DNA from: an uncultured Faecalicatena sp.
Lineage (GTDB): Bacteria; Bacillota; Clostridia; Lachnospirales; Lachnospiraceae
Assembly: GCA_948468385.1 (NCBI GenBank)
Contig: CAOKHZ010000014.1
Location: forward strand, 1 to 64,000
Direction: 5' to 3'
DNA length: 64,000 nucleotides
Position 1 is the stretch's first letter. Each line of letters begins with the position of its first letter. The translations under genes were made by a program, and so were the position numbers. The notes beneath the pieces are model-generated. The model was not told where the DNA came from. It saw only the letters and a program-made list of their open reading frames with translations, and searched no databases. Below, one piece after another: positions 1 through 64,000 of the stretch.

Positions 1-316
1 AACCATATGGATAACAATTTAAAAGCATTGGAAAAATTAGCAAAAAACATAAAAAACCAATTTGACGAAGCCGGAAAAAGCTTCGCAAGGTGGCTGTCCC
101 CAAGTTCCGGCGTTTCGGCGGTCATCAAGCGACTCCAAAAAATGCCGCAGGAGGTGCACGCGATTGACACGGCGATGACGAACCTTTACAAGGTGACGGA
201 CGCGACAGCCAAAAGATATGACAGCTTTTTGAATTCCGCAAGCAAGTCCGCGCATGACCTGGGAAGGTCAATTTCAAGCCTGATTGACCAGACGGCCAAT
301 TGGGCGAAGCTAGGCT
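1..316 (+). CDS. Phage tail tape measure protein, piece 1 (exon 1, left end outside window)
   Basis: The frame is open to the window edge, so the ATG at 7 may be internal. The protein matches the TP901-type tape-measure region, with a conserved run around DTAMTNLYKVTD (about residues 50-61) and the end QTANWAKLG. Tape-measure proteins set tail length and are ejected during DNA entry. The frame meets TGA at 316-318, but T316 is the predicted last base of an exon. Joining it to A772 gives NWAKLG-Y-SLEKAGKL, the continuous sequence expected in this family. The apparent stop is therefore intronic. The first 60 bases are AT-rich compared with the rest. Confidence 0.88.
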
Positions 317-771
317 GAACAAACGGCCCCCCGCATGGTGACATGCGGGTAAACAGTTAGCTCAAATCGGTGGAACTCCTGAGAAGGACAATACCGAGGG
401 TAAGACTTTGATACTTCATAAATGATACCACGGATTGCTCCGCATTTCGCGCTGTCGCAATTTCGGTATCACCAGTATCAAAGATCCCGTAACGACCACA
501 GTTCCATGAGCAATCATGGAGCGTATGCTAACCATCTTTTATACCTTGACGAACTTGGAAAGTCCGCTGGCGCGAAGCGCGCCAGATACGGTATGACCGG
601 AGGGTACAAGATGAAGGTATGGTCTGCTCTGCAAACATAATCGGACGTCAAAGATAAAAGTCGATTGTTTCGATACCGTCCGGGACTTTTATCATAGATT
701 GTAATGAACTTGCAGAGGTAGGCAGAAATGACCTACCCCTTTCCACTTCTTCTGGAAAGAGTAACAAATGG
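317..771 (+). ncRNA. Group IA self-splicing intron, ORF-less, in the tape measure gene
   Basis: All core helices can be drawn. P1: exon GGCU with guide GGCC (325-328), giving the U-G pair at the 5' site. P2: CCCGCATG/CATGCGGG. P3: GTTAGC/GCTAAC. P4: TCGGT/ACCGA. P5: TCCT/AGGA. P6: GGG/CCC with a 10-bp extension CTTTGATACT/AGTATCAAAG. P7: GACCA in the R-like element GTAACGACCACAG with TGGTC in the S-like element AGGTATGGTC. P8: CATCTT/AAGATG. A CCATGA/TCATGG hairpin between P7 and P3 is the P7.1/7.2 mark of subgroup IA. A P9.1 helix GATAAAAGTC/GACTTTTATC and others follow. The intron is 455 nt, ends in G771, and encodes no homing endonuclease; the only open frame inside (422-640) does not resemble a protein. 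Confidence 0.92.
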
Positions 772-1688
772 ATTCACTTGAAAAAGCCGGCAAACTGGCG
801 GAAGTCTCGTCCGTCCTTTCCAACATCGGCAAGGTTGACGACGGCACCGCCATCCGCGACATGGCGACGATCATGAAGGCCTTCAACGTGGAGGCGGCGG
901 ACTCCATCACCATCGTGGACAAACTGGGCAAGCTGGGCAGCGAGTACGCGACTTCCGTAAAGGATCTGGGCGACGGGTTGTCACACTCCGCTTCCGCCAT
1001 GGCCGCCAGCGGCACCGACCTCGACAAGACGCTCGCCATGCTTGCCGGCGGCACGAAAATCACAAAGGACGCCTCCGCGTTTGGTGACTTCCTGACGGTT
1101 GGAAGCCTGCGCGTCAGGGGCATGAAGGGCGAGCTGGAAGAACTCGGCGAAGAAGTTGCCACGACCGCCGATTCCGTCCGCAAAGTGCAGAACCAGGTTT
1201 TAAAGCTCACCCACGGAAGGGTAAACATCTTCGACGGCGCGGGGAATGTCAGGGATTACTATGACATCATGACGGACATTTCAAAAGTATATGACCGTCT
1301 GTCCGGCACTGACAAGGCCGACTTATCGGAGCTTCTTTTTGGCAAACAGCGGGAAACGCAAGGCACCGCCTTCATCGAGGCGTTCCAGTCCGGACAAATC
1401 CAAAGCGCCTACGAGGCGGCGCTCAATTCCCAAGGCTATGCCATGCAGGAGCAGGAGCGTTGGATGGACTCCCTGGACGCGAAGCTCCAGCAGTTTGATG
1501 CCACTTTCCAATCACTGTCGAAAAACGTGCTCGACTCGGACCTGTTAAAGTTCTTTGTCGACCTCGGCACCAACGCCGTGTCGGCATTCGACAGCATCAC
1601 GAGTAAACTCGGTTCGTTAAAAACACTTTTGCTCGGGGCAGGACTGTTCGCCGGGTTAAAAAACGTCGGTATGGCTAAACCATACTAG
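772..1688 (+). CDS. Phage tail tape measure protein, piece 2 (exon 2)
   Basis: From A772 the frame encodes the conserved TP901 tape-measure core: SLEKAGKLAEVSSVLSN, then SITIVDKLGKLG, MRGMKGELEELGEEV-like and FGKQRETQG motifs, ending in a hydrophobic GAGLFAGLKNVG. The visible ATG at 768 lies inside the intron and has no ribosome site, so this piece is expected to be made only from spliced mRNA. The family normally continues past LKNVG; here a few unrelated codons (MAKPY) lead to TAG at 1686, where a second insertion begins. The real junction therefore probably lies at about 1665-1675. Confidence 0.88.
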
Positions 1689-1689
1689 T

Positions 1690-2343
1690 ATGCCATCACA
1701 AAGTCAAATGTTTGTGGACGTGCCGACAGCATAGTTTTGGGTTGTTGTGACAAGGGCATCAGCCGTTCTATGCCCGCCATGCGATACATGGCGGTAAATA
1801 AAATTCATGGCCCATTCGCCATGAAGGTCGATATGGCGATGAACATCGCTCCCATCGGATAATATGGGACGGGGAATCTTGTGTCTGTCACGACAGGGTG
1901 ACACCAAATGAGATCCGCAGGGAAGCCTCTCCTTACGCCCATCCGCGTAATGATGAACCCCCACAGTAATGAAATGGCCACAGCCGCCTAGATGCAACGC
2001 TGGCGGAAGAATATACATTCGGTACTATGCCGAGATGCGACGGTATATTATTCAGCAGGAACTTGTCTCCCGCTTTCGCATCCGTGGAACCACCGTTGTC
2101 GTGGTTGATAAGAGGACAACAAGGAATTTGAAGGAATATAATGGGATTTGATAGAATTTGGCGGAATTTAATGGAATTTCCAACTATGTGGTTGGATAGG
2201 GTAAAAAGGAAAAAATCATTTGCAAAAAGGACAGAAATAATGAATGGGTGAATGCGTTTGGGGATGAATGCAACGCAGCGAAGAACACAGAACGTCGCTA
2301 AAAATGGCGAACCGCCCAGCAAGAAATATGCTTGGACGGTTCG
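1690..2343 (+). ncRNA. Hairpin-rich non-coding insertion between tape measure pieces 2 and 3 (candidate structured RNA)
   Basis: About 700 bases without a plausible gene but with many good hairpins: GGGCAT/ATGCCC at 1754-1775, CCGCCATG/CATGGCGG at 1774-1794, TTCATGG/CCATGAA at 1804-1825, a CTGTC/GACAG hairpin with outer GTGTC/GACAC at 1881-1904, AATATAC/GTATATT at 2010-2049, and CGAACCG/CGGTTCG at 2308-2343. Between 2115 and 2180 there are degenerate repeats of GGAATTTGA. No group I R/S pair was found, nor a group II domain V with an AGC triad. It could be a second intron of unfamiliar type, a large prophage RNA of the ROOL or GOLLD kind, or insertion debris. The strand is assumed from the flanking gene. 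Confidence 0.4.
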
Positions 2344-2419
2344 ATTTATGGAGAAGCAAAATAAATATGAACGAGTTAATCAGGTTTGTCATGTAAGAAG
2401 GTAGGTGATAACTTTGCGC

Positions 2420-2896
2420 TTAGAACTTACTTCCGCAGTTTTCGCACTTGTAAGTTTTGCCCGCATCGTCAATCGCACCAATCGTGCCAAACGCAGCCGT
2501 CTTTACCGCCCTCGTGGTAAGCGTTATCTTTTTAAGTCTGGTCGAACCACAAACCGGGCATTTGGGGACGTTTGACAAGCCCTTACCGCTAAGGATTTTC
2601 AATTCATAGGCTATTTTTTCTTCTTCACGCCTTCGTTGCTCTTCCTCTTTTTGTTTCTCGCGTTCCAATCTTTTCTTTTTATAATATTCCTCGCGTAAGT
2701 TATTCATTTCATCCGATAATGGATGGCCTAACTTGTTTTCTAACCATTGGATTTTCTGTTCTCCATTCAAATTCGTAAGCTTATGTCCATCTATGAATCC
2801 TACTTTGGTGAGTTTCGAATTACAAATCGGACAAATGGTATGATCATTAAGTATGGTAGAATCTCCACAACTTTCACAAATAAACATTACTCTCAT
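2420..2896 (-). CDS. Double zinc-ribbon small protein
   Basis: 158 residues. It has an N-terminal zinc ribbon (CESCGD ... CPICNSK, residues 8-28), a charged coiled-coil middle rich in Lys/Glu/Arg (about 65-95), and a C-terminal ribbon CPVCGS ... CENCGS. Such short ribbon proteins are common in phages and mobile DNA and probably bind nucleic acid or proteins, but I cannot assign a role. It reads against every other prophage gene in the window and has its own strong ribosome site (GGGAGG, 2903-2908). It lies inside the insertion that splits the tape-measure gene. Its AT-rich composition matches the first 190 bases of tape-measure piece 3, suggesting they arrived together. Confidence 0.8.
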   Translation of the reverse strand: MRVMFICESCGDSTILNDHTICPICNSKLTKVGFIDGHKLTNLNGEQKIQWLENKLGHPLSDEMNNLREEYYKKKRLEREKQKEEEQRRREEEKIAYELKILSGKGLSNVPKCPVCGSTRLKKITLTTRAVKTAAFGTIGAIDDAGKTYKCENCGSKF

Positions 2897-2942
2897 ATTT
2901 TAACCTCCCTTCTGTTGTCTATGCTATCATAAAAAAAATAAA

Positions 2943-5900
2943 ATGTCCACGGCTTTATCACAAAATAGTATGATTTTTAAAACATTTGACAATGATATTG
3001 ATAGCTGGACAGCTAAAATAGGAGTCTTCAAAAAATCTATTAATGATTTTAAAAAGGCTTATAAAAGTAGAAAAAACGATATTGATAGTTTAACAAACGA
3101 AAATAAAGTCGCCAATAAAGAAGCCAAAACACAAGTGGGAAGTTTTTGGAGCTACCTATCCAAGCCAAAGGAGGAAGGCAAGAAGTTTATCACCAATAAA
3201 AACACCGAAATTGTTTCATCGCAAAACATTGATTCCTACATCAAAGAACTGACCCCGGATAGTGCAAACGCGAAGCTCAAGGAGATACTTAAATGGCAGG
3301 GCATTGCAAACAGCAAAAAAGACAAGAGAAACTGGCATGATTACTATAAAAAACTGCTTGCCGACGGGGACGGTTATCTTATCGGCCTTATCAAAAACAC
3401 GGACAACCTATCCCAGCTCACCGGCGAAGACCTGGTCAAAGCCAACGACGAAGCCCGTCAGTCAGCCATCGAGCACAACAAGGCTCTCAAGGAACGAACC
3501 CTCGGTGCAAAGGCAAGCAAGTTCGCGCTTAACGCCCTTGCCACCGTCGGGAACATGGCATTTGACATGCTGGTTTCCGTTGGTATCAACGCGGCCATCG
3601 AGGCATGGGACAACTACGCGAACGCGCAGGAGAACGCCATCGAGCGCGGCAACGAGGCTTTTGATAGGATGCAGCAAAACCAATCGAAAATCGCGAACGC
3701 ACAATCCGTGTTTGACAGCATCAAGTCGAACACTGTCATATCGGACGACGGCAGGGAAATCACGAGATTTGAGCAATTAAGCTCGGGTGTAAGCTCCCTG
3801 GGCGAAAACATCTCGCTGACCAAGGGCGAGTTCGAGGAATACAACTCCATACTGGCCCAGCTGTCCGGTGCCGGATTGACCGCCACGACGAGCATGTCGG
3901 CTCTGGAAGACCAGATAAAAACCCTCAGAACGGAAGCAAACCGTGATACTCTTAAAGGTTTTGGAGACTGGATTGATGGTTTCAATGCCAAGAACAACCA
4001 GATGGACAACGACTTTACAAAGGAAGTCGGATATCAGCAAAAAATTAAGGCGTTAGATAAAATTTATGAAAATGAAGATAACGGATTCCAAGCGCAAAAC
4101 GTCAAAAAATTAAGCTGGTGGGAGGAACTTGGCGGGAACTATGCCGCCAGCATGCAAATGCAAGCCGCATCCCAGCAGATTAATGCAGACGCTCGTGAAA
4201 TGTTAATCGGGTCGGCACAAGAAATAACCAATGAAACGCTTCAACTTGCAACCGACACAAAGGCACTGGAAGAAATCGCGAAAGACTTTGATATCGACAT
4301 TTTCGACGAAACCGGTGAGTTTTCATATGAAAAATATAGTTCTGACGACGTGCAAAAACAGTTGGCGGATGCACGAAAAACGTTGATGTCATCAGTCGAA
4401 GCCGAGGTAAGGCAAAGTGCCGGATATTTACAGGCACTTTTCGAAAACAGCGATGGTTTTGACAATCTTTCCGAAACGACGGCCAACATGATGTCCGGCA
4501 TATTCAGCAACATAGACTACGCCACCGTGTCAAAATTCATGATAGATGAAAAAACCGGGGACTTGAGCGGTTTAAAAATCAATGGCTGGGTAGAAAATAT
4601 AACAGCCAAATTATCGGACACAAACATCCAGGACAAGTTGAACGAACTTTTCACATTAGACAGCAAGAAGGACAAGATGGCGTATTCTGAATACAAGAGA
4701 CAATCCGAGGAATTGATCGGCTATATCTCCGGCAAAGTTCCAGAATTATCGGAGTCCTTGCTCAGGAAGTCATCGGGACTGGACGGCGTTGTCGAGGATC
4801 TGGATTCTAGTTATCATAGAATTGCAAAAGCCTTCGGGGAGCAAAACGCAAACAAGCTCAACACTTCCGACTTGAAAATCGCGGCGGAAATCATCGCGGA
4901 CGATGAGTTCAGCGGAACGTTTGACGATTTGCTGGAGAAAGTATACACGGCAAACCAGGCCTTCAAGGATCTGAATTCAAACGCCCACTTTGACGCGATC
5001 AGCGCGGCCGACGAGACGGAAAATGCCGGTGACGATTACCTGAAGGCCGTCCGCTACCTGGAAGAGGCCAAGGAAATGCACGACAAGGGGCTTACCGGTA
5101 CGGATGACTTTAAAGCCAGGGCGGCCTACTTCTCTCCTACCGGCTCTGACGATTCGGTAAATTTCGCCGACAATTATGAACGGGCAAAAAGGTATCTGAC
5201 GGAAGACGAAAGCGGCGTGACGAACTTCTTAAACGACCTGCAGGCAAAAGGATATGCCACTTCCGAAGCGTTGGCGGACGGAACCACCTCGTGGTCATAC
5301 AATATCGATGATCTGGAAAATTGCGCAAAGGACATGGGAATGAGCTTTGAATGGCTCATGGACATGTTCGGAAGGCTTGAGGACTATGATTTCCACAACA
5401 ACTTCGTCGCGTCTATGGAAGACGGTTCCGCCAGAATCGCGGACTTGTCAAAAGAACTGGTCGAAGCCGAGGCAAAACTGGCCGAACTGGAAGCAGACCC
5501 GCAAAGCGGGCAGATGGCGATTGACCAGCAACGTGAAAAAGTCAATCAATTGCGAAGTGACATTTTGCAAACGCAGAACGCCATGGGACAAGTCGCCGCA
5601 AAATCTGCCGAAGATTACAAGGAACAAATCGACATGGCCAAAACCTCCATCAACACGTTAAAAGAGGAACGGGATCGAATCCTACGTGAAAATACTTACG
5701 GTGATGACACAAAGCGGGTCGCCTCCCTGATGGAAGACCAGATACGGGAGTGGGCATCCGAAAACAACATTGAACTTGATGCAGAGTTGAACATCGTAAA
5801 CAAGGCTCCCGTTCAAGGCGAAGTATACGATGCCGTCTATGCGGACTTATATGAAATTCAAATCGAGGCCGAAAAAGCCAACGAGAAGTTATTGGAACTT

Positions 5901-8900
5901 GGCGAAACCGACACGACGTTTGATTTTGACACGACAGACGCGGGTGAAATCGAAAGCCAGATCATAAAGGCTTCAAAACTTCTTGATAAATTCAAAAATG
6001 AAGACGGCACGATAAACATCGACTTGGAAGGTGCCAAAGAAACCGAGCTCATCATTGAAACGCTCATTCGCATGAAAGACAAGTTGACCCATAAACAAAC
6101 GGTCATGTCCATTGACACGTCCCAGATAGAGGGCGAACTCGGCCAAGGTTTAAGCTCGTTCCAAAGTTTTCAAGAAAAACTCAACGAATTTCAAATAGTA
6201 GCACTTGAAAACGGAAACACGGAGGCGTCCCAAGTCGGGATACAACGCATTGCCGAGGAAATCAACAAGCTGCCAAGCGACGTCAAAATCGCGCTTGGAC
6301 TCGATGACGAAAATTTTCAGGCGGCAATTGACAACGTGATGGCAACGGAAATCGATGTGGAAGCAGGCGTGGAGCTTGACAAGGCATCCTTACAAATCAT
6401 TTCTGAAACGATTGCCGGAATCACCCCGGAAACGTTAATCTCCGCCGGAGTGGATGCAACACTTATCGGGGAATACACAAGCGAAAGCAAGGTCGATGAC
6501 GAAGGCAACCTGGTCGTATGGGACAATGATACCACGAAAGTGGATGAATACATCGGGGCACCAAAGTCGGCAATCGGGAACGTGATTTGGCAAAGCAACA
6601 CCAATGCCATCGACAATGCCATTGCAAAAGTCAAAAATGTGACTGGAAACGTGACATTCACGGTTTCTGGTTCTGCCGGTTCCGCCACCTCTGGCGGTTC
6701 CATCGTTCAACAAGCAGCAGACGCGTTAAAACATGCAATCTACGGAAGCAATGCCGACGGCACGTTCCACGCCCACGCAAACGGTACGGACGTCGCAATT
6801 CGCCAAAGCGAGGAGGCCATCGTGAACGAGCTTGGCGAGGAAGGATTGATCCGAAACGGCGTGTTCACAAAGATTCTCGGCGGCATGCGGAAAATGAAGC
6901 TTCGGGTTGGCGACATCATACTGAACCACAAGCAAGTGCGGGAGCTTGAAAAGAACGGATACGTCACTTCCAACGGCGGCCGTGGAAAGCTGATTGGTGC
7001 TTACGGTGGTGGATCCGGCGGCGGATCTTCGCCCGGCGGTTCTTCGTCAGGCGGCTCTGGCTCCAATGCATACTCCAACTTCACCTCAAATTCAAATTCC
7101 AACTCGTATTCCGGCTCAAATTCCAATTCAAGTTCCACCCCCAATTCTTCCAGCGAGGATGCCGAGAAGACCTTGAAAACCTACGACTGGGTGGAAAACA
7201 AAATCAAGAGCGTCGAGCGCGCGATTGACAAGCTGAACCAGGTCGTGGATAGGAGTTATCGGAACTGGACGGAACGTAACAATGCGTTGTACAAGGAAAT
7301 GGAAACCATAAACAATGAGATTGGGATTCAAACGGAGGCCTTTTGGACGTATTTGCAGAAGGCAAACGAAAGCGGCTTGTCGGATTATTACAAGACGTTG
7401 GTGCGTGACGGCGCGATTTCCATCGAGGACGTCCAGGACGAGGCCTTGCAGGAACAAATCGCGGATTACCAGGAATGGTATGAAAAGGCGCGGGATTGCG
7501 GGGACGCGATCGAGGACTTGAAGGACGACCTTGCCGACCTGGCAAAGACGAACTTCGACAACGTGACCCAGGAATTCGAAGACCAGTTGAACGTCATCGA
7601 GCACACCATGGACATGATTGACGGTTATATCGACCAAACGGAGGAACGCGGGTACCTGGCCGCGACCAATTACTACGACAGCCTGATGAAGCTGGAAAAG
7701 GACAACGTATCCCTGCTGCAAAAGGAATACGACGCGCTGACGGACGCGCTTGCCAGCGCAGTTGCCAGCGGCAACCTTGAAAAGTACAGCGAGGACTGGT
7801 ACGACATGTACGCCTCCATCCTTGACGTGGACGAGGCCCTGCAGGATGCCACGACATCGCTTTATGAGTACCAGAACGCGATGAGGGAGCTGGAATGGAG
7901 TTACTTCGAGACGAAGGAGACTTACATTTCCAGGCTGACCGAGGAATCGGACTGGCTGATCGGATTGCTGGAAAAGCAAGGGAAGCTGGTGGACGATAAC
8001 GGCGAGTTCACCGACGCGGGAACGGCTGCGAAGGGGCTTCACGCCGTGAACTACAACGTCTACATGGCGCAGGCGGACGATTACGCGAAGGAAATCCAAA
8101 AGCTCAACGCGGAGCTTGCAAAAGACCCGTACAACACGACACTCATCGAGAAACGAAACGACTTGCTGAAGCTGCAGAGGGAAAGCATCGACGCGGCCTA
8201 TGACGAGATTGATGCCGTAAAAGATCTGGTTTCGGACGCATATGACAAGCAACTGGACACGCTGCAGGACATCATTGACAAGAAAAAGGACGCGCTTGAC
8301 GCGGAAAAGGACTTGTACGACTACCAGAAAACCATTGCTGAAAAGACAGAAAAAGTTTCCTCCCTGGAGAAGCAGATGAACGCGTACGCCGGGGACAACT
8401 CGGAAGAGGCAAGGTCGACGGTCCAGCAGTTGAAGGTTGACCTGGAAAAGGCAAAATCCGACCTGGAGGAAACCGAATACGACAAGTGGCTGTCAGACCA
8501 GGAACGCATGATGGACGACTTGTACAGCGAATACGAAGCGCTATTGAACCAAAGGCTGGACGACGTTAACTTCATCATGAGCAATATGATCGATTCTGCC
8601 AATAACAACACGGGAACCATAGCGGATACTTTGAAGGAAGCTACAGGTTCTGTTGGTTCCACATTATCAGAAACGATGAGTAATATTTGGACATCAGACC
8701 AAGGATTCAAAGGTATCGTCACGGGATACGGTAATAGTTTTGCCAGTGGATTAACCAATGTTGCCACCACCCTGGAAACCATCAAAAATCTTGTAAACGC
8801 CATGGTGTCCGAATCACAGCAAAAGGCGGCGCAGCAGGCGGCAGAACAAAACGCGAGGCAGCAAGCGGCGGCCAACAAAACACCAACGGCAAACCCGTTG

Positions 8901-9551
8901 CCAAGCACCACCCCGCCGCCACAACAAAACGCACCTGCGAATGACAATAACGGAACGGACACTTCGTTCTTCATACATAGGGAAAAAGATCATCCAAAGA
9001 ACCAATTAAACATTAACACAAGTATCATGGATAGACTTAAGTATCACGATTTCGACTGGTCTTTCAAGGCATGTGCCATGTATTACTCCAAGATGGGATT
9101 TGGCGACCCGTATAGGGGATCTGAAAGCCAGAATATCAACATGTTGAACTGGATGAAGAGCCACGGCCTATATCGCGGCGGCGAGATTGGCGACTTGATC
9201 AAGGGAACGAATGACACCGGCTTCGCGCTGGTAAAGACGGGGGAAACCGTGCTGACCGAGCAGGCGACAAGAAACTTGAAAGACACGCTTGCTCTGGCAA
9301 ACCCGTTCGTGGAATCCATCCGAAAGATGAACGAGGAATTCAAGAACACGTCAATGGCAGGCATGGGCAACACGCAAAACGTCGGAAACGTCACGCTGGA
9401 CATTGACAACATCACGTTGCCAAACGTGAAAAACTATGATGAATTTAAAACCGCCCTGCTGTCCGACAGCCACTTTGAAAAAGTCATGGGGCAAGCCATG
9501 GCCGACAAGATGATGGGTGGAAATTCATTAAACAAATTTAGATATATTTAA
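2943..9551 (+). CDS. Phage tail tape measure protein, piece 3 (main C-terminal part)
   Basis: 2202 residues, one of the longest tape-measure pieces expected for this family. Order: helical N-terminal part; a hydrophobic segment near residues 195-215 (NALATVGNMAFDMLVSVGIN); a long coiled coil; a GEEGLIRNGVF-like motif typical of tape-measure C-terminal halves; a Gly/Ser/Asn-rich linker (about residues 1350-1400); a second long helical region; a Gln/Ala/Pro linker near 1960-1990; and a C-terminal RGGEIGDLIKGTNDTGFALV module. There is no ribosome site before the ATG at 2943, and the frame is open back to 2904. Translation therefore probably depends on joining to piece 2, by splicing or in an uninterrupted ancestor. 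Bases up to about 3130 are AT-rich, unlike the remainder. Confidence 0.9.
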   Translation: MSTALSQNSMIFKTFDNDIDSWTAKIGVFKKSINDFKKAYKSRKNDIDSLTNENKVANKEAKTQVGSFWSYLSKPKEEGKKFITNKNTEIVSSQNIDSYIKELTPDSANAKLKEILKWQGIANSKKDKRNWHDYYKKLLADGDGYLIGLIKNTDNLSQLTGEDLVKANDEARQSAIEHNKALKERTLGAKASKFALNALATVGNMAFDMLVSVGINAAIEAWDNYANAQENAIERGNEAFDRMQQNQSKIANAQSVFDSIKSNTVISDDGREITRFEQLSSGVSSLGENISLTKGEFEEYNSILAQLSGAGLTATTSMSALEDQIKTLRTEANRDTLKGFGDWIDGFNAKNNQMDNDFTKEVGYQQKIKALDKIYENEDNGFQAQNVKKLSWWEELGGNYAASMQMQAASQQINADAREMLIGSAQEITNETLQLATDTKALEEIAKDFDIDIFDETGEFSYEKYSSDDVQKQLADARKTLMSSVEAEVRQSAGYLQALFENSDGFDNLSETTANMMSGIFSNIDYATVSKFMIDEKTGDLSGLKINGWVENITAKLSDTNIQDKLNELFTLDSKKDKMAYSEYKRQSEELIGYISGKVPELSESLLRKSSGLDGVVEDLDSSYHRIAKAFGEQNANKLNTSDLKIAAEIIADDEFSGTFDDLLEKVYTANQAFKDLNSNAHFDAISAADETENAGDDYLKAVRYLEEAKEMHDKGLTGTDDFKARAAYFSPTGSDDSVNFADNYERAKRYLTEDESGVTNFLNDLQAKGYATSEALADGTTSWSYNIDDLENCAKDMGMSFEWLMDMFGRLEDYDFHNNFVASMEDGSARIADLSKELVEAEAKLAELEADPQSGQMAIDQQREKVNQLRSDILQTQNAMGQVAAKSAEDYKEQIDMAKTSINTLKEERDRILRENTYGDDTKRVASLMEDQIREWASENNIELDAELNIVNKAPVQGEVYDAVYADLYEIQIEAEKANEKLLELGETDTTFDFDTTDAGEIESQIIKASKLLDKFKNEDGTINIDLEGAKETELIIETLIRMKDKLTHKQTVMSIDTSQIEGELGQGLSSFQSFQEKLNEFQIVALENGNTEASQVGIQRIAEEINKLPSDVKIALGLDDENFQAAIDNVMATEIDVEAGVELDKASLQIISETIAGITPETLISAGVDATLIGEYTSESKVDDEGNLVVWDNDTTKVDEYIGAPKSAIGNVIWQSNTNAIDNAIAKVKNVTGNVTFTVSGSAGSATSGGSIVQQAADALKHAIYGSNADGTFHAHANGTDVAIRQSEEAIVNELGEEGLIRNGVFTKILGGMRKMKLRVGDIILNHKQVRELEKNGYVTSNGGRGKLIGAYGGGSGGGSSPGGSSSGGSGSNAYSNFTSNSNSNSYSGSNSNSSSTPNSSSEDAEKTLKTYDWVENKIKSVERAIDKLNQVVDRSYRNWTERNNALYKEMETINNEIGIQTEAFWTYLQKANESGLSDYYKTLVRDGAISIEDVQDEALQEQIADYQEWYEKARDCGDAIEDLKDDLADLAKTNFDNVTQEFEDQLNVIEHTMDMIDGYIDQTEERGYLAATNYYDSLMKLEKDNVSLLQKEYDALTDALASAVASGNLEKYSEDWYDMYASILDVDEALQDATTSLYEYQNAMRELEWSYFETKETYISRLTEESDWLIGLLEKQGKLVDDNGEFTDAGTAAKGLHAVNYNVYMAQADDYAKEIQKLNAELAKDPYNTTLIEKRNDLLKLQRESIDAAYDEIDAVKDLVSDAYDKQLDTLQDIIDKKKDALDAEKDLYDYQKTIAEKTEKVSSLEKQMNAYAGDNSEEARSTVQQLKVDLEKAKSDLEETEYDKWLSDQERMMDDLYSEYEALLNQRLDDVNFIMSNMIDSANNNTGTIADTLKEATGSVGSTLSETMSNIWTSDQGFKGIVTGYGNSFASGLTNVATTLETIKNLVNAMVSESQQKAAQQAAEQNARQQAAANKTPTANPLPSTTPPPQQNAPANDNNGTDTSFFIHREKDHPKNQLNINTSIMDRLKYHDFDWSFKACAMYYSKMGFGDPYRGSESQNINMLNWMKSHGLYRGGEIGDLIKGTNDTGFALVKTGETVLTEQATRNLKDTLALANPFVESIRKMNEEFKNTSMAGMGNTQNVGNVTLDIDNITLPNVKNYDEFKTALLSDSHFEKVMGQAMADKMMGGNSLNKFRYI

Positions 9552-9560
9552 AAACAACGT

Positions 9561-9680
9561 GGGATGGCATATAGCTACATAAGGAAATATGCCGCTTTGC
9601 GGCTACGGCTGGCGTAATACTCACGGCAGATAAAATCTGTCGTGAGTATCATTTCCCATCATCCCCCGCCCACACAATAA
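9561..9680 (+). other. Structured intergenic region after the tape measure gene
   Basis: A 15-bp stem with one G-T pair (9617-9631 with 9635-9649, loop AAA) is the strongest element. GGCATAT/ATATGCC (9566-9593) overlaps the alternative stem GCCGC/GCGGC (9591-9603), so these two compete. GGGATG (9561-9566) can pair with a CATCCC near 9670 and close the whole region. There is no U-run, so it is not a textbook intrinsic terminator. It may be an RNA-processing or stability structure between the tape-measure gene and the next gene. Confidence 0.5.
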
Positions 9681-9705
9681 AAAATATAAGGCAGGTGATT
9701 ACGAA

Positions 9706-10044
9706 ATGTTGATGAAAAACAAACTAAGTCCAGAAAAGAAACTGGAAACACAGCAAAGAATCATCGAGCAGTTTGAGAAAGAGAAAGCGCAATTGCTCGA
9801 TGCCATCGAGACATTGACATTTGAAAAGGAATTTGACAAGGAAAACAATACCGAGTCCATAAAATTGGCAAAGTCCTTGATTGAATCCATGGAAAAGCAA
9901 ATGATCACGATGGCGGAATGTATCGACGAATTAAAGTTTTACAAATCAGAATACAAAAAATGTATCGGGATGCTAAAAGATTCTTTCATGAAAAATTTCT
10001 TGCTCATGAAGGATTCCCAGATACGGAAAGGAGCCATACAATGA
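9706..10044 (+). CDS. Small coiled-coil phage tail-region protein
   Basis: 112 residues, almost entirely charged helix (SPEKKLETQQRIIEQFEKEK), with no signal peptide or membrane segment. It starts at ATG 9706 behind GCAGGTG and its stop overlaps the start of the distal tail protein (ATGA at 10041), so the two are translationally coupled. I do not recognise a family. Its position between tape measure and Dit suggests a minor tail or assembly factor. Confidence 0.7.
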   Translation: MLMKNKLSPEKKLETQQRIIEQFEKEKAQLLDAIETLTFEKEFDKENNTESIKLAKSLIESMEKQMITMAECIDELKFYKSEYKKCIGMLKDSFMKNFLLMKDSQIRKGAIQ

Positions 10045-10871
10045 GGTGTATTGATTTTGAATATGACGGACAGCTATTGTCCGACCATGATTGCGTGATA
10101 TGCAATATCGGCAATTCTCCAGGGGTGGAGACGACGGACTTTGGAAACCATGTTTCCCTGAATACCGTTTATTCCATCGGATTAAACAAGTTTTCCATTT
10201 CTTCCACAAGATATGACGAACCCTACACGGTTTCGTTCCAGGTCGCCAAATTATGCCATGACATGAAATCGGCATCCCAGATCGGGGAATACGAATTAAG
10301 CGACATGATGCGCTGGCTGAACAGGAAGAACTATTGCAAGTTTAAGCCGATTTACAAAGACGGCGAATATTCGGACATCTATTATATGGGAACGTTTGAC
10401 GTACAGCCAATCGATTTGTGCGGCAGAATCATCGGTCTCGACTTGACATTAAAGACAAATGCCCCGTTTGGGTATTATGAACCGGTATCTGTTTACATGG
10501 ATTTGAAAAGCGCAGAGGACACGTATACGCTAATTAATAGTTCCGACGAGACCGGGCTTACATATCCCGCAACGGTGATCATTGAATGTTTGTCCAAGGG
10601 CAACTTAATATTGAAAAATTCAAAGGACAGCCGGTATACGGAAGTAAAAAATTGCAAAGCCGGAGAAGTATTGACGCTAAACGGGGAAGAAAAGCAAATC
10701 ACGTCCAGTATGTCGCACAAGACGCTTTACAATGATTTCAACTATAATTTTGTCAGAATATATAGCGGGCGGGAAAATGGAATGGACAACAATGACAACG
10801 TCTTCTCTTCCACCCTTCCATGCAACGTCAGCCTCGTATATTCTCCCGTCTGTAAAAGAGGGGTGATTTAA
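10041..10871 (+). CDS. Distal tail protein (Dit family)
   Basis: 276 residues. The start at 10041 is fixed by AAAGGAG just upstream and the ATGA overlap with the previous gene. The N-terminal MRCIDFEYDG, the SSTRYDEPYTVSFQVAK strand region, the DMMRWLNRK segment and the GRIIGLDLTLKTNAPFGYYEP stretch match the Dit/siphovirus tail-component family. Dit forms the hub joining tail tube to baseplate. It lies directly before the tail-associated lysin gene, as in most Gram-positive siphoviruses. The far C-terminal part is probably the variable galectin-like domain. Confidence 0.85.
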   Translation: MRCIDFEYDGQLLSDHDCVICNIGNSPGVETTDFGNHVSLNTVYSIGLNKFSISSTRYDEPYTVSFQVAKLCHDMKSASQIGEYELSDMMRWLNRKNYCKFKPIYKDGEYSDIYYMGTFDVQPIDLCGRIIGLDLTLKTNAPFGYYEPVSVYMDLKSAEDTYTLINSSDETGLTYPATVIIECLSKGNLILKNSKDSRYTEVKNCKAGEVLTLNGEEKQITSSMSHKTLYNDFNYNFVRIYSGRENGMDNNDNVFSSTLPCNVSLVYSPVCKRGVI

Positions 10872-11069
10872 TTTCAGCCGCGCGGTTGACTAATCGTTAC
10901 GTTCAAGAACTCCACCGGCGTTCTTGCGGCGGCGCACAAGTCAGCTATGCTGACAAAACACATCTTTGTGCGCCTGCCATCCGCCGGAGGCATATCAGAT
11001 GGGGCTGTGCGCCCCGCCGCACAGTTTGAAAAAAATTACACATAAAAAATAATAGAGGAGTGATTTCAT
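10872..11069 (+). other. Structured intercistronic region before the Tal gene
   Basis: 198 bases without a gene. GGCGCACAA (10931-10939) pairs with TTGTGCGCC (10966-10974) around an inner TCAGC/GCTGA hairpin (10941-10953). CTGTGCG/CGCACAG forms a second hairpin at 11005-11024, and CCATC/GATGG (about 10978-11001) a third. The region ends in GAGGAG before a TTG start. No U-run follows, so this looks like an RNA structure that tunes processing or translation rather than a terminator. Confidence 0.5.
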
Positions 11070-14000
11070 TTGAAAAAAATAATATATAAAAGATTTGAGT
11101 CGCTGGAAGAACCGACCATCGTGCTGTCCACGAGAAGTTACGAACATCTCGGTTCACTGTCAAATGTCGACCCTTCGAGCATTACATATAAAAAGAATTT
11201 GAATGCCGCGAACGAGTTTTCGTTCAAGATTTACAAGACGATGGACGAGAAGGAGGAACGGCTGTGGGACAAGGTTGTTGACTTAAAGCTGATCTGGGTG
11301 AAGGAAGTAAACGAATATTTTGAAATAAAGGTAAACGTCAATGACAGCAATGACGTTGTAAAGTCAATTACTGGCACGTCCCTTTGCGAGGCGGAACTCG
11401 GGCAAACGATACTGTACGACGTGGAAATCAACACCGAAAGCGACATTGCCAGAAGCGATTATACCGTCACGAAGTTTTACGACCCGGACACCCCGGATGG
11501 TTCCCTTCTTCACAGGGTACTGGGAAAATTGCCAAATTATCATATAAAGCATGTGGATAGCTCTCTTGCAAACCTGCAGCGTTCTTTCAGCATAAATGGC
11601 ACTTCCATTTATGATTTCCTGACGGGAGAATGCGCGGAACAGTTTAACTGCCTGTTTCAGTTTGACAGTGCGAGCCGCAGCATTTCCGTCCATGATTTAT
11701 ACACAAACTGCCTGCATTGCGGGTATCGCGGAGAATACGCGGACGTATGCCCGGAATGTCATGAGACGGAGCTCTCTTATTTCGGCGAGGATACCACGAT
11801 TTACGTGGACAAGGAACACTTGACGGATAACGTGACATTCGAAACCGACACAAGCGGCGTGAAAAACTGTTTCCGGCTGGAAGCCGGGGACGATCTGATG
11901 ACGGCAACGGTCCGCTCGTTGATCCAAAACGGCGGCGGAAACATTTGGTACTTTTCAAAGGAAGACAAGGACGACATGCCGGAAGCACTCTCCCAAAAGA
12001 TTGATGCTTATCAACAGCTTTATGACTCTTGCACGAAAGACTACCAGATTGTATTGGAAGAATTATATGATTCCATTGACCAAATACTCTACCACACTTC
12101 TTCCATGATGCCAACCAGAGAACACGACGAAGTGACGGCCGCAACGGAGGCAGCAAAATTAACCAACGCGGCCCTAAGCCCGCTCGGGCTTTCTGCCCTC
12201 AATGCCTCCACGTCCGCCGCAACGGTAGAGGGCGCGCTGAAAAACTACGCAAAGGTATACGTAAAAACCGGGTATGTAAAGCTGGAAATCAACAACGGGC
12301 GTTTTCAGTATATTGGGAAAAATTCCGACGGGTATCATTACGGCACATGGACGGGAAATTTCAAGGTGACGAATTATTCAAACAAGGAAGACGTGGCGAC
12401 ATCGGAGGAAATTACCGTGACGGTGCATGACAATTACGAAAGCTTCCTCAAACAGAAAATCGAGATGTTAATTGCATCAAAGGACGATGACGATGTTTCC
12501 GTGTTTGACGTTCTTAAAATTGAAATGCCGGACAAATCCATGGATACCGAAGAAGCAGAAACGTTTAAAGCCGCAAAATTAAACGAATTTAAGAATGCTT
12601 TGGAAGAATATAGCCTGAACCGTTTGCAATCATTTTATGACGCGATCCAGAGCGTTCTTGAAATCATGGTCGAGGCGGACCAGGCAAGCGAAAGCGCGAA
12701 TTTTTATTTTGACATGTATTTGCCCTATTATGAACGGTTACAAGCCTGCCAAGCAGAAATAGACAAACGGCAGGCGACCATCAAACAGTTGCGGGACATT
12801 TATAACGAGCGGGAGGCGAAAAAGAACGAGATCCAATCCAAATTAAATTTCGAAAATTTCCTGGGTGAAAAACTCTATCACATTTTTTGCTCTTACCGCA
12901 GGGAAGACACGTACAGCAATCAAAATTATATCTCGGACGGACTGAATAACACAGAGTTATTCGAAAGAGCGAAGGAGTTCCTTGAAACCGCCAAAAAAGA
13001 ATTGTATAAATCAGGAGAACGAAAGCATTCCATATCGACTGATTTGAACAACATCTTATTGATTCCGGCGTTTGAACCATTGCTTGATAAATTTGAATTG
13101 GGAAATTGGATAAGGGTTCGCGCGGATGAAAACGTATATCGTTTACGCCTAATCAGTTATACGATAAGTTTTTCGGATTTAGGAAAAATACAAATCGAAT
13201 TTTCTGACGTAACGAAGACGATGGACGGGATGTCCGACATGGGAAGCATCTTGTCGACGGCGCAGTCCATGTCCACGTCCTACAATTATGTCAGCAAACA
13301 AGCTTCCAACGGAAAAGATGCCAAGGACAAGCTGGAAAACTGGGTGGAAAACGGCCTCGCCTTGACTAAGATGAAAATCGTGGACAATGCCGACAACCAA
13401 AACATAACCTGGGATTCCCACGGCATTCTGCTTCGTGAATACCAACCGATCACGGACGATTATAATGACAAGCAATTAAAATTTATCAATCGCGGAATTT
13501 ATGCGACGGATGATAATTGGAAAACGGCGAAGGTCGGAATCGGGGACTTTACGTTTTACAATCCAAAAACCGGGCAGATGGAAGAATCCTATGGCGTAAT
13601 CGCCGACACAATTGTGGGAAACATCATACTGTCTGAAGACGTTGGCGTGTATAACAAGAATAACTCCATCAAGATGGATGAAAATGGCTTGACCATCACG
13701 ACGGATGCAACCGAAAAAGGTGCGAACAACATGGCAATGACCGTTCAGCGCAAAGTGTTGAATGATGATGGAAAAGAAATTGTCGAACCCATGATGTACC
13801 TTGACAGTAACGGACAACTCGTATTGACGGGCTCACTAAGAATTAACTCTGGTGTAGACAATGCTGCTGAGACGTTAAAGGAATTGTGTGACATGAGCAA
13901 GTTTGATGAAAGACTTGATAAGCTTTTTAGCAGCAAGTCAGATGAGATATCTGGGAGCATTCAAGAAAATTTGGAAGAAGCAAAAAAATACACTGAAAAA

Positions 14001-14288
14001 CAACTTAATGATTATAGGACAGAGGTCAAGCAATACATGCGATTTAATGATGAAGGGCTGACTCTTGGAGCGGAAGGCTCTGACTTTAAAACTGTAATTG
14101 ATAATACTCGCATGGCGTTCAAACAAGGTGGCACGACGGTATCCTATATTAGTAACAAGCAATTATACATTCCGTCGGCTGTCGTGGAATCGCTTCTCCT
14201 CGGAAATTATTTCTTTCGTCCCAGAAAGAAGAAAAACGCTGACGGAACGGTATCATGGGGGGGAACGTCAATATCATGGGGAAAATGA
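11070..14288 (+). CDS. Tail-associated lysin / prophage endopeptidase tail protein (Tal)
   Basis: 1072 residues, starting with TTG at 11070 behind GAGGAG. The N-terminal third matches the prophage tail endopeptidase (Tal, gp27-like hub) fold, with SSITYKKNLNAANEFSFKIY and DKFELGNWIRVR-like landmarks. A knob CLHCGYRG ... CPECHE at about residues 214-231 is a four-Cys zinc-binding insert. The middle (about 490-620) is helical. The C-terminal part, from about residue 790, is beta-rich with DENGLTITTDAT and DSNGQLVLTGSLRINSG repeats that resemble the start of a fibre. Its role is the baseplate hub and possibly wall penetration; no peptidase active site can be pinpointed. Confidence 0.82.
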   Translation: MKKIIYKRFESLEEPTIVLSTRSYEHLGSLSNVDPSSITYKKNLNAANEFSFKIYKTMDEKEERLWDKVVDLKLIWVKEVNEYFEIKVNVNDSNDVVKSITGTSLCEAELGQTILYDVEINTESDIARSDYTVTKFYDPDTPDGSLLHRVLGKLPNYHIKHVDSSLANLQRSFSINGTSIYDFLTGECAEQFNCLFQFDSASRSISVHDLYTNCLHCGYRGEYADVCPECHETELSYFGEDTTIYVDKEHLTDNVTFETDTSGVKNCFRLEAGDDLMTATVRSLIQNGGGNIWYFSKEDKDDMPEALSQKIDAYQQLYDSCTKDYQIVLEELYDSIDQILYHTSSMMPTREHDEVTAATEAAKLTNAALSPLGLSALNASTSAATVEGALKNYAKVYVKTGYVKLEINNGRFQYIGKNSDGYHYGTWTGNFKVTNYSNKEDVATSEEITVTVHDNYESFLKQKIEMLIASKDDDDVSVFDVLKIEMPDKSMDTEEAETFKAAKLNEFKNALEEYSLNRLQSFYDAIQSVLEIMVEADQASESANFYFDMYLPYYERLQACQAEIDKRQATIKQLRDIYNEREAKKNEIQSKLNFENFLGEKLYHIFCSYRREDTYSNQNYISDGLNNTELFERAKEFLETAKKELYKSGERKHSISTDLNNILLIPAFEPLLDKFELGNWIRVRADENVYRLRLISYTISFSDLGKIQIEFSDVTKTMDGMSDMGSILSTAQSMSTSYNYVSKQASNGKDAKDKLENWVENGLALTKMKIVDNADNQNITWDSHGILLREYQPITDDYNDKQLKFINRGIYATDDNWKTAKVGIGDFTFYNPKTGQMEESYGVIADTIVGNIILSEDVGVYNKNNSIKMDENGLTITTDATEKGANNMAMTVQRKVLNDDGKEIVEPMMYLDSNGQLVLTGSLRINSGVDNAAETLKELCDMSKFDERLDKLFSSKSDEISGSIQENLEEAKKYTEKQLNDYRTEVKQYMRFNDEGLTLGAEGSDFKTVIDNTRMAFKQGGTTVSYISNKQLYIPSAVVESLLLGNYFFRPRKKKNADGTVSWGGTSISWGK

Positions 14289-14313
14289 TTTTCATAAAAG
14301 GAGATGATACATT

Positions 14314-16398
14314 ATGTTAAACGGGTCTGTTAGGACAAATGAAGGATATCAAGGAAGATATTATCAAGTCAACTGGACGGCCGATCAGTCTGTTGGAAAC
14401 AATAGTTCTACCATTCATTGGGTGCTATCATGCGCCGGTGGCGCAGTTGGACAGTGGGGTCCACTTTATTACGTAGAACGAACATTATGTGTGAATGTTG
14501 CCGGGAACGTGGTAATCAATAAAACAAACGAAGTACGAAGATATCCCGGACAAATAGCGGATGGGTATGTTGTTGTTAACCATGGGGCAAACGGAGCCGC
14601 GTCGTTTTCTATAGATATCAAGGCTGCCACGTATTATTCAAACGTAGATCAGGGTTGTAAGGGTTTCGGTTCATTTGAACTTAACACGATAGCAAGGGCT
14701 TCGCAGCCGTCATGTAAATCGTTTCCGCATAACACGGAATACGTCGGGGATATGGGGACGTCCATATATATCCACATGAACAGGGCAAGCAATTCATTCA
14801 CACACAACGTAAGGTATACGTTCGGAAACACAAGTGCCGTAATAGGGACGAATGTCACTGATAATGTCTTATGGACAATTCCCACAGACTTGGCATATCA
14901 AGTCAAAAATTCGACATCCGGTTATGGTACGATAACGGTTGACACGTTTAATGGAGGACAGCATATAGGAACAAAGACATGTAGATTCACATGTTCAGTT
15001 CCAAGTTCCATGGTGCCGTCCGTGTCCAATGCCAGCATTTCCATTGACAACAGTGCCAACAAAAACGGCATGCTCGCCAAATGGGGAGTCTGCGTCTCTG
15101 GAATCTCGAAGATACATGTCAACGCGTCGGCGACGGGAAGTTATGGGTCTTCAATCAAGTCATATTACATAGATGGCGGGTATTCGGTCAATGTTTCCGG
15201 TTCCGAATTGTCTTTTACTGGTGGCACGATTACATCATCCGAGAACAAAACGTTCCAAGTCCAAGCGATGGACAGTCGTGGACGTCGTTCTGGAACCGTG
15301 ACCGCAGGGAATGTTTACGTGCATCCGTATAGCAATCCATACGTAACCTCACTTACCGCCACGAGGAGCAACAATAAGGTGTCCGTCTATGCGGATTGGA
15401 ACTTTGCGTCAATCGGTGGAAGAAATACCGCTACAGCGACATTATCTTATAAAACAACGTCAGGAAATAACTGGGAAAATGGTGGCACAATCGGAAAGGC
15501 CAGCACCGTAACACTAAATGCAGACTTTGAAGAAATTAACAGCTATGATGTCAGAGTCGTGGTGACTGACGCGCTTGGTAATTCGGCAAGCCAGACAACT
15601 ACAATCCCGACCGTAGACGTATTGCTTGATTTCCGTGCCGGAGGACACGGACTTGGCATCGGGAAAATCGCGGAAACGGACTCCATGGAAGTTTTCATGG
15701 ATGCCAAGTTCATGAAAGACTTATGGATAACAGACGTTTCCTACAAAGGAGACAACATAAACCTTCGAAATGTCAGAAGCCTCGTCGATTGGAACAAGTT
15801 GCTAAATAAACCAAGCACGTTTCCGCCATCCGAGCATAGCCATTCGTATTTGCCGTTAACCGGTGGCTCGTTGTCTGGATCATTATCGGTAAACGGAATT
15901 TCGAACGGACGCGGTACGAGCTATGGATGGATGGATTTTTATTCTGGTGAAAATAACATGGTAAACATGTACATCGCAACCAATGACGGAAATCGTTTTA
16001 CAATAAAAACACTAAATGGTTGCGATGGGATTACGTTTAGACCCAAGGACGGCGGAGGCGACGGAAACATTTCCGTAGTCGGCTCAGTTGTTTATACCGA
16101 ATCGTGTTTTCAATTTTCTGCCAGAAAATTCAAGAAAAACATCACGAAAATCATGGATGCGGACGCGGACGAATTGCTATGCCTGGAACCAGTTGAATTT
16201 GACTACAAGGATACCGGGACTCATTCTGTCGGGCTTATCGCGGATGATGTTGCAAAATATTTTCCAAATTTAATATTTTATGAAAATGAAAAAGTAACCG
16301 GTCTGAACTATGTCGGCTTAATCCCATACATGATAAAAAAGATACAAATGCAGCAAGAAGAAATTGATGTGCTGAAAAACAAATTGTATGCAGAATAG
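14314..16398 (+). CDS. Tail fibre, DUF859-like body with S74 chaperone
   Basis: 694 residues, behind AAAGGAG. The N-terminal 450 residues resemble phage minor structural proteins of the DUF859 type (YYQVNWTADQSVGNNSSTIHW, ending near GGHGLGIGKIAE). A short connector (LPLTGGSLSGSLSVNG) follows, then a C-terminal intramolecular chaperone of peptidase family S74 from about residue 600 (SARKFKKNITKI ... GLIADDVAKYF ... GLIPYMIKKIQMQQEE). S74 domains trimerise the fibre and then cut themselves off at the serine of the SA-RKFK motif. The likely role is receptor binding at the baseplate. Confidence 0.87.
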   Translation: MLNGSVRTNEGYQGRYYQVNWTADQSVGNNSSTIHWVLSCAGGAVGQWGPLYYVERTLCVNVAGNVVINKTNEVRRYPGQIADGYVVVNHGANGAASFSIDIKAATYYSNVDQGCKGFGSFELNTIARASQPSCKSFPHNTEYVGDMGTSIYIHMNRASNSFTHNVRYTFGNTSAVIGTNVTDNVLWTIPTDLAYQVKNSTSGYGTITVDTFNGGQHIGTKTCRFTCSVPSSMVPSVSNASISIDNSANKNGMLAKWGVCVSGISKIHVNASATGSYGSSIKSYYIDGGYSVNVSGSELSFTGGTITSSENKTFQVQAMDSRGRRSGTVTAGNVYVHPYSNPYVTSLTATRSNNKVSVYADWNFASIGGRNTATATLSYKTTSGNNWENGGTIGKASTVTLNADFEEINSYDVRVVVTDALGNSASQTTTIPTVDVLLDFRAGGHGLGIGKIAETDSMEVFMDAKFMKDLWITDVSYKGDNINLRNVRSLVDWNKLLNKPSTFPPSEHSHSYLPLTGGSLSGSLSVNGISNGRGTSYGWMDFYSGENNMVNMYIATNDGNRFTIKTLNGCDGITFRPKDGGGDGNISVVGSVVYTESCFQFSARKFKKNITKIMDADADELLCLEPVEFDYKDTGTHSVGLIADDVAKYFPNLIFYENEKVTGLNYVGLIPYMIKKIQMQQEEIDVLKNKLYAE

Positions 16399-16476
16399 CA
16401 GGCTTGACCATGAGGCTCACAAAGATTGAAGAAAAATTAAATATTGATACAAACAACAAATAGGAGGTCTATTAAG

Positions 16477-16731
16477 ATGAATGAAATTGAAAAACCCATA
16501 ACGGTGGCTCGTGAGGATTTTATAAGAGATTTAAATAATTTAGTCAATAATTCCGGCATACCGCCAATCATATTGGAACCAATTTTCGCCAATATGCATC
16601 GTGATATCGCGATGGTTTTAAAACAGCAGACCGATAATGACCGGAAGCAGTATAACGAGGCACTTATGGCACAACATGAAGCAAAATTGGACGAAACAAA
16701 ATCGTGCGAATCCGCACAAGAGCCAGAGTAA
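16477..16731 (+). CDS. Small phage protein between fibre and BppU genes
   Basis: 84 residues starting MNEIEKPITVAREDF. The ATG at 16477 is chosen because AGGAGG lies eight bases upstream; a longer frame from TTG 16444 has no such site. The protein is mostly helical, with PPIILEPIFANMHRDIAMVL in the middle and a charged tail. Similar short genes sit among tail-fibre genes of clostridial phages, possibly as assembly factors. No function can be read from the sequence. Confidence 0.7.
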   Translation: MNEIEKPITVAREDFIRDLNNLVNNSGIPPIILEPIFANMHRDIAMVLKQQTDNDRKQYNEALMAQHEAKLDETKSCESAQEPE

Positions 16732-16787
16732 ATTTTTTGTAATCGGCATTATCACAAAAATGATTCATAATTATAACGAGGTGAAAC

Positions 16788-18620
16788 ATGAATTTACAAA
16801 CAATACAACACTTATCTATTGATTTTAATCAAAAGGGTTACAAGATTATAAATGCAAACCAGTACGACAAAGAAACAAGGGCTGTCGTGGTGCACTGTAC
16901 GGATAACGGGACATACGTTCCATTGGACAATACGGTTTATGCAAACGCACGCACCATGACGGCAGATGGCCGGGCGCTGCTCGACCCTGCCACGATTCAG
17001 GGCGATGGAACCATTTTATTGGAACTGGATGACACATTGCTCGCCGCGCCGGGAAGGGCGGCGACTCAAATTGACATCTATCAAAACGGCACCGAAAAGC
17101 GGCTTACGACAATGAGTTTTTTCATAAACGTCGAACCCTCCGTCTATGGGGATGACACAATTACGGCAAGCGATGAATTCAATGCCCTGACCGAGCTCAT
17201 CAAGAAAGCCACGAAAGATTACGAATATGTCATTGACGAATCGAAGAAACATGCAGACAACGCGAAAGTGGCAGAGGATAACGCAGCTAATTCTGCGGCA
17301 GATGCGGCAAATTCTGCATCGGAATCCTCGGAATACGCGGCAAGCTCCCAGAGCTTTGCTGCTGCCGCCGCCCAGGAAGCAACCGCGTCCGAGAATTCTG
17401 CAAATGCCGCAAAAATCTCCGAAGACAATGCGAAAGTGGCAGAAACCAACGCGGCAAATAGTGAAAGTAATGCTGCAAATTCAGCGCAAACCGCAGCCAA
17501 TAAGGCAAGTGAATCGTCTGCCCACGCGGACATGAGTAAGAGCTATGCAATCGGCACGAACAACGAAGTGCGGGAAGGGGACGCGGCCGACAACGCCAAG
17601 AAATATTATGAACAAGCCCGGGACATCGCGGAATCCTTCGCCGGAACGTTGCGCCCGAAGGGGACGATAACATTTTCCAATTTGCCGTCTGCCACGGACG
17701 CAAAAGAAGGCGACATGTACAACGTTTCCGACCAGTTTACCACTACCGCTTCTTTTAAGGAAGGGGAGGGCAACGTCATTCCGGCCGGTTCAAACGTCTA
17801 CCGCACTGATGACGGCTTTTGGGACGTGCTGGCGGGCAGCCCGGTAACTGGCGTAAAGGGCGATACGGAAGCTTCGTACAGAAGGGGCAACGTAAATATT
17901 ACCGCAGAAGATATCGGACTCGGAAACGTGAACAACACGGCGGACGCGGACAAACCGATATCAACGGCACAGCAAGAGGCATTGGATAAAAAGGTCAACA
18001 AGGCCGGAGATAAAATGACCGGCAGACTGATGAACCAGGGCGGGACGAGCGTCTACCTGACCACAGAACAATCGGGTCACGGCGACGGCTTTATCAAAGT
18101 CGCACGGTTCGAGAACCTCGTGCCGAACAGAAACCACAATTCACCAATAATCTTGGAACTGGTAAAAAGAAAGGGATTGGGGAGCGTCACCTTGTTCATA
18201 AGTTGGCAGGCAATTAACGAGACCAACGGTGTCCCATCCTTGAGGTCATTCGGTGGCAACGGAAATTATGGCGCGCGGATGGTGAATGTCGAGGATGATG
18301 TTTGGGACTTGTACGTGCAGTCGCAAGCATCCAACGACCATGTGGAAGTCGTGCGGTTCAGCAAACCGCAATATGACAGCAACGTCAAGGTAACATTTTA
18401 CAAAGACCAATTCGTTACTACCCTTCCGTCCGGTACCATGATTGGTTTTACAGATTGGATAGGCGAAATTAGTAGCAACGTGGCAAGTCTGATGGATAAG
18501 ATGGCCGCCCTTGAAGCAGTATGGCCACACGTATTGTGGGATACCGGCGGGTGGAACCCGTTCACGGATACGGCATCTGCATCAGCAATAAATGAGGAGG
18601 TGGCACAAGATGAGAATTGA
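16788..18620 (+). CDS. Baseplate upper protein (BppU_N), copy 1
   Basis: 610 residues. The N-terminus ([11 protein letters not shown]-like, then [20 protein letters not shown]) is the BppU_N/DUF2479 domain that docks receptor-binding proteins to the siphovirus baseplate. Residues about 145-250 are an Ala/Asn/Ser-rich coiled coil built from repeats such as [15 protein letters not shown]. Next come a [17 protein letters not shown] module, a [21 protein letters not shown] module and a unique C-terminal domain (residues about 415-600) that should carry binding specificity. The first 410 residues are repeated in the gene at 22252. The end overlaps the next gene by 11 bases. Confidence 0.87.
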
Positions 18621-19707
18621 CCAATACGAGAAATCGGCAATTGAAGACGGGACGTTGTTCCCGGCAACCTTGGGAAGTCAAACCAAGAATATACTTGGGA
18701 CGGAATTGAAAAGCTTTACGAATGAAACGGCGGGCGCGGCGGTAGAATCCTACGTCGTGCAACACAAGGAAGAATTACAAGGCCCGCAGGGGCCAAAGGG
18801 CGACACCGGCGCAACGGGTGCAACCGGTCCGCAAGGGCCAAAAGGGGATACCGGCGCGACGGGTGCGACCGGCCCACAAGGGCCAAAAGGCGACACCGGC
18901 GCGACGGGTGCAACCGGCCCGCAAGGACCAAAAGGCGACACTGGCGCAACGGGTCCGCAGGGACCGAGGGGAGCGACCGGCGCAACGGGTCCGCAGGGAC
19001 CAAGGGGAGCGACCGGCGCGACGGGCCCGCAAGGACCGTCCGGCTCGCCATGGGGCGGGGGAACGTTTACTGGTACAACAAGATTTAACAATGGTATACA
19101 AGTTGGTAATAAATCTAATAACTATGGATGGATTGATTTATCGTATGGAAGTAGTGACAACATGTCCATTTTCGCAGATGGATATGGGGCTTGCATCCGA
19201 ACAGTGTCCGGCCGACTTGGACTGATTAACGTCGCCGGCCGAACCATAGATTGCAACCATACAAACGGAGCCTGGTCTGGGATATGTGCGGGAGCCTACA
19301 CTACCATGTCCTCCGAACGATATAAAGAAAATATAAAAGCAATATCAGATAACATTGCCCAAAAGCTGCTCGACGTAAATGTCGTAACTTATGATTACAA
19401 AGAGGGTGTTGTTACCGAAGAAAATCGCTATGACCGAACCGGAGTAATAGCAGAAGACATCATCAATGCCATTCCAGAAGTCGTATTCTTCCGAGAAATT
19501 GATGGTAAAAGACTGCCAGATGGCGTAGATTACGCCAAGTTTGTCCCCCACCTAATCAAAATGGTGCAAATGCAGCAGAAAGAAATTGATGAGCTGAAAT
19601 CAGAAAACGCAACTCTGTCCAACCGGCTCACGATAATCGAGGAATCACTTGGAATCTCGGATGGTATGAAATCAAGAAGCGGCAATAATGGAGGCGTGAC
19701 AAAATGA
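18610..19707 (+). CDS. Collagen-like tail fibre with S74 chaperone
   Basis: 365 residues. ATG 18610 sits behind GAGGAGG within the end of the preceding gene. Layout: a short N-terminal docking segment ([10 protein letters not shown]); about 29 Gly-X-Y triplets at residues 58-146 built from [15 protein letters not shown] units; a beta-rich head; an S74 chaperone from about residue 234 ([12 protein letters not shown] ... [10 protein letters not shown] ... [12 protein letters not shown]). Collagen triplets form the trimeric shaft of many Gram-positive phage fibres. The triplet block is repetitive DNA (18780-19045), prone to copy-number change. The stop overlaps the next start (ATGA). Confidence 0.9.
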
Positions 19708-20543
19708 AAATAAACCAGTACAAAACAACGGAAACTCTACAAAACATAAAATTATTGGGTACGAACGACTCCCAGACGGTCGGAATCCCCTTTAAAGCAG
19801 TAAAAAAACAAGTATTTAAAGATGCAAATGCAACGCCGGAAAAGGACGGATTGATGTCGAAAGAGGATAAAGCGAAGCTAGACGAACTTGTGGAAACAAC
19901 CAACTTGGAAGCAGTCGTAAAAAGCTTAATTCTTGCATCACACCCTGTCGGGAGCATTGAAGTGAACGTAAGCGGTAAAAATCCGGGAACGTACCTAGGT
20001 GGTACTTGGGTGGCGTGGGGAAGCGGTCGAGTGCCGGTGGGGGTGAATACGTCAGATGCCGACTTTTCAACCTCCGAACATACCGGTGGGGCAAAGTCAA
20101 GGACGCATTCGCACACGGTTCCGGGGCATACGCATGTAATTGGTGCCCATGCACATTTGATTCCGAATCACAATCATACCCTATCACACACACATACCAT
20201 CCCACAACATAACCATTACGTTGACAGCCATCAGCATACACAAACAATGCGGTTTCAGTCGGCGTATCAAGAAGCGGCGGGAGGTGGTGTAAAGTACACA
20301 AATGGTGAGTCTGTCCCGACAAATATCATATATACAGGAAGTGCTGGTCAAGGCTATACATGGTACACTTCCTTAACTACGGATGGCGCATCAGTTGCAA
20401 GCACGGGAACTGCAAGTAACATGTCCACAAATAACAGTTCTACATTTAATTCTGGTAACTGCGGAGATTTTGCAAGTGACAATGCATCATTTTCAATATT
20501 GCAGCCGTTTGTCACGTGTTACTTTTGGAAACGAACAAAATAG
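19704..20543 (+). CDS. Gp10-C-like tail fibre with His-rich spike
   Basis: 279 residues. The N-terminal [20 protein letters not shown] segment matches that of the next gene and probably docks to the baseplate. The centre has the collar-like motif [35 protein letters not shown] of baseplate Gp10 C-terminal-type domains. About 15 His residues follow within some 70 positions in HTH/HNH/HQH patterns (residues about 130-180). His-x-His repeats in T4 fibre tips bind iron along the trimer axis, and the same is likely here. The C-terminus [15 protein letters not shown] is typical of the family. There is no S74 domain. Confidence 0.83.
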
Positions 20544-20558
20544 AAGGGAGGATAAAAG

Positions 20559-22247
20559 ATGGGAAAGGTAAACCAATACGGCACGTCGGAAGATATCGAA
20601 AACATAAAATTCCTAGGAACAGACGAAAACCAGACAGTGAACGTCCCATACAAAACCATAGAGGAACGAATGCTAGGATTTGCGACGGCTACTCACGATA
20701 AAAACGGCTTGATGTCCAAGGAAGACAAGGTAAAATTAGACGAACTGGGAGAAGGTTCTGTAACCGGTGTGAAGGGCAATGCCGAGACAAGATATCGAAC
20801 CGGCAACGTCAACCTCACGCCCGCAAACGTGGGCGCGGTGAGCAAAGCGGGGGACACGATGACCGGGCATTTGCATTTGGGGAACGACACGACGACCAAT
20901 TCTCCAAACATTTACTGGAATGACAAGAACCGTTCCATATGGGCTGGTACGGAAAATAGCAAAGGCGCTTTTTATCTCTGGGATGCTACAAATGGCAAAG
21001 GTATTATCATTTCAAATCCAGGAGGCGCGGACAACCGTTTTTTGGGAACCGCGAGCGGAAACCTGCCGCTGACTGGCGGAAAGGTAAACGGTACCATACA
21101 AGCCGGAGATAAAGCCTGGCTATTTACGGACGGTGAAGGCGGCACGTTGCAAATCCTGTCACATGACGGAAAGTATGGATACCATATGGATGGATGTCTG
21201 GACGATGGAATACGATTATACGTCTATCAAGTTGACCCATGGGTATACAAAGGTGAAATGATACTTGACATAAACGGCGGGCTACATGCGTCTGGCGGGT
21301 TCAAAGGGACTGCAGATACTGCGTTACGTTTAAAAGATACAAACGGCGCAAGCTATAATATCGGTGCTCAATATTCAGGAGAATTAGCCGCCGCTGATTG
21401 GATTTGCGCTTGGCAGGACTTGGGAAATAATGACATCCGAATCAGAGCTGTTAAACAAGGAAATCTCCGAGTTTATAATGCGACCAGGTGTGGTGATATG
21501 GCTCCGACATCTGGAGCATCAGGTTCGACCATCATGTCAAGGGATGGTAACGGGGATACAAGCGTTCGTTATTTGAATTGCGCATACTTGCACTCTTCTC
21601 AAGGCGTTGAGAATTACAACATTGCCTACGTAGTCTATAACAATGGTAACGACGGATATTATCGAAAATGCGACCTTAGCCATTTAGGCAGTTCTCTGTA
21701 CAATAATGGACAACTCATGAGTAGAAATGGCGGGATGTTTACCGGACCAGTATATTTTTGGAGTTCTTCAAACTGGACTAATGCTGATAGTAATTTATGG
21801 TACTTTAAATCAGATAGGGGAATCCAATTCCAACCAGGTAATGCAAGCGGTTCCGATTCCGTTTCTGTTATTGGCAATTTTATTTATACGAATGCTTGTT
21901 TTCAATATTCGGCCCGGAAATTTAAAGAAAACATTGTTCAAATTTCAGAAGAAAAGAGCGATAAGATACTGGATTTGGAACCCGTGGAATTTGATTATAA
22001 ATCTTCCGGGCAACATTCCGCCGGACTCATCGCGGATGACGTGGAACAATATTACCCGGACTTGATTTACTACGACAATGACGAAGTGACCGGACTTAAT
22101 TATGCGGGCTTAATTCCGTACATGCTAAAGAAGATACAAATGCAGCAAAAAGATTTTGACGCACTGAAAGCGGAAAATGCAAGTCTGGCCGAAAGTCTCG
22201 CCAAAATTCAAGAAAAATTAGACGACATTACAAGAAATACGAGGTGA
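20559..22247 (+). CDS. Tail fibre with S74 chaperone
   Basis: 562 residues, behind GGGAGG. The N-terminal MGKVNQYGTSEDIENIKFLG repeats the docking segment of the preceding fibre. A SVTGVKGNAETRYRTGNVNL module is shared with other fibres of this cassette. A beta-rich shaft and head follow, then an S74 chaperone from about residue 450 (SARKFKENIVQI ... GLIADDVEQYY ... GLIPYMLKKIQMQQKD) with a terminal coiled coil. The S74 domain is closely related to that of the fibre at 14314, while the heads differ, which points to module exchange. Confidence 0.87.
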   Translation: MGKVNQYGTSEDIENIKFLGTDENQTVNVPYKTIEERMLGFATATHDKNGLMSKEDKVKLDELGEGSVTGVKGNAETRYRTGNVNLTPANVGAVSKAGDTMTGHLHLGNDTTTNSPNIYWNDKNRSIWAGTENSKGAFYLWDATNGKGIIISNPGGADNRFLGTASGNLPLTGGKVNGTIQAGDKAWLFTDGEGGTLQILSHDGKYGYHMDGCLDDGIRLYVYQVDPWVYKGEMILDINGGLHASGGFKGTADTALRLKDTNGASYNIGAQYSGELAAADWICAWQDLGNNDIRIRAVKQGNLRVYNATRCGDMAPTSGASGSTIMSRDGNGDTSVRYLNCAYLHSSQGVENYNIAYVVYNNGNDGYYRKCDLSHLGSSLYNNGQLMSRNGGMFTGPVYFWSSSNWTNADSNLWYFKSDRGIQFQPGNASGSDSVSVIGNFIYTNACFQYSARKFKENIVQISEEKSDKILDLEPVEFDYKSSGQHSAGLIADDVEQYYPDLIYYDNDEVTGLNYAGLIPYMLKKIQMQQKDFDALKAENASLAESLAKIQEKLDDITRNTR

Positions 22248-22251
22248 TACT

Positions 22252-23510
22252 ATGGATTTAATAACAACGCAAAACATATCCATCGACTTCAATCAAAAGG
22301 GTTATAAGACCATAAACGCGAAACAATGCGATAAGGAAACAAGATATGTAGTAGTGCGCTGTACGGATCATGGGATATTCGTTCCTTTAGACAGTACGGT
22401 TTATGCAAACGCGCGCACCATGACGGCAGATGGCCGGGCGCTGCTCGACCCTGCCACGATTCAAGACGATGGAACCATTTTATTGGAACTGGATGACACG
22501 CTGCTCGCCGCGCCGGGAAGGGCGGCGACTCAAATTGACATCTATCAAAACGGCACCGAAAAGCGGCTTACCACGATGAGTTTTTTCATAAACGTCGAGC
22601 CATCTGTCTATGGTGATGACACAATCACGGCAAGCGATGAATTCAACGCCCTGACCGATCTCATCAAAAAGGCCACGAAAGATTACGAATATGTCATTAA
22701 CGAATCGAAGAAACACGCGGACAACGCGAAAGCATCCGAGGATAACGCGGCTAATTCTGCGGCAAATGCGGCTAGTTCCGCAACAGATGCGTCTGGTTCT
22801 GCAGCAGAGGCGGCAACTTCCGCCATGGATGCCCAACAATCCACTACTGCTGCCGCCCAAGAGGCAACCGCATCTGGAAATTCCGCAAAAGCCGCAAAAG
22901 TCTCCGAAGACAATGCGAAAGCGGCAGAAACCAACGCGTCAAATAGTGAAAACAATGCCGCAAATTCAGCGGAAACCGCAACCAATAAGGCAAGTGAATC
23001 ATCCACCCACGCAGACATGAGTAAAAGTTATGCGGTTGGCACGAACAACGAAGTGCGGGAAGGGGACGCGACTGACAACGCCAAGAAATATTATGAGCAA
23101 GCCAAGGATATCGCGGAATCCTTCGCCGGAACGTTGCGCCCGAAAGGGACAATTACGTTTGAGAATTTGCCGTCTGCCACGAACGCAAAAGAAGGCGACA
23201 TGTACAACATTTCAAACCAGTTTACTACTACTGCTTCTTTTAAGGAAGGTGCGGGCAACGTCATTCCCGCCGGATCAAACGTCTACCGCACCGACGACGG
23301 CTTTTGGGACGTACTGGCGGGAAGCCCAGTATCTGGCATCAAGGGTGACGCGGAAGCCTCCTATCGAAGGGGAAACGTAAACATTACCGCAGGAGACCTC
23401 GGACTGGGAAACGTGGACAACACGGCGGATTCGGCCAAGCCAGTGTCGGCGGCGCAGCAAGAGGCGTTGGACGGGAAAGTCAGCAAAGCCGGGGATAAGA
23501 TGACCGGAGA
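22252..23510 (+). repeat. Direct duplication of the BppU 5' half (second copy of 16788-18023)
   Basis: Long blocks are base-identical between the two genes, for example around 16940-17120 and 22400-22580 and again around 17560-17650 and 23040-23130. Scattered substitutions and small insertions occur elsewhere. Similarity stops after the GDKMTG codons. This is a recent within-phage duplication followed by replacement of the 3' ends. Confidence 0.85.
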
Positions 23511-24867
23511 TTTGGAAGTGGATGGTACTGTCACGGCAACCAAATTTGCTGGAAACGCGACCAGCGCAACCAAAATCGCCACGAAGCGCAACATCAACGG
23601 AATTGAATTTGACGGAACCGCAAATGCGATTAATTATGCAGTATGCTCCACGGAAGCAGACATGCCGGAAAAAACAGTTGAGTGTTCGGGATTTTCATTG
23701 ATTACCGGGGCGGAAATCACGGTCAAATTCATGGTGACGAACAAGGCGGCAAATCCAACGCTGAACGTGAACGGTACTGGGGCCAAGCCGATTTATTATC
23801 GCGGTGTCCCTATAGCTGCTGGAACATTGGCCAAAAACAGAACCTATTCGTTTAAATACAACGGCGAACAGTACGAGGAAATTGGAGATATTGCCAGAAC
23901 GAATTCAGCTCAATACTCGGGATACGTGACTAAAGGCGAGGGAAACCCAAATAAAGTATGGGGAACAGATGCAGATGGAAATCCCGGATGGCAAGAAGGG
24001 GCCGAAAGTTCTGACATTGTAAAACTGACAAAAGAGGAATACGATACACTTCCAGACACAAAATTGACGGATGGGAAAATTTATTTCATTTCCGGTGAAT
24101 CTGGAGGCACTTCAACGATAATCACTGCCGGGAATGTTATTTACGATAATTCAGAGAGCGGATTGTCGGCAACGGACGTTCAAAATGCAATAGACGAACT
24201 TTTGATGAAAATAGGTAATCTCGATGATAACAAAATTGATTCGGACAACGGTTCCGCCTCGGGTTGGCTGACACTCCAAAACCCGGACGCAAACTTGTCA
24301 GGAAACGTAAGATGGATATCAAACCAGTTTAACATTTTTGCCGGGAGCGGACTTGATGATGAAGGGAGATGGCATTTATGGGATGATGAAAACAGCATGG
24401 ACATCATATATTATCAACCAAATACTCGCAAAGGTGCTGTCAGGGGCGGAAACAGTGTAGAAATTCGAACCGATGGAGAAGGCGGAAACGTAAGCTTGAC
24501 CGGGCCAAATGCAAAACAGCACTGGGAGATGGATAATTGGAATGATAACCAGTGTAGAATATATTGTCACGATAATGAGACAAACGAAAACTATTTCCCT
24601 TTTACATTGAATAAAGACTATATTATTGGAATAACATACGGAAATGTTCCGTTTTATAGATTGACTAAGGATAACATGGACGCTCCTCCAGCTCCAAATT
24701 GGAATGGTGGTTTTTCCATTGGGATGGGGATTATGGAAGACAGTTCTATGCCGATTATATCTTTTTCAGTTATGGGATACCATTTGCAGTTTTCATTTTC
24801 GGAAGTAAATGTCGTGAAAAGAATGAAGCATCAAAGTAATCCGTGGAGTAAATGGACCAACGTATAA
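22252..24867 (+). CDS. Baseplate upper protein (BppU_N), copy 2
   Basis: 871 residues. Residues 1 to about 415 are a close copy of the BppU protein at 16788: the same BppU_N domain, Ala-rich coiled coil, [17 protein letters not shown] module and [17 protein letters not shown] module. The coiled coil here has three added Ala/Ser repeats. From about residue 420 the protein is unrelated, with a TVTATKFAGNATSATK connector, a carbohydrate-binding-like beta region and a long unique head. Its role is presumably to hold a second receptor-binding head on the baseplate. It starts four bases after the previous stop, so it is co-transcribed. Confidence 0.87.
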   Translation: MDLITTQNISIDFNQKGYKTINAKQCDKETRYVVVRCTDHGIFVPLDSTVYANARTMTADGRALLDPATIQDDGTILLELDDTLLAAPGRAATQIDIYQNGTEKRLTTMSFFINVEPSVYGDDTITASDEFNALTDLIKKATKDYEYVINESKKHADNAKASEDNAANSAANAASSATDASGSAAEAATSAMDAQQSTTAAAQEATASGNSAKAAKVSEDNAKAAETNASNSENNAANSAETATNKASESSTHADMSKSYAVGTNNEVREGDATDNAKKYYEQAKDIAESFAGTLRPKGTITFENLPSATNAKEGDMYNISNQFTTTASFKEGAGNVIPAGSNVYRTDDGFWDVLAGSPVSGIKGDAEASYRRGNVNITAGDLGLGNVDNTADSAKPVSAAQQEALDGKVSKAGDKMTGDLEVDGTVTATKFAGNATSATKIATKRNINGIEFDGTANAINYAVCSTEADMPEKTVECSGFSLITGAEITVKFMVTNKAANPTLNVNGTGAKPIYYRGVPIAAGTLAKNRTYSFKYNGEQYEEIGDIARTNSAQYSGYVTKGEGNPNKVWGTDADGNPGWQEGAESSDIVKLTKEEYDTLPDTKLTDGKIYFISGESGGTSTIITAGNVIYDNSESGLSATDVQNAIDELLMKIGNLDDNKIDSDNGSASGWLTLQNPDANLSGNVRWISNQFNIFAGSGLDDEGRWHLWDDENSMDIIYYQPNTRKGAVRGGNSVEIRTDGEGGNVSLTGPNAKQHWEMDNWNDNQCRIYCHDNETNENYFPFTLNKDYIIGITYGNVPFYRLTKDNMDAPPAPNWNGGFSIGMGIMEDSSMPIISFSVMGYHLQFSFSEVNVVKRMKHQSNPWSKWTNV

Positions 24868-24895
24868 CAAAAACCAAAAAAGGAGAGTGATCAAA

Positions 24896-26233
24896 ATGGG
24901 AGAAATTATTCGAAATGGTGAAAGTTATTCCGGTTCCGGTGGTTCTGGAGGTGTTACTGGTGTAAAAGGTGATAAAGAGACAGCATATCGAACTGGTGAG
25001 GTAAACTTGACACCGCAAAATATCGGAGCCGTGTCGAAAGACAATGTTGCGGCAGGTGTCCCTATCGTGGAAGAATATATATTTGAACCATATATTACAG
25101 ATTTCATACATATAGCAGAGATTCTTGCAGATGTAAATGAAAGCAGAATTTTAGGATTCAATGCACCAATCGTGTTTGAAGTTGCAGTTTCTGGGTTTCA
25201 AGAATCACATACTTTGTACATACAGTTCGACCGTGAATCTCCTAGTTCTATTTTAGAAACAAATTTCAATTACAGCGGACCAAAAACTAATATATTCCAT
25301 ATCAGAAAACGGAACAACACTAGCGATAAATGGGATTTGTACGTGGATTTGAGGGGGGCACCGTTATATGGACATGGGAGTGTTTCCATTTCAAGATTTT
25401 CAAACCCAAACAAGGAGCATTCAAACGGGAGCATCGTTATAAATAGGATATATTGTTCTCCAATCGGGGATGACATGTTACCTGCTGGAACCGATTATGA
25501 TTTCGAGAGGATTGAGGATAATTATGTAAAAAAAGACGAAGAAAATTTCGTAAATGGGAATATTACATTTCATCCGCCCGATTATGAAGCTGGTGGTTAT
25601 AACACCCCAGTTTTAGAATGGGAGGATTCTAAAAGAGATATTTGGGCTGGAATTAAAAACAATAATGGGTATTTCTATTTATGGGATAGCACGAACAATA
25701 AAAGTATCATCATTTCCGATGCAACTGGAAATAATCGTTTTAACGGATGTTCAATTGGTGTTATTGATAACGGGGATAACAAGAATACCGTTACAATGTC
25801 CTATTCTTCCAATGCACTTTCTTATTCCGCATATCAACACCTGGCCGCATGGAACGGACGGCAATTACGCGCGGTAGATAAAACCCAATATGTAACCACA
25901 CAGTCATCTTCCAAAAGATATAAAGAAAATATCAGGCCAATTACGAAAGAACGTGCACGAAGAATTTTGGATGTTGAGATTGAAACTTTCGATTATAAAA
26001 ATGGTGTGGTTGATGACAGAGAGCAATACGACCGAACTGGTGCTATCGCTGAAGACGTAGCAGAAATATATCCGGAGGCGGTAATCTTTCGAGATATCGA
26101 AGGACTTGGAACCGTTCCTGATGCAATTGATTATTCCAGACTTATCCCTTCCATGATTAAAATGGCTCAACTTCAGCAAGAAGAAATCAACGCTCTTAAA
26201 AAACGAGTAATGGATCTGGAGAGCGAATCGTGA
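24896..26233 (+). CDS. Tail fibre with S74 chaperone, last of the cassette
   Basis: 445 residues. ATG 24896 is preferred because AAAGGAGAG lies about ten bases upstream; a GTG at 24887 is too close. After a Gly/Ser linker, GVKGDKETAYRTGEVNLTPQ repeats a module found in the other fibres. A unique head (residues about 55-330) is followed by an S74 chaperone from about residue 337 (SSSKRYKENIRPI ... DRTGAIAEDVAEIYPE ... MIKMAQLQQEEI). The DNA between 24900 and 25800 is more AT-rich than the other fibres, which fits recent acquisition of this head. Confidence 0.85.
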   Translation: MGEIIRNGESYSGSGGSGGVTGVKGDKETAYRTGEVNLTPQNIGAVSKDNVAAGVPIVEEYIFEPYITDFIHIAEILADVNESRILGFNAPIVFEVAVSGFQESHTLYIQFDRESPSSILETNFNYSGPKTNIFHIRKRNNTSDKWDLYVDLRGAPLYGHGSVSISRFSNPNKEHSNGSIVINRIYCSPIGDDMLPAGTDYDFERIEDNYVKKDEENFVNGNITFHPPDYEAGGYNTPVLEWEDSKRDIWAGIKNNNGYFYLWDSTNNKSIIISDATGNNRFNGCSIGVIDNGDNKNTVTMSYSSNALSYSAYQHLAAWNGRQLRAVDKTQYVTTQSSSKRYKENIRPITKERARRILDVEIETFDYKNGVVDDREQYDRTGAIAEDVAEIYPEAVIFRDIEGLGTVPDAIDYSRLIPSMIKMAQLQQEEINALKKRVMDLESES

Positions 26234-26286
26234 TAAAGTTCCACTTTTACACACAAAATCATGACATCAGAAAGGGGGTGATTGCA

Positions 26287-26760
26287 TTGAACAAGTACAT
26301 TTCAGAAAAGGAATTCCATTTCCAGATGAAGGAAATTCAAAAAAGAAACTTGTCGCTAGAACGCAAAAGAAAGCTAGACGAAGAAAGACGAAAGGGACGA
26401 ACCGAACCGAAAATGCCGTCCGCGAGTAAGATGGTTCTTTTCGGGGTGATTGCCCTATGCGTGCAGATTGTAATTTTCTGCGAATACGCGATGCTCACGC
26501 TCGGCGACGCAAGCTCGATGTACGTGCTGATTGGCATACCCGCCGCCCTCGCGCCGGTCATCTGGGGATATTATAGCAAGAGCAAAGCCGAAAACATGGC
26601 CGGTGGCATCGTGTACGAGTCCGCCATGGCCGAGATACGGTCCAAGGACAAGGATGAACCGGCTGACAGCATCGTGTACGAGTCAACCACGGCCGAAACG
26701 CGTCCCAAAAACGAGGACAGGCATGAAGCTAACAATTCGTCCGGCGATGCCGCCGGGTAA
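26287..26760 (+). CDS. Two-segment membrane protein of the lysis region
   Basis: 157 residues from TTG 26287, which has GGGGGTG upstream; the frame also extends to a GTG at 26230 without a ribosome site. A basic N-terminal helix (NKYISEKEFHFQMKEIQKRN) precedes two membrane segments, MVLFGVIALCVQIVIFC and MYVLIGIPAALAPVIWGYY. A hydrophilic tail with an internal duplication follows (IVYESAMAEIRSKDKDEPADS then IVYESTTAETR). It lies just before the holin-like gene, so a lysis or membrane-anchor role is plausible. I do not recognise the family. Confidence 0.65.
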   Translation: MNKYISEKEFHFQMKEIQKRNLSLERKRKLDEERRKGRTEPKMPSASKMVLFGVIALCVQIVIFCEYAMLTLGDASSMYVLIGIPAALAPVIWGYYSKSKAENMAGGIVYESAMAEIRSKDKDEPADSIVYESTTAETRPKNEDRHEANNSSGDAAG

Positions 26761-26818
26761 CACAAAAAGGAACAATTCAACCAGCGATGCCGCCGGATAA
26801 TACAGAATGGAGGTACAT

Positions 26819-27199
26819 ATGAACATTTTAAATGGAATTCAGAAATTTTTGGAACTTATAAACGACAACTGGACGACAATCATGGTCATCCTCGGCCTCG
26901 CGGCCGCGATAGCCAAAAAGGTAAAGGATTATCTCGCAAAGTCCGATGACGAAAAGATCGCCATCGCGAAGATGCAGATTCGCGAAACGATACTCAGGCT
27001 CGTGACGGAGGCCGAAATGGATTATGAGGAATGGAACGTCGCCGGCAGCATCAAGCGCGCCCAGGTCATCAACCAGATTTGTGAAACGTATCCAATCTTG
27101 TCCAAAATCATCGACCAGCCGGAATTGGTTGAATGGATTGACGAACAGATTGACGAAGCGTTGAACACGCTCAGGTACATTATCAAGGAAAACCAGTAA
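26819..27199 (+). CDS. Holin, LLH-type
   Basis: 126 residues, starting at ATG 26819 after GGAGG. One N-terminal membrane segment (WTTIMVILGLAAAIAKKV, about residues 18-35) is followed by a long charged helical region. This is the layout of the phage holin LLH family, in which the membrane segment forms pores that release the endolysin. It lies one gene before the endolysin and is followed by an intrinsic terminator at 27220, so lysis-gene expression may be separately tuned. Confidence 0.75.
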   Translation: MNILNGIQKFLELINDNWTTIMVILGLAAAIAKKVKDYLAKSDDEKIAIAKMQIRETILRLVTEAEMDYEEWNVAGSIKRAQVINQICETYPILSKIIDQPELVEWIDEQIDEALNTLRYIIKENQ

Positions 27200-27219
27200 C
27201 CAAATAACTACATTAACGT

Positions 27220-27249
27220 GGGTGCGCCAAACTGACGCACCCTTTTATT
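27220..27249 (+). terminator. Intrinsic terminator after the holin-like gene
   Basis: GGGTGCG (27220-27226) pairs with CGCACCC (27236-27242) and is followed directly by TTTTATT. This would stop or reduce transcription between the holin-like gene and the endolysin. Confidence 0.8.
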
Positions 27250-27263
27250 CCCGCGAGCAACGA

Positions 27264-27376
27264 GCCAAAGTCATGCCCCAGGGCACCCTCTCTTGCCGCA
27301 AGCGGCAATTTACCTTGTGCTTGCATGACCTTGGCGACTGCCGCGAGGGTGCAATGCCCCGCAGCTTGCTACGGGG
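27264..27376 (+). promoter_or_regulatory. Structured leader before the endolysin with two crossing helices
   Basis: Helix A: GCCAAAGTCATG (27264-27275) with CATGACCTTGGC (27324-27335), one mismatch. Helix B: GCACCCTC (27283-27290) with GAGGGTGC (27345-27352). A and B interleave, so they either form a pseudoknot or exclude each other. A TTGCCG/CGGCAA hairpin (27293-27308) lies inside, and CCCCG-AGC/GCT-CGGGG (27357-27376) lies about 20 bases before the AAAGGAG ribosome site. It sits between the holin terminator and the endolysin start, where control of lysis timing would make sense. The structure is seen; the function is inferred. Confidence 0.55.
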
Positions 27377-27409
27377 TATTTCACTGATGCGATGAAAGGA
27401 GAATTACAT

Positions 27410-28573
27410 ATGGCAAATTATAATAACTACTACAACAGCACGTCAACACATTACATTTCAAATTCCGGCTCCGACGAGAACGGAAAATATCATGGAGGAG
27501 CCGCGGGGGATCAGACCGGCGGGGAATGGGTTCTGCGGCCATGGTATTCCAGGCCGTGGAGCTGCGTGCTTCGATATGAAAAGGATGCCCGTGTGGGGCA
27601 AAAGCTCGCCGAACTGGGATGCGCCGCCGCGTTAAACGACAAGATTGGATACGACCAGTACCAGCGCGACACTTACTGGAACCAATTGAAAGCCGCGGGG
27701 TATGACCCGTCAAAAATCACAGTCGCCTGCGAGTCCGACTGTTCTGCCGGCATCATCGCGAATACGAAAGCCGTGGGGAACCTGCTTGGAATTCCGGCAT
27801 TGGCAAATGTGAACGCGACATATACCGGCAACATGCGCTCCGGGTTCAAAGCGGCGGGATTTACCGTCCTCACGGACGCAAAATACACCAATGGGTGTTC
27901 CTACCTCCTGCCGGGGGACATTCTGCTATACGATGCCGCCCATACGGCGACGAACATCACCGTCGGTTGCAATGTCCGGGATCAAGGCGGCACGATTACC
28001 GCGCCGTCGCAACAAACTCCTATAACTCCAAGCGGACTTGGGAAAGACGAGAAATGGAAGGGAGTCGTTACGGTCAACGGGCTTAACGTGAGAACCTGGG
28101 CCGGGACGGAACACGGTACTTGTTCGTTCAGCCCCTTAAATACCGGCAACAAGATCAGCGTGTGCGACTCCCTGAAGGCCTCGGACGGCTCGGCGTGGTA
28201 CTATATCAAGTACAACGGAAAGTACGGGTTCGTCCACTCGAAATATGTCGCGCCAGACTCCTCTCCCACTCCATCCCCTGCCCCGTCAAAAGCAAAGCCG
28301 ACCAATGGCGCGCCCACGAAAAGAACTGCGTACGAGTCAGCAAAAAGCTTTTCCGGACAGCTTGCCGGGGCATATCGAACTACCGCGGACCTCAATATCA
28401 GGGCCGGAGCCGGAACGGACAAGCCATCCATGGTTGTCATACCAAAAGGCACGGTCGTGCAAAATTACGGGTACTACACGAACGTGGGCAGCACCAAATG
28501 GCTGTACGTACAGTTTACTTACGGCAACGTGACGTACACGGGATTCGGATGCGGGACATATTTGAGAAAATGA
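27410..28573 (+). CDS. Endolysin: NlpC/P60-like cysteine peptidase with two SH3b domains
   Basis: 387 residues from ATG 27410 after AAAGGAG. The catalytic domain (residues about 15-190) carries a Cys in the motif ESDCSAGI (C111) and a His in DAAHTATN (H178), the spacing expected of NlpC/P60-type peptidoglycan amidases. It matches a clostridial phage lysin type with landmarks ISNSGSDENGKYHGGAAGDQ and the RPWSCVLR segment. Two bacterial SH3 cell-wall-binding domains follow at about 222-283 (GLNVRTWAGTEHGTCS) and 325-387 (DLNIRAGAGTDKPSMV), joined by a Pro/Ser/Thr linker. There is no signal peptide, so release depends on a holin. Confidence 0.88.
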   Translation: MANYNNYYNSTSTHYISNSGSDENGKYHGGAAGDQTGGEWVLRPWYSRPWSCVLRYEKDARVGQKLAELGCAAALNDKIGYDQYQRDTYWNQLKAAGYDPSKITVACESDCSAGIIANTKAVGNLLGIPALANVNATYTGNMRSGFKAAGFTVLTDAKYTNGCSYLLPGDILLYDAAHTATNITVGCNVRDQGGTITAPSQQTPITPSGLGKDEKWKGVVTVNGLNVRTWAGTEHGTCSFSPLNTGNKISVCDSLKASDGSAWYYIKYNGKYGFVHSKYVAPDSSPTPSPAPSKAKPTNGAPTKRTAYESAKSFSGQLAGAYRTTADLNIRAGAGTDKPSMVVIPKGTVVQNYGYYTNVGSTKWLYVQFTYGNVTYTGFGCGTYLRK

Positions 28574-28590
28574 CTTACGGAGGTGGTGAC

Positions 28591-29103
28591 ATGCCAGAAT
28601 GGAATGACATATTACACATGGTGGCGGCCGCCGCTGACTGGTTCCAACGGTACTGGGCGGCGGCAATCGCCGCCCTCGCGCTATTCGGCATCGGAATTGA
28701 CAAGACGCCATGGATAAAAATCAACCCGGTCAAATCATTTTTCAATAAACTGGGAAACTATATCGGTAACTACCTGAACAGAGTGTTTAACGAAAACGAG
28801 AGCGTGAAACGTTTGGAGTCAAAAATTGACGAGCAAGCCATAAAAATTGAGCAGGTGGAAACGGAAATGCGCAAAAATGACAGAGAAACCGCCAAGGACA
28901 AAGTGTCCAGGCTGCGGTGGGAAATCCTCGCTTTTGCGAACGCCCAGGATTTCATGGATTATGACATGGAAATGTACGGGCACATCATGGATGTCTACGA
29001 GGATTACGAGTCCACCCTCGAGGAACGCGGGATGCCGAACGGGCGCGTTGATGCCGCCTATGCGAAAATATGCAGGCGGCGGGAAGAAAAATTCGGATAT
29101 TAA
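28591..29103 (+). CDS. Membrane-anchored coiled-coil protein, second holin-like candidate
   Basis: 170 residues, behind GGAGGTGGTG. There is one N-terminal membrane segment (WAAAIAALALFGIGI, residues about 23-37), then an amphipathic stretch, a coiled coil (NESVKRLESKIDEQAIKIEQVE, residues about 70-100) and a conserved-looking C-terminal helical domain ending RRREEKFGY. It follows the endolysin and precedes the final terminator. The layout resembles small phage holin-associated or hemolysin-XhlA-like proteins, but similarity is topological only. Confidence 0.6.
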   Translation: MPEWNDILHMVAAAADWFQRYWAAAIAALALFGIGIDKTPWIKINPVKSFFNKLGNYIGNYLNRVFNENESVKRLESKIDEQAIKIEQVETEMRKNDRETAKDKVSRLRWEILAFANAQDFMDYDMEMYGHIMDVYEDYESTLEERGMPNGRVDAAYAKICRRREEKFGY

Positions 29104-29112
29104 TACTAACTA

Positions 29113-29149
29113 AGCGGGTCAAACCTCAGGGCTTGACCCGCTTTTTTTG
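29113..29149 (+). terminator. Strong intrinsic terminator closing the prophage late operon
   Basis: AGCGGGTCAA (29113-29122) pairs perfectly with TTGACCCGCT (29133-29142) and is followed by a run of seven T (29142-29148). It marks the end of the phage late transcript. Confidence 0.92.
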
Positions 29150-29165
29150 CGTTCGCAACTGTTTG

Positions 29166-29214
29166 GGTAACCGCCTCATGAACAGTGACTGGCTCGGGGC
29201 TGAACAATAACCAT
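29166..29214. repeat. Degenerate copy of the GTTACTATTCA palindromic repeat
   Basis: GGTAACC at the left and AATAACC at the right are inverted ends around two GAACAG/GAACA half-sites. It resembles the ends of the element at 36671-36866 with several changes. The remaining bases between the prophage terminator and the beta-mannosidase promoter show nothing else. Confidence 0.4.
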
Positions 29215-29250
29215 TTGATACAATATCTAACAAACAACACAAAAATATAA

Positions 29251-29279
29251 TAGCAAGATTCTATTCTCTTTAGTATAAT
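29251..29279 (+). promoter_or_regulatory. Possible promoter of the beta-mannosidase gene
   Basis: TATAAT (29274-29279) is a perfect -10 box. The hexamer 17 bases upstream (TAGCAA, 29251-29256) is a poor -35 box, so activation may be needed. Confidence 0.4.
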
Positions 29280-29358
29280 GCAAGAGTGCATTTTGTTCTT
29301 CATTTCATGGGCATGTCTGCATCGGCACGTCCATTTTCACAAGTGAAAGGAGATTGCC

Positions 29359-31950
29359 ATGTATCAATCATTAAACGGTTCCTGGTCGTTTTGCCAGGCG
29401 GATGAAGGCATCTGGCGGGAAGCGCAGGTTCCCGGGTGTAATTTTCTGGACCTGATGCGACACGACCTCGTTCCCGACCCATTCATTTCCCTGAATGAAA
29501 AGGAGGTACAGTGGGTTGGTCAAAAGGATTGGGAATATAAACGCTCGTTTGAATTGACGGAAGATGAGCTTAAATATGACGAGATTTTGCTCGACGCGAA
29601 GATGCTGGACACGCTTTGCGATGTCTATGTCAACGAGCAATTCCTATTTCACGGCGACAATTGTTTTATCCCATACAGTCATGCCATAAAGCCACTTTTA
29701 AAGCCCGGGGAAAATGAGATTCGTATTCTTTTTCATTCACCGGTAAAATACGTGGAGGAGCGGCACGCCGCATGTCCGGCCCCTAGAAACGCGAACGGCC
29801 AGGACGGCATCGTCTACATTCGAAAACCGCAATGTCACTTTGGCTGGGACTGGGGTCCGGTCCTCCCCTGCAGCGGCATCACGAAGGACATCGGGCTTGT
29901 ATTCGTGGACGGCGCGAGAATTGAATATTTGAAACCAGAGCAGGAATTAAAAGAAGAATCAGCTCATGTCAATGTCACGGTGGACGTGAATGCTTACGCC
30001 GACCGGGAATATGAATGCGAAATCGTCCTGATACATCCCGATGGCAGAAAGGATTCCTCGACCGTGCCGGTTCCGCAAGCCAATCACGGAACGATTACAA
30101 CTAATTTCATCATTGAGCATCCCGAGCTTTGGTGGACAAGGGAGCTTTCCAGAAAGGACGTGCAGCCGCTTTATACCATCCAGGCGACACTTTTTGCCGA
30201 TGGCAAGCCGGTGGATGGGCAATCAAAAAAAATCGGCATCCGCACCATGGGACTGAATCGTGAAAAGGACGCTTACGGTCAAAACTTCCAATTCCGCTTA
30301 AACGGCGTGCCATTATTTATCAAGGGAACAAATTATATTCCGGCGGACAGCTTCGTCACACGTTTTGACGAGCAGAAGCTTCATTATCTTCTGGACGCGG
30401 TTTTATTCTCCAACATGAACATGATTCGCGTCTGGGGCGGCGGCTACTATGAAAGCGACGAATTTTACCAGGCCTGCGACGAGCGCGGCATTCTCGTCTG
30501 GCAGGATTTTCCTTTCGCCTGCCAGGCCTATCCGTTCTTTGACAACGCGTTCCTTGCAAATGTCAAAAAAGAGGTCGCACATAACGTGAGAAGGCTGCGC
30601 CACCACCCTTCCCTCGCCCTATGGTGCGGAAACAACGAAATCGAAAGCATGTATTATCTCTGGAGAAACATGAAAGAATACCTCCGCTGGACGAAGCTGT
30701 TCTTCTACGACATTTTGGAACCGGAACTGCGAAAGCAAGACTTACATACGCCCTACATTCCCGGCTCCCCCACCGGCATTTCTTACAATGATGGCGTAAA
30801 TGCCGACAATGTCGGGGACACCCATCTGTGGAACGTCTGGCACGGGCTGCAGCCGATGAATTATTATCGGAAACGAATGACCCGCTTTTGCAGCGAGTTC
30901 GGTTTTGAAAGCCTGCCTGATTTGAAAGCGATTGAGCAATTTGCCACCCCCGCCGACTACGCGCTTGACAGCGAAGTGTTTACGGCGCACCAGAAATGTA
31001 CCAGCGGGAACGACAAGATGATTTTCTACATCGCCTCCCGTTTCCACCTGCCGAAACACTTTGAGGACTATATTTATCTCTCGCAAGTGGCACAGCTGGA
31101 ATGCGTGGCCGATGCCACCGAACATTGGCGCAGGAACAAGGGACGCTGCAACGGTTCCATGTACTGGCAGTTAAACGACTGCTGGGGCGTCTGCTCCTGG
31201 TCAAGCATGGATTATTATGGAAATTACAAGGCGTTGCAATATGGTGCCAGGCATTTTAACGCCCCCTTGTCCCTATCCATCAAGGACACGGACAGACAAG
31301 TGAAGATTTTTGCATTGAACGACCTCACGACCGACCATGATGTCGAAATGGAATATGAAATTTTTGATTTTACAAAGGGAACGTTGAAAACGAAAAAGCG
31401 GGCATTCCGCATCAAGAGGCTCTCCAACAAGAAAGCGTTTTGTTTGAACGCGCCCGCCATAAAGTCACGTTATCGTGCAAAAACAACAGGAATCGCCGCG
31501 AGGCTTTATGAAAATGGAAAACTATTGCAGCAAAAGACCGTGCTTTTCGACCATGAAAAGAACCTAAGGCTTCCTCATGCCAATCTAAAAACAAACATCA
31601 TGGCAGATGGAAATCAATTGAAAATCACGGTAAAAACCGATACCTTCGCCCGGCTGGTCAAGGTAGAGAGCAATCGTTCCACGTTGCCTTTCAGTGACAA
31701 TTTCTTTGACATTTTGCCAAACGAAGAGAAGACCGTGACTATAAATGTAGAAGACGGCATGACGCCGGAAGAACTAAAAAAGAGCATCCGCGTTTACAGC
31801 CTCTGTGACATTGCTTTTGACCGCAATCCGCTAAAGGCCAAGTTAAAACGCCTGAAGCTCTATTCGTCACCGATGAACTTATTCAGTGCCGCCTTCCAAA
31901 GGTCTGTGCCGCCCAACGTGAAATTTGAGGATGAAGCAAGCTTTAATTGA
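29359..31950 (+). CDS. Beta-mannosidase, glycoside hydrolase family 2
   Basis: 863 residues, behind AAAGGAG. Exo-acting beta-mannosidase that removes terminal beta-mannose from manno-oligosaccharides. The GH2 order is complete: jelly-roll domain (SLNGSWSF start), Ig-like domain, TIM barrel and C-terminal beta domains. The general acid/base Glu is in WCGNNEIES (about E427) and the nucleophile in FCSEFGFES (about E513). FGWDWGP and IRVWGGGYYE are typical beta-mannosidase motifs. No signal peptide is seen, so it acts in the cytoplasm on imported oligosaccharides. It stands alone on the + strand between the prophage and the thiamine operon. Confidence 0.93.
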   Translation: MYQSLNGSWSFCQADEGIWREAQVPGCNFLDLMRHDLVPDPFISLNEKEVQWVGQKDWEYKRSFELTEDELKYDEILLDAKMLDTLCDVYVNEQFLFHGDNCFIPYSHAIKPLLKPGENEIRILFHSPVKYVEERHAACPAPRNANGQDGIVYIRKPQCHFGWDWGPVLPCSGITKDIGLVFVDGARIEYLKPEQELKEESAHVNVTVDVNAYADREYECEIVLIHPDGRKDSSTVPVPQANHGTITTNFIIEHPELWWTRELSRKDVQPLYTIQATLFADGKPVDGQSKKIGIRTMGLNREKDAYGQNFQFRLNGVPLFIKGTNYIPADSFVTRFDEQKLHYLLDAVLFSNMNMIRVWGGGYYESDEFYQACDERGILVWQDFPFACQAYPFFDNAFLANVKKEVAHNVRRLRHHPSLALWCGNNEIESMYYLWRNMKEYLRWTKLFFYDILEPELRKQDLHTPYIPGSPTGISYNDGVNADNVGDTHLWNVWHGLQPMNYYRKRMTRFCSEFGFESLPDLKAIEQFATPADYALDSEVFTAHQKCTSGNDKMIFYIASRFHLPKHFEDYIYLSQVAQLECVADATEHWRRNKGRCNGSMYWQLNDCWGVCSWSSMDYYGNYKALQYGARHFNAPLSLSIKDTDRQVKIFALNDLTTDHDVEMEYEIFDFTKGTLKTKKRAFRIKRLSNKKAFCLNAPAIKSRYRAKTTGIAARLYENGKLLQQKTVLFDHEKNLRLPHANLKTNIMADGNQLKITVKTDTFARLVKVESNRSTLPFSDNFFDILPNEEKTVTINVEDGMTPEELKKSIRVYSLCDIAFDRNPLKAKLKRLKLYSSPMNLFSAAFQRSVPPNVKFEDEASFN

Positions 31951-31968
31951 AAAATGTAGATTTTCCTC

Positions 31969-31982
31969 GTTACTATTCACAG
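31969..31982. repeat. Solitary end of the GTTACTATTCACAG repeat family
   Basis: GTTACTATTCACAG matches the ends of the elements at 36671, 58420 and 61936. No partner end is visible before the thiC terminators, so it is probably a remnant. Confidence 0.5.
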
Positions 31983-32033
31983 CCACTTCACCGACACATT
32001 TCTTCTCATGCTTGTGCGCATCTCCCGGAGGTT

Positions 32034-32072
32034 TTTTATGTTATGGGAAACGAAGTTTCCCATAACATAAAA
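32034..32072. terminator. Bidirectional hairpin between beta-mannosidase and thiC
   Basis: An 18-bp perfect stem with the loop GAA joins TTTTATGTTATGGGAAAC (32034-32051) to its complement (32055-32072), with T-rich flanks on both sides. It can end the mannosidase transcript on + and back up the thi operon terminator on -. The loop region GGAAACGAAGTT recurs in the hairpin at 43668-43708. Confidence 0.7.
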
Positions 32073-32075
32073 CAA

Positions 32076-32114
32076 GGAGGTTCAAAGACAGAACTCTCAG
32101 GCCTTCGAACCTCC
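32076..32114 (-). terminator. Terminator of the thi operon
   Basis: On the minus strand GGAGGTTC (32114-32107) pairs with GAACCTCC (32083-32076), and TTGTTTTA follows. It lies 25 bases after the thiC stop. Confidence 0.7.
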
Positions 32115-32138
32115 ACCATTGTATTTTGCCACACATAT

Positions 32139-33464
32139 TCACAAGATGTCAATATATTCTCCATTCAACGCCTTGTTCATGCTCCGCACGGCGCAGAATT
32201 TCCCGCACATGGAACAACTGTCCTCGTGCTCGGGTGCCCTATCTGCACGAATCTGCTTTGCCGTTTCCGGGTCAAGGGAGCACTCCCACTGTTTTTCCCA
32301 GTCAAACGTTCTCCGCGCGTCCGCCATCGCGTCATCCGCATCCCTTGCATGGGGAACCTTCTTCGCAATATCCGCCGCATGTGCCGCGATTTTCGACGCA
32401 ATGATTCCCTGCTTGACATCCTCCACGTTCGGCAGAGCCAAATGTTCCGCCGGGGTAACGTAACAGAGAAACGCCGCCCCCGACGAGGCCGCAATCGCAC
32501 CGCCGATGGCCGAGGTAATATGGTCATAACCGGGCGCGATGTCGGTGACAATGGGACCTAATACATAGAACGGCGCGCCCAGGCAAATGGTCTGCTGCAG
32601 CTTCATATTGGCCTCAATCTGGTCAATCGACATGTGCCCGGGACCTTCCACCATGACTTGAACGTCCTTTGCCCAGGCTCGTTTTGTCAGCTCGCCAAGA
32701 CGAACCAATTCCTCGATCTGGCACACGTCGCTTCCGTCGGCCAGGCACCCCGGACGGCAGGCGTCACCGAGGGAAATCGTCACGTCGTACTCCCGGCAAA
32801 TGTCGAGAATCTCGTCAAAATACTCGTAAAACGGGTTTTCCTCGCCCGTCATGCTCATCCAAGCAAAAACAAGGGAGCCGCCCCGCGACACGATGTTCAT
32901 TTTTCTCTTATGCTTTTTTATCTGCTCAATCGTCTTGCGGGTAATGCCGCAGTGAAGCGTGACAAAGTCCACGCCGTCCTCGGCATGTAAGCGCACCACG
33001 TCAATAAAGTCCTTGGCCGTAAGTGTCGCCAAATCCCGCTGATAATGAATCACGCTGTCGTAAACCGGAACCGTGCCAACCATCGCCGGGCATTCACTTA
33101 TTAGTTTCTTACGAAACGGCTGTGTGTCTCCATGTGACGACAAGTCCATGATGGCTTCCGCCCCCATGTCCACGGCCGCCATCACCTTTTTCATCTCCAC
33201 GTCATAATCCTTGCAATCTCTGGAAACGCCCAGATTTACATTGATTTTCGTGCGCAGCATCGAGCCGACCCCGTTTGGCTCGATACAATTATGTAAACGA
33301 TTGGCGCAGATTGCCACTTGCCCCCTGGCCACCCACTCCCTGATTTCCTCTTCCGTACGGTACTCCTTTTTCGCCACCGCCTTCATCTCCGGCGTAATAA
33401 TGCCACGTTTGGCGGCATCCATCTGTGTCGCATAGTTTCTTACAACGTCATTTTCATTCTTCAT
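32139..33464 (-). CDS. thiC: Phosphomethylpyrimidine synthase ThiC
   Basis: 441 residues, full length for the shorter bacterial form. A radical SAM enzyme that rearranges aminoimidazole ribotide to HMP-P, the pyrimidine half of thiamine. The C-terminal SCSMCGKFC (CX2CX4C, near residue 415) binds the [4Fe-4S] cluster. [34 protein letters not shown] and [11 protein letters not shown] are hallmark segments. It is the last gene of the minus-strand operon under the TPP riboswitch. The ribosome site (AAGGAAA) is weaker than those of its neighbours. Confidence 0.96.
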
Positions 33465-33516
33465 CTTCGTATTTTCCTTTCATGCAGATACATTTATTGA
33501 TACCCGGGTCAAAAGG

Positions 33517-34320
33517 TCATGCCGTTGACCCAAATCGCCCGCCAAGGTCAAACGCGTGGTTCATCGGCCCGCATCCCTGCCCAAGGTCCAGCATGGCCGA
33601 GAGCGCGCCGGAAATGTATTCCTTCGACCGCGCCACGGAAAGCTCCAAGTCGAACCCCTTCGCCAGATTGGCGGCAACCGCCGAGGAAAGCGTGCACCCC
33701 GTGCCATGCGTGTTGGGATTGTCAATTCGTTCTCCTTCAAACCAACGACACTTGCCGTTCGCATACAAAAAGTCATTCGCGTCATTGACATTGTGTCCGC
33801 CTTTTAATAATACGGCGCACCCATGCGCCTCACCAATTCGCCTCGCCGCCTCTTCCATGTCTTTTTTTCCCTGAATCTTCATGCCGGACAAGACTTCCGC
33901 CTCGGAAATGTTAGGCGTGACGAGAGTGGCAAGCGGAAGCAATTCTTTTATCAGCGTGTCCACTGCGTCCGTCCTCATCAGCCGGGAACCGCTCGTCGCC
34001 ACCATGACCGGGTCCACCACGATGTTTCTTGCCTTGTAAAACGCAAGCCGCTTGGCAATCACCTTGACAAGCCGCGCCGATGAAACCATGCCGATTTTGA
34101 CCGCGTCTGGAAAAATGTCCGTAAATACCGCGTCAATCTGTCCTTGCAGAAATCTTGGTTCCACCTCCAAAATGTCCGACACGCCGGTCGTGTTTTGCGC
34201 CGTCAAGGCAGTCACCGCGCTCATAGCATAAACGCCGTTCATCGTCATCGTCTTAATATCTGCCTGAATGCCGGCGCCTCCGCAGGAATCACTGCCCGCG
34301 ATTGATAATGCTGTCTTCAT
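33517..34320 (-). CDS. thiD: Hydroxymethylpyrimidine/phosphomethylpyrimidine kinase ThiD
   Basis: 267 residues. ATG 34320 is chosen for GGGAG just upstream; the frame extends further but without a site. It phosphorylates HMP and HMP-P to HMP-PP with ATP. Ribokinase-fold motifs are clear: MKTALSIAGSDSCGGAGIQAD at the start, VVDPVMVATSG in the middle, and the anion-hole/catalytic motif HGTGCTLSSA near residue 212. It lies between thiE and thiC. The 3' end overlaps the start of a repeat (33499-33529) found again at 36960. Confidence 0.95.
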   Translation of the reverse strand: MKTALSIAGSDSCGGAGIQADIKTMTMNGVYAMSAVTALTAQNTTGVSDILEVEPRFLQGQIDAVFTDIFPDAVKIGMVSSARLVKVIAKRLAFYKARNIVVDPVMVATSGSRLMRTDAVDTLIKELLPLATLVTPNISEAEVLSGMKIQGKKDMEEAARRIGEAHGCAVLLKGGHNVNDANDFLYANGKCRWFEGERIDNPNTHGTGCTLSSAVAANLAKGFDLELSVARSKEYISGALSAMLDLGQGCGPMNHAFDLGGRFGSTA

Positions 34321-34416
34321 TTGTTTCTCCCTTCTGAATTTACATCGCATTACTTTTCTATCGCGACGGAAGGTGGTGCCCCCAATCCGCCGCTTTAAAT
34401 TCGTTGCAACCGGACT

Positions 34417-35058
34417 TTATGCCCCTGCTATTTTCTCGGAAAGCATTTTTAGTTCCCTGCACTCGTTTTCAATGTCCTTTGCCGCAAATATGGCCGAAAC
34501 CAATGCCACGCCGTCCACGCCACTTCCTGCCAGTTGGCCAATGTTTTCTTTTTTGATGCCGCCAATGGCCACCACTGGGACATGCACGGCGGCGCAAATC
34601 TCCCCTAGCGTCTCGTGTGTCACTTCCCTTGCGTCCAACTTGGTCGTGGTAGGAAATACCGCGCCGACCCCGAGGTAATCTGCCCCCGCCGCTTCCGCGG
34701 CCAAGGCTTGTGCAAGCGTCTGTGCCGACACGCCAATCATCATGCCATCCCCGACGAGCGCGCGGACGTTGCCCGCCTCCATGTCCTTCTGGCCGACGTG
34801 GACACCGTCTGCCCGGCACTTAATCGCGATTTCCACATTGTCATTGATGATAAGCGGAACGCCATAAGCCGTGCATAACGCCCTCATGGCGACGGCCTCC
34901 GCAAGAAACTTCTCCTCGTCCAACCCCTTTTCCCGAAGCTGGACAAGGGTGGCCCCGCCCCTTATGGCCGCCTCGACTTGCTCAAGCAACGTCTGCCTCC
35001 CCACCCAGCTTCTGTCCGTCACCGCGTAAAGACGCATCATTTCCTTCTTACATTTCAT
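34417..35058 (-). CDS. thiE: Thiamine-phosphate synthase ThiE
   Basis: 213 residues, with GGAGGAAG at the start. It joins HMP-PP and thiazole phosphate to give thiamine phosphate. TIM-barrel motifs are LYAVTDRSW, LVQLREKGLDEEKF (pyrophosphate/substrate binding), VPLIINDNVEIA, GVHVGQKDME, IGVSAQTLAQA, ADYLGVGAVFPTTTK and VVAIGGI. All expected binding residues appear present. Third gene of the operon, 68 bases after thiM. Confidence 0.95.
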   Translation of the reverse strand: MKCKKEMMRLYAVTDRSWVGRQTLLEQVEAAIRGGATLVQLREKGLDEEKFLAEAVAMRALCTAYGVPLIINDNVEIAIKCRADGVHVGQKDMEAGNVRALVGDGMMIGVSAQTLAQALAAEAAGADYLGVGAVFPTTTKLDAREVTHETLGEICAAVHVPVVAIGGIKKENIGQLAGSGVDGVALVSAIFAAKDIENECRELKMLSEKIAGA

Positions 35059-35126
35059 AAACTTCCTCCTCGTATCATTCGTCTCGTGTCACCATTCAAC
35101 CCATGCCCTCGTGGGGCGACGGACGC

Positions 35127-35954
35127 TCACGCATCCGTCAAGGTATATTTCGCACGGCGTTCCAACGTCTCGCCGTCAAGGTGGTACATGGCATCGATGA
35201 TGTAATTGCGATAGCTTGCATTGCCATCAAGACTCTGAAGCCTCTCATGGGCAATCTCCCCGCACACGCCCATCGCGCAAACGGCCGCGCATGCCGCGTC
35301 GAGCTCCCGCCCCGGATTTGCCGCCACGTATGCCGCCACGAGGCTTGACAGCTGGCATCCCGTCCCGGTAATGTCGCTCATCATCGGATGCCCGTTGTAA
35401 ATGCAGTACGCCCTATCGGCATCCGCCACGATGTCAATCGCCCCGGTAATGGCGACAACCGCGCCGGATTTGGCCGCGAAGCTTTTGGCGAATGACACGG
35501 CCTGCCCGATATTTTCCCCGGTCACGACATCGGCCACGTCCGCGTCCACGCCCTTCGTCGTGCCGCTCCCGTTGGCCAGCGTCTTGATTTCCGAAACATT
35601 TCCACGGATGACGGTAAATCGAACCTCTTCCATAAGTTGCAAGGCCGTCCGCGTCCGGAGCACGGACGCGCCCGCGCCTACGGGATCAAGCACGACGGGA
35701 TGCCCCAGTTCGTTCGCCTTTTTTCCCGCCGACAGCATGGACGGAATCGTGCGCCGGTTCAACGTTCCGATATTGATGTTCAGCCCCGCGCAGATACTCG
35801 TGATTTCCTCCACCTCGTCCGCGTCGTCGGACATGATGGGCGATCCGCCACAAGCCAGCAGCATGTTGGCACAATCATTCACGGTCACATAATTGGTAAT
35901 ATTATGTATCAACGGACGGTGCTCCCTGACATTTTCAAGCATTTCCTTCAGCAT
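35127..35954 (-). CDS. thiM: Hydroxyethylthiazole kinase ThiM
   Basis: 275 residues from ATG 35954, which follows AAGGAGGGG; an upstream in-frame ATG at 35975 overlaps thiW and has no clear site. It phosphorylates salvaged 5-(2-hydroxyethyl)-4-methylthiazole. Landmarks are VREHRPLIHNITNYVTVNDCANMLLACGGSPIM, NIGTLNRR, VLDPVGAGAS, VIRGNVSEI and the catalytic Cys motif DITGTGCQLSSLVAAY. It is paired with thiW, which fits thiazole uptake followed by phosphorylation. Confidence 0.96.
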   Translation of the reverse strand: MLKEMLENVREHRPLIHNITNYVTVNDCANMLLACGGSPIMSDDADEVEEITSICAGLNINIGTLNRRTIPSMLSAGKKANELGHPVVLDPVGAGASVLRTRTALQLMEEVRFTVIRGNVSEIKTLANGSGTTKGVDADVADVVTGENIGQAVSFAKSFAAKSGAVVAITGAIDIVADADRAYCIYNGHPMMSDITGTGCQLSSLVAAYVAANPGRELDAACAAVCAMGVCGEIAHERLQSLDGNASYRNYIIDAMYHLDGETLERRAKYTLTDA

Positions 35955-35971
35955 CCTCTTCCCCTCCTTAC

Positions 35972-36478
35972 TCACCTGGCCAATTGTCCCAATACGCCGG
36001 TTTTCTTAAACGCGCCAAGCACGATTGCGGACAATATCGCACCGCCCACCGTGGAAATGAGAAACGGAACGACATAGGCATAAAACGCGATGTCCCCGGC
36101 CGTCTGCCCCATGAACAAAATGGCGACCGGATACGCGCACAGCCCGCCCAATATGGCCGTTCCAAACACCTCCGCGAGCAACGTAAGCGGTATGTTTTTC
36201 ATTTTCCAATAGGCAATCCCGCAAAGCAACGCACCGAACATGCTGCCCGGAAACGCCATCAGGCTGCCAAGTCCCAAGAGGTTACGAATCAGGCTCGCCA
36301 CGAACGCGACAGAGACGCCATACCATGGGCCAAGCGTCACGGCACACAAAATGTTCACCATGTGCTGGACGGGGGCGCACTTGCTCCCAAAAACCGGTAC
36401 GGAAAACATGCTTCCGACCACCGCCACGGCACACAAAATTCCTGCAATACATAATTTCTTCGTCTGTTCTGTTTTCAT
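35972..36478 (-). CDS. thiW: ThiW, ECF transporter substrate-binding membrane component for thiazole
   Basis: 168 residues with about five membrane segments (for example LCIAGILCAVAVVGSMF, LGPWYGVSVAFVASLI, ILGGLCAYPVAILFM, YVVPFLISTVGGAILSAIVLG). CAPVQHMVNILCAVTLGPWYG is typical of ThiW, the S component thought to import the thiamine thiazole precursor with the shared ECF energising module encoded elsewhere. First gene of the operon, with AAAGGAG upstream. The riboswitch that should control it is about 600 bases upstream, an unusual distance caused by repeats in the leader. Confidence 0.9.
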   Translation of the reverse strand: MKTEQTKKLCIAGILCAVAVVGSMFSVPVFGSKCAPVQHMVNILCAVTLGPWYGVSVAFVASLIRNLLGLGSLMAFPGSMFGALLCGIAYWKMKNIPLTLLAEVFGTAILGGLCAYPVAILFMGQTAGDIAFYAYVVPFLISTVGGAILSAIVLGAFKKTGVLGQLAR

Positions 36479-36529
36479 AGTCCTAATCTCCTTTGAATTT
36501 TTTGTAACTGTGCGATTTTACAAATGAAT

Positions 36530-36604
36530 GAGTCGGGTTGGACGCTCTTTGAAGCTTCCAACCGCACAGTTGGCATTTTTACATAAGAACGGCAACTGTG
36601 CCTT
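36530..36604. repeat. Dispersed stem-loop repeat, copy 1
   Basis: GGTTGGACGCT and AGCTTCCAACC form a stem around CTTTGA, followed by GCACAGTTGGC...GCAACTGTGC as a second stem. The first 50 bases match the repeat at 39549-39606 closely. It sits in the leader of the thi operon. Confidence 0.65.
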
Positions 36605-36670
36605 GAGAATGTCGGTCGAAACTTGCTGGTTTCCTCTCACGCCGGAACACGGCTTCCCATCGCTGTCATT

Positions 36671-36866
36671 GTTACTATTCACGGCCTGCGGCCGCGATAA
36701 TAGCGGCATTCGGCCATTTAAAATCGTCTACGGCGGTCCTAAGTGCCAGTGGCACTTGTTTAGGACGGACCGAAGCGGAGCGAAGAAGGCCGAAATGCCC
36801 AATCGGCACCGTCACTTTAGCGGACGGTGGCCGTGCGGCAGGGCGCACAGCCCCATGAATAGTAAC
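36671..36866. repeat. MITE-like palindromic element in the thi operon leader
   Basis: 196 bases bounded by perfect 11-base inverted ends GTTACTATTCA (36671-36681) and TGAATAGTAAC (36856-36866). Inside are further stems: TCCTAA...TTTAGGA with TGCCA/TGGCA at about 36736-36765, and CATTCGGCC with GGCCGAAATG. There is no coding capacity. Shorter relatives with the same ends are at 58420-58445 and 61936-61953. It lies between the TPP riboswitch and thiW. Confidence 0.7.
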
Positions 36867-36959
36867 CTATCATTTCCAAGGCACAAGGCGCTCCCCTTGC
36901 ACCCGCCCGAATCCATTCGGGGAATCCGTCCTTCACTTCCTTTCAAAAAAGATTTTGAT

Positions 36960-37032
36960 GATACCAGGGTCAAAAGGTCATGCATTGACATGCGCTAGTC
37001 CTTCAGGGCATGTCAATACATGACTTTGGGAC
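36960..37032. repeat. Palindromic repeat with GGTCAAAAGGTCATGC motif
   Basis: GTCATGCATTGACATGC pairs with GCATGTCAATACATGAC across a short loop. The left part, from GATACC to TTGAC, recurs at 33499-33529 at the 3' end of thiD with few changes. It is part of the repeat-rich thi leader; nothing else is seen between 36870 and 36955. Confidence 0.55.
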
Positions 37033-37065
37033 GTAATCGCTTTTGACACTGAAACCATTTTAACA

Positions 37066-37097
37066 ATAAAAAAGAAGTCACCTAATTTGGCAACTTC
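37066..37097 (-). terminator. Riboswitch-controlled terminator of the thi operon
   Basis: On the minus strand GAAGTTGCC pairs with GGTGACTTC (37097-37074) and a U-rich run follows. It lies about 20 bases after the TPP aptamer and is the likely expression platform: thiamine pyrophosphate binding would favour termination before thiW. Confidence 0.8.
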
Positions 37098-37118
37098 CGT
37101 TCAACATGCTAATCTCAG

Positions 37119-37203
37119 GCATCCCTACGTTGGCATTATCCAAATCAGGTTATCGGTCGAAGGTCATACCTTCCTCTCAGCCTGTCATACAAGCTCCCGT
37201 CTG
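37119..37203 (-). promoter_or_regulatory. TPP (thiamine pyrophosphate) riboswitch aptamer
   Basis: Read on the minus strand the region contains the conserved aptamer elements in order: GGGAGC near the 5' end, GGCTGAGAGGA (the CUGAGA motif of the pyrimidine-sensing arm), ACCTGATTTGGATAATGCCA (the pyrophosphate-sensing arm) and CGTAGGGA. Upstream, around 37215-37262, TATGATAATAT can serve as a -10 box. A terminator follows at once. It should switch off thiW-thiM-thiE-thiD-thiC when TPP is plentiful. Confidence 0.94.
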
Positions 37204-37267
37204 TTTTATTGTCGAATATTATCATATCTCGTTTTTTCAAAAAAAGCAAGAAAAATCGAAAATTTGT

Positions 37268-37351
37268 CCAATTATTCCAACTGTCGAATTTTTCCAACTG
37301 TCGAATTTTTCCAACTGTCCGATTATTCCAACTGTCCAATTTTTCCAACTG
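37268..37351. repeat. 17-base tandem repeat between trxB-like gene and TPP riboswitch
   Basis: Four full units beginning CCAACTGTC at 37277, 37294, 37311 and 37328, plus partial units at both ends. The unit is CCAACTGTCGAATTTTT with one to three changes. On the minus strand each unit gives a CAGTTGGA box 17 bases from the next. It lies just upstream of the probable riboswitch promoter. Confidence 0.85.
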
Positions 37352-37377
37352 CGTGGTTGCAATCCGACAAATGGATT

Positions 37378-38334
37378 TTATTTTCCACCATTCACCCATG
37401 CCACGGCCGCGAGTGCCGCCGCCGTGCCGTCCGCCGCCGCCGTGGTAAGCTGCCTGACATGCTTCGTCCGACAATCTCCCGCCGCGAAAATGCCGGGAAC
37501 GCTCGTCCTTCCATCCTCTCCCGCCACGACAAAACCAGCCTCGTCCAATTTCACGAGCGAGGCAAACGGCTCGTTCTTTGGAATTTGGCCCACCGCGACA
37601 AACACGCCTGATACGTTCAACACGAAACACTTGTCCTCTTTCTTATTACACAAGCGAATCCCTTCCACCGCTTGTCCACCCAAGATTTCTTCCGCCACGG
37701 TATCGAGCACGAATTCCACGTTTTCCTTTTCGGCGAGCCGTCTCACCGTCCCTTCTTCCCCGCGAAACGTTTCCCTGCGATGTACCAAATACACCCTTTT
37801 ACAATATTCTGAAAGAAATTCGGCATCCTCAAGAGCCGTATTGCCGCCGCCCACCACGGCCACGTCCCGACCCTTGAAAAACATGCCGTCACAAGTGGCA
37901 CAATAGGACACGCCCGCACCTTTAAGACGTTCCTCCCCTGAAACACCTAAAAGCCGACGTTCCATGCCCCCCGCCAGAACCACGCTCCGGCACTCGAAAA
38001 CTTCTTTCGCGGTACGCACGCGAAACAAAGCCTTGGAAACTTCTTCGTCGCCACCTTGGCCGTGACCCGCGAATGGCACTTCCTTTTCGACTCCTTGTAC
38101 TTCCGCCTGCATCGTTTCCGCTCCCAGGCTCGTCGCCTGCTCCAAAAGCCGCTCCGTAAATTCACTCCCGCTGATGGCGGCAATTCCCGGATAATTTTCC
38201 ACCATCGGCGAACTCACGATTTGCCCGCCAAAACTCATTTTTTCAAAAACAATCGTCGATTTCCCGGCACGCTGGCCATAAATCGCCGCCGTCAGGCCGG
38301 CAATTCCGCCGCCAATAATAGCAATATCGTACAT
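37378..38334 (-). CDS. trxB: Thioredoxin reductase-like FAD/NAD(P)H oxidoreductase
   Basis: 318 residues from ATG 38334 behind AGGAGGAG. It has an N-terminal FAD dinucleotide fold IIGGGIAGLTAAIYG, the redox-active pair CATC (C145/C148) in SYCATCDGMFFKG, an NADPH fold VAVVGGGNTALEDAEFL, and the C-terminal FAD motif GIFAAGDCR. Two insertions are atypical: a Gly/Glu-rich loop near residues 85-100 and the MERRLLGVSGEERL variant. It could be thioredoxin reductase or a related flavin reductase. It lies upstream of the thi promoter with no thioredoxin gene adjacent, so it is probably a separate transcript. Confidence 0.85.
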   Translation of the reverse strand: MYDIAIIGGGIAGLTAAIYGQRAGKSTIVFEKMSFGGQIVSSPMVENYPGIAAISGSEFTERLLEQATSLGAETMQAEVQGVEKEVPFAGHGQGGDEEVSKALFRVRTAKEVFECRSVVLAGGMERRLLGVSGEERLKGAGVSYCATCDGMFFKGRDVAVVGGGNTALEDAEFLSEYCKRVYLVHRRETFRGEEGTVRRLAEKENVEFVLDTVAEEILGGQAVEGIRLCNKKEDKCFVLNVSGVFVAVGQIPKNEPFASLVKLDEAGFVVAGEDGRTSVPGIFAAGDCRTKHVRQLTTAAADGTAAALAAVAWVNGGK

Positions 38335-38440
38335 AAAACTCCTCCTCGTAACATGTCCGTAAGCCTCTTTGTGGGATAAGTCCACGCCCTAAACGTTACT
38401 CGCACCCTAATTGTTGTTCGCGAGAATACTTTCCCCTCTT

Positions 38441-38797
38441 TCATGGAATTTCATGCACGACATCCGTCAATTGGCCTTCTACTTGTTTTTTGTATGTTTC
38501 ATTTCGAAAAAACGGATTCAATTTTTTCTTTGAGTAATGAAAACCATACTTTTGTACTGTCAAATCTCCCAATAACTCAGTAAAGTATCTTTCCCATGTC
38601 ATATATTTTTTACTATCACAATACTTCCATGTATGTTCTAATTCATCTGCCAAAAACCGTCGAAATGCATTTGCCTTTAACAGTAAATACTCAAACGATT
38701 CCATTCCCTTTCGCGCTCTCTACCGGACACGTAAATATGTCTTGCATCATTTCGTATCCCGCATTACTATCTTCTGTAATTACATAATTTGCTTTTA
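38441..38797 (-). pseudogene. Decayed gene, N- and C-terminal parts with a frame break and probable internal deletion
   Basis: The 3' part (38441-38704) encodes 87 residues starting ESFEYLLLKANAFRRFLADE, with the motif MTWERYFTELLGDL. The 5' part (38705-38797) encodes VKANYVITEDSNAGYEMMQD in another frame and ends at the junction. From memory, clostridial relatives have both segments in one protein with extra sequence between them, so I infer a deletion plus frameshift. No valid start codon precedes the 5' part. The function of the intact family is unknown to me. Confidence 0.55.
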
Positions 38798-38801
38798 CTT
38801 C

Positions 38802-38932
38802 TTACAATTTTCCCTCATAAATCCGATACAACCGAGTTATGAACGTTTTCCCGTCCTTTTGCGTCCGCAACTCATACACGCTTGCTAAAATACCTTTCTT
38901 GATTTTATTTCCAGAAAATACCTACCCTTCAT
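38802..38932 (-). pseudogene. Frameshifted small gene after DUF4869
   Basis: ATG 38932 follows GGAGGTG inside the end of the DUF4869 gene and begins MKGRYFLEIKSRKVF, then meets a stop. The adjacent frame continues sensibly as ILASVYELRTQKDGKTFI and ends YRIYEGKL at 38802. A single frameshift near 38890 would restore a protein of about 43 residues. Family unknown. Confidence 0.5.
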
Positions 38933-39380
38933 AAACACCTCCCACATACGCGCACATTTTTAGCACCCAATCTTCATACCCGCAAATCTCCGAATCATCA
39001 TTTAAACATTTCGCACGAAGATTCAGCCCTTTGAAATCCAAATCATATCCGCTCAAAGACGCATAAATTTCCTTTTTATCCGCAATCTCGGCAATCCACC
39101 TCTCGCAATTCTTACCGCACACAATCAAATCCACATAAAAGTCATCCATTTTGTACATGCAAATCAACGCCTTTACCCCGCCAGAAAGCTTCTCCGGCGA
39201 AATTTGCCCCAGCACCGGACTTTGAATACAAAACTTGTCCAACACCTTTGAACCGTCAATGTCATATACCATCTTTCTTACGAAAGGGTCATCCAACCAT
39301 TCCTCGTCATACGTGTTATTAAAATATTTATCAATACTAAGAATCGCTTCCTCGTCATATCCAAAATATATGTTCAGCAA
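38922..39380 (-). CDS. DUF4869 protein
   Basis: 152 residues from TTG 39380 with GGAGGTG upstream. It matches DUF4869 of clostridia by pattern: LNIYFG start, YFNNTYDEEWLDDPFV, DIDGSKVLDKFCIQSPVLGQI, LSGGVKALICMYKM and CGKNCERWIAEIADKK. No catalytic motif, signal or membrane segment is seen. The two genes downstream in the same direction are both broken, so this may be the last intact member of a decaying operon. Confidence 0.8.
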   Translation of the reverse strand: MLNIYFGYDEEAILSIDKYFNNTYDEEWLDDPFVRKMVYDIDGSKVLDKFCIQSPVLGQISPEKLSGGVKALICMYKMDDFYVDLIVCGKNCERWIAEIADKKEIYASLSGYDLDFKGLNLRAKCLNDDSEICGYEDWVLKMCAYVGGVYEG

Positions 39381-39500
39381 TACTGTTCACCTCCGCCATG
39401 AAATCATTCTCCCTCACTACCCCTTTTCGGGCACTCTTGAATCTATTCTATCAGACTAACACTTTCGTTGCAAGTTCGCCAAACAAAATTCCCTTTATAC

Positions 39501-39529
39501 TTGAATATTCAGCAACATGCAAGTATAAT
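39501..39529 (+). promoter_or_regulatory. Promoter of the FakA-like/CPBP gene pair
   Basis: TTGAAT (39501-39506), a 17-base spacer, and TATAAT (39524-39529): near-consensus housekeeping promoter. It is followed by the stem-loop repeat at 39549 and then GGAGGG before the first gene. Confidence 0.8.
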
Positions 39530-39548
39530 CTTATTATAGCATCCATGT

Positions 39549-39606
39549 ATGAGTGGGTTGAATGCTTTTTTAGAGCATCCAACCGCACAACTGGCAATTT
39601 TTTATT
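39549..39606. repeat. Dispersed stem-loop repeat, copy 2
   Basis: GGGTTGAATGCT pairs with AGCATCCAACC around a T-rich loop, followed by GCACAACTGGCAATTTTTT. It is closely related to 36530-36580. It lies in the leader between promoter and ribosome site of the next gene and could act as an attenuator there. Confidence 0.65.
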
Positions 39607-39620
39607 TGGAGGGACATACC

Positions 39621-39872
39621 ATGTTAGAATTTCGATATGACACCCAATTATTGATTGAAGGGGAAGATCTTGACGAGGACGTTATTAGTGCATATTTTAC
39701 CGATAACTTTAAAGGCGATTGCCTGCTGGCCGTGGGAGATGAAGAGTTGATAAAAATCCATTTCCACACGAACGAGCCTTGGAAGGTACTGGAGTATTGC
39801 TCCTCGCTTGGGGAAATCTACGACATCGTCGTGGAAGACATGGAACGGCAAAGCCGGGGATTAAAAGGATAG
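39621..39872 (+). CDS. Stand-alone FakA/YloV C-terminal-like small protein
   Basis: 83 residues from ATG 39621 after GGAGGG. Residues 20-80 (NFKGDCLLAVGDEELIKIHFHTNEPWKVLEYCSSLGEI ... VEDMERQ) match the last domain of FakA/YloV-type fatty-acid kinases (the kinase related to dihydroxyacetone kinase), where the IHxHTN motif is conserved. The kinase and middle domains are absent. Such short versions occur in clostridia as separate genes; their role is unclear. It forms a pair with the CPBP protease gene ten bases downstream. Confidence 0.72.
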   Translation: MLEFRYDTQLLIEGEDLDEDVISAYFTDNFKGDCLLAVGDEELIKIHFHTNEPWKVLEYCSSLGEIYDIVVEDMERQSRGLKG

Positions 39873-39882
39873 GGAGGCCATT

Positions 39883-40770
39883 ATGAAACGTGCAGTGTCA
39901 GACAACATACTCATTCTTTACGTCATTACTTTCGTACTGATTTTGTTTGGGCAAATTTTAGGGTCATTGCTACAATTTATACCGTTTATGACCGGCTCGC
40001 CCGCGATGGTTACCATGACCATGTACCTCGCCTTTATCGGCATTTGGGTTCTGGTGCTTTTGTATTTGCGCCTTTCTCCCAAAAACCGCCCGATACTGGG
40101 CGCGCTCGGGAGCAAGCCAAAAGGAAACAACTGGAAATGGTTCCTCCTCGGAATCGGCATCGGATTTGGCCTGAACGCCGTTTGCATTTTGGCGGCATGG
40201 CTTAACAAGGACATCTCGCTCTATTTTGATTCCTTCCAACCGCTACCCGTCATCGGCATTTTTATCGCGGTCTTCGTCCAGTCCTCGGCGGAGGAATTGC
40301 TTTGCAGGGGCTTCCTCTACCAGAGGCTGATGCGTAATTACAAAAATCCAATGGTAGCCATTATCGGAAACTCTCTATTTTTCGCCTTGCTGCATCTGGC
40401 CAACGACGGGGTCACGTTCTTGTCAGTGATAAATATTTTCGTCGTGGGAATCCTATTTTCCCTGATGGTCTATTACATGGACAGCATATGGTGCGCGATG
40501 GCAATGCATACCGCTTGGAATTTTACACAAAACATCCTTTTCGGATTGCCAAACAGCGGCATGGTCGCGCCTTATTCCATCTTTCGGCTTGACGCTTCCA
40601 CGGCACGCGACAGCTTTGCCTACAACGTCGGCTTTGGCATCGAAGGGACACTGCTGGCAGATGTCGTCCTCATACTGGCCTGCGTCTGCCTCTACCTATG
40701 GGGCCGGAAATATGGAAAAAAGCCATATGACGTATGGGAAACGGACGCACCGCGAGACACGGAATTATAA
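39883..40770 (+). CDS. CPBP-family intramembrane glutamic endopeptidase
   Basis: 295 residues with seven or eight membrane segments. The CPBP (CAAX protease and bacteriocin-processing, Rce1-like) motifs are complete: EELLCRGFLYQRL (motif 1, paired Glu and Arg), FALLHLAN (motif 2) and AMHTAWNF (motif 3). These enzymes cleave within membranes. Bacterial members take part in bacteriocin self-immunity or peptide maturation, but no bacteriocin gene is nearby. Co-transcribed with the FakA-like gene. Confidence 0.9.
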   Translation: MKRAVSDNILILYVITFVLILFGQILGSLLQFIPFMTGSPAMVTMTMYLAFIGIWVLVLLYLRLSPKNRPILGALGSKPKGNNWKWFLLGIGIGFGLNAVCILAAWLNKDISLYFDSFQPLPVIGIFIAVFVQSSAEELLCRGFLYQRLMRNYKNPMVAIIGNSLFFALLHLANDGVTFLSVINIFVVGILFSLMVYYMDSIWCAMAMHTAWNFTQNILFGLPNSGMVAPYSIFRLDASTARDSFAYNVGFGIEGTLLADVVLILACVCLYLWGRKYGKKPYDVWETDAPRDTEL

Positions 40771-40774
40771 ACGG

Positions 40775-40806
40775 CCGCCTTTATGGGCTTATTCCCATAA
40801 GGCGGC
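40775..40806. terminator. Shared hairpin between convergent CPBP and XRE genes
   Basis: GCCGCCTTTATGGG pairs with CCCATAAGGCGGC around CTTATT. No long U-run follows on either strand, but the position between two convergent genes makes a two-way terminator likely. Confidence 0.6.
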
Positions 40807-40818
40807 AATCCTGATTCT

Positions 40819-41271
40819 TCACGTTTCCCCCAACTTTTTGGAAATGACGCAATTACATGCATACGTACTTGCAAACACGGCAAATCCGACTACCGTTCCC
40901 CATAACGGCATCCTCACGTCCAAGTATATTAAAAACAACTGGATTACAAGAAAAAACGAGCTGACACTTTCTATGACAAACAAAATTCTTTTTTGCAGCT
41001 CCCGCCACCTTCTCCGCTCACTTAGCTTTTCCGCCGTCCACAACCCATAGGCATCCGCCGCGGTGCCTTCCACGTCCTCGTCGGAAATCAGTTCGTCCAA
41101 TCCCGCCCCCAGTTCCATTGCCAGCTTCTTCGCCATGATTAAATCCGGGCACCTGCTGCCATTTTCCCAACGACATACCGTTTGCCGCGAAACGTACAGC
41201 TTATCGGCTAATTGTTGCTGCGTGTAATGATTTTCTTCCCGTAATTTTTTAATATTTTCACCGAGTGACAT
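40819..41271 (-). CDS. XRE-family regulator with C-terminal membrane segments
   Basis: 150 residues. Residues 5-62 are an XRE/Cro helix-turn-helix (ENIKKLREENHYTQQQLADKLYVSRQTVCRWENG). After a linker come two hydrophobic segments (ILFVIESVSSFFLVIQLFLIYL and WGTVVGFAVFASTYACN). Membrane-attached XRE proteins are common in Firmicutes as sensors of membrane or peptide stress, and this one may control the convergent CPBP pair. The start MSLGENIKK follows AGGCG. Confidence 0.85.
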   Translation of the reverse strand: MSLGENIKKLREENHYTQQQLADKLYVSRQTVCRWENGSRCPDLIMAKKLAMELGAGLDELISDEDVEGTAADAYGLWTAEKLSERRRWRELQKRILFVIESVSSFFLVIQLFLIYLDVRMPLWGTVVGFAVFASTYACNCVISKKLGET

Positions 41272-41406
41272 ATCTTACGCCTCCTTTGCCTCTGGCATCA
41301 TCATATATCATCCAAATACAAATGACAAGCAACTTTGAGGATTTACATGGTTCCAATGCGGTAACAAACGGTTGCATGACAAAACCCCCGCATGCTGGCG
41401 AGGGTT

Positions 41407-41496
41407 CTATTTCTCATACTCCATTTGCGTTACCAATTTTTCCATGGCCGAAAAAGTGGTGCCGCGCTCCCGGTACGCCTCTCCCGCCAATTCTAT
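41407..41496 (-). pseudogene. C-terminal scrap of a lost gene
   Basis: A 29-codon open stretch ends TFSAMEKLVTQMEYEK then TAG. It has no start or ribosome site and lies ten bases after the esterase stop. Protein-like codon use suggests the tail of a gene removed by deletion. The rest of 41272-41406 shows nothing. Confidence 0.3.
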
Positions 41497-41506
41497 TTAT
41501 AAACCG

Positions 41507-42511
41507 TCAACGTCGGAGTCCCCCTTGTTTTTCTAATTTCAAGAATTCTCCATCCAGCCGCTTTTGTACTTCTATCGGAAGCATTTGCGGTAAAATCCTT
41601 GCCAAGGTGACCAAGTTATAATCCAACGCATGAGAGTTATTTATAATCAAATCCTTTATATTCGGTGCAACTTCATATAGAACCGTTCTTTTTTTATCAT
41701 CTTCCACCAGATATTCCAAAGCCATCTTCATAGATTTTGATCGTGTTTTTACATAATTGGCATCAGGCTTTACTTCAAAATCTCCCATATGTAACTTTAA
41801 CCAGTTAATGCTCATCGGAAACCACTGGGCAAAATTTGCATCTACCAACCCTTCCTTACCACCCGCCGTATGTGTTTTTGCAAGAGAATATCCATGTCCT
41901 CCCCTTTCAAATATGTGCATTTCATAAGGCACGTGTGCCTTCTGCAATGCCACCGCAAAGCGAATTGGATGAAGCATGGGCGCGACGGCCTCGTCTTCGA
42001 GCGTGGAAAACATAAACGTCGGCGGCGTATACCTATCTACGTAAGCCGCAGAATCGGGACGCCCCTTTTCATCCCTTTCCTCGAAATAAATCGCCGGATA
42101 TCCAAGTAATATCACGTTTGGACGAATTTTTCCCATACTTCCAAGGCAAGATGCCAGATGGCCTCCCGCGGAGAAACCGATGACCGCGATTTTCTTTGGA
42201 TTTATGTTCCATTCCTTTGCGTTTGCACGTAATAATTCCAACGCATTTTCCGCATCCGCGAATGCTTTTTGAAACACCTCTTCCACTTCTCGTCCGACCG
42301 TATATCGGAGAACGAACGCGTTATATCCTTCTGCCAAATAGGCAAGGGCTATCGGCTCCGCCTCCCTATCACTGCACATTTCATAGCTTCCCCCCGGACA
42401 AATCATGATGGCCGGCCGTCCAGACATCATTGGCATCTCAGTGCTAACGTCCTGAAGGTAAGCAGTCAAAGTCGCTCTTGATCCTTCCATGTTAATTGTA
42501 AAACATCTCAT
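41507..42511 (-). CDS. Alpha/beta hydrolase (acetyl-esterase/lipase type) with a C-terminal extension
   Basis: 334 residues. The first 250 are an alpha/beta hydrolase close to carbohydrate acetyl esterases: oxyanion region MICPGGSYEMCSDRE, nucleophile elbow GFSAGGHLA (S114), acidic LEDEAVAP and histidine motif FERGGHGYS. The last 80 residues (from about KTRSKSMKMALEYLVED) are not part of the fold, are partly helical, and end EKQGGLRR. There is no signal peptide, so it is probably cytoplasmic and deacetylates imported oligosaccharides. It faces the SGNH hydrolase gene, another esterase fold. Confidence 0.85.
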   Translation of the reverse strand: MRCFTINMEGSRATLTAYLQDVSTEMPMMSGRPAIMICPGGSYEMCSDREAEPIALAYLAEGYNAFVLRYTVGREVEEVFQKAFADAENALELLRANAKEWNINPKKIAVIGFSAGGHLASCLGSMGKIRPNVILLGYPAIYFEERDEKGRPDSAAYVDRYTPPTFMFSTLEDEAVAPMLHPIRFAVALQKAHVPYEMHIFERGGHGYSLAKTHTAGGKEGLVDANFAQWFPMSINWLKLHMGDFEVKPDANYVKTRSKSMKMALEYLVEDDKKRTVLYEVAPNIKDLIINNSHALDYNLVTLARILPQMLPIEVQKRLDGEFLKLEKQGGLRR

Positions 42512-42546
42512 TTTCCCTTTTTCTCCATTTCATTATGTCAGGATGC

Positions 42547-43416
42547 TTATTTCCTAACCGAATCCATCCCATTCTCCGTAATGACTTGTTCTATCATCGG
42601 CTTAATATACTCATTATACCAGCGCAGTTGTCCGTCATGGTTCAGGTGAATGCCATCCTCGATAAACAGCGTCTCGTTAAAATTTGTCCCGTCATAAGTC
42701 AAAGCGTTCGCGTCCACGTAGTACAAGTAATCCGCTTCCTCCGCCAGCTTCTGCAACCGCTCGTTAATGGTCAGCGTGAGGTTCAAATATTCCGCACGTC
42801 CCGGTAACAGCAAGCCGCTCATGATGACGAACTTGGCATCCGGCATCTGCTCGTGAAAAGCGGCAAACATTTGCTTCTTATACTCCATGCATTTCTCAAT
42901 CTTCTCCTCATCCGTCCCCGACAGTTGCACGTAATCATTGGAACCGGTCTGGAAAAATACGATTTTCGGCTCGTATGGAAAAAGAATCCGATCGGCATAT
43001 CCTACCAGTTCCGCGTCAATGCTGCCGCCAAACGCATGGTTTTGTACCTTGTACTCGCTCATGTCTCCTTCCATCGTCTCCCACATGGAAAAATTGGACG
43101 CGCCGTAAAATATGATCTCGCCCTTGCGAGCCGTACTATATTTTTCCTCAATTTCTTTAATAAATCCCTCCCAATAATCGTGGCACTCCAATTCCGTCTT
43201 AATTTCAATCTTGGGATACTTCCCCACTTCATTTTTCACCATGTTTTCTTCCTTTCCCGTCTCCGTCTTTTCATCCACCACGCCATCCTCGTCTTGATGA
43301 TCTTCCTTGTTTTGTGGCTCCTCTTGCTTTGCCGTATCATCCTTGCCAGAGTCCTTTTCTCCACCACGTCCGGTCGCCATTCCCATGGCCATGATTCCGC
43401 GCGCGCAACTACGCAA
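42547..43416 (-). CDS. SGNH/GDSL-type hydrolase, full copy
   Basis: 289 residues. The SGNH blocks are present: nucleophile Ser in IIFYGASNFSMW, Gly in NHAFGGSID, Asn in TGSNDYVQL, and Asp/His in EDGIHLNHDGQ. It is probably a carbohydrate or lipid esterase. The first 75 residues are acidic and repetitive. The start is doubtful: the frame opens at 43416 without a ribosome site, while ATG 43441 has AGGAGG and codes MGKKLVKGFA then TAG. A one-base frameshift near 43415 may have broken a signal peptide. Residues from about 120 onward are duplicated at 44645-45172. Confidence 0.8.
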   Translation of the reverse strand: MRSCARGIMAMGMATGRGGEKDSGKDDTAKQEEPQNKEDHQDEDGVVDEKTETGKEENMVKNEVGKYPKIEIKTELECHDYWEGFIKEIEEKYSTARKGEIIFYGASNFSMWETMEGDMSEYKVQNHAFGGSIDAELVGYADRILFPYEPKIVFFQTGSNDYVQLSGTDEEKIEKCMEYKKQMFAAFHEQMPDAKFVIMSGLLLPGRAEYLNLTLTINERLQKLAEEADYLYYVDANALTYDGTNFNETLFIEDGIHLNHDGQLRWYNEYIKPMIEQVITENGMDSVRK

Positions 43417-43780
43417 ATCCCTTTACTAATTTCTTTCCCATCACTTTTTGCTTCCTCCTTGGATTTGATTTCCGCCGGCAAAGATCCCGGCGACTTATGC
43501 ATTTACATTACGTCATATCCAATCACAATGCAAGAAAATCGGAATTTTTTCTAAAAAATTAGAAGTGCTGATTTATATAAAAGAGTTTCTCTTGCGAAGC
43601 TCTCGCATCGTGCGCGGCTGCCTCGGCGACAAGATTTTTTCGCGCTCGCGCGCATCCTCCCTGAGGATTTTTATAGGATAGGAAACGAAGTTACCTATCC
43701 CATAAAAATTGGCGGGGAACTTCCCCGCCTTGGATGAATTTTGGTCTTGCGACCAGCCTTTTTCAATCTATCACCCTTTC
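43417..43780. other. Non-coding gap with hairpin repeat and zeta-operon terminator
   Basis: It holds a hairpin at 43668-43708 (GGATAGG/CCTATCC inside A/T-rich arms, loop core GAAACGAAG) that shares GGAAACGAAGTT with 32034-32072. Next is a perfect GGCGGGGAA/TTCCCCGCC stem at 43711-43729; read on minus it is followed by ATTTTTA and would end the zeta-toxin transcript. The stretch 43570-43660 is rich in CGCG and shows no gene. Confidence 0.6.
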
Positions 43781-44347
43781 TCAATTTAACGAACCCTCTA
43801 ACAATTTTAATATCTCTTCCTCAGGCCACAATTTATTTGGAAAAATTGAAACATCCTCCTTGTGTTTTCTTATAATTCTTATTGGTTCCATCGTATTATC
43901 ATACACATGCAAAATATCACAAAGTTCCATTAACCTTTTTATGTTCCCTATCGACTTATAATAACGTTTCATGATTTTATCTCTACCCACGTCATGACCA
44001 CCAGATGCCACTCGTGTTTCGACTCGTGCAACATTGACCAACGGATTTATCGTCAAAACAAATACACATTTTATAAAATATCCTTCTCGCTTTGCCTTTT
44101 CCAAAATATCTAATTTATATTTCGATGACAAAACCGTTTCAAAAGTGAAATCTTCCTTTACATCTATAGAAGCATACCTTTTTTCATCTACAAGCTTCGC
44201 CGCCTCTTCATTACTCATTCCCGTTGCCGCAACGATATCATCCGCATTAGTATAGATACCTACTTTTTCAAAAAGCTTAGTAATAGTACTTTTCCCGGAA
44301 CCATTCGGCCCCGCAAAGACAAGAAGCATCGGCTTCCTAATCGACAT
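43781..44347 (-). CDS. Zeta-toxin family kinase
   Basis: 188 residues from ATG 44347 (MSIRKPM), overlapping the upstream gene by 11 bases. Walker A GPNGSGKST at residues 13-21, then an acidic NADDIVA motif, FTFETVLSS and a basic RYYKSIGN segment match zeta toxins/PezT-like kinases. These phosphorylate UDP-N-acetylglucosamine and block wall synthesis. Some chromosomal relatives have other targets. Its coupling with a short upstream gene suggests a toxin-antitoxin pair. It lies between two copies of an SGNH hydrolase gene. Confidence 0.87.
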   Translation of the reverse strand: MSIRKPMLLVFAGPNGSGKSTITKLFEKVGIYTNADDIVAATGMSNEEAAKLVDEKRYASIDVKEDFTFETVLSSKYKLDILEKAKREGYFIKCVFVLTINPLVNVARVETRVASGGHDVGRDKIMKRYYKSIGNIKRLMELCDILHVYDNTMEPIRIIRKHKEDVSIFPNKLWPEEEILKLLEGSLN

Positions 44348-44567
44348 ACTTTCTCTCCCCATTGGCATATTCTATATAAGCTTTCTTTTTAACCGTATCA
44401 TATCCCGCAATTGGCTTCTTACAAAACTTAGCATCTGCTATGGCCGTTCGAACCGCCCTTGTAGCCCTGGCATCCATCTCGGCATCCCTTTCTGATATGA
44501 AGCACTTCTGATTAGCAAAATCCACGATTTTCACGGAATGGCTATTTCCCATTTTCACCGTACGCAC
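44337..44567 (-). CDS. Putative antitoxin partner of the zeta toxin
   Basis: 76 residues from GTG 44567 with AGAGAGGA upstream. It contains VKIVDFANQKCFISERDAEM and ends KKAYIEYANGERKYVD. It does not look like the classical three-helix epsilon or the HTH-type PezA antitoxin, so the antitoxin role rests on size, position and the 11-base overlap with the toxin gene. Similar short genes accompany zeta-like kinases in clostridia and Bacteroidetes, as far as I recall. Confidence 0.6.
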   Translation of the reverse strand: MRTVKMGNSHSVKIVDFANQKCFISERDAEMDARATRAVRTAIADAKFCKKPIAGYDTVKKKAYIEYANGERKYVD

Positions 44568-44644
44568 AATATCAGTCCTCTCTTCTCAATTTCACTAATC
44601 AGATAGTAACATACCCGATTGATATTTTCAACAAAATTTTTGGT

Positions 44645-45200
44645 TCATTTCCTAACCGAATCCATCCCGTTCTCCGTAATGACTTGTTCTATCATCGACT
44701 TAATATACTCATTATACCAGCGCAATTGCCCGTCATGGTTCAAATGTATCATGTCTTCGACAAACAGACTTTCATCGAAATTCGTCCCGTCATAAGTCAA
44801 GGCGTTCGCGTCCACGTAGTACAAATAATCCGTTTCCTCCGCCAACTTCTGTAATTCTTCATTGATTGTCAATGTCAAATTTAAATATTCCGCACGTCCT
44901 GGTAACAACAAGCCGCTCATGATAACGAACTTGGCATCCGGCATCTGCTCGTGAAAGACGGCAAACATTTGCTTCTTATATTCCATGCATTTCTCAATCT
45001 TCTCCTCATCCGTCCCCGACAGTTGCACGTAATCATTGGAACCGGTCTGGAAAAATACGATTTTCGGCTCGTATGGAAAAAGAATCCGATCGGCATATCC
45101 TACCAGTTCCGCGTCAATGCTGCCGCCAAACGCATGGTTTTGTACCTTGTACTCGCTCATGTCCCCTTCCATGTTTTCCCGTCTGGCAAAATTGGAAGCA
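44645..45200 (-). pseudogene. Truncated second copy of the SGNH hydrolase
   Basis: 175 residues from ATG 45172, nearly identical to the C-terminal part of the protein at 42547. Base identity continues to about 45200, then stops abruptly next to the end of the AAA gene. The nucleophile Ser block (YGASN) is missing, so the product should be inactive. There is no promoter or ribosome site of its own. Confidence 0.8.
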
Positions 45201-45208
45201 CTGATTTT

Positions 45209-46921
45209 CTATTCATTCTTCTCCAAGCCATATGCCACCCTGCAATTCTTTTTATAACACGCGATTCCATATTTATGGATTGTCTCCATCCCGTCTTGTT
45301 TCAGCACTTCGACATATCCATTCTTCTCAATCTGTTCCATAGCCCTGGAAAGGGTCTGCTCATAATCGCCATTTTCGGCATATTTGACCTCGATGATGCA
45401 GCCCGTCCTTGTCGAGGGGACTTCCAACCGGATGTCGGCATATCCGACTCCCGATTCCACATTCGACTTCACGGCCCAGCTCCCCTCTGCCTGCAACAGC
45501 CCAAGCATCATGCCGTGATAAAAGTTTTCCTTCATTTCTTTTTTCACACAAGTATCCCGGATGCTGATGGACGTAGACATGAATTCATTAAATAGTTCCT
45601 GCACCTTCGCGGCGTCTCCCGACTTCACGGCATCACAAAATTTCCGCCACCGGGCCGTATCACTTGTGATGCTCAATTTAAACCAGGAACGAATCCGCTT
45701 TTCGTAAATCCTTCGAACTTCCTTGTTCGGAATTACGAGCGTGTGCACCTCTCCCTCCGGCCTCTTTGCATCCGTCAGATACCCGGTGGCAAAAAGCACG
45801 CTCCACAAATAGGTCTGGCGCACGTCCATGTCCGGGCTTCCCAAGTCGGTATAAGTCAGTTCAGGAATCAGCACCTTTTCTATCGACTCGCCGGAAATCA
45901 GGGCCTCGATTTCACTTTTGGTCGTCTCCGTCGCCGTTGCCAGAATGTCCTGAACGATGGCGTTACTGCTACTATTTTCCCAGTGCGTCTCCATGGGTGC
46001 CTCCGGCCATGCCCGCAATTTATCGCATTGATTTAGCACGTCCCAAGGACAGTACACGTCCACGTCACCGAAATGATAGCCGTCATACCATTCCTTGATT
46101 TGCCCATGTGCGTGCTCGATTTCATAATAACGAAGCATTTCTTTTACCTCGTCATCCGTAAAACCAAAATATCTCGCAAAATCCAAATCAGAAATGGTTC
46201 TTACCTTAAAATTATTCAATCCCGTAAAGATGCTCTCCCGCGCAATTCGCAGGCATCCCGTGATGACGGCAAAATACAAGTTCTCATTTGTCTTAAGAAC
46301 CTGGCCAAACAAGGAACGAATCAAATCGACCATCTCAGGATAATACCCTTTTTGGTAGGCTTTATCCAAAGGCACGTCATACTCGTCTATCAAGACGATG
46401 ACCGGTATTTCATAATGTAAAAAAAGCAATTCCGTCAAAAATTTCAGGCTATCATGAAGATTAATATTTTTCTCAAAGTCGCCTCGCATCAAACAAATCA
46501 GTTCTTCTTTGTCAAATGTCGTCAATTTGTCGCTGTCTAAAAGAAAACGAAAACGTCTTGCCTCCGCGCTAATCGTAATGCCAAGCATGCCATAGGCCGT
46601 CTGGAAGTCCCTTCCCTCCACGCCTTTCAGACTGATGGAGACGACGGGATATTTGCCCATGTATCGTTCGCAAATGGCCGTTTCTTTTGAAATCTCCAAC
46701 CCGTCGAACAAAGACGAATCCGTGCCAATTTCAAAAAAGGTTTTCAACATGTCCATGTTCAGACTCTTGCCAAAACGCCGCGGCCTCGTAAACAAATTCA
46801 CGCTTCCGCGCAACTCTATCAAATCACGGATAAACCCCGTCTTATCCACATAATAAAAATCATCCCGCTTAAAGTTATCAAAAAATTCGATTCCGATCGG
46901 GAGCTTCTTCTTCCTTGCCAT
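45209..46921 (-). CDS. AAA-ATPase-like / PD-(D/E)XK nuclease-like protein, copy 1
   Basis: 570 residues. The N-terminal AAA-ATPase_like domain (PF09820 type) has the signature YYVDKTGFIRDLIELRG, the P-loop-like FTRPRRFGKSLNMDML and the Walker B-like VIVLIDEYDVPLDKAY. The C-terminal PDDEXK_9 domain has GVGYADIRLEVPS (the catalytic Asp) and GCIIEVKYA (the ExK motif). These proteins are expanded in clostridial and Bacteroides genomes, often as many near-copies; the biological role is unproven. It is preceded by GGAGGT and is probably co-transcribed with copy 2 upstream. Confidence 0.9.
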   Translation of the reverse strand: MARKKKLPIGIEFFDNFKRDDFYYVDKTGFIRDLIELRGSVNLFTRPRRFGKSLNMDMLKTFFEIGTDSSLFDGLEISKETAICERYMGKYPVVSISLKGVEGRDFQTAYGMLGITISAEARRFRFLLDSDKLTTFDKEELICLMRGDFEKNINLHDSLKFLTELLFLHYEIPVIVLIDEYDVPLDKAYQKGYYPEMVDLIRSLFGQVLKTNENLYFAVITGCLRIARESIFTGLNNFKVRTISDLDFARYFGFTDDEVKEMLRYYEIEHAHGQIKEWYDGYHFGDVDVYCPWDVLNQCDKLRAWPEAPMETHWENSSSNAIVQDILATATETTKSEIEALISGESIEKVLIPELTYTDLGSPDMDVRQTYLWSVLFATGYLTDAKRPEGEVHTLVIPNKEVRRIYEKRIRSWFKLSITSDTARWRKFCDAVKSGDAAKVQELFNEFMSTSISIRDTCVKKEMKENFYHGMMLGLLQAEGSWAVKSNVESGVGYADIRLEVPSTRTGCIIEVKYAENGDYEQTLSRAMEQIEKNGYVEVLKQDGMETIHKYGIACYKKNCRVAYGLEKNE

Positions 46922-46956
46922 TCGATTACACCTCCGCTCCTTTGTAGCTCGATTTT

Positions 46957-48666
46957 CTATTCATTCCTCTCCAAACCATATGATACCCTGCAACTCTTTT
47001 TATAGCACGCGATTCCATATTTATGGATTGTCTCCATCCCGTCTTGTTTCAGCACTTCGACATATCCATTCTTCTCAATCTGCTTCATCGCATTGGCGAG
47101 GGTTTCCTCAAACCCTCCATCCTCGGCATATTTGACCTCGATGACGCATCCCGTCCTTGTCGAGGGGATTTCCAGCCGAATATCGACATATCCGACTCCC
47201 GATTCCGCATTCGACTTCACGGCCCAGCTTCCCTCTGCCTGCAACAACCCAAGTATCATGCCGTGGTAGAAATTCTCTTTCATTTCTTTTTTCACGCAAG
47301 TATCCCGGATACTGATGGACGTAGACATGAATTCATTAAACAGTTCCTGCACTTTCGCGGCGTCTCCCGACTTCACGGCATCACAAAATTTCCGCCACCG
47401 GGCCGTATCACTTGTGATGCTCAATTTAAACCAGGAACGAATCCGCTTTTCGTAAATCCTTCGAACTTCCTTGTTCGGAATTACGAGCGTGTGCACCTCT
47501 CCCTCCGGCCTCTTTGCATCCGTCAGATACCCGGTGGCAAAAAGCACGCTCCACAAATAGGTCTGGCGCACGTCCATGTCCGGGCTTCCCAAGTCGGTAT
47601 AAGTCAGTTCAGGAATCAGCACCTTTTCAATCGCCTCGCCGGAAATCAGGGCCTCGATTTCACTTTTGGTCGTCTCCGTGGCCGTCGCCAGGATGTCCTG
47701 CACGATGGCGTTACTGCTGCTGTTTTCCCAGTGCGTTTCCATGGGTGCCTCCGGCCACGCCCGCAGCTTGTCACATTGATTTAGCACGTCCCATGGACAG
47801 TACACCTCCACGTCGCCGAAATGATAGCCATCATACCATTCCTTGATTTGCCCATATGCGTGCTCGATTTCATAATAACGAAGCATTTCTTTTACCTCGT
47901 CATCCGTAAAACCAAAATATCTCGCAAAATCCAAATCAGAAATGGTTCTTACCTTAAAATTATTCAATCCCGTAAAGATGCTCTCCCGCGCAATTCGCAG
48001 GCATCCCGTGATGACGGCAAAATACAAGTTCTCATTTGTCTTAAGAACCTGGCCAAACAAGGAACGAATCAAATCGACCATCTCAGGATAATACCCTTTT
48101 TGGTAGGCTTTATCCAAAGGCACGTCATACTCGTCTATCAAGACGATAATCGGAATTTCATAATGCTTAAAGAGCAAACTTGTTAAAAGTTTCAAACTAT
48201 TATGAAGACGAACCGGATTTTCAAACTCTCCCCTTATTAAACCAATCAATTGTTCTTTGTCAAATGTCGTCAATTTATCACTATCCAAAAGATAATCAAG
48301 ACGTCCCGCCTCCGCGCCAATCGTGATACCAAGCATGTCATAGGCCGTCTGGAAGTTCCTCCCCTCCACGCCCTTCAAGCTGATGGAGACGACGGGATAC
48401 TTACCCATATATTGTTCGCAAATGGCCTTCTCCTTTGAAATTTCCAACCCGTCGAACAACGATGGGTTTGTACCGATTTCAAAAAAGGTTTTTAACATGT
48501 TCATGTTCAGGCTTTTGCCGAAACGCCGCGGCCTCGTAAATAGATTCACGCTTCCGCGCAGTTCTATCAAATCGCGGATAAAGCCCGTCTTATCCACATA
48601 ATAAAAATCATCTCTCTTAAAATCCTTGAAAAATTCAATTCCAATCGGTAGCTTCTTCCTTGCCAT
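46957..48666 (-). CDS. AAA-ATPase-like / PD-(D/E)XK nuclease-like protein, copy 2
   Basis: 569 residues from ATG 48666 (MARKKLPIGIEFF); the in-frame ATG at 48675 is only two bases from GGAGGT. Same domains as copy 1: FTRPRRFGKSLNMNML, IIVLIDEYDVPLDKAY, GVGYVDIRLEIPS and GCVIEVKYA. Most of the gene is almost base-identical to copy 1. The exception is a divergent block covering residues about 125-180 (RLDYLLDSDKLTTFDKEQL ... LLTSLLFKHYEIPI), and the last 80 codons differ slightly. That pattern indicates tandem duplication with later exchange. The promoter at 48705 reads into this gene first. Confidence 0.9.
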   Translation of the reverse strand: MARKKLPIGIEFFKDFKRDDFYYVDKTGFIRDLIELRGSVNLFTRPRRFGKSLNMNMLKTFFEIGTNPSLFDGLEISKEKAICEQYMGKYPVVSISLKGVEGRNFQTAYDMLGITIGAEAGRLDYLLDSDKLTTFDKEQLIGLIRGEFENPVRLHNSLKLLTSLLFKHYEIPIIVLIDEYDVPLDKAYQKGYYPEMVDLIRSLFGQVLKTNENLYFAVITGCLRIARESIFTGLNNFKVRTISDLDFARYFGFTDDEVKEMLRYYEIEHAYGQIKEWYDGYHFGDVEVYCPWDVLNQCDKLRAWPEAPMETHWENSSSNAIVQDILATATETTKSEIEALISGEAIEKVLIPELTYTDLGSPDMDVRQTYLWSVLFATGYLTDAKRPEGEVHTLVIPNKEVRRIYEKRIRSWFKLSITSDTARWRKFCDAVKSGDAAKVQELFNEFMSTSISIRDTCVKKEMKENFYHGMILGLLQAEGSWAVKSNAESGVGYVDIRLEIPSTRTGCVIEVKYAEDGGFEETLANAMKQIEKNGYVEVLKQDGMETIHKYGIACYKKSCRVSYGLERNE

Positions 48667-48704
48667 AAGATTCATACCTCCGCTTCTTTATAACATTTAA
48701 CCAT

Positions 48705-48733
48705 AGTATAACAAGTTTAAGTGACTGATTCAA
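48705..48733 (-). promoter_or_regulatory. Promoter of the AAA/PDDEXK gene pair
   Basis: Read on minus: TTGAAT (48733-48728), a 17-base spacer, and TATACT (48710-48705). It lies 39 bases before the start at 48666. Confidence 0.75.
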
Positions 48734-48740
48734 TAATCAC

Positions 48741-49226
48741 TCAAAATTCTTTCAACTTGTTATAAAGGGTCGCGAGCGAGATGCCTAGTACCTTTGCCGC
48801 CGCCCTCTTGCCTTCCACGCCGTCCCCGTGCAAGGCGATTTCAGCCTTGATTTCCTCCCTTTCAAACCGCCGCACCCGCTCGGCCAGCGTCAAATTGCTA
48901 TGCTCCGTTTTTAGCTTATGTGACTCTACCGTCGTCACGATGGAAATTGTCCCGAAGAGTCCCTCTCCCTCCATAATCGGGTAGACGCTGGCAAAATACT
49001 CCTAGTTTCCCTCCCGACGAATCGTTCCCTCGATTGGCTCTCCCGAACGAATGACCTCCGGCACTTGCGCGTGCGCGCGAAATTCCATAATTGAAAGCCC
49101 CCTGCAATCCTCCAGTTTTTGGCCGATATATTCTCCATATGACTCATTAAAATATAGAATACGGGCATTTCTATCACAAATCAAGACCCCTTGTCTCAAA
49201 AAATCCAAGGCCGTGTTCATCCTCAT
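48741..49226 (-). pseudogene. PAS-HTH regulator interrupted by an amber codon
   Basis: ATG 49226 (MRMNTALDFLRQGVLICDRN) follows GGAAGTGG. The first 74 codons encode a PAS domain (ARILYFNESYGEYIGQKLED). TAG at 49002-49004 interrupts the frame, which then continues as EYFASVYPIMEGEGLFGTI and ends in a Fis-type helix-turn-helix (AAAKVLGISLATLYNKLKEF). The layout is that of PAS regulators of sigma-54 systems lacking the AAA+ domain. Unless TAG is suppressed, only the PAS part is made. Confidence 0.8.
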
Positions 49227-49281
49227 TTTTGCCACTTCCTTTCCATTCCTGGTATCATCCATTTTATACCTTGTCAAAAAA

Positions 49282-49312
49282 AGCCACAAGCCCTAAAATC
49301 AGACTTGTGACT
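49282..49312 (-). terminator. Terminator after the GtrA-like gene
   Basis: On minus AGTCACAAG pairs with CTTGTGGCT (one G-T pair), followed by TTTTTTTG. It ends the GH3-GtrA transcript. Confidence 0.85.
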
Positions 49313-49360
49313 TTTCTTTATGTCAATTCAGTTCCGCGCCGACGCGGGCGGGATTGTAAT

Positions 49361-49942
49361 TCATGCCGCCTTCTTCGCCTCTCCCTCCGGGAAGATGATC
49401 TTGTTCACGAAGAAGAAGATTACCATCGAAATACCGCCGTTTAGCACCGTCGTCCCGATATTGTAAATGAAATCCGGCACGAACAAGCCGGCCACGGCCA
49501 CCCAGATGCAGTTCACCGAATTCACAATGCACGTAATCACGAAAAACGCAATCAAATACCAAAATCCCTGATACGCCACGTTCCCCTTGCTGCGGAACAC
49601 GATGTTTCTCTGTAACGGAAAATTGATGCACTCGCCAATAAACATGGCGATGATGTACGCGCAGAAATACGGCAGGCCACCGTGTGCCGCGTCGTATCCC
49701 AAAATGTTCCACTTAAACGTCTCGCCAAACAGCGTCACGTCAATTCCCGGCCAGCCGAAGTCCACCACTGGAAGACTTGCAAACGCGGCCGGTAAAAACT
49801 GTAACAATATGTACTTGAACACGGTAATCAGGTTGCTGACGATTACGAACAAGCCACCCTCGCGCACCCATTTCGCCGCTTTTGGGTTTTTCTCTGCAAA
49901 TCCGCCCCAAACGCCGAGCCACCAATTTTTTATTGCTTCCAT
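49361..49942 (-). CDS. GtrA-like multi-spanning membrane protein
   Basis: 193 residues with four membrane segments (for example GGLFVIVSNLITVFKYILLQ, YFCAYIIAMFIGECINF, FWYLIAFFVITCIVNSVNCIWVAVAGLF, GGISMVIFFFVNKIIF). The pattern, including FPLQRNIVFRSKGN between segments two and three, resembles the GtrA/DPMS family linked to transfer or flipping of lipid-bound sugars. It follows the GH3 gene on the same strand, and each of the two is preceded by a copy of the same structured leader. GGGAGG lies just before the start. Confidence 0.7.
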   Translation of the reverse strand: MEAIKNWWLGVWGGFAEKNPKAAKWVREGGLFVIVSNLITVFKYILLQFLPAAFASLPVVDFGWPGIDVTLFGETFKWNILGYDAAHGGLPYFCAYIIAMFIGECINFPLQRNIVFRSKGNVAYQGFWYLIAFFVITCIVNSVNCIWVAVAGLFVPDFIYNIGTTVLNGGISMVIFFFVNKIIFPEGEAKKAA

Positions 49943-49954
49943 GATAAAATCCTC

Positions 49955-50096
49955 CCTACTATGAGCTTGTTATGAGCACTTAATGCCTGTATTTCAGGCA
50001 TTTACGTGCGATACACGTCGTCGCCGTTAGCGAGGTTCTTCCGAGCTTACCAGACGACGCTTAGCACTTGCCTTTTGAGTGCTTACGTGCGAATAT
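49955..50096 (-). promoter_or_regulatory. Structured leader repeat A, before the GtrA-like gene
   Basis: 142 bases, starting two bases after the GH3 stop codon and ending just before the GGGAGG site of the GtrA-like gene. Read on minus: TCGCACGTA, hairpin AGCACT/AGTGCT, then GCGTCGTC...GACGACG enclosing a 25-30-base loop with CTCG/GCTAACG, then TCGCACGTA again, hairpin ATGCCTG/CAGGCAT, then AAGTGCTCATAACAAGCTCA. It is almost identical to 52531-52670 outside the first hairpin, whose two arms differ in compensating fashion. Confidence 0.7.
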
Positions 50097-50098
50097 CC

Positions 50099-52519
50099 TT
50101 ATCCGTTCAGTTTCGCCTCATATGCCTTGTTGGCCTTGGAGTTGGCGAAATATCCGCTGATAATCTTTCCCAGTCCCTTGAAGAAATGACCGTTCACCAC
50201 GAGCACCATGCCGCGCACCATGTCCATGCTGACCGCGCCCCCCGTCATCTTGGCAATGCCCCTGAAAGGCATGTTATAAATAAAAAGAATGTTCAAGTCC
50301 GGCTTGCCTTTCGCCTCGCTTTTTTCCTTCATGTTGGTCAAAATCTTGTAAATCAGCCGCGCCAGGCCGCTCTTGGCGTGGTTTAACTGGCAAATCGCGT
50401 CATTCACGCCAATCTCGCCAGTCCAACTCCCGTCCGGAATCGGAGTGCCCAGAAGTTCCGTAAACTCCGCGGCCTGCACGTTTTGCACGTTTCCGCCATA
50501 ATAAGACGGCAGCTTCGCCTGATCATACGGTATTTCCGCCTCGGTTCCCGTAATTGCCACTTCCGCTTCCAGACGGACATCCGCCACGTTCGCGCCAACC
50601 ATCACTTGGTAAGCTCCCCCTTCGATTTCCCACGCGTTGGTCTTTATATTCCAGTAACGGAAGGTCTTATCGTCAAAGAAAATCGTCACGTCCCTGCTCT
50701 CTCCCGCCTTCAAGAATACTTTGGCAAATCCTTTCAATTCCTTCGCCGGACGGAACACCTTGCCGCCCTTCATTCCCACGTAGAGCTGGGCAACCTCGGC
50801 CCCGTCACACTTTCCGCTATTTGTGACTTTAAAGGTCACGCCTTCGTCATTCACGCGCAAGTCGGAATAATCAAACGTGGTATAGGACAAGCCATAACCA
50901 AACGGATATTGCACTTTGACTCCTGCCGTGTCATAATAGCGATATCCCACGAAAATGCCCTCACGATACTCGGAGTTTCTTTCCTTGCTCGGGAAATTGT
51001 GATAAGCCGGGGTATCCTCGTATTTTACCGGATACGTTTCGTTAAGCTTCCCGGACGGATTTACCTTGCCGGTTAAAATGTCAAGCATCGCGCCTGCGCC
51101 CGCCTGGCCGTTCAAATATCCGTGAAGGATGGCCTTGCACGCGCCCTCCCACGGCATTTCCACCGACGCGCCCGCGCTCATCACGCCGATAATGTTCGGA
51201 TTGACCTTCGCCATCTCCTCAAGCAACTCGACTTGTACCTTGGGAATCCGCATATGTACACGGTCAAGTCCTTCGGACTCGCTCAGCTCGTCCAGGCCAA
51301 AATAATACAGCACCACGTCCGCCTCGCCTGCCAGAGCCAATGCCTCCCGCTTCAGGCCATCGTCCGCCTCGCCGGTTCTTTTATATCCCAGGCCTATCCC
51401 GGCCACCTGCAAATCATACTCGCCGATCACTTGCTGCGTCGTTTCCAGCCGCGTCGGGTTTACCACGGAAGAACCTGCCCCCTGGTATCTTGGCTCCACC
51501 GCGAAGTCACCGATAATAGCCACCTTGCAACCTGCTTGTAATGGTAAAATGTCATCCTCGTTCTTCAACAGCACCGCGCTCTCGTGCACCGCTTTTTTCG
51601 CCAAAGCATGATGCGCGTCCTTGTCAAAATCATTCGGCCTATTTTTCGCGCTCTCACTCAAAACCAGAATCGCGTCCAACAAGTCGTCCACGCACGCGTC
51701 CAACTCTTCCATTTTCAAGCTGCCATCATTCACCGCTGCAATTAATTCCCGCGCCGGGTCAAGTCCGGGAGCCGGCATTTCCAGGTTCGACCCTGCCGCC
51801 ACGCCCGCCACATGGTCGTTTGACGCACCCCAGTCGGTGATGACGATGCCGTCGAAGCCCCATTCGTTACGCAGGATTTCCTGCAAAAGATGCTTGTTTT
51901 CATTGGCATAAACGCCATTGACCTCATTGTAACTGGACATGATGGTCTTCGCCTCGCCCTCCTTGACGGCGATTTCAAAACCGGTCAGGTAGATTTCCCG
52001 CAACGTACGCTCGTCCAGCACGGCGTTCATCGCCATGCGCCGAAGCTCCTGCGAGTTCACCGCGAAATGTTTCGGGCAGGCATAAATGCCCTGGCTCTGG
52101 ATACCCCTCACGTAGGAGGCCGCCATTTTCCCCGCCAAATACGGATCCTCGGAAAAATATTCAAAATTTCTGCCGCAAAACGGGCTTCTCTTGATATTGA
52201 GTCCCGGCCCAAGCAACACGTGTACGTTCTGCGAGGACGCTTCCTCGCCCAAGGCCTGGCCCATTTCCTCGCCCAAGGCTTCATTCCAGCTGTTGGCAAT
52301 CGTCGCCGCCGTCGGGAAACACGTTGCCGGCAAGGACGCATTGAGCCCCAGGTGGTCGCCTTCCCCGGCCTGCTTGCGCACCCCGTGGGGGCCATCGCTG
52401 CAGAAAATGGACGGAATGCCAAGACGCTTCACGTCCCTCGTCTCCCACACCGTCTTGCCGCTTAAAATGGCACATTTTTCTTCCAGTGTCATCTTGTCAA
52501 TGATATCCTGATGTCTCAT
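50099..52519 (-). CDS. Beta-glucosidase-type glycoside hydrolase family 3
   Basis: 806 residues, canonical order. The (beta/alpha)8 domain starts KMTLEEKCAILSGK with CSDGPHGVRKQ, GRNFEYFSEDPYLAGKMAA and KHFAVNSQE; the nucleophile Asp is in VITDWGAS (D229). The alpha/beta sandwich domain has GLDELSESEGLDR (acid/base region). A fibronectin III-like domain has FGYGLSYTTFDYS and PAKELKGFAKV. The last 75 residues (from about KPDLNILFIYN) are an unusual amphipathic extension that might attach the enzyme to the membrane. There is no signal peptide. It probably acts on beta-glucosides or xylosides. Confidence 0.93.
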   Translation of the reverse strand: MRHQDIIDKMTLEEKCAILSGKTVWETRDVKRLGIPSIFCSDGPHGVRKQAGEGDHLGLNASLPATCFPTAATIANSWNEALGEEMGQALGEEASSQNVHVLLGPGLNIKRSPFCGRNFEYFSEDPYLAGKMAASYVRGIQSQGIYACPKHFAVNSQELRRMAMNAVLDERTLREIYLTGFEIAVKEGEAKTIMSSYNEVNGVYANENKHLLQEILRNEWGFDGIVITDWGASNDHVAGVAAGSNLEMPAPGLDPARELIAAVNDGSLKMEELDACVDDLLDAILVLSESAKNRPNDFDKDAHHALAKKAVHESAVLLKNEDDILPLQAGCKVAIIGDFAVEPRYQGAGSSVVNPTRLETTQQVIGEYDLQVAGIGLGYKRTGEADDGLKREALALAGEADVVLYYFGLDELSESEGLDRVHMRIPKVQVELLEEMAKVNPNIIGVMSAGASVEMPWEGACKAILHGYLNGQAGAGAMLDILTGKVNPSGKLNETYPVKYEDTPAYHNFPSKERNSEYREGIFVGYRYYDTAGVKVQYPFGYGLSYTTFDYSDLRVNDEGVTFKVTNSGKCDGAEVAQLYVGMKGGKVFRPAKELKGFAKVFLKAGESRDVTIFFDDKTFRYWNIKTNAWEIEGGAYQVMVGANVADVRLEAEVAITGTEAEIPYDQAKLPSYYGGNVQNVQAAEFTELLGTPIPDGSWTGEIGVNDAICQLNHAKSGLARLIYKILTNMKEKSEAKGKPDLNILFIYNMPFRGIAKMTGGAVSMDMVRGMVLVVNGHFFKGLGKIISGYFANSKANKAYEAKLNG

Positions 52520-52530
52520 TTAATCCTCCT

Positions 52531-52670
52531 CCTACTATGAGCTTGTTATGAGCACTTAATGCCTGTATTTCAGGCATTTACGTGCGATACACGTCGTCGC
52601 CGTTAGCGAGGTTTTTTCGAGCTTACCAGACGACGCTTAGTGCCTGTTCTTTAGGCACTTACGTGCGAAT
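52531..52670 (-). promoter_or_regulatory. Structured leader repeat B, before the GH3 gene
   Basis: 140 bases between the probable promoter region and the AGGAGG of the GH3 gene. Same plan as 49955-50096: TCGCACGTA, hairpin AGTGCCT/AGGCACT, GCGTCGTC/GACGACG long-loop stem, TCGCACGTA, hairpin ATGCCTG/CAGGCAT, AAGTGCTCATAAC. The remaining upstream bases 52671-52769 include an AT-rich stretch with GATAAAATATAAA on minus, a possible -10 region. No known riboswitch class was recognised. Confidence 0.7.
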
Positions 52671-52769
52671 GTACTCCGCCAACCTCCTTATTGCTTTATA
52701 TTTTATCAAAAAATTATTTGCATGCGCATTTTTTTCACAAACTGTATGGAATCGAGCATAAATCGTCTT

Positions 52770-52929
52770 TCAGTTGGTAATTTTCCACAAAAATATCCCT
52801 CTAAATTTGTGCGTAATGCCAAATCCAGAGGGAATTCCATACTCCGTACAACAATCATCAAATAACCAACCCATGAACTCTTCATTGTATGATGATGTTG
52901 GGGTAAAAATCTTTTTGCCTCTGTTATTA
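52770..52929 (-). pseudogene. C-terminal remnant after the 145-residue protein
   Basis: An open stretch reads FTPTSSYNEEFMGWLFDDCC, then EYGIPSGFGITHKFRGIFLW and stop, in a different frame from the gene just upstream. It has no start site. The sequence looks like a real protein end, so it is probably the tail of a neighbour removed by deletion or frameshift. Family not recognised. Confidence 0.35.
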
Positions 52930-53364
52930 TTGAATTTTAAGGACAGCTTTTGCAAACTGTTCCTTAATCTCCTCCGCCGCGACACCGGCTGAAAGGGTAT
53001 GCAGTGTATCATAGCACTTTAAAACACGCTCGACATCATATGCTTTTAGCACGTCTTCCGGCTTTATATTCTCCTGATAAGACAAGTACGTAAACATATA
53101 GCCCCCCCAATACATCACCTCCGACATCTTTACCTCATTCGCCTTTGCATCTTCCGACTTCAATCCATACTCCAATTCAATCGAATGGAGAAGATATTGC
53201 TTGCTCTGCGCCACGTCATGGAAATCCCAACGATAAAGATTATCTGCCGTCTTTGAATTCAGCCAGAGCTTCGTAAAAGCAATCGGCTCATATCCTTTTA
53301 TCGCGGAAAGTTCAAAAACCCCGCCAACCTTTCTACATATTGCCTTTTCCTCAAAATCAGGCAT
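52927..53364 (-). CDS. Small clostridial protein of unknown function
   Basis: 145 residues from ATG 53364, which has AAGGAGG upstream; the frame opens earlier without a site. Key features are RKVGGVFELSAIKGYEPIAFTKLWLNSKT near the start and SEVMYWGGYMFTYLSYQ in the second half. From memory this resembles short clostridial proteins that occur beside toxin-like genes, but I cannot name the family. It is soluble and mostly helical. A broken coding stretch follows it, which might be a lost partner. It lies downstream of the DUF4132 gene on the same strand. Confidence 0.65.
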   Translation of the reverse strand: MPDFEEKAICRKVGGVFELSAIKGYEPIAFTKLWLNSKTADNLYRWDFHDVAQSKQYLLHSIELEYGLKSEDAKANEVKMSEVMYWGGYMFTYLSYQENIKPEDVLKAYDVERVLKCYDTLHTLSAGVAAEEIKEQFAKAVLKIQ

Positions 53365-53440
53365 TACTTTTACCTCCTTCGAATTTCCTCCAACGCCCGC
53401 CTGCATCTTCTTGCCCCCATCACCCCTGCACCGCTGCCGT

Positions 53441-56400
53441 TCATGAATCCTCCCGCTTTTTCGTCACGATTTGGTCGAGTATCGACGGATCCTTTATCTT
53501 TCCATCCTCTGCCAGCAGGATAACCTTGGACAAGATTTCCGCGCTCTTCGGGTCTTCGTCCAAAAAAGGCAGGTATACTTTCCCACGCTTCTGGCTGTGC
53601 ACCGCCAGGATGTGGATTGCCGCACCGCCGCTCTGGCGGACGTTTCCACTGCCCAAGTGCACGCTATAATCGTTCAAGCCGCCCTTGATGTTGGCAAAAT
53701 GTCCCTCCACCGTCACGTTGCCAAGCTTCATCAGTTGGCACGTGTATTCGACAATCGTCCTTCGAAGCTCCACCGTGGAGAAGGAGGTGATTGGATCCAC
53801 GCCGCCCACGTAAGACGTGCTGACCGCCAAATCCAAGTCCCGCATCGTCTCCGAGAAAGTGATGGGATGAACTTCCTTTATCGGCACCCGCTTGCCGCCC
53901 TTACGCCTGAAAAACTCCACGTAGTCAATCGCCGGAGCCTCGATGTCGCCCGGTGAGAACCAGTCCGCCTCGGCGAAAAGGTTGACCACCAAGTCTTCTT
54001 TATAATAAATCCGCTCAAGGCCGTTTTCGTAGCTTACGTTCCATCTTCGTCCTTTTAATACCGCCGCCACTTTCTTCGGCTGAATCTGGTATCCGCTGTA
54101 ACGGTTCGAGACGGAAGATTCCCGTTCCTCGTCCAACTTCAAGTACAATTCACGGAAGACCTGCTTAAACGGCTGCACGATTTTCTCCTCGAAAATGCGC
54201 TTCTGCCAGACCTGCCAACACCCGCGCTCGTACAAGTCATATGGGTGCGCGATGCGGATTTCCCCGCCGAAGCCGTCAGATGCCAATTCCTCGTAAAATC
54301 CGATTCGAACCTGCTCAGACGGCTTTGTGTCCGCCACGTTACGAGCAGAACGCACGCCTGATTCCCCGCATTCACAAATCAGCACTAGTTTGGTCAACAT
54401 TGGCGATACAATAGGGTTTTTATACATAGCATGCAATTCTTCTTCCGAAAATGCCGTATGTTCCTCCATCGCCTGCTCAAGCATTTTCCGCGAGCGACGG
54501 TACTGTTCCTTCCACTGGGCATGGATTTCCTTCAATTTCAGCACCGTCTCGTCCTTCTTGAACGCCGCCGGAATGGACTTCTGCTTCTTGCCGTTCTTGC
54601 GCACGCAGATTTCATTGTCTCCCTGCCCGTCAATTTCAATCCACAACTCGTACTCGCCGGATTTCTGCGTGCCCGAAGCCGCCGGGACTCCCTCGTCCGT
54701 CAGCGGCCCCGGCCTTTGCGGCTCCAATGCCCATGCGTTCTGCCCCACAAGCTCGCTTTCCATCATCCATGACAGCCTGGTCACCGTCTCGAATCGGGAG
54801 TTGCGCGCCAGGTTCAAAACGGCCATCTCCGCCGCCCGCTTTTCACTTGCCTGCCGCTGCGAGCCGTACTGCTTCGTCTCCTTCACAAACCGCTGCACGT
54901 AAAGGTAACGCTCCAGCAAATCCTTATCGTCCTCCAGCGGGCAAATACAATAAGCGTTTAACGCGTCCTTGTTGCGCTTTTCCTCGGCCTGTGCCCGCCA
55001 TTCCTCCCTGGCCACCTTTCCCAGGCAGGCATCGGCATATTTCCGCGCACGGGTATGGAAGGAATTATCGCACAAAAACTTGGCCGACTGATAGAGCAGC
55101 GCAAACCGCTTCTCGCCCAACCGCTGATAGACCTCGCGGCACCACCCCATGTCGAACGCCCCGTCATTTAATTCCTCCGGCTCCAGCTCGGTATAACGGG
55201 CAATCTCCGCCTTTTTCTGCACATAGTCATACTGTTTCATATGCGCCATGAAATAGTAGCACCCTTCCTTGAAGCCGTCCCAACCAAGCACGTCATTGAT
55301 CGTGTCAATCCATTGCGGCGCGAGCATGGCCGTCTCCACCAGCCGTTTCTCCGAGAATCCGGCATTTTTCAAAACCTCGCCGTCTTCTCCCGTCTCTCGC
55401 TTGGCCTCTATCGGATAGCAATGGCGAATGACGTTCGTAAACACCGCGCTCCGGTCATGAACACCATACGTCTGACGGCAAAAATCCTCGCCCTCCACCA
55501 CGTTCAACGCCAGAACCAAATGCCCCACGCCGCGAATCACCGTCAGATTTTCCACCAGGGCGGTCACCGGAGTGGGCTCGTTCAGTCGCCCGGATTCCAT
55601 AGCAAGCAATGTATTTGTAATTGAATCCAAAGTGTTTCTCAGGTTTTCATATACCTCTTTCGTATAATTTGCCCGAACGTGGCGATAGCCTTCCAAGGAC
55701 ATTTTGGGCTTGCCCCAGATTCCCTTTCCTTCAAAATACGCGTCACGGTAGCTCTCGAACAACTGGTTCGTACGTTCTCCCCCATACACGTACGGCCCCC
55801 GCGAGGACGGATCAAAATGCGTGTCAAGAATCGCCTCGCACACCGCCCCGACGGGAATCATCCCAAGGACATGCGCCCGCGCCAGCACGAGCGGCGCAAC
55901 CAACGGCTTATTTCGCACGTTATCCGCACAGTTTATATTATACTCCTTGTACAATTGCATTTCCAAGGGGAACGCCCGCCGGAAATGCGCGTCGTCTCCC
56001 TGGTACAAGTCCAAAAGCCCGCGCAGGAACATGATACTGCGGTTGCCCGCCACCGAGAGCGTTTCCATCACGTCACGATACCCCTTCCGCTGGTAGGTAA
56101 GCGACTTGTGACAAGTATTGACAAGCTCCAAAAGCATCAACGCTTTCTCGAACCAGATTTCCCCCTCCCGGCGCTCCTGCCAGTAATGGGAGAAAATCGT
56201 CTCAAAATGCCCGAAATACGCGCATTCCTTCGCGTCCTTGGAATCAATCGTAAACAATTCGTCCGGCACGTCCAACATTTTTTCCAGATATACGTTGTCA
56301 TGCTCGCTCTCCAAAAGGAAGCGAATCTCGAAGATTTCATCCTCGTTCAAATCGTCCTCGGCAAAATACCCCCGCCAAACTTCTGAAAGCGGCAATGCCG

Positions 56401-58390
56401 AAAGCCCCTTCTTCTCCCGGTTGACCGGCCAGAACCGATTGTCCTTCACCTGCCGAAATTCCGATCCCGCGTCGTACTCGTCGTCCTCGTGCCTGGTAAT
56501 GCGCTTGCCCCACAGCCGCAAATACTCCACCACTTTCTGCTTGTTCCATGGGAACATGCCGCTTAAGTCCAACGTTTCTTTCTTAATGAGAAGCCCCGTC
56601 TTTTGCATTTTCAAATGGCTTTCGTAGGGAACCTCGCACGGCTCGTCTGGCGAGTACACCCCGTACCCGCACTCCTTCCCCTTGATTTCCACACGCCTGC
56701 TCTCCGAAGCATGCTCCGTTTCTTCCGGGAAATATTGTGGTGCCTTGGTTTTTAATTCCGCCGCCGACTCGGCAATCGTCTTGACCGAGCTATTTTTTAA
56801 CTGCTCGTAAATTTGCACCACGCACTCTTTTTCCTGCGCCGCCAGGACGTTGACGATGCGCCCGCGGGCCGTGGCCTTCTTCGACTTCAATTTGCCCGCC
56901 AGCAAATCCAAATCCTTCCGCGACAATTCGAGCACCTTGTACTCCTTCTCCGCCCACTCCTGCAATTTCTCATTGCTGGCAATGATTGCCTTTAGCAAAA
57001 ATTCCTTGCGCTTTTCCTCCGACGCCTTGCGGAAATAGTTTTCCATAAACGTATCAAGCCGCGCATAATATAACGTCGAAGCCGCATAGGGAAGGTATCC
57101 TTCCACCAATTCCGGCTCCGGGAAACTTTCAATGATTCCATATAGGATGGAACACAAATTTTCCTTGGTAAGCTGCACGAAAAACCAGTCGAACCCCTTC
57201 GAATGGTATTCCTTCTTCGCCCCGTTAATAGGAATGTAGTCGAGCGTCCTTTTGTAAAGATACAAGGCCTGCTCACGGTCAAGCCCCCACCCGCCGCAAG
57301 TTTTCTGGGTACATTCCGCAAAAAATAACGCCATGATCCACTCGTCGTCGCCGTATTTGTCAAAGAAATCCAAGTTTTCCTTGATTTCAAAACAATGTGT
57401 CATCCGCAAATAAATTAACGCGCTCGCCACCACGAACCGCTTCTCACTTCCCAAAAGCGACTTTGCCCGAAGAACCGCCGCCTCTACGTCCGAAACGCCA
57501 ATGGCGTACAAGGCCAGGTACACGTCGAGCGGATTCTCCGTCTTTGCAAGACCATCCTCCCGCTCCGACTCGTCCCGCAGAAACGCTCTCATTTTCCCGA
57601 AAATGTAGCGCGCGTCCTTCTCCTTCACCTCCGCGTAGCCGATGCCAATCCACGTCAACGCCGCCCGTTGGATGGACGAGAAACGCAAAAGGTTCTCCCG
57701 CTCGATGACGTCCAGAATTTCCAGGAAATAATCCAGATTGTTCTCGTCAACCGTCTCCGCCACGCTCTGGCGCAAGCCCTCCTGCAACTTCGCCGCCAAA
57801 AACAGATTTGTAAGAAGCGTCTGCAGCTCCTTATTGTGGCTTTGTTCAATCGCGATAATCACGTCCCGCGTGATGACCGCCGTGTTATTTTCACTTGTCA
57901 GCACGTCCCTGCAATATCCGACGACCTCTTCATTTTCCTCGAACAATTCCTGCGCGATTACGGGAGATAAGTATGACCCATAAAACAAATTACGGTACTC
58001 GCCATACACCAACGCGCGCATGTCAAGCCCCGCCCCGTAAAATATGTAAAACGCCCCGACGGCACGCTTGATTCGTTCCTGATGGCGGCTAAAGTCCTGG
58101 CTGCGCACGTCCATCCGAATCAGACCCGTGTTACAAGTAAATTCCGTCATATGCTTAAGATAAGCGCAAAGTTTGGGAGCGTTTTCCTTTAAAAGGCCAC
58201 GAAACTCCTTTTCACTTCTCAAAAATGAATCCACGTCCTTTGCAACGCCCATTTCCTTTATCGTAAATCCATAAAGGTAGCCGCGGTCGCGTACTTCCTT
58301 GACGTACTGTTTTTCCAGCTTCGTGCACGCGGACTCTTGCAAGGTCTTGTTATATTCCCTAAGCCGCCTCACCACTTCCTGATTGTCCAT
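53441..58390 (-). CDS. Giant DUF4132/DUF7737 helical-repeat protein
   Basis: 1649 residues from ATG 58390 after GGGAGG. The N-terminal 1000 residues are helical, HEAT-like (for example KSKKATARGRIVNVLAAQEK near 520). The C-terminal third holds a DUF4132-type region (SEQVRIGFYEELASDGFGGE, PFKQVFRELYLKLDEERES, NRYSGYQIQPKKVAAVLKGR) and a DUF7737-type end (DLDLAVSTSYVGGVDPITSF, ELRRTIVEYTCQLM, VEGHFANIKGGLNDYSVHLG, YLPFLDEDPKSAEILSKVIL). E. coli YehI and MolR are distant relatives. The biochemical role is unknown. No membrane segment. It follows a small ubiquitin-like-pattern protein gene, probably in one operon. Confidence 0.85.
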   Translation of the reverse strand: MDNQEVVRRLREYNKTLQESACTKLEKQYVKEVRDRGYLYGFTIKEMGVAKDVDSFLRSEKEFRGLLKENAPKLCAYLKHMTEFTCNTGLIRMDVRSQDFSRHQERIKRAVGAFYIFYGAGLDMRALVYGEYRNLFYGSYLSPVIAQELFEENEEVVGYCRDVLTSENNTAVITRDVIIAIEQSHNKELQTLLTNLFLAAKLQEGLRQSVAETVDENNLDYFLEILDVIERENLLRFSSIQRAALTWIGIGYAEVKEKDARYIFGKMRAFLRDESEREDGLAKTENPLDVYLALYAIGVSDVEAAVLRAKSLLGSEKRFVVASALIYLRMTHCFEIKENLDFFDKYGDDEWIMALFFAECTQKTCGGWGLDREQALYLYKRTLDYIPINGAKKEYHSKGFDWFFVQLTKENLCSILYGIIESFPEPELVEGYLPYAASTLYYARLDTFMENYFRKASEEKRKEFLLKAIIASNEKLQEWAEKEYKVLELSRKDLDLLAGKLKSKKATARGRIVNVLAAQEKECVVQIYEQLKNSSVKTIAESAAELKTKAPQYFPEETEHASESRRVEIKGKECGYGVYSPDEPCEVPYESHLKMQKTGLLIKKETLDLSGMFPWNKQKVVEYLRLWGKRITRHEDDEYDAGSEFRQVKDNRFWPVNREKKGLSALPLSEVWRGYFAEDDLNEDEIFEIRFLLESEHDNVYLEKMLDVPDELFTIDSKDAKECAYFGHFETIFSHYWQERREGEIWFEKALMLLELVNTCHKSLTYQRKGYRDVMETLSVAGNRSIMFLRGLLDLYQGDDAHFRRAFPLEMQLYKEYNINCADNVRNKPLVAPLVLARAHVLGMIPVGAVCEAILDTHFDPSSRGPYVYGGERTNQLFESYRDAYFEGKGIWGKPKMSLEGYRHVRANYTKEVYENLRNTLDSITNTLLAMESGRLNEPTPVTALVENLTVIRGVGHLVLALNVVEGEDFCRQTYGVHDRSAVFTNVIRHCYPIEAKRETGEDGEVLKNAGFSEKRLVETAMLAPQWIDTINDVLGWDGFKEGCYYFMAHMKQYDYVQKKAEIARYTELEPEELNDGAFDMGWCREVYQRLGEKRFALLYQSAKFLCDNSFHTRARKYADACLGKVAREEWRAQAEEKRNKDALNAYCICPLEDDKDLLERYLYVQRFVKETKQYGSQRQASEKRAAEMAVLNLARNSRFETVTRLSWMMESELVGQNAWALEPQRPGPLTDEGVPAASGTQKSGEYELWIEIDGQGDNEICVRKNGKKQKSIPAAFKKDETVLKLKEIHAQWKEQYRRSRKMLEQAMEEHTAFSEEELHAMYKNPIVSPMLTKLVLICECGESGVRSARNVADTKPSEQVRIGFYEELASDGFGGEIRIAHPYDLYERGCWQVWQKRIFEEKIVQPFKQVFRELYLKLDEERESSVSNRYSGYQIQPKKVAAVLKGRRWNVSYENGLERIYYKEDLVVNLFAEADWFSPGDIEAPAIDYVEFFRRKGGKRVPIKEVHPITFSETMRDLDLAVSTSYVGGVDPITSFSTVELRRTIVEYTCQLMKLGNVTVEGHFANIKGGLNDYSVHLGSGNVRQSGGAAIHILAVHSQKRGKVYLPFLDEDPKSAEILSKVILLAEDGKIKDPSILDQIVTKKREDS

Positions 58391-58419
58391 GATTATTTCG
58401 CCTCCCACCATTCTTACCA

Positions 58420-58445
58420 GTTACTATTCACAGTCGGATAGTAAC
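58420..58445. repeat. Short palindrome of the GTTACTATTCA family
   Basis: GTTACTA at 58420 and TAGTAAC ending at 58445 form inverted ends with a 12-base centre TTCACAGTCGGA. It lies three bases after the stop of the preceding gene and 29 bases before the DUF4132 start. Confidence 0.65.
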
Positions 58446-58447
58446 CA

Positions 58448-58933
58448 TTACCACAACCTGCCGCTTAGCATGACCAGACGGAGGAACACGACCTGCGCGT
58501 TCTCCCGCAGGGACAGCGGCCGCGACAATTCCGTATATTCCACTCCGTCAACGTACACCCTATAAAGCCCGTCCTTGAAATCCTGGAACAGCGTGTCAAG
58601 CGCCTTCTCCCAATCACCGGGTCGCTCATCGTACAATTCCCCGAACTGGACTTTCCCCAAACGCCCTTGTGACTTAAGTTCCTCCTCGCTCGCATAAAGC
58701 ATGCGGGGAGGCATCGCGGACGAATCTGTTTTTCCCTGCCGACTTATCGCTCCCGGCATGTTTGGCTCTCCTCTCTGCCCCGGCGCGTCCGGCCGCCCAT
58801 GCTGTTTTTCAAACTCCACCCGGGCGACGGCCGTCAAAAGTTCCCCAAGCGTCGACGCCCCGGCAATTTCCACGTCCTCATGCCCCAACTCGCGCAGGCT
58901 GGAAGCTTTTTTTCGAATCACCTGGATTTTCAC
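58448..58933 (-). CDS. Small protein with ubiquitin-like (beta-grasp) pattern, partner of DUF4132
   Basis: 161 residues. The N-terminus MKIQVIRK, then VEIAGASTLGELLTAVARVEF, fits strand-strand-helix. A Pro/Gly/Gln-rich loop (residues about 45-80) follows, then a helix WEKALDTLFQDFKDG and strands YRVYVDGVEYTELSRPLSLR and AQVVFLRLVMLSGRLW. The last segment resembles the VNG...PLxDGDEVVFL ending of ThiS/MoaD proteins, but the C-terminus is SGRLW, not GG. The fold is a proposal from the pattern only. The gene ends 58 bases before the DUF4132 start. Confidence 0.6.
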   Translation of the reverse strand: MKIQVIRKKASSLRELGHEDVEIAGASTLGELLTAVARVEFEKQHGRPDAPGQRGEPNMPGAISRQGKTDSSAMPPRMLYASEEELKSQGRLGKVQFGELYDERPGDWEKALDTLFQDFKDGLYRVYVDGVEYTELSRPLSLRENAQVVFLRLVMLSGRLW

Positions 58934-59049
58934 GCAAACACCTCCCGTCTCTCATGAATGGCGGAACACAAAGCCTGCATCCCGCCATCCCATTGTAACC
59001 GTCCAGACAATGCCGAACGGTCACGGCATATGCCCATTTACACTTTCAC

Positions 59050-61902
59050 TTATTGTCCCATCGCCGCCATGGCGGCCTTGATTTGCTCTTCCAAGGACAT
59101 GGTCATCGTCATTTTCACGTCCTTCACTTCCATGCCGCCTTGCCCAAAGAACAGCTTCAAATAGAACGAGTTCTGGACGCAGGGAGACATCTTGTCAATC
59201 GTGTATGTCTTCCACTCCTTGTCCGCTCCCGTGATGCTGATGCTGTCCACCAGCTCCTTGTCCTTGAACACGGTCAGCGGAATCTGTGCCAGCTCGCCCT
59301 CCGACGCCGCCGCCCGGCAAGTGATGGAAAGACTGTACATGCCCCGTTCCTTTATGGAAACGCTTAAGAGGTTCATGCCGCCCTTGGCATTGTCCAGTTC
59401 GCTCCCCTCCAACACGTCCTTGCCGTCAACCGACCATTCAAGCGACCGGGTAATGATCTCGCCGCCTTCGAATTCCAATCCTTTCAAATCCTCGTCCAAC
59501 TGGCACTCGCCATGTAACATGCGATCAAACACCGGAGTACGCAGCAAATATTTACAAATGTTCATCGCGCACCGTTGGTACTCGCCCCTCGACACCTTGC
59601 CCGAACGCAAAGCCTCAAGCGCGTTGTCGCACTCCATGTTGGAAGCGTCCGGGTTGACCATGTTTAAGTCATTCTGTGCCTGCGCCTTGGCCGCCGTATT
59701 CTGTAACGCGCCGTCCTCGCCCTCAAAATTGCCCTTGGCCCACCAGTCCGTCATGACGATGCCATCATACTCCCACTCGCCGCGCAGGATGGTCGTCAGC
59801 AGGTCGTAGTTGCTGGCAGACCAGAATCCATTAATCGGATTGTAACTAGTCATGATGGAGTATGCGCCGCCCTCCTTGACCGCGATTTCAAATCCCTTCA
59901 AATAAATTTCCCGCAGCGCGCGCTCGGAGACAATGGCCTGCACACCGTGGCGGTTCGTTTCCTGATTATTGCAGGCGAAATGCTTAATCGTGCCGGTCAC
60001 GTTATATTTGTGCATGCCCTTAAGCTGCGCGGCCGCCATCTTTCCGGTCAGCAGCGGATCCTCGGAAAAGTATTCGAAATTACGCCCGTTGAGCGGGTTT
60101 CGATGGATGTTCATGCCAGGCCCCAAAAGCGTGTCGATTTTGTCCTTGCGCAGTTCCAATCCCTCCCACTCATACAGTTCCGTGGAAAGCCGTTCGTTAA
60201 AGGTAGCAGCCAAAAGCGTCCCGTTTGGCATGGCAAATGCCAACGTCCCGCAGTCCATGCGGATGCCGCTGGGGCCGTCCGAACATCCCGCAATCGGGAT
60301 GCCAAAGCCCTTCAGGCTTTCCGTCACGCCGCCCATCGCCCCGGCGATGCCCGGGGTCACCTTGGGCGAGCACATGCCCTCGCCGCGCACGATGGCCGCC
60401 AAGTCCTCGTCCGACAACTGGGCAATGAAGTCCTCCATCGACACCTTGCCGTCGGCCACGTCGGTCAGCTTGTACCCTTTGTCGCCCGTATATTCGTAAG
60501 TTTGCGGCATACGCTCCCTCACCCTGCCCGCGAGGTCGATTGTCCGCGTTGCCACCGGAACGTGTTCCTCCTCGTATGGTGATAATCGCCCTTCGCCCTT
60601 TAAATCTTTCGGCTCTCCTCCCCTTGCCGCTTTCGGCTTGAGGATGTCAAAGTCTTGCGTCGGGGCCATTGCCTCTTCCAACTGTTCCAAAACAATCAGT
60701 TCATCCAAGTCAAACTCGGCCGCCAAAGCCGCCGCACGCACGTCCGTGCCCACGTAAAATCCATAAGTGCCCGCCTCCAAAACATATGCGGATTTGTGGC
60801 CGGTAATACCGGCATCATCATACGAAGCCAAATAATAAGCCGGTATCTCTATCATCACTTCCTGCTTTTCGCCAGGCGACAGCGTCCTCGTCTTGGCAAA
60901 CCCGCAGAGGCTCCTCGCCGCCTTGCCAAGCTTCCCTTGCGGCGCGGAAACATAAACCTGCACGACCTCCTTGCCTGACGCGGCCCCAGTGTTTTCCACC
61001 TGCACGGCCACTTTCACGTTGTCACGGCCAAACTCCTTTGCCGTGACGCTTGCCGTCTCCGTCAAAAACGTCGTGTAAGACAAGCCATATCCGAACGGAT
61101 ACTGCACCTTCTCCTTGGCAAACGTCTCAAAATAGCGGTAGCCGACATAAATGTCCTCGCCATATACCGCCCGCTCCCGCTCGCCAAACTGTGCCGTTGA
61201 CGGATAATCGTTAATGTCATAAACGATGGTGTCCGGCAGTTTCCCGGACGGGCTGACCGTGCCGGTAAGCACGTCCAGAACACCGTTTCCGCCTTCTTGC
61301 CCGCCCTGCCATACATAGGCGACCGCGGACGGCCGATACTTCGTCACCCAATTCATGTCGATGATATTTCCAACGTTGAGCAAGACAATCGTTCTTCCAA
61401 ACTTCCCGCAGACCATGGACAGCATCGCTTCCTCGGCCTCCGTCAAAAAATAGCTTCCGGCCTCTGCCTTGTTATCCTGATCCTCTCCCGCCGTACGGCC
61501 GAGGATGACGATTGCCGCATCGGACTCTTCGGCCGCCTTTGTCACGAACGCCGTATCAAGAGGCATCTCCTCCTGAAACCACGGTTCCGACGCCCAGCCC
61601 TGCCCCGCGTCAAACGGATGCTCCTTTAGCCATGCTTCATAGGCCTCCTTGACTTCTTCATTGACCTCTATCCGCTCGTCCGTCATAAGCGCGTCCAAAA
61701 TCCCCGTCACGTAACTGGTATTGACCAATCCTCCCGAACCGGTCCCGCTCTTATAATAATTAAACTGGCTACGGCCAAACACCGCCACCTTCGTTCCCTT
61801 GCAAAGCGGCAGCGCCGCCTCGTCATTACGCAGTAAGACGATGCCCTCGCCCACTGCCTCCCTCGCCTTCGCCATGTAGTCCTTCATCTCGTATACGGCC
61901 AT
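59050..61902 (-). CDS. Domain-swapped glycoside hydrolase family 3
   Basis: 950 residues in circularly permuted order. It starts with the alpha/beta sandwich (REAVGEGIVLLRNDEAALPL, VAVFGRSQFNYYKSGTGSGG, AIVILGRTAGEDQDN) and a fibronectin III-like domain (FGYGLSYTTFLT). The TIM-barrel domain follows (GCSDGPSGIRM, GRNFEYFSEDPLLTGKMAA, KHFACNNQETNRHG), with nucleophile Asp in VMTDWWAKG (D719). A C-terminal carbohydrate-binding-like beta domain ends the protein. This arrangement is known from Ruminococcus albus and Butyrivibrio beta-glucosidases. No signal peptide. Probably cytoplasmic cleavage of imported beta-linked oligosaccharides. Confidence 0.92.
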   Translation of the reverse strand: MAVYEMKDYMAKAREAVGEGIVLLRNDEAALPLCKGTKVAVFGRSQFNYYKSGTGSGGLVNTSYVTGILDALMTDERIEVNEEVKEAYEAWLKEHPFDAGQGWASEPWFQEEMPLDTAFVTKAAEESDAAIVILGRTAGEDQDNKAEAGSYFLTEAEEAMLSMVCGKFGRTIVLLNVGNIIDMNWVTKYRPSAVAYVWQGGQEGGNGVLDVLTGTVSPSGKLPDTIVYDINDYPSTAQFGERERAVYGEDIYVGYRYFETFAKEKVQYPFGYGLSYTTFLTETASVTAKEFGRDNVKVAVQVENTGAASGKEVVQVYVSAPQGKLGKAARSLCGFAKTRTLSPGEKQEVMIEIPAYYLASYDDAGITGHKSAYVLEAGTYGFYVGTDVRAAALAAEFDLDELIVLEQLEEAMAPTQDFDILKPKAARGGEPKDLKGEGRLSPYEEEHVPVATRTIDLAGRVRERMPQTYEYTGDKGYKLTDVADGKVSMEDFIAQLSDEDLAAIVRGEGMCSPKVTPGIAGAMGGVTESLKGFGIPIAGCSDGPSGIRMDCGTLAFAMPNGTLLAATFNERLSTELYEWEGLELRKDKIDTLLGPGMNIHRNPLNGRNFEYFSEDPLLTGKMAAAQLKGMHKYNVTGTIKHFACNNQETNRHGVQAIVSERALREIYLKGFEIAVKEGGAYSIMTSYNPINGFWSASNYDLLTTILRGEWEYDGIVMTDWWAKGNFEGEDGALQNTAAKAQAQNDLNMVNPDASNMECDNALEALRSGKVSRGEYQRCAMNICKYLLRTPVFDRMLHGECQLDEDLKGLEFEGGEIITRSLEWSVDGKDVLEGSELDNAKGGMNLLSVSIKERGMYSLSITCRAAASEGELAQIPLTVFKDKELVDSISITGADKEWKTYTIDKMSPCVQNSFYLKLFFGQGGMEVKDVKMTMTMSLEEQIKAAMAAMGQ

Positions 61903-61935
61903 TTTAATTCTCCTTGCATCATTTTCATCTCAAAA

Positions 61936-61953
61936 GTTACTGTGAATAGTAAC
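61936..61953. repeat. Short palindrome of the GTTACTATTCA family
   Basis: GTTACT, GTGAAT and AGTAAC (61936-61953): inverted ends of the same family as 36671-36866, with minimal centre. It lies upstream of the GH3 gene. The remaining bases to 62088 hold no other recognised signal. Confidence 0.6.
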
Positions 61954-62088
61954 CATCTCCCACCTATTCTAACACAGTTACCCCTGTTTGAGTATATCAA
62001 AAAGCGAGAAAACCGATAAAATTTCGTCTAATGTTACCCCATGAAAAGTAACCGTCTAATTATTATCGATTTCCTCACTTATCCGAGG

Positions 62089-63300
62089 TTACTTATTTTT
62101 CAACAGCCTCTGGTACATCACGACCATCAGCACCAGTATGGCACCCAGGTATACCGGGTACAAGGTCACGCTTACATGGTTCGCAATCAGCCCGAACACC
62201 GGCGGCATCAGGCAACTCCCGGTGTAGGCGGACGCCATCTGCACGCCAATGATGGCCTGCGACTTATCCGCGCCGAAATGCGCCGGCGTCGAATGAATGA
62301 TGCAGGGATAAACCGGGGCGCACCCCAACCCCACCAAAATCAAACCGCCGAAAGCAACCGTCGCTCCCGTAGAAAACAACAACGCCAAAATTCCTATGAA
62401 AATGATACCTTGCCCCATACGGATCATCTGCGTGTCCGTAAACTTTATCGTCAAAAACCCATTGACGGCACGTCCTGCCGTAATCCCGATGTAAAACAGA
62501 CTGGCAAGGCCGGCCGCCGTCTGCGTGTCAACGCCATGGTGCAGCACGAGGTAACTGCTGGCCCAAAGCCCCGCCGTGCTTTCAATGGCACAATAACAGA
62601 AAAAGGCAACCATGATTTCCTTTGCCCCGGAAATCGAGAAAATTTCCCGCAGCGTCAGCATCTTGTCCCCCGCTTCGACCAGGCCGTCACTCTCCGTTCC
62701 TGCCAAGGCATCACCGCCAATCCCGTCCGTGATGCCGCCTTCCGATGCCGCCGCGCTCCTGCCTTTCCACAACGGAAGGCTACAAAACAAAATCACCGTC
62801 AGAACGACCTGGATCAACGAAATATAACGATACCCGCTATTCCATGTGCCGCCGAGCAGCGCGAACCCCATGATATATGGGCCGGAAGCCGCGCCAACGC
62901 CCCACATACAGTGTAGCCAGCTCATATGGCGGCTGGCATAATGAAGTGCCACGTAATTATTCAGGGAAGCATCCACGCTGCCCGCGCCCAATCCATATGG
63001 AACCGCCCACAAGCAAAGGGCGATAAAAGAATGACTGACGGAAAATCCAAATAAGGCCACCGCCGTCATTCCTACACTGATGGCCGTCACCCTTCCGGTG
63101 CCAAGCCTTCTCGTCAACCGGTCGCTCTGCAGGCTCGACATGATCGTCCCCACGCTGATAATCATGGAAATAACGCCCGCATAGGAGACCGGCACGCCAA
63201 ACTCCTGATACATTGACGGCCACGCCGCCCCCAGGACGGAATCTGGCAGCCCCAGGCTGATGAATGACAAATAAATGATTGCAAGTAATAAATGGAACAT
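62089..63300 (-). CDS. Major facilitator superfamily transporter
   Basis: 403 residues from ATG 63300 (MFHLLLAIIYLSFISLGLPD) with GAAAGG upstream; the longer open frame reads back through the neighbouring terminator. About 12 membrane segments. SLQSDRLTRRLGTGRVTAIS is the loop 2-3 MFS motif. LGLPDSVLGAAWPSMYQEFGVP resembles sugar/fucose-type permeases found beside glycosidases. A hydrophilic loop (about residues 185-215) joins the halves. The substrate may be an oligosaccharide or monosaccharide released by the neighbouring GH3; this is inference. Confidence 0.88.
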   Translation of the reverse strand: MFHLLLAIIYLSFISLGLPDSVLGAAWPSMYQEFGVPVSYAGVISMIISVGTIMSSLQSDRLTRRLGTGRVTAISVGMTAVALFGFSVSHSFIALCLWAVPYGLGAGSVDASLNNYVALHYASRHMSWLHCMWGVGAASGPYIMGFALLGGTWNSGYRYISLIQVVLTVILFCSLPLWKGRSAAASEGGITDGIGGDALAGTESDGLVEAGDKMLTLREIFSISGAKEIMVAFFCYCAIESTAGLWASSYLVLHHGVDTQTAAGLASLFYIGITAGRAVNGFLTIKFTDTQMIRMGQGIIFIGILALLFSTGATVAFGGLILVGLGCAPVYPCIIHSTPAHFGADKSQAIIGVQMASAYTGSCLMPPVFGLIANHVSVTLYPVYLGAILVLMVVMYQRLLKNK

Positions 63301-63313
63301 AATAGCACCTTTC

Positions 63314-63344
63314 CAAAAACATGCGCGGCCTTTTGACCGCGCAT
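63314..63344 (-). terminator. Terminator between the S41 peptidase and MFS genes
   Basis: On minus CATGCGCGGTC pairs with GGCCGCGCATG (63344-63319), one mismatch, then TTTTTGG (63318-63312). It separates the peptidase transcript from the transporter. Confidence 0.88.
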
Positions 63345-63409
63345 GTCCGTCCTTTCCTTTTCGTTCCTGCAAACGGCGGTTGCACTCCCGTCCGGCAACC
63401 GCCATAAAA

Positions 63410-64000
63410 TTACAATTCCTTCCGAACTTCCTCAAGTGCCGCATCCAACTGGTTGTCCGCCTCCGGATTCTCCTCGTCTTTGACATATTCCACTTCCACG
63501 TCGGGAACCACGCCGATTCCGTCGATGGAGTTCCCTTTCGGCGTAAAATATTCACTGATGGTAATCTTTATGCTGGAACCGTCCTGCAAATAAAAGATCT
63601 TCTGCACGACACCCTTTCCATAAGTGGTCATGCCCACGATTTTTCCAATGCCATAGTCTTTGACCGCGCCGGCAAAAATTTCCGACGCGCTGGCGCTGTT
63701 CTCATTCACCAGCACGACAAGGGGCTTCGTAAACTCATGCCTCCCGTCACATTGATATTCGGTCTCCCTCCCGTCCTTGTCCTTCATGGAGACGACGCGC
63801 CCTTTCGGGAGAATCAACTCCAGCATGTCCACCACGGTGTCCAGACTGCCGCCGGGATTGGAACGCAAATCAATGACCAGTCCCTTCATCCCCTGCGCCT
63901 CCAAGGCTTCCAAGGCATTTTTAAATTGCTCGTACGTCACGCTGTCAAACTCAGTTATCAGAATATAACCGATGCCGTCTTCCTTCAGTTCATACTCCAC
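63410..64000 (-). CDS. S41 carboxy-terminal processing peptidase (partial)
   Basis: Only the last 196 residues lie in the window; the 5' end, with the expected signal/anchor and PDZ domain, is beyond 64000. The S41 catalytic core is clear: GYILITEFDSVTYEQF, LVIDLRSNPGGSLDTVVDML, the Ser motif NENSASASEIFAGA, the Lys motif TTYGKGVVQ, and SEYFTPKGNSIDGIGVVPDV at the end. Such CtpA-like serine proteases act at or outside the membrane on protein C-termini. The terminator at 63319 follows. Confidence 0.93.
   Translation of the reverse strand: MEYELKEDGIGYILITEFDSVTYEQFKNALEALEAQGMKGLVIDLRSNPGGSLDTVVDMLELILPKGRVVSMKDKDGRETEYQCDGRHEFTKPLVVLVNENSASASEIFAGAVKDYGIGKIVGMTTYGKGVVQKIFYLQDGSSIKITISEYFTPKGNSIDGIGVVPDVEVEYVKDEENPEADNQLDAALEEVRKEL

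Follow-up and report, generated by a model that had tools for sequence, protein, structure and literature searches.

A window of 64,000 nucleotides from an uncultured Faecalicatena sp. (the window being the whole stretch of DNA analyzed) carries two similar structured sequences, one before a GH3 gene and one before its GtrA-like neighbor. The question raised by this locus is whether the two are RNA elements that each control one cistron, as the preliminary description had proposed, or members of something wider. The reading favored here, to which we give a probability of about 0.6, is that they are members of a dispersed repeat family, BOX/REP-like in kind, whose copies settle at ribosome sites and are retained there as folded 5′ leaders.

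Two leader copies in the window

Blocks 49955-50099 (copy A) and 52531-52675 (copy B) form a direct repeat of 145 nt with 90% identity and a spacing of 2576. Both are read on the minus strand, which is the coding strand of the genes 3′ of them. Copy B ends 5′ of the GH3 start, and copy A sits in the interval from the GH3 stop to the GtrA-like open reading frame. The hairpin reported to differ by paired arm changes does so, with GCACT/AGTGC in copy A versus GTGCCT/AGGCAC in copy B. When compared with dinucleotide shuffles, the minus-strand folds gave z values of −2.95 and −3.06 (for the two copies) and the plus-strand folds −3.61 and −3.64. Because both strands fold better than shuffles, folding energy alone cannot name the functional strand; the strand of the element is named by position and orientation across many copies.

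Features are listed below using the hairpin names H1 and H2. “R1” is a covariance model of H2, a 44-nt hairpin, with a seed of 14 copies from the genome that contains the window (designated G000). G008 and G001 are sampled genomes of the same genus, and G026 belongs to another genus. In each window copy an older H2 is interrupted by a unit designated type II.

49361..49942, minus strand: GtrA-like membrane protein gene, 193 aa, 3′ of copy A (open reading frame; the putative name is that of the preliminary description)
49940-49942, minus strand: start codon of the GtrA-like gene
49951..49956, minus strand: GGGAGG ribosome site of the GtrA-like gene, directly after the copy A tail CTCATAGTA (from sequence; most other sites share this layout)
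49969..50012, minus strand: copy A hairpin H2, with outer stem GCAC/GTGC, inner stem ATGCCT/AGGCAT and loop GAAATAC, plus tail GTGCTCATAAC (R1 match of 67.9 bits)
50015..50060, minus strand: copy A type II hairpin H1, with stem GCGTCGTC/GACGACGT and conserved TGGTAAGCTC..CTCGCTAACGGC (from sequence, fold and a 7-copy alignment)
50051..50093, minus strand: copy A older H2, inner stem GCACT/AGTGC, with the type II unit breaking its 3′ part (weak R1 match of 25.4 bits, E 0.0035)
50099..52519, minus strand: GH3 gene, 806 aa, 3′ of copy B (open reading frame; PF00933 match G000:C14:51683-52426)
52517-52519, minus strand: start codon of the GH3 gene
52526..52533, minus strand: ribosome site AGGAGGAG of the GH3 gene (from sequence)
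52545..52588, minus strand: copy B hairpin H2, 44 nt of the same sequence as in copy A (R1 match of 67.9 bits; 100% identical to the orthologous site in G001)
52591..52636, minus strand: copy B type II hairpin H1 (from sequence, fold and the 7-copy alignment)
52627..52669, minus strand: copy B older H2, likewise broken by the type II unit; inner stem GTGCCT/AGGCAC (R1 match of 37.8 bits)
52670..52680, minus strand: GGCGGAGTACA, probably what is left of the 3′ arm of a type I H1, matched by eye to the GCGGAGTACATTCGCAC junction of type I copies
52683..52690, minus strand: TAAGGAGG, a second sequence resembling a ribosome site, on the upstream border of copy B (from sequence and flank counts)

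The older H2 of copy A begins ∼6 nt 3′ of the GH3 stop codon. The TAAGGAGG sequence at 52683..52690 may be the left member of a short flanking repeat. An Rfam scan of the window returned no family at the gathering cut-off at either leader, in agreement with the preliminary description, to which no described riboswitch with this plan was known. The sole Rfam match in the window was a TPP riboswitch located elsewhere.

A family of nested hairpin modules

Treating the leaders as a pair proved too narrow. A BLAST search of G000 with copy A found 18 places (both window copies included), and model R1 gave 60 matches at E≤0.1, 52 of them at E≤0.001. The three weakest of the 60 (C5:60790, C4:172203 and C9:23482) were left out of the reading of copies and of the position test; note that C9:23482, although a weak match, lies in a real copy (L295). 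The other 57 matches, five of which have E above 0.001, were merged into 49 sites, with tandem copies counted as one.

When copies were read side by side, the family resolved into two hairpin modules. The outer stem of H1 changes freely and its tip, CTARGCTCGnnnnnnCCTCGCYAAG, is conserved; a pattern for the tip has 40 exact matches in G000 versus 0 for the reversed pattern. In H2 the outer stem is GCAC/GTGC, the inner stem varies, the loop stays close to AAANAC, and the usual end is GTGCTCATAGT. Modules typically follow the order H1, H2, AAGGAGG and start codon. A second form of H1, with a stem such as GTCGTC/GACGAC followed by GTGTATCGCAC, builds tandem units of ∼92 nt. Modules are also nested within one another. 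At L241, G001 has the inner hairpin of H2, in whose place G000 and G008 have an H1 plus an H2-like hairpin, and at L035/L247 the tip of H1 is swapped in the same way. The modules are thus repeated and combined in varying number, as in BOX elements. No terminal inverted repeat was apparent when the ends of copies were inspected by eye.

Covarying pairs, which the preliminary description had suggested seeking with a covariance model over further copies, were found in the inner stem of H2. Each of the six inner pairs varies on both sides in the seed of 14 copies, where 97.9% of cells are paired. For 112 distinct rows, in an alignment fitted to the model, 97.5% of 1,104 cells are paired and double changes occupy 199 cells versus 58 in shuffles. 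H1 lies outside model R1, and 51 distinct H1 sequences were chosen by sequence pattern from 120 sites. Since RNAalifold found no common structure in the mixed H1 alignment, H1 was judged from single folds; each of the 51 sequences, folded alone, gives a hairpin, a weak one in two cases.

R1 matches at E≤0.001 were present in 15 of 61 genomes, G000 included. The richest relatives were G008 (82 matches), G026 (42) and G001 (37), and two genomes of the same genus had none, so that counts within the genus run from 82 down to 0. Of 110 genomes drawn evenly from the taxonomic family (again including G000), eight had a match at E≤1e-8. An exact pattern was found in 17 stretches of the genome_contigs collection, of which 16 are by title Lachnospiraceae and one Konateibacter massiliensis. 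A phage or plasmid origin was rejected, as an exact pattern had no match in viral_contigs and a blastn search with copy B had none among plasmids and phages. Rfam scans of nine loci gave no family at the gathering cut-off, and a permissive scan gave two matches far below the cut-offs. Judged by titles and the opening parts of abstracts, no paper describing this repeat family was found in the open-licence PMC literature.

Position and turnover of the copies

Sites were scored for an SD-preceded start within 100 nt in the sense orientation. Relatives were sampled best match first, giving 43 merged sites in G008, 22 in G001 and 16 in G026 (from 82, 37 and 42 matches, respectively). With tandem copies again merged, such a start was found for 42 of the 49 G000 sites, for 42 of the 43 G008 sites and for 20 of the 22 G001 sites. 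Two of the seven G000 sites lacking a start are contig ends. Copies lie between tRNA genes at L132, L050 and L223, and the scored successes at L223 (G008) and L132 (G001) are false for this reason. Reading the same test in antisense yielded 3, 1 and 2 successes, in the order G000, G008 and G001. The start lies 11-21 nt from the H2 tail at 31, 36 and 17 sites in the same order. In these G000 loci, 27,189 random positions served as a baseline, with a start within 100 nt in 23.1% and at 11-21 nt in 3.0%; for 1,650 random positions outside long reading frames in these loci, the values were 16.3% and 1.2%.

A constant place on the coding strand 5′ of a start was therefore found in G000, G008 and G001 and not in G026, where a start lies within 100 nt at 7 of 16 sites and none lies at 11-21 nt. 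The tight link to ribosome sites is thus not common to the whole family. The preliminary description had held that scatter at random positions and orientations would count against an RNA element. Copies are indeed scattered over the genome, but within the genus neither their positions nor their orientations are random.

To follow individual sites, six element-bearing genes of G000 (RarA, HydG, PurM, GlgP, RpiB and M18 peptidase) were traced by their proteins. The element was present at all six in G008. It was missing before RarA, HydG and RpiB in G001 and before PurM in G011, where, by eye, there is only a short stretch from stop codon to ribosome site. The site before the L236 gene shows another distribution, in that G001 has an element there and G000 and G008 do not, and before one gene (L040/L244/L111) each of three species has a different subtype. 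Both occupied and unoccupied orthologous sites thus exist, as for mobile repeats. Patchy occupancy, exchange for other modules, nesting and tandem copies together suggest that the family is mobile or amplifying.

The empty sites that were read showed no clean single-base junction. For 51 copies bearing H1, AGG flanks were found on the left in 40, on the right (within 5 nt) in 39 and on both sides in 29, the left GG being required by the selection pattern. Because the left GG was preselected and ribosome sites contain AGG anyway, these flanks are no proof of target duplication.

Base pairing was also compared in 19 ortholog pairs; note that four of 23 were left out for unequal length, and that pairs were found via the model, which favors consensus-like copies. 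Base pairs were unchanged in 163 cases, double-changed and kept in 15, single-changed and kept in eight, and broken in four. Thirteen of the 15 double changes sit in four pairs in which the element has apparently been replaced by another subtype. These changes thus point to pairing kept through replacement and say little about compensation base by base. Covariation is seen across copies, and orthologous sites show mostly replacement of subtypes. In the H1 stem the RpiB copies of G000 and G008 do differ, by eye, by paired changes. Part of the conservation and pairing signal could be mimicked by gene conversion or by hairpin arms repaired on their own template.

Dispersed repeats as probable leaders, and the alternatives

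The favored reading can be put as a sequence of steps. Short dispersed repeats are made from H1 and H2 modules that nest and repeat in tandem. Members would spread or amplify, and in this genus they come to lie in sense directly 5′ of ribosome sites, in the space from the previous stop codon or promoter to the AAGGAGG of the next gene; spread of this kind would favor AGG-type ribosome sites. If transcribed, a copy would act as a folded 5′ leader whose end falls a few nt short of the ribosome site, and its paired stems would be retained while modules were swapped or lost. The likely effect, exerted in cis on the next cistron, would be to shield the RNA from decay and to set access to the ribosome site.

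A more ambitious version of these steps, which we think unlikely, is a mobile translational leader. This would be a self-nesting hairpin that seeks ribosome sites, or is selected at them, and carries its own AAGGAGG junction. Some forty-odd unrelated genes would then come under a shared RNA structure, with the loops UCGAAARAACCUC and AAANAC read by a common factor and the CCUC of the loop possibly pairing to the ribosome site.

We also doubt that the family is a true cis-regulatory RNA class, that is, a riboswitch or protein-binding leader for a carbohydrate regulon whose patchiness reflects loss. Sense position, a narrow distance to the start and conserved loops with covarying stems are what such a class would show, and the element is at least as identical as the adjacent 585-nt stretch in 12 of the 19 ortholog pairs (in one of them the stretch is tRNA), a value that also counts for retention under the favored reading. 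Its further support comes from the downstream genes of G000. Pfam analysis of 42 downstream proteins gave GH3 C-terminal domains for seven, MFS/sugar transport for three and mostly single matches otherwise, among the first 25 of 61 families. With 40 PF00933 match rows in about 39 GH3 genes of this genome, seven of 42 corresponds to a nominal hypergeometric P of about 1e-7, assuming 3,800 genes. This excess was seen in G000 and not at the sampled sites of G008 and G001. Only one of 41 sampled downstream proteins in G008 and one of 19 in G001 were GH3, both orthologous to G000 sites, although PF00933 gives 40 match rows in G008 and 44 in G001; the search used the seven G000 proteins as blastp queries and could have missed distant GH3 proteins. 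(Two predicted proteins overlapping tRNA genes, at L223 and L132, were excluded to give the 41 and 19.) Other downstream genes run from gyrase to thioredoxin, including DNA gyrase/topoisomerase IV A, a tRNA synthetase, ATP synthase D, SpoVA, PurM and RarA, and the first 25 families, out of 61 in one set and 71 in the other, gave no gene set coherent across species.

The GH3 excess in G000 only, together with the mixed nature of the other downstream genes, means that the family does not mark a sugar regulon, and a sugar-specific riboswitch was rejected as the main reading. Orthologous sites may also be empty or bear other modules. Tandem arrays, nested copies, the copies between tRNA genes and L301, where two H1 tips lie within an apparently decayed ATPase-like reading frame, also speak against a regulatory class, as does the want of a common core beyond two small loops. 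What survives of the proposal of one RNA element per cistron is paired change across copies and sense position before the ribosome site. An element private to a GH3/GtrA sugar operon does not survive, since copies precede many unrelated genes.

We are similarly skeptical of the opposite alternative, a passive repeat family with a bias of insertion or retention, in which copies elsewhere are purged by selection and the ribosome-site position is merely a harmless place. Insertion between a stop codon and a ribosome site spares both genes, copy numbers are species-specific, and orthologous sites differ by replaced modules and not by base-by-base change. Against this, the strong conservation of same-subtype copies at orthologous sites suggests constraint. 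The closest comparison is the BOX element of Streptococcus pneumoniae (boxA-boxB-boxC), which is short and modular with a variable number of modules, has a stable predicted RNA fold, exceeds 100 copies and is species-restricted (PMC3049150). The present family resembles it in being short, modular, folded and species-restricted, and BOX is the system nearest in kind. The same source describes BOX as mobile and possibly parasitic, with terminal inverted repeats and target duplications, and as over-represented between convergent genes (PMC3049150). The mobile, parasitic reading of BOX would suit a passive repeat, but the preference for convergent gene pairs would not carry over, since the present copies lie in sense, mostly 11-21 nt before start codons. 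Their modules are also nested in hairpins, unlike those of BOX, and lack its terminal inverted repeats as far as could be seen by eye.

MITEs such as ERIC and Correia/NEMIS are likewise small non-coding repeats, described as entering transcripts, where they may alter RNA stability (PMC2229807, PMC3049150). Unlike MITEs, the present family has a position linked to ribosome sites, no parent insertion sequence was found, and no terminal inverted repeat was apparent by eye; a search of one genome with an H1 pattern, unsystematic for long spacings, revealed no autonomous parent.

REP/BIME repeats are hairpins with conserved parts and variable stems that occur in tandem clusters, and RAYT/IS200-like enzymes use hairpins with conserved loops and variable stems. 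The present hairpins are substrates of this kind and share the tandem clustering, yet movement of REP-type repeats by a RAYT/IS200-like single-strand transposase, present or lost, is very improbable: Y1_Tnp (PF01797) has 0 matches in G000 (94% complete), does not track copy number in 12 genomes and is present in G004, a genome without copies, and orientation here is tied to genes. A RAYT/IS200 origin is not supported. An integron attC-like site was considered and dropped because stems change wholly between copies.

Returning to the favored reading, we file the family as a variant of dispersed modular repeats outside BOX, REP and any riboswitch class, set apart from BOX by description. With riboswitches and protein-binding leaders it shares a 5′ leader position, covarying structure and an adjacent ribosome site; it differs in having no core beyond two loops, no coherent genes, patchy occupancy and no Rfam match. 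According to current views, dispersed bacterial repeats, BOX included, persist where genes stay undisturbed. A sense repeat lying mostly at translation starts, as in this genus, whose fold is kept while its modules are exchanged, would show a repeat becoming a genome-wide 5′ leader, and the occupied and unoccupied orthologous genes are ready-made test pairs.

The orthologous sites also bear on the history of the two window copies. In G008 the GH3-GtrA site, orthologous to copy A, holds a plain H1 and H2 with inner stem GCACCT/AGGTGC, and the site before GH3, orthologous to copy B, holds H1 only. In G001 the site before GH3 carries the type II unit as in the window, with the identical 44-nt H2. 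From these forms, the type II unit before GH3 was probably already in the common ancestor with G001, and it may later have been copied from the GH3 leader to the GtrA leader.

GH3 genes behind the repeat

Among the 42 genes in the genome of the uncultured Faecalicatena sp. (its own genome) that have a Shine-Dalgarno-preceded start behind a copy of the nested-hairpin repeat, GH3 genes were found in excess (7/42). This excess was seen in the own genome and was absent from the sampled relatives. In three species, repeat copies were also found with a tRNA-Met gene on one side and a tRNA-Asp gene on the other, at loci L132 (genome G001), L050 (G003) and L223 (G008).

Parts of the H2 hairpin in relatives and other genera

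At several first-gene leaders in relatives (loci L102, L103 and L131), the 3' half of the H2 hairpin was seen by eye to lie directly after a -10-like box, an arrangement in the sequence that looks as if transcription started within the H2 loop. The H2 tip (approximately ACGTAAG-stem-AAANAC-stem-TAAGT) also tops long, otherwise different palindromes in other genera, as follows:

Genome G013: loci L059 and L073
Genome G019: loci L060 and L074
Genome G036: loci L061 and L075

Other composites carrying the H1 tip

Within the own genome, the conserved tip of the H1 hairpin is also used by a different composite repeat, GGAAGTTCTTTTCGCTAA ... CCACTCAACTAGGCTCG..CTCGCCAAGTTTCGGGATGGGC, at loci L286, L303 and L307 (contigs C1, C19 and C21), and no ribosome site was seen after this composite at any of these three loci. 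A third composite with H1 tips, terminating in GTGTTCATA..TATACC, occurs at L289, L311 and L314 (contigs C6, C26 and C29) and is present in double at L289. Two further H1 tips (L301, contig C16, positions 38859-38929) were judged by eye to lie within an apparently decayed ATPase-like reading frame.

Other features of the window

The following were noted on the minus strand of the window, gene likenesses being assigned by eye:

37104-37208, minus strand, TPP riboswitch, with a score exceeding the Rfam gathering score
42547-43416 and 44645-45172, minus strand, closely alike SGNH-hydrolase-like reading frames, the latter shorter
45209-46921 and 46957-48675, minus strand, adjacent paralogous AAA-ATPase-like genes, each of ∼570 amino acids

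The AAA-ATPase-like pair contains a 300-nucleotide block repeated at 90% identity with a spacing of 1748 nucleotides.
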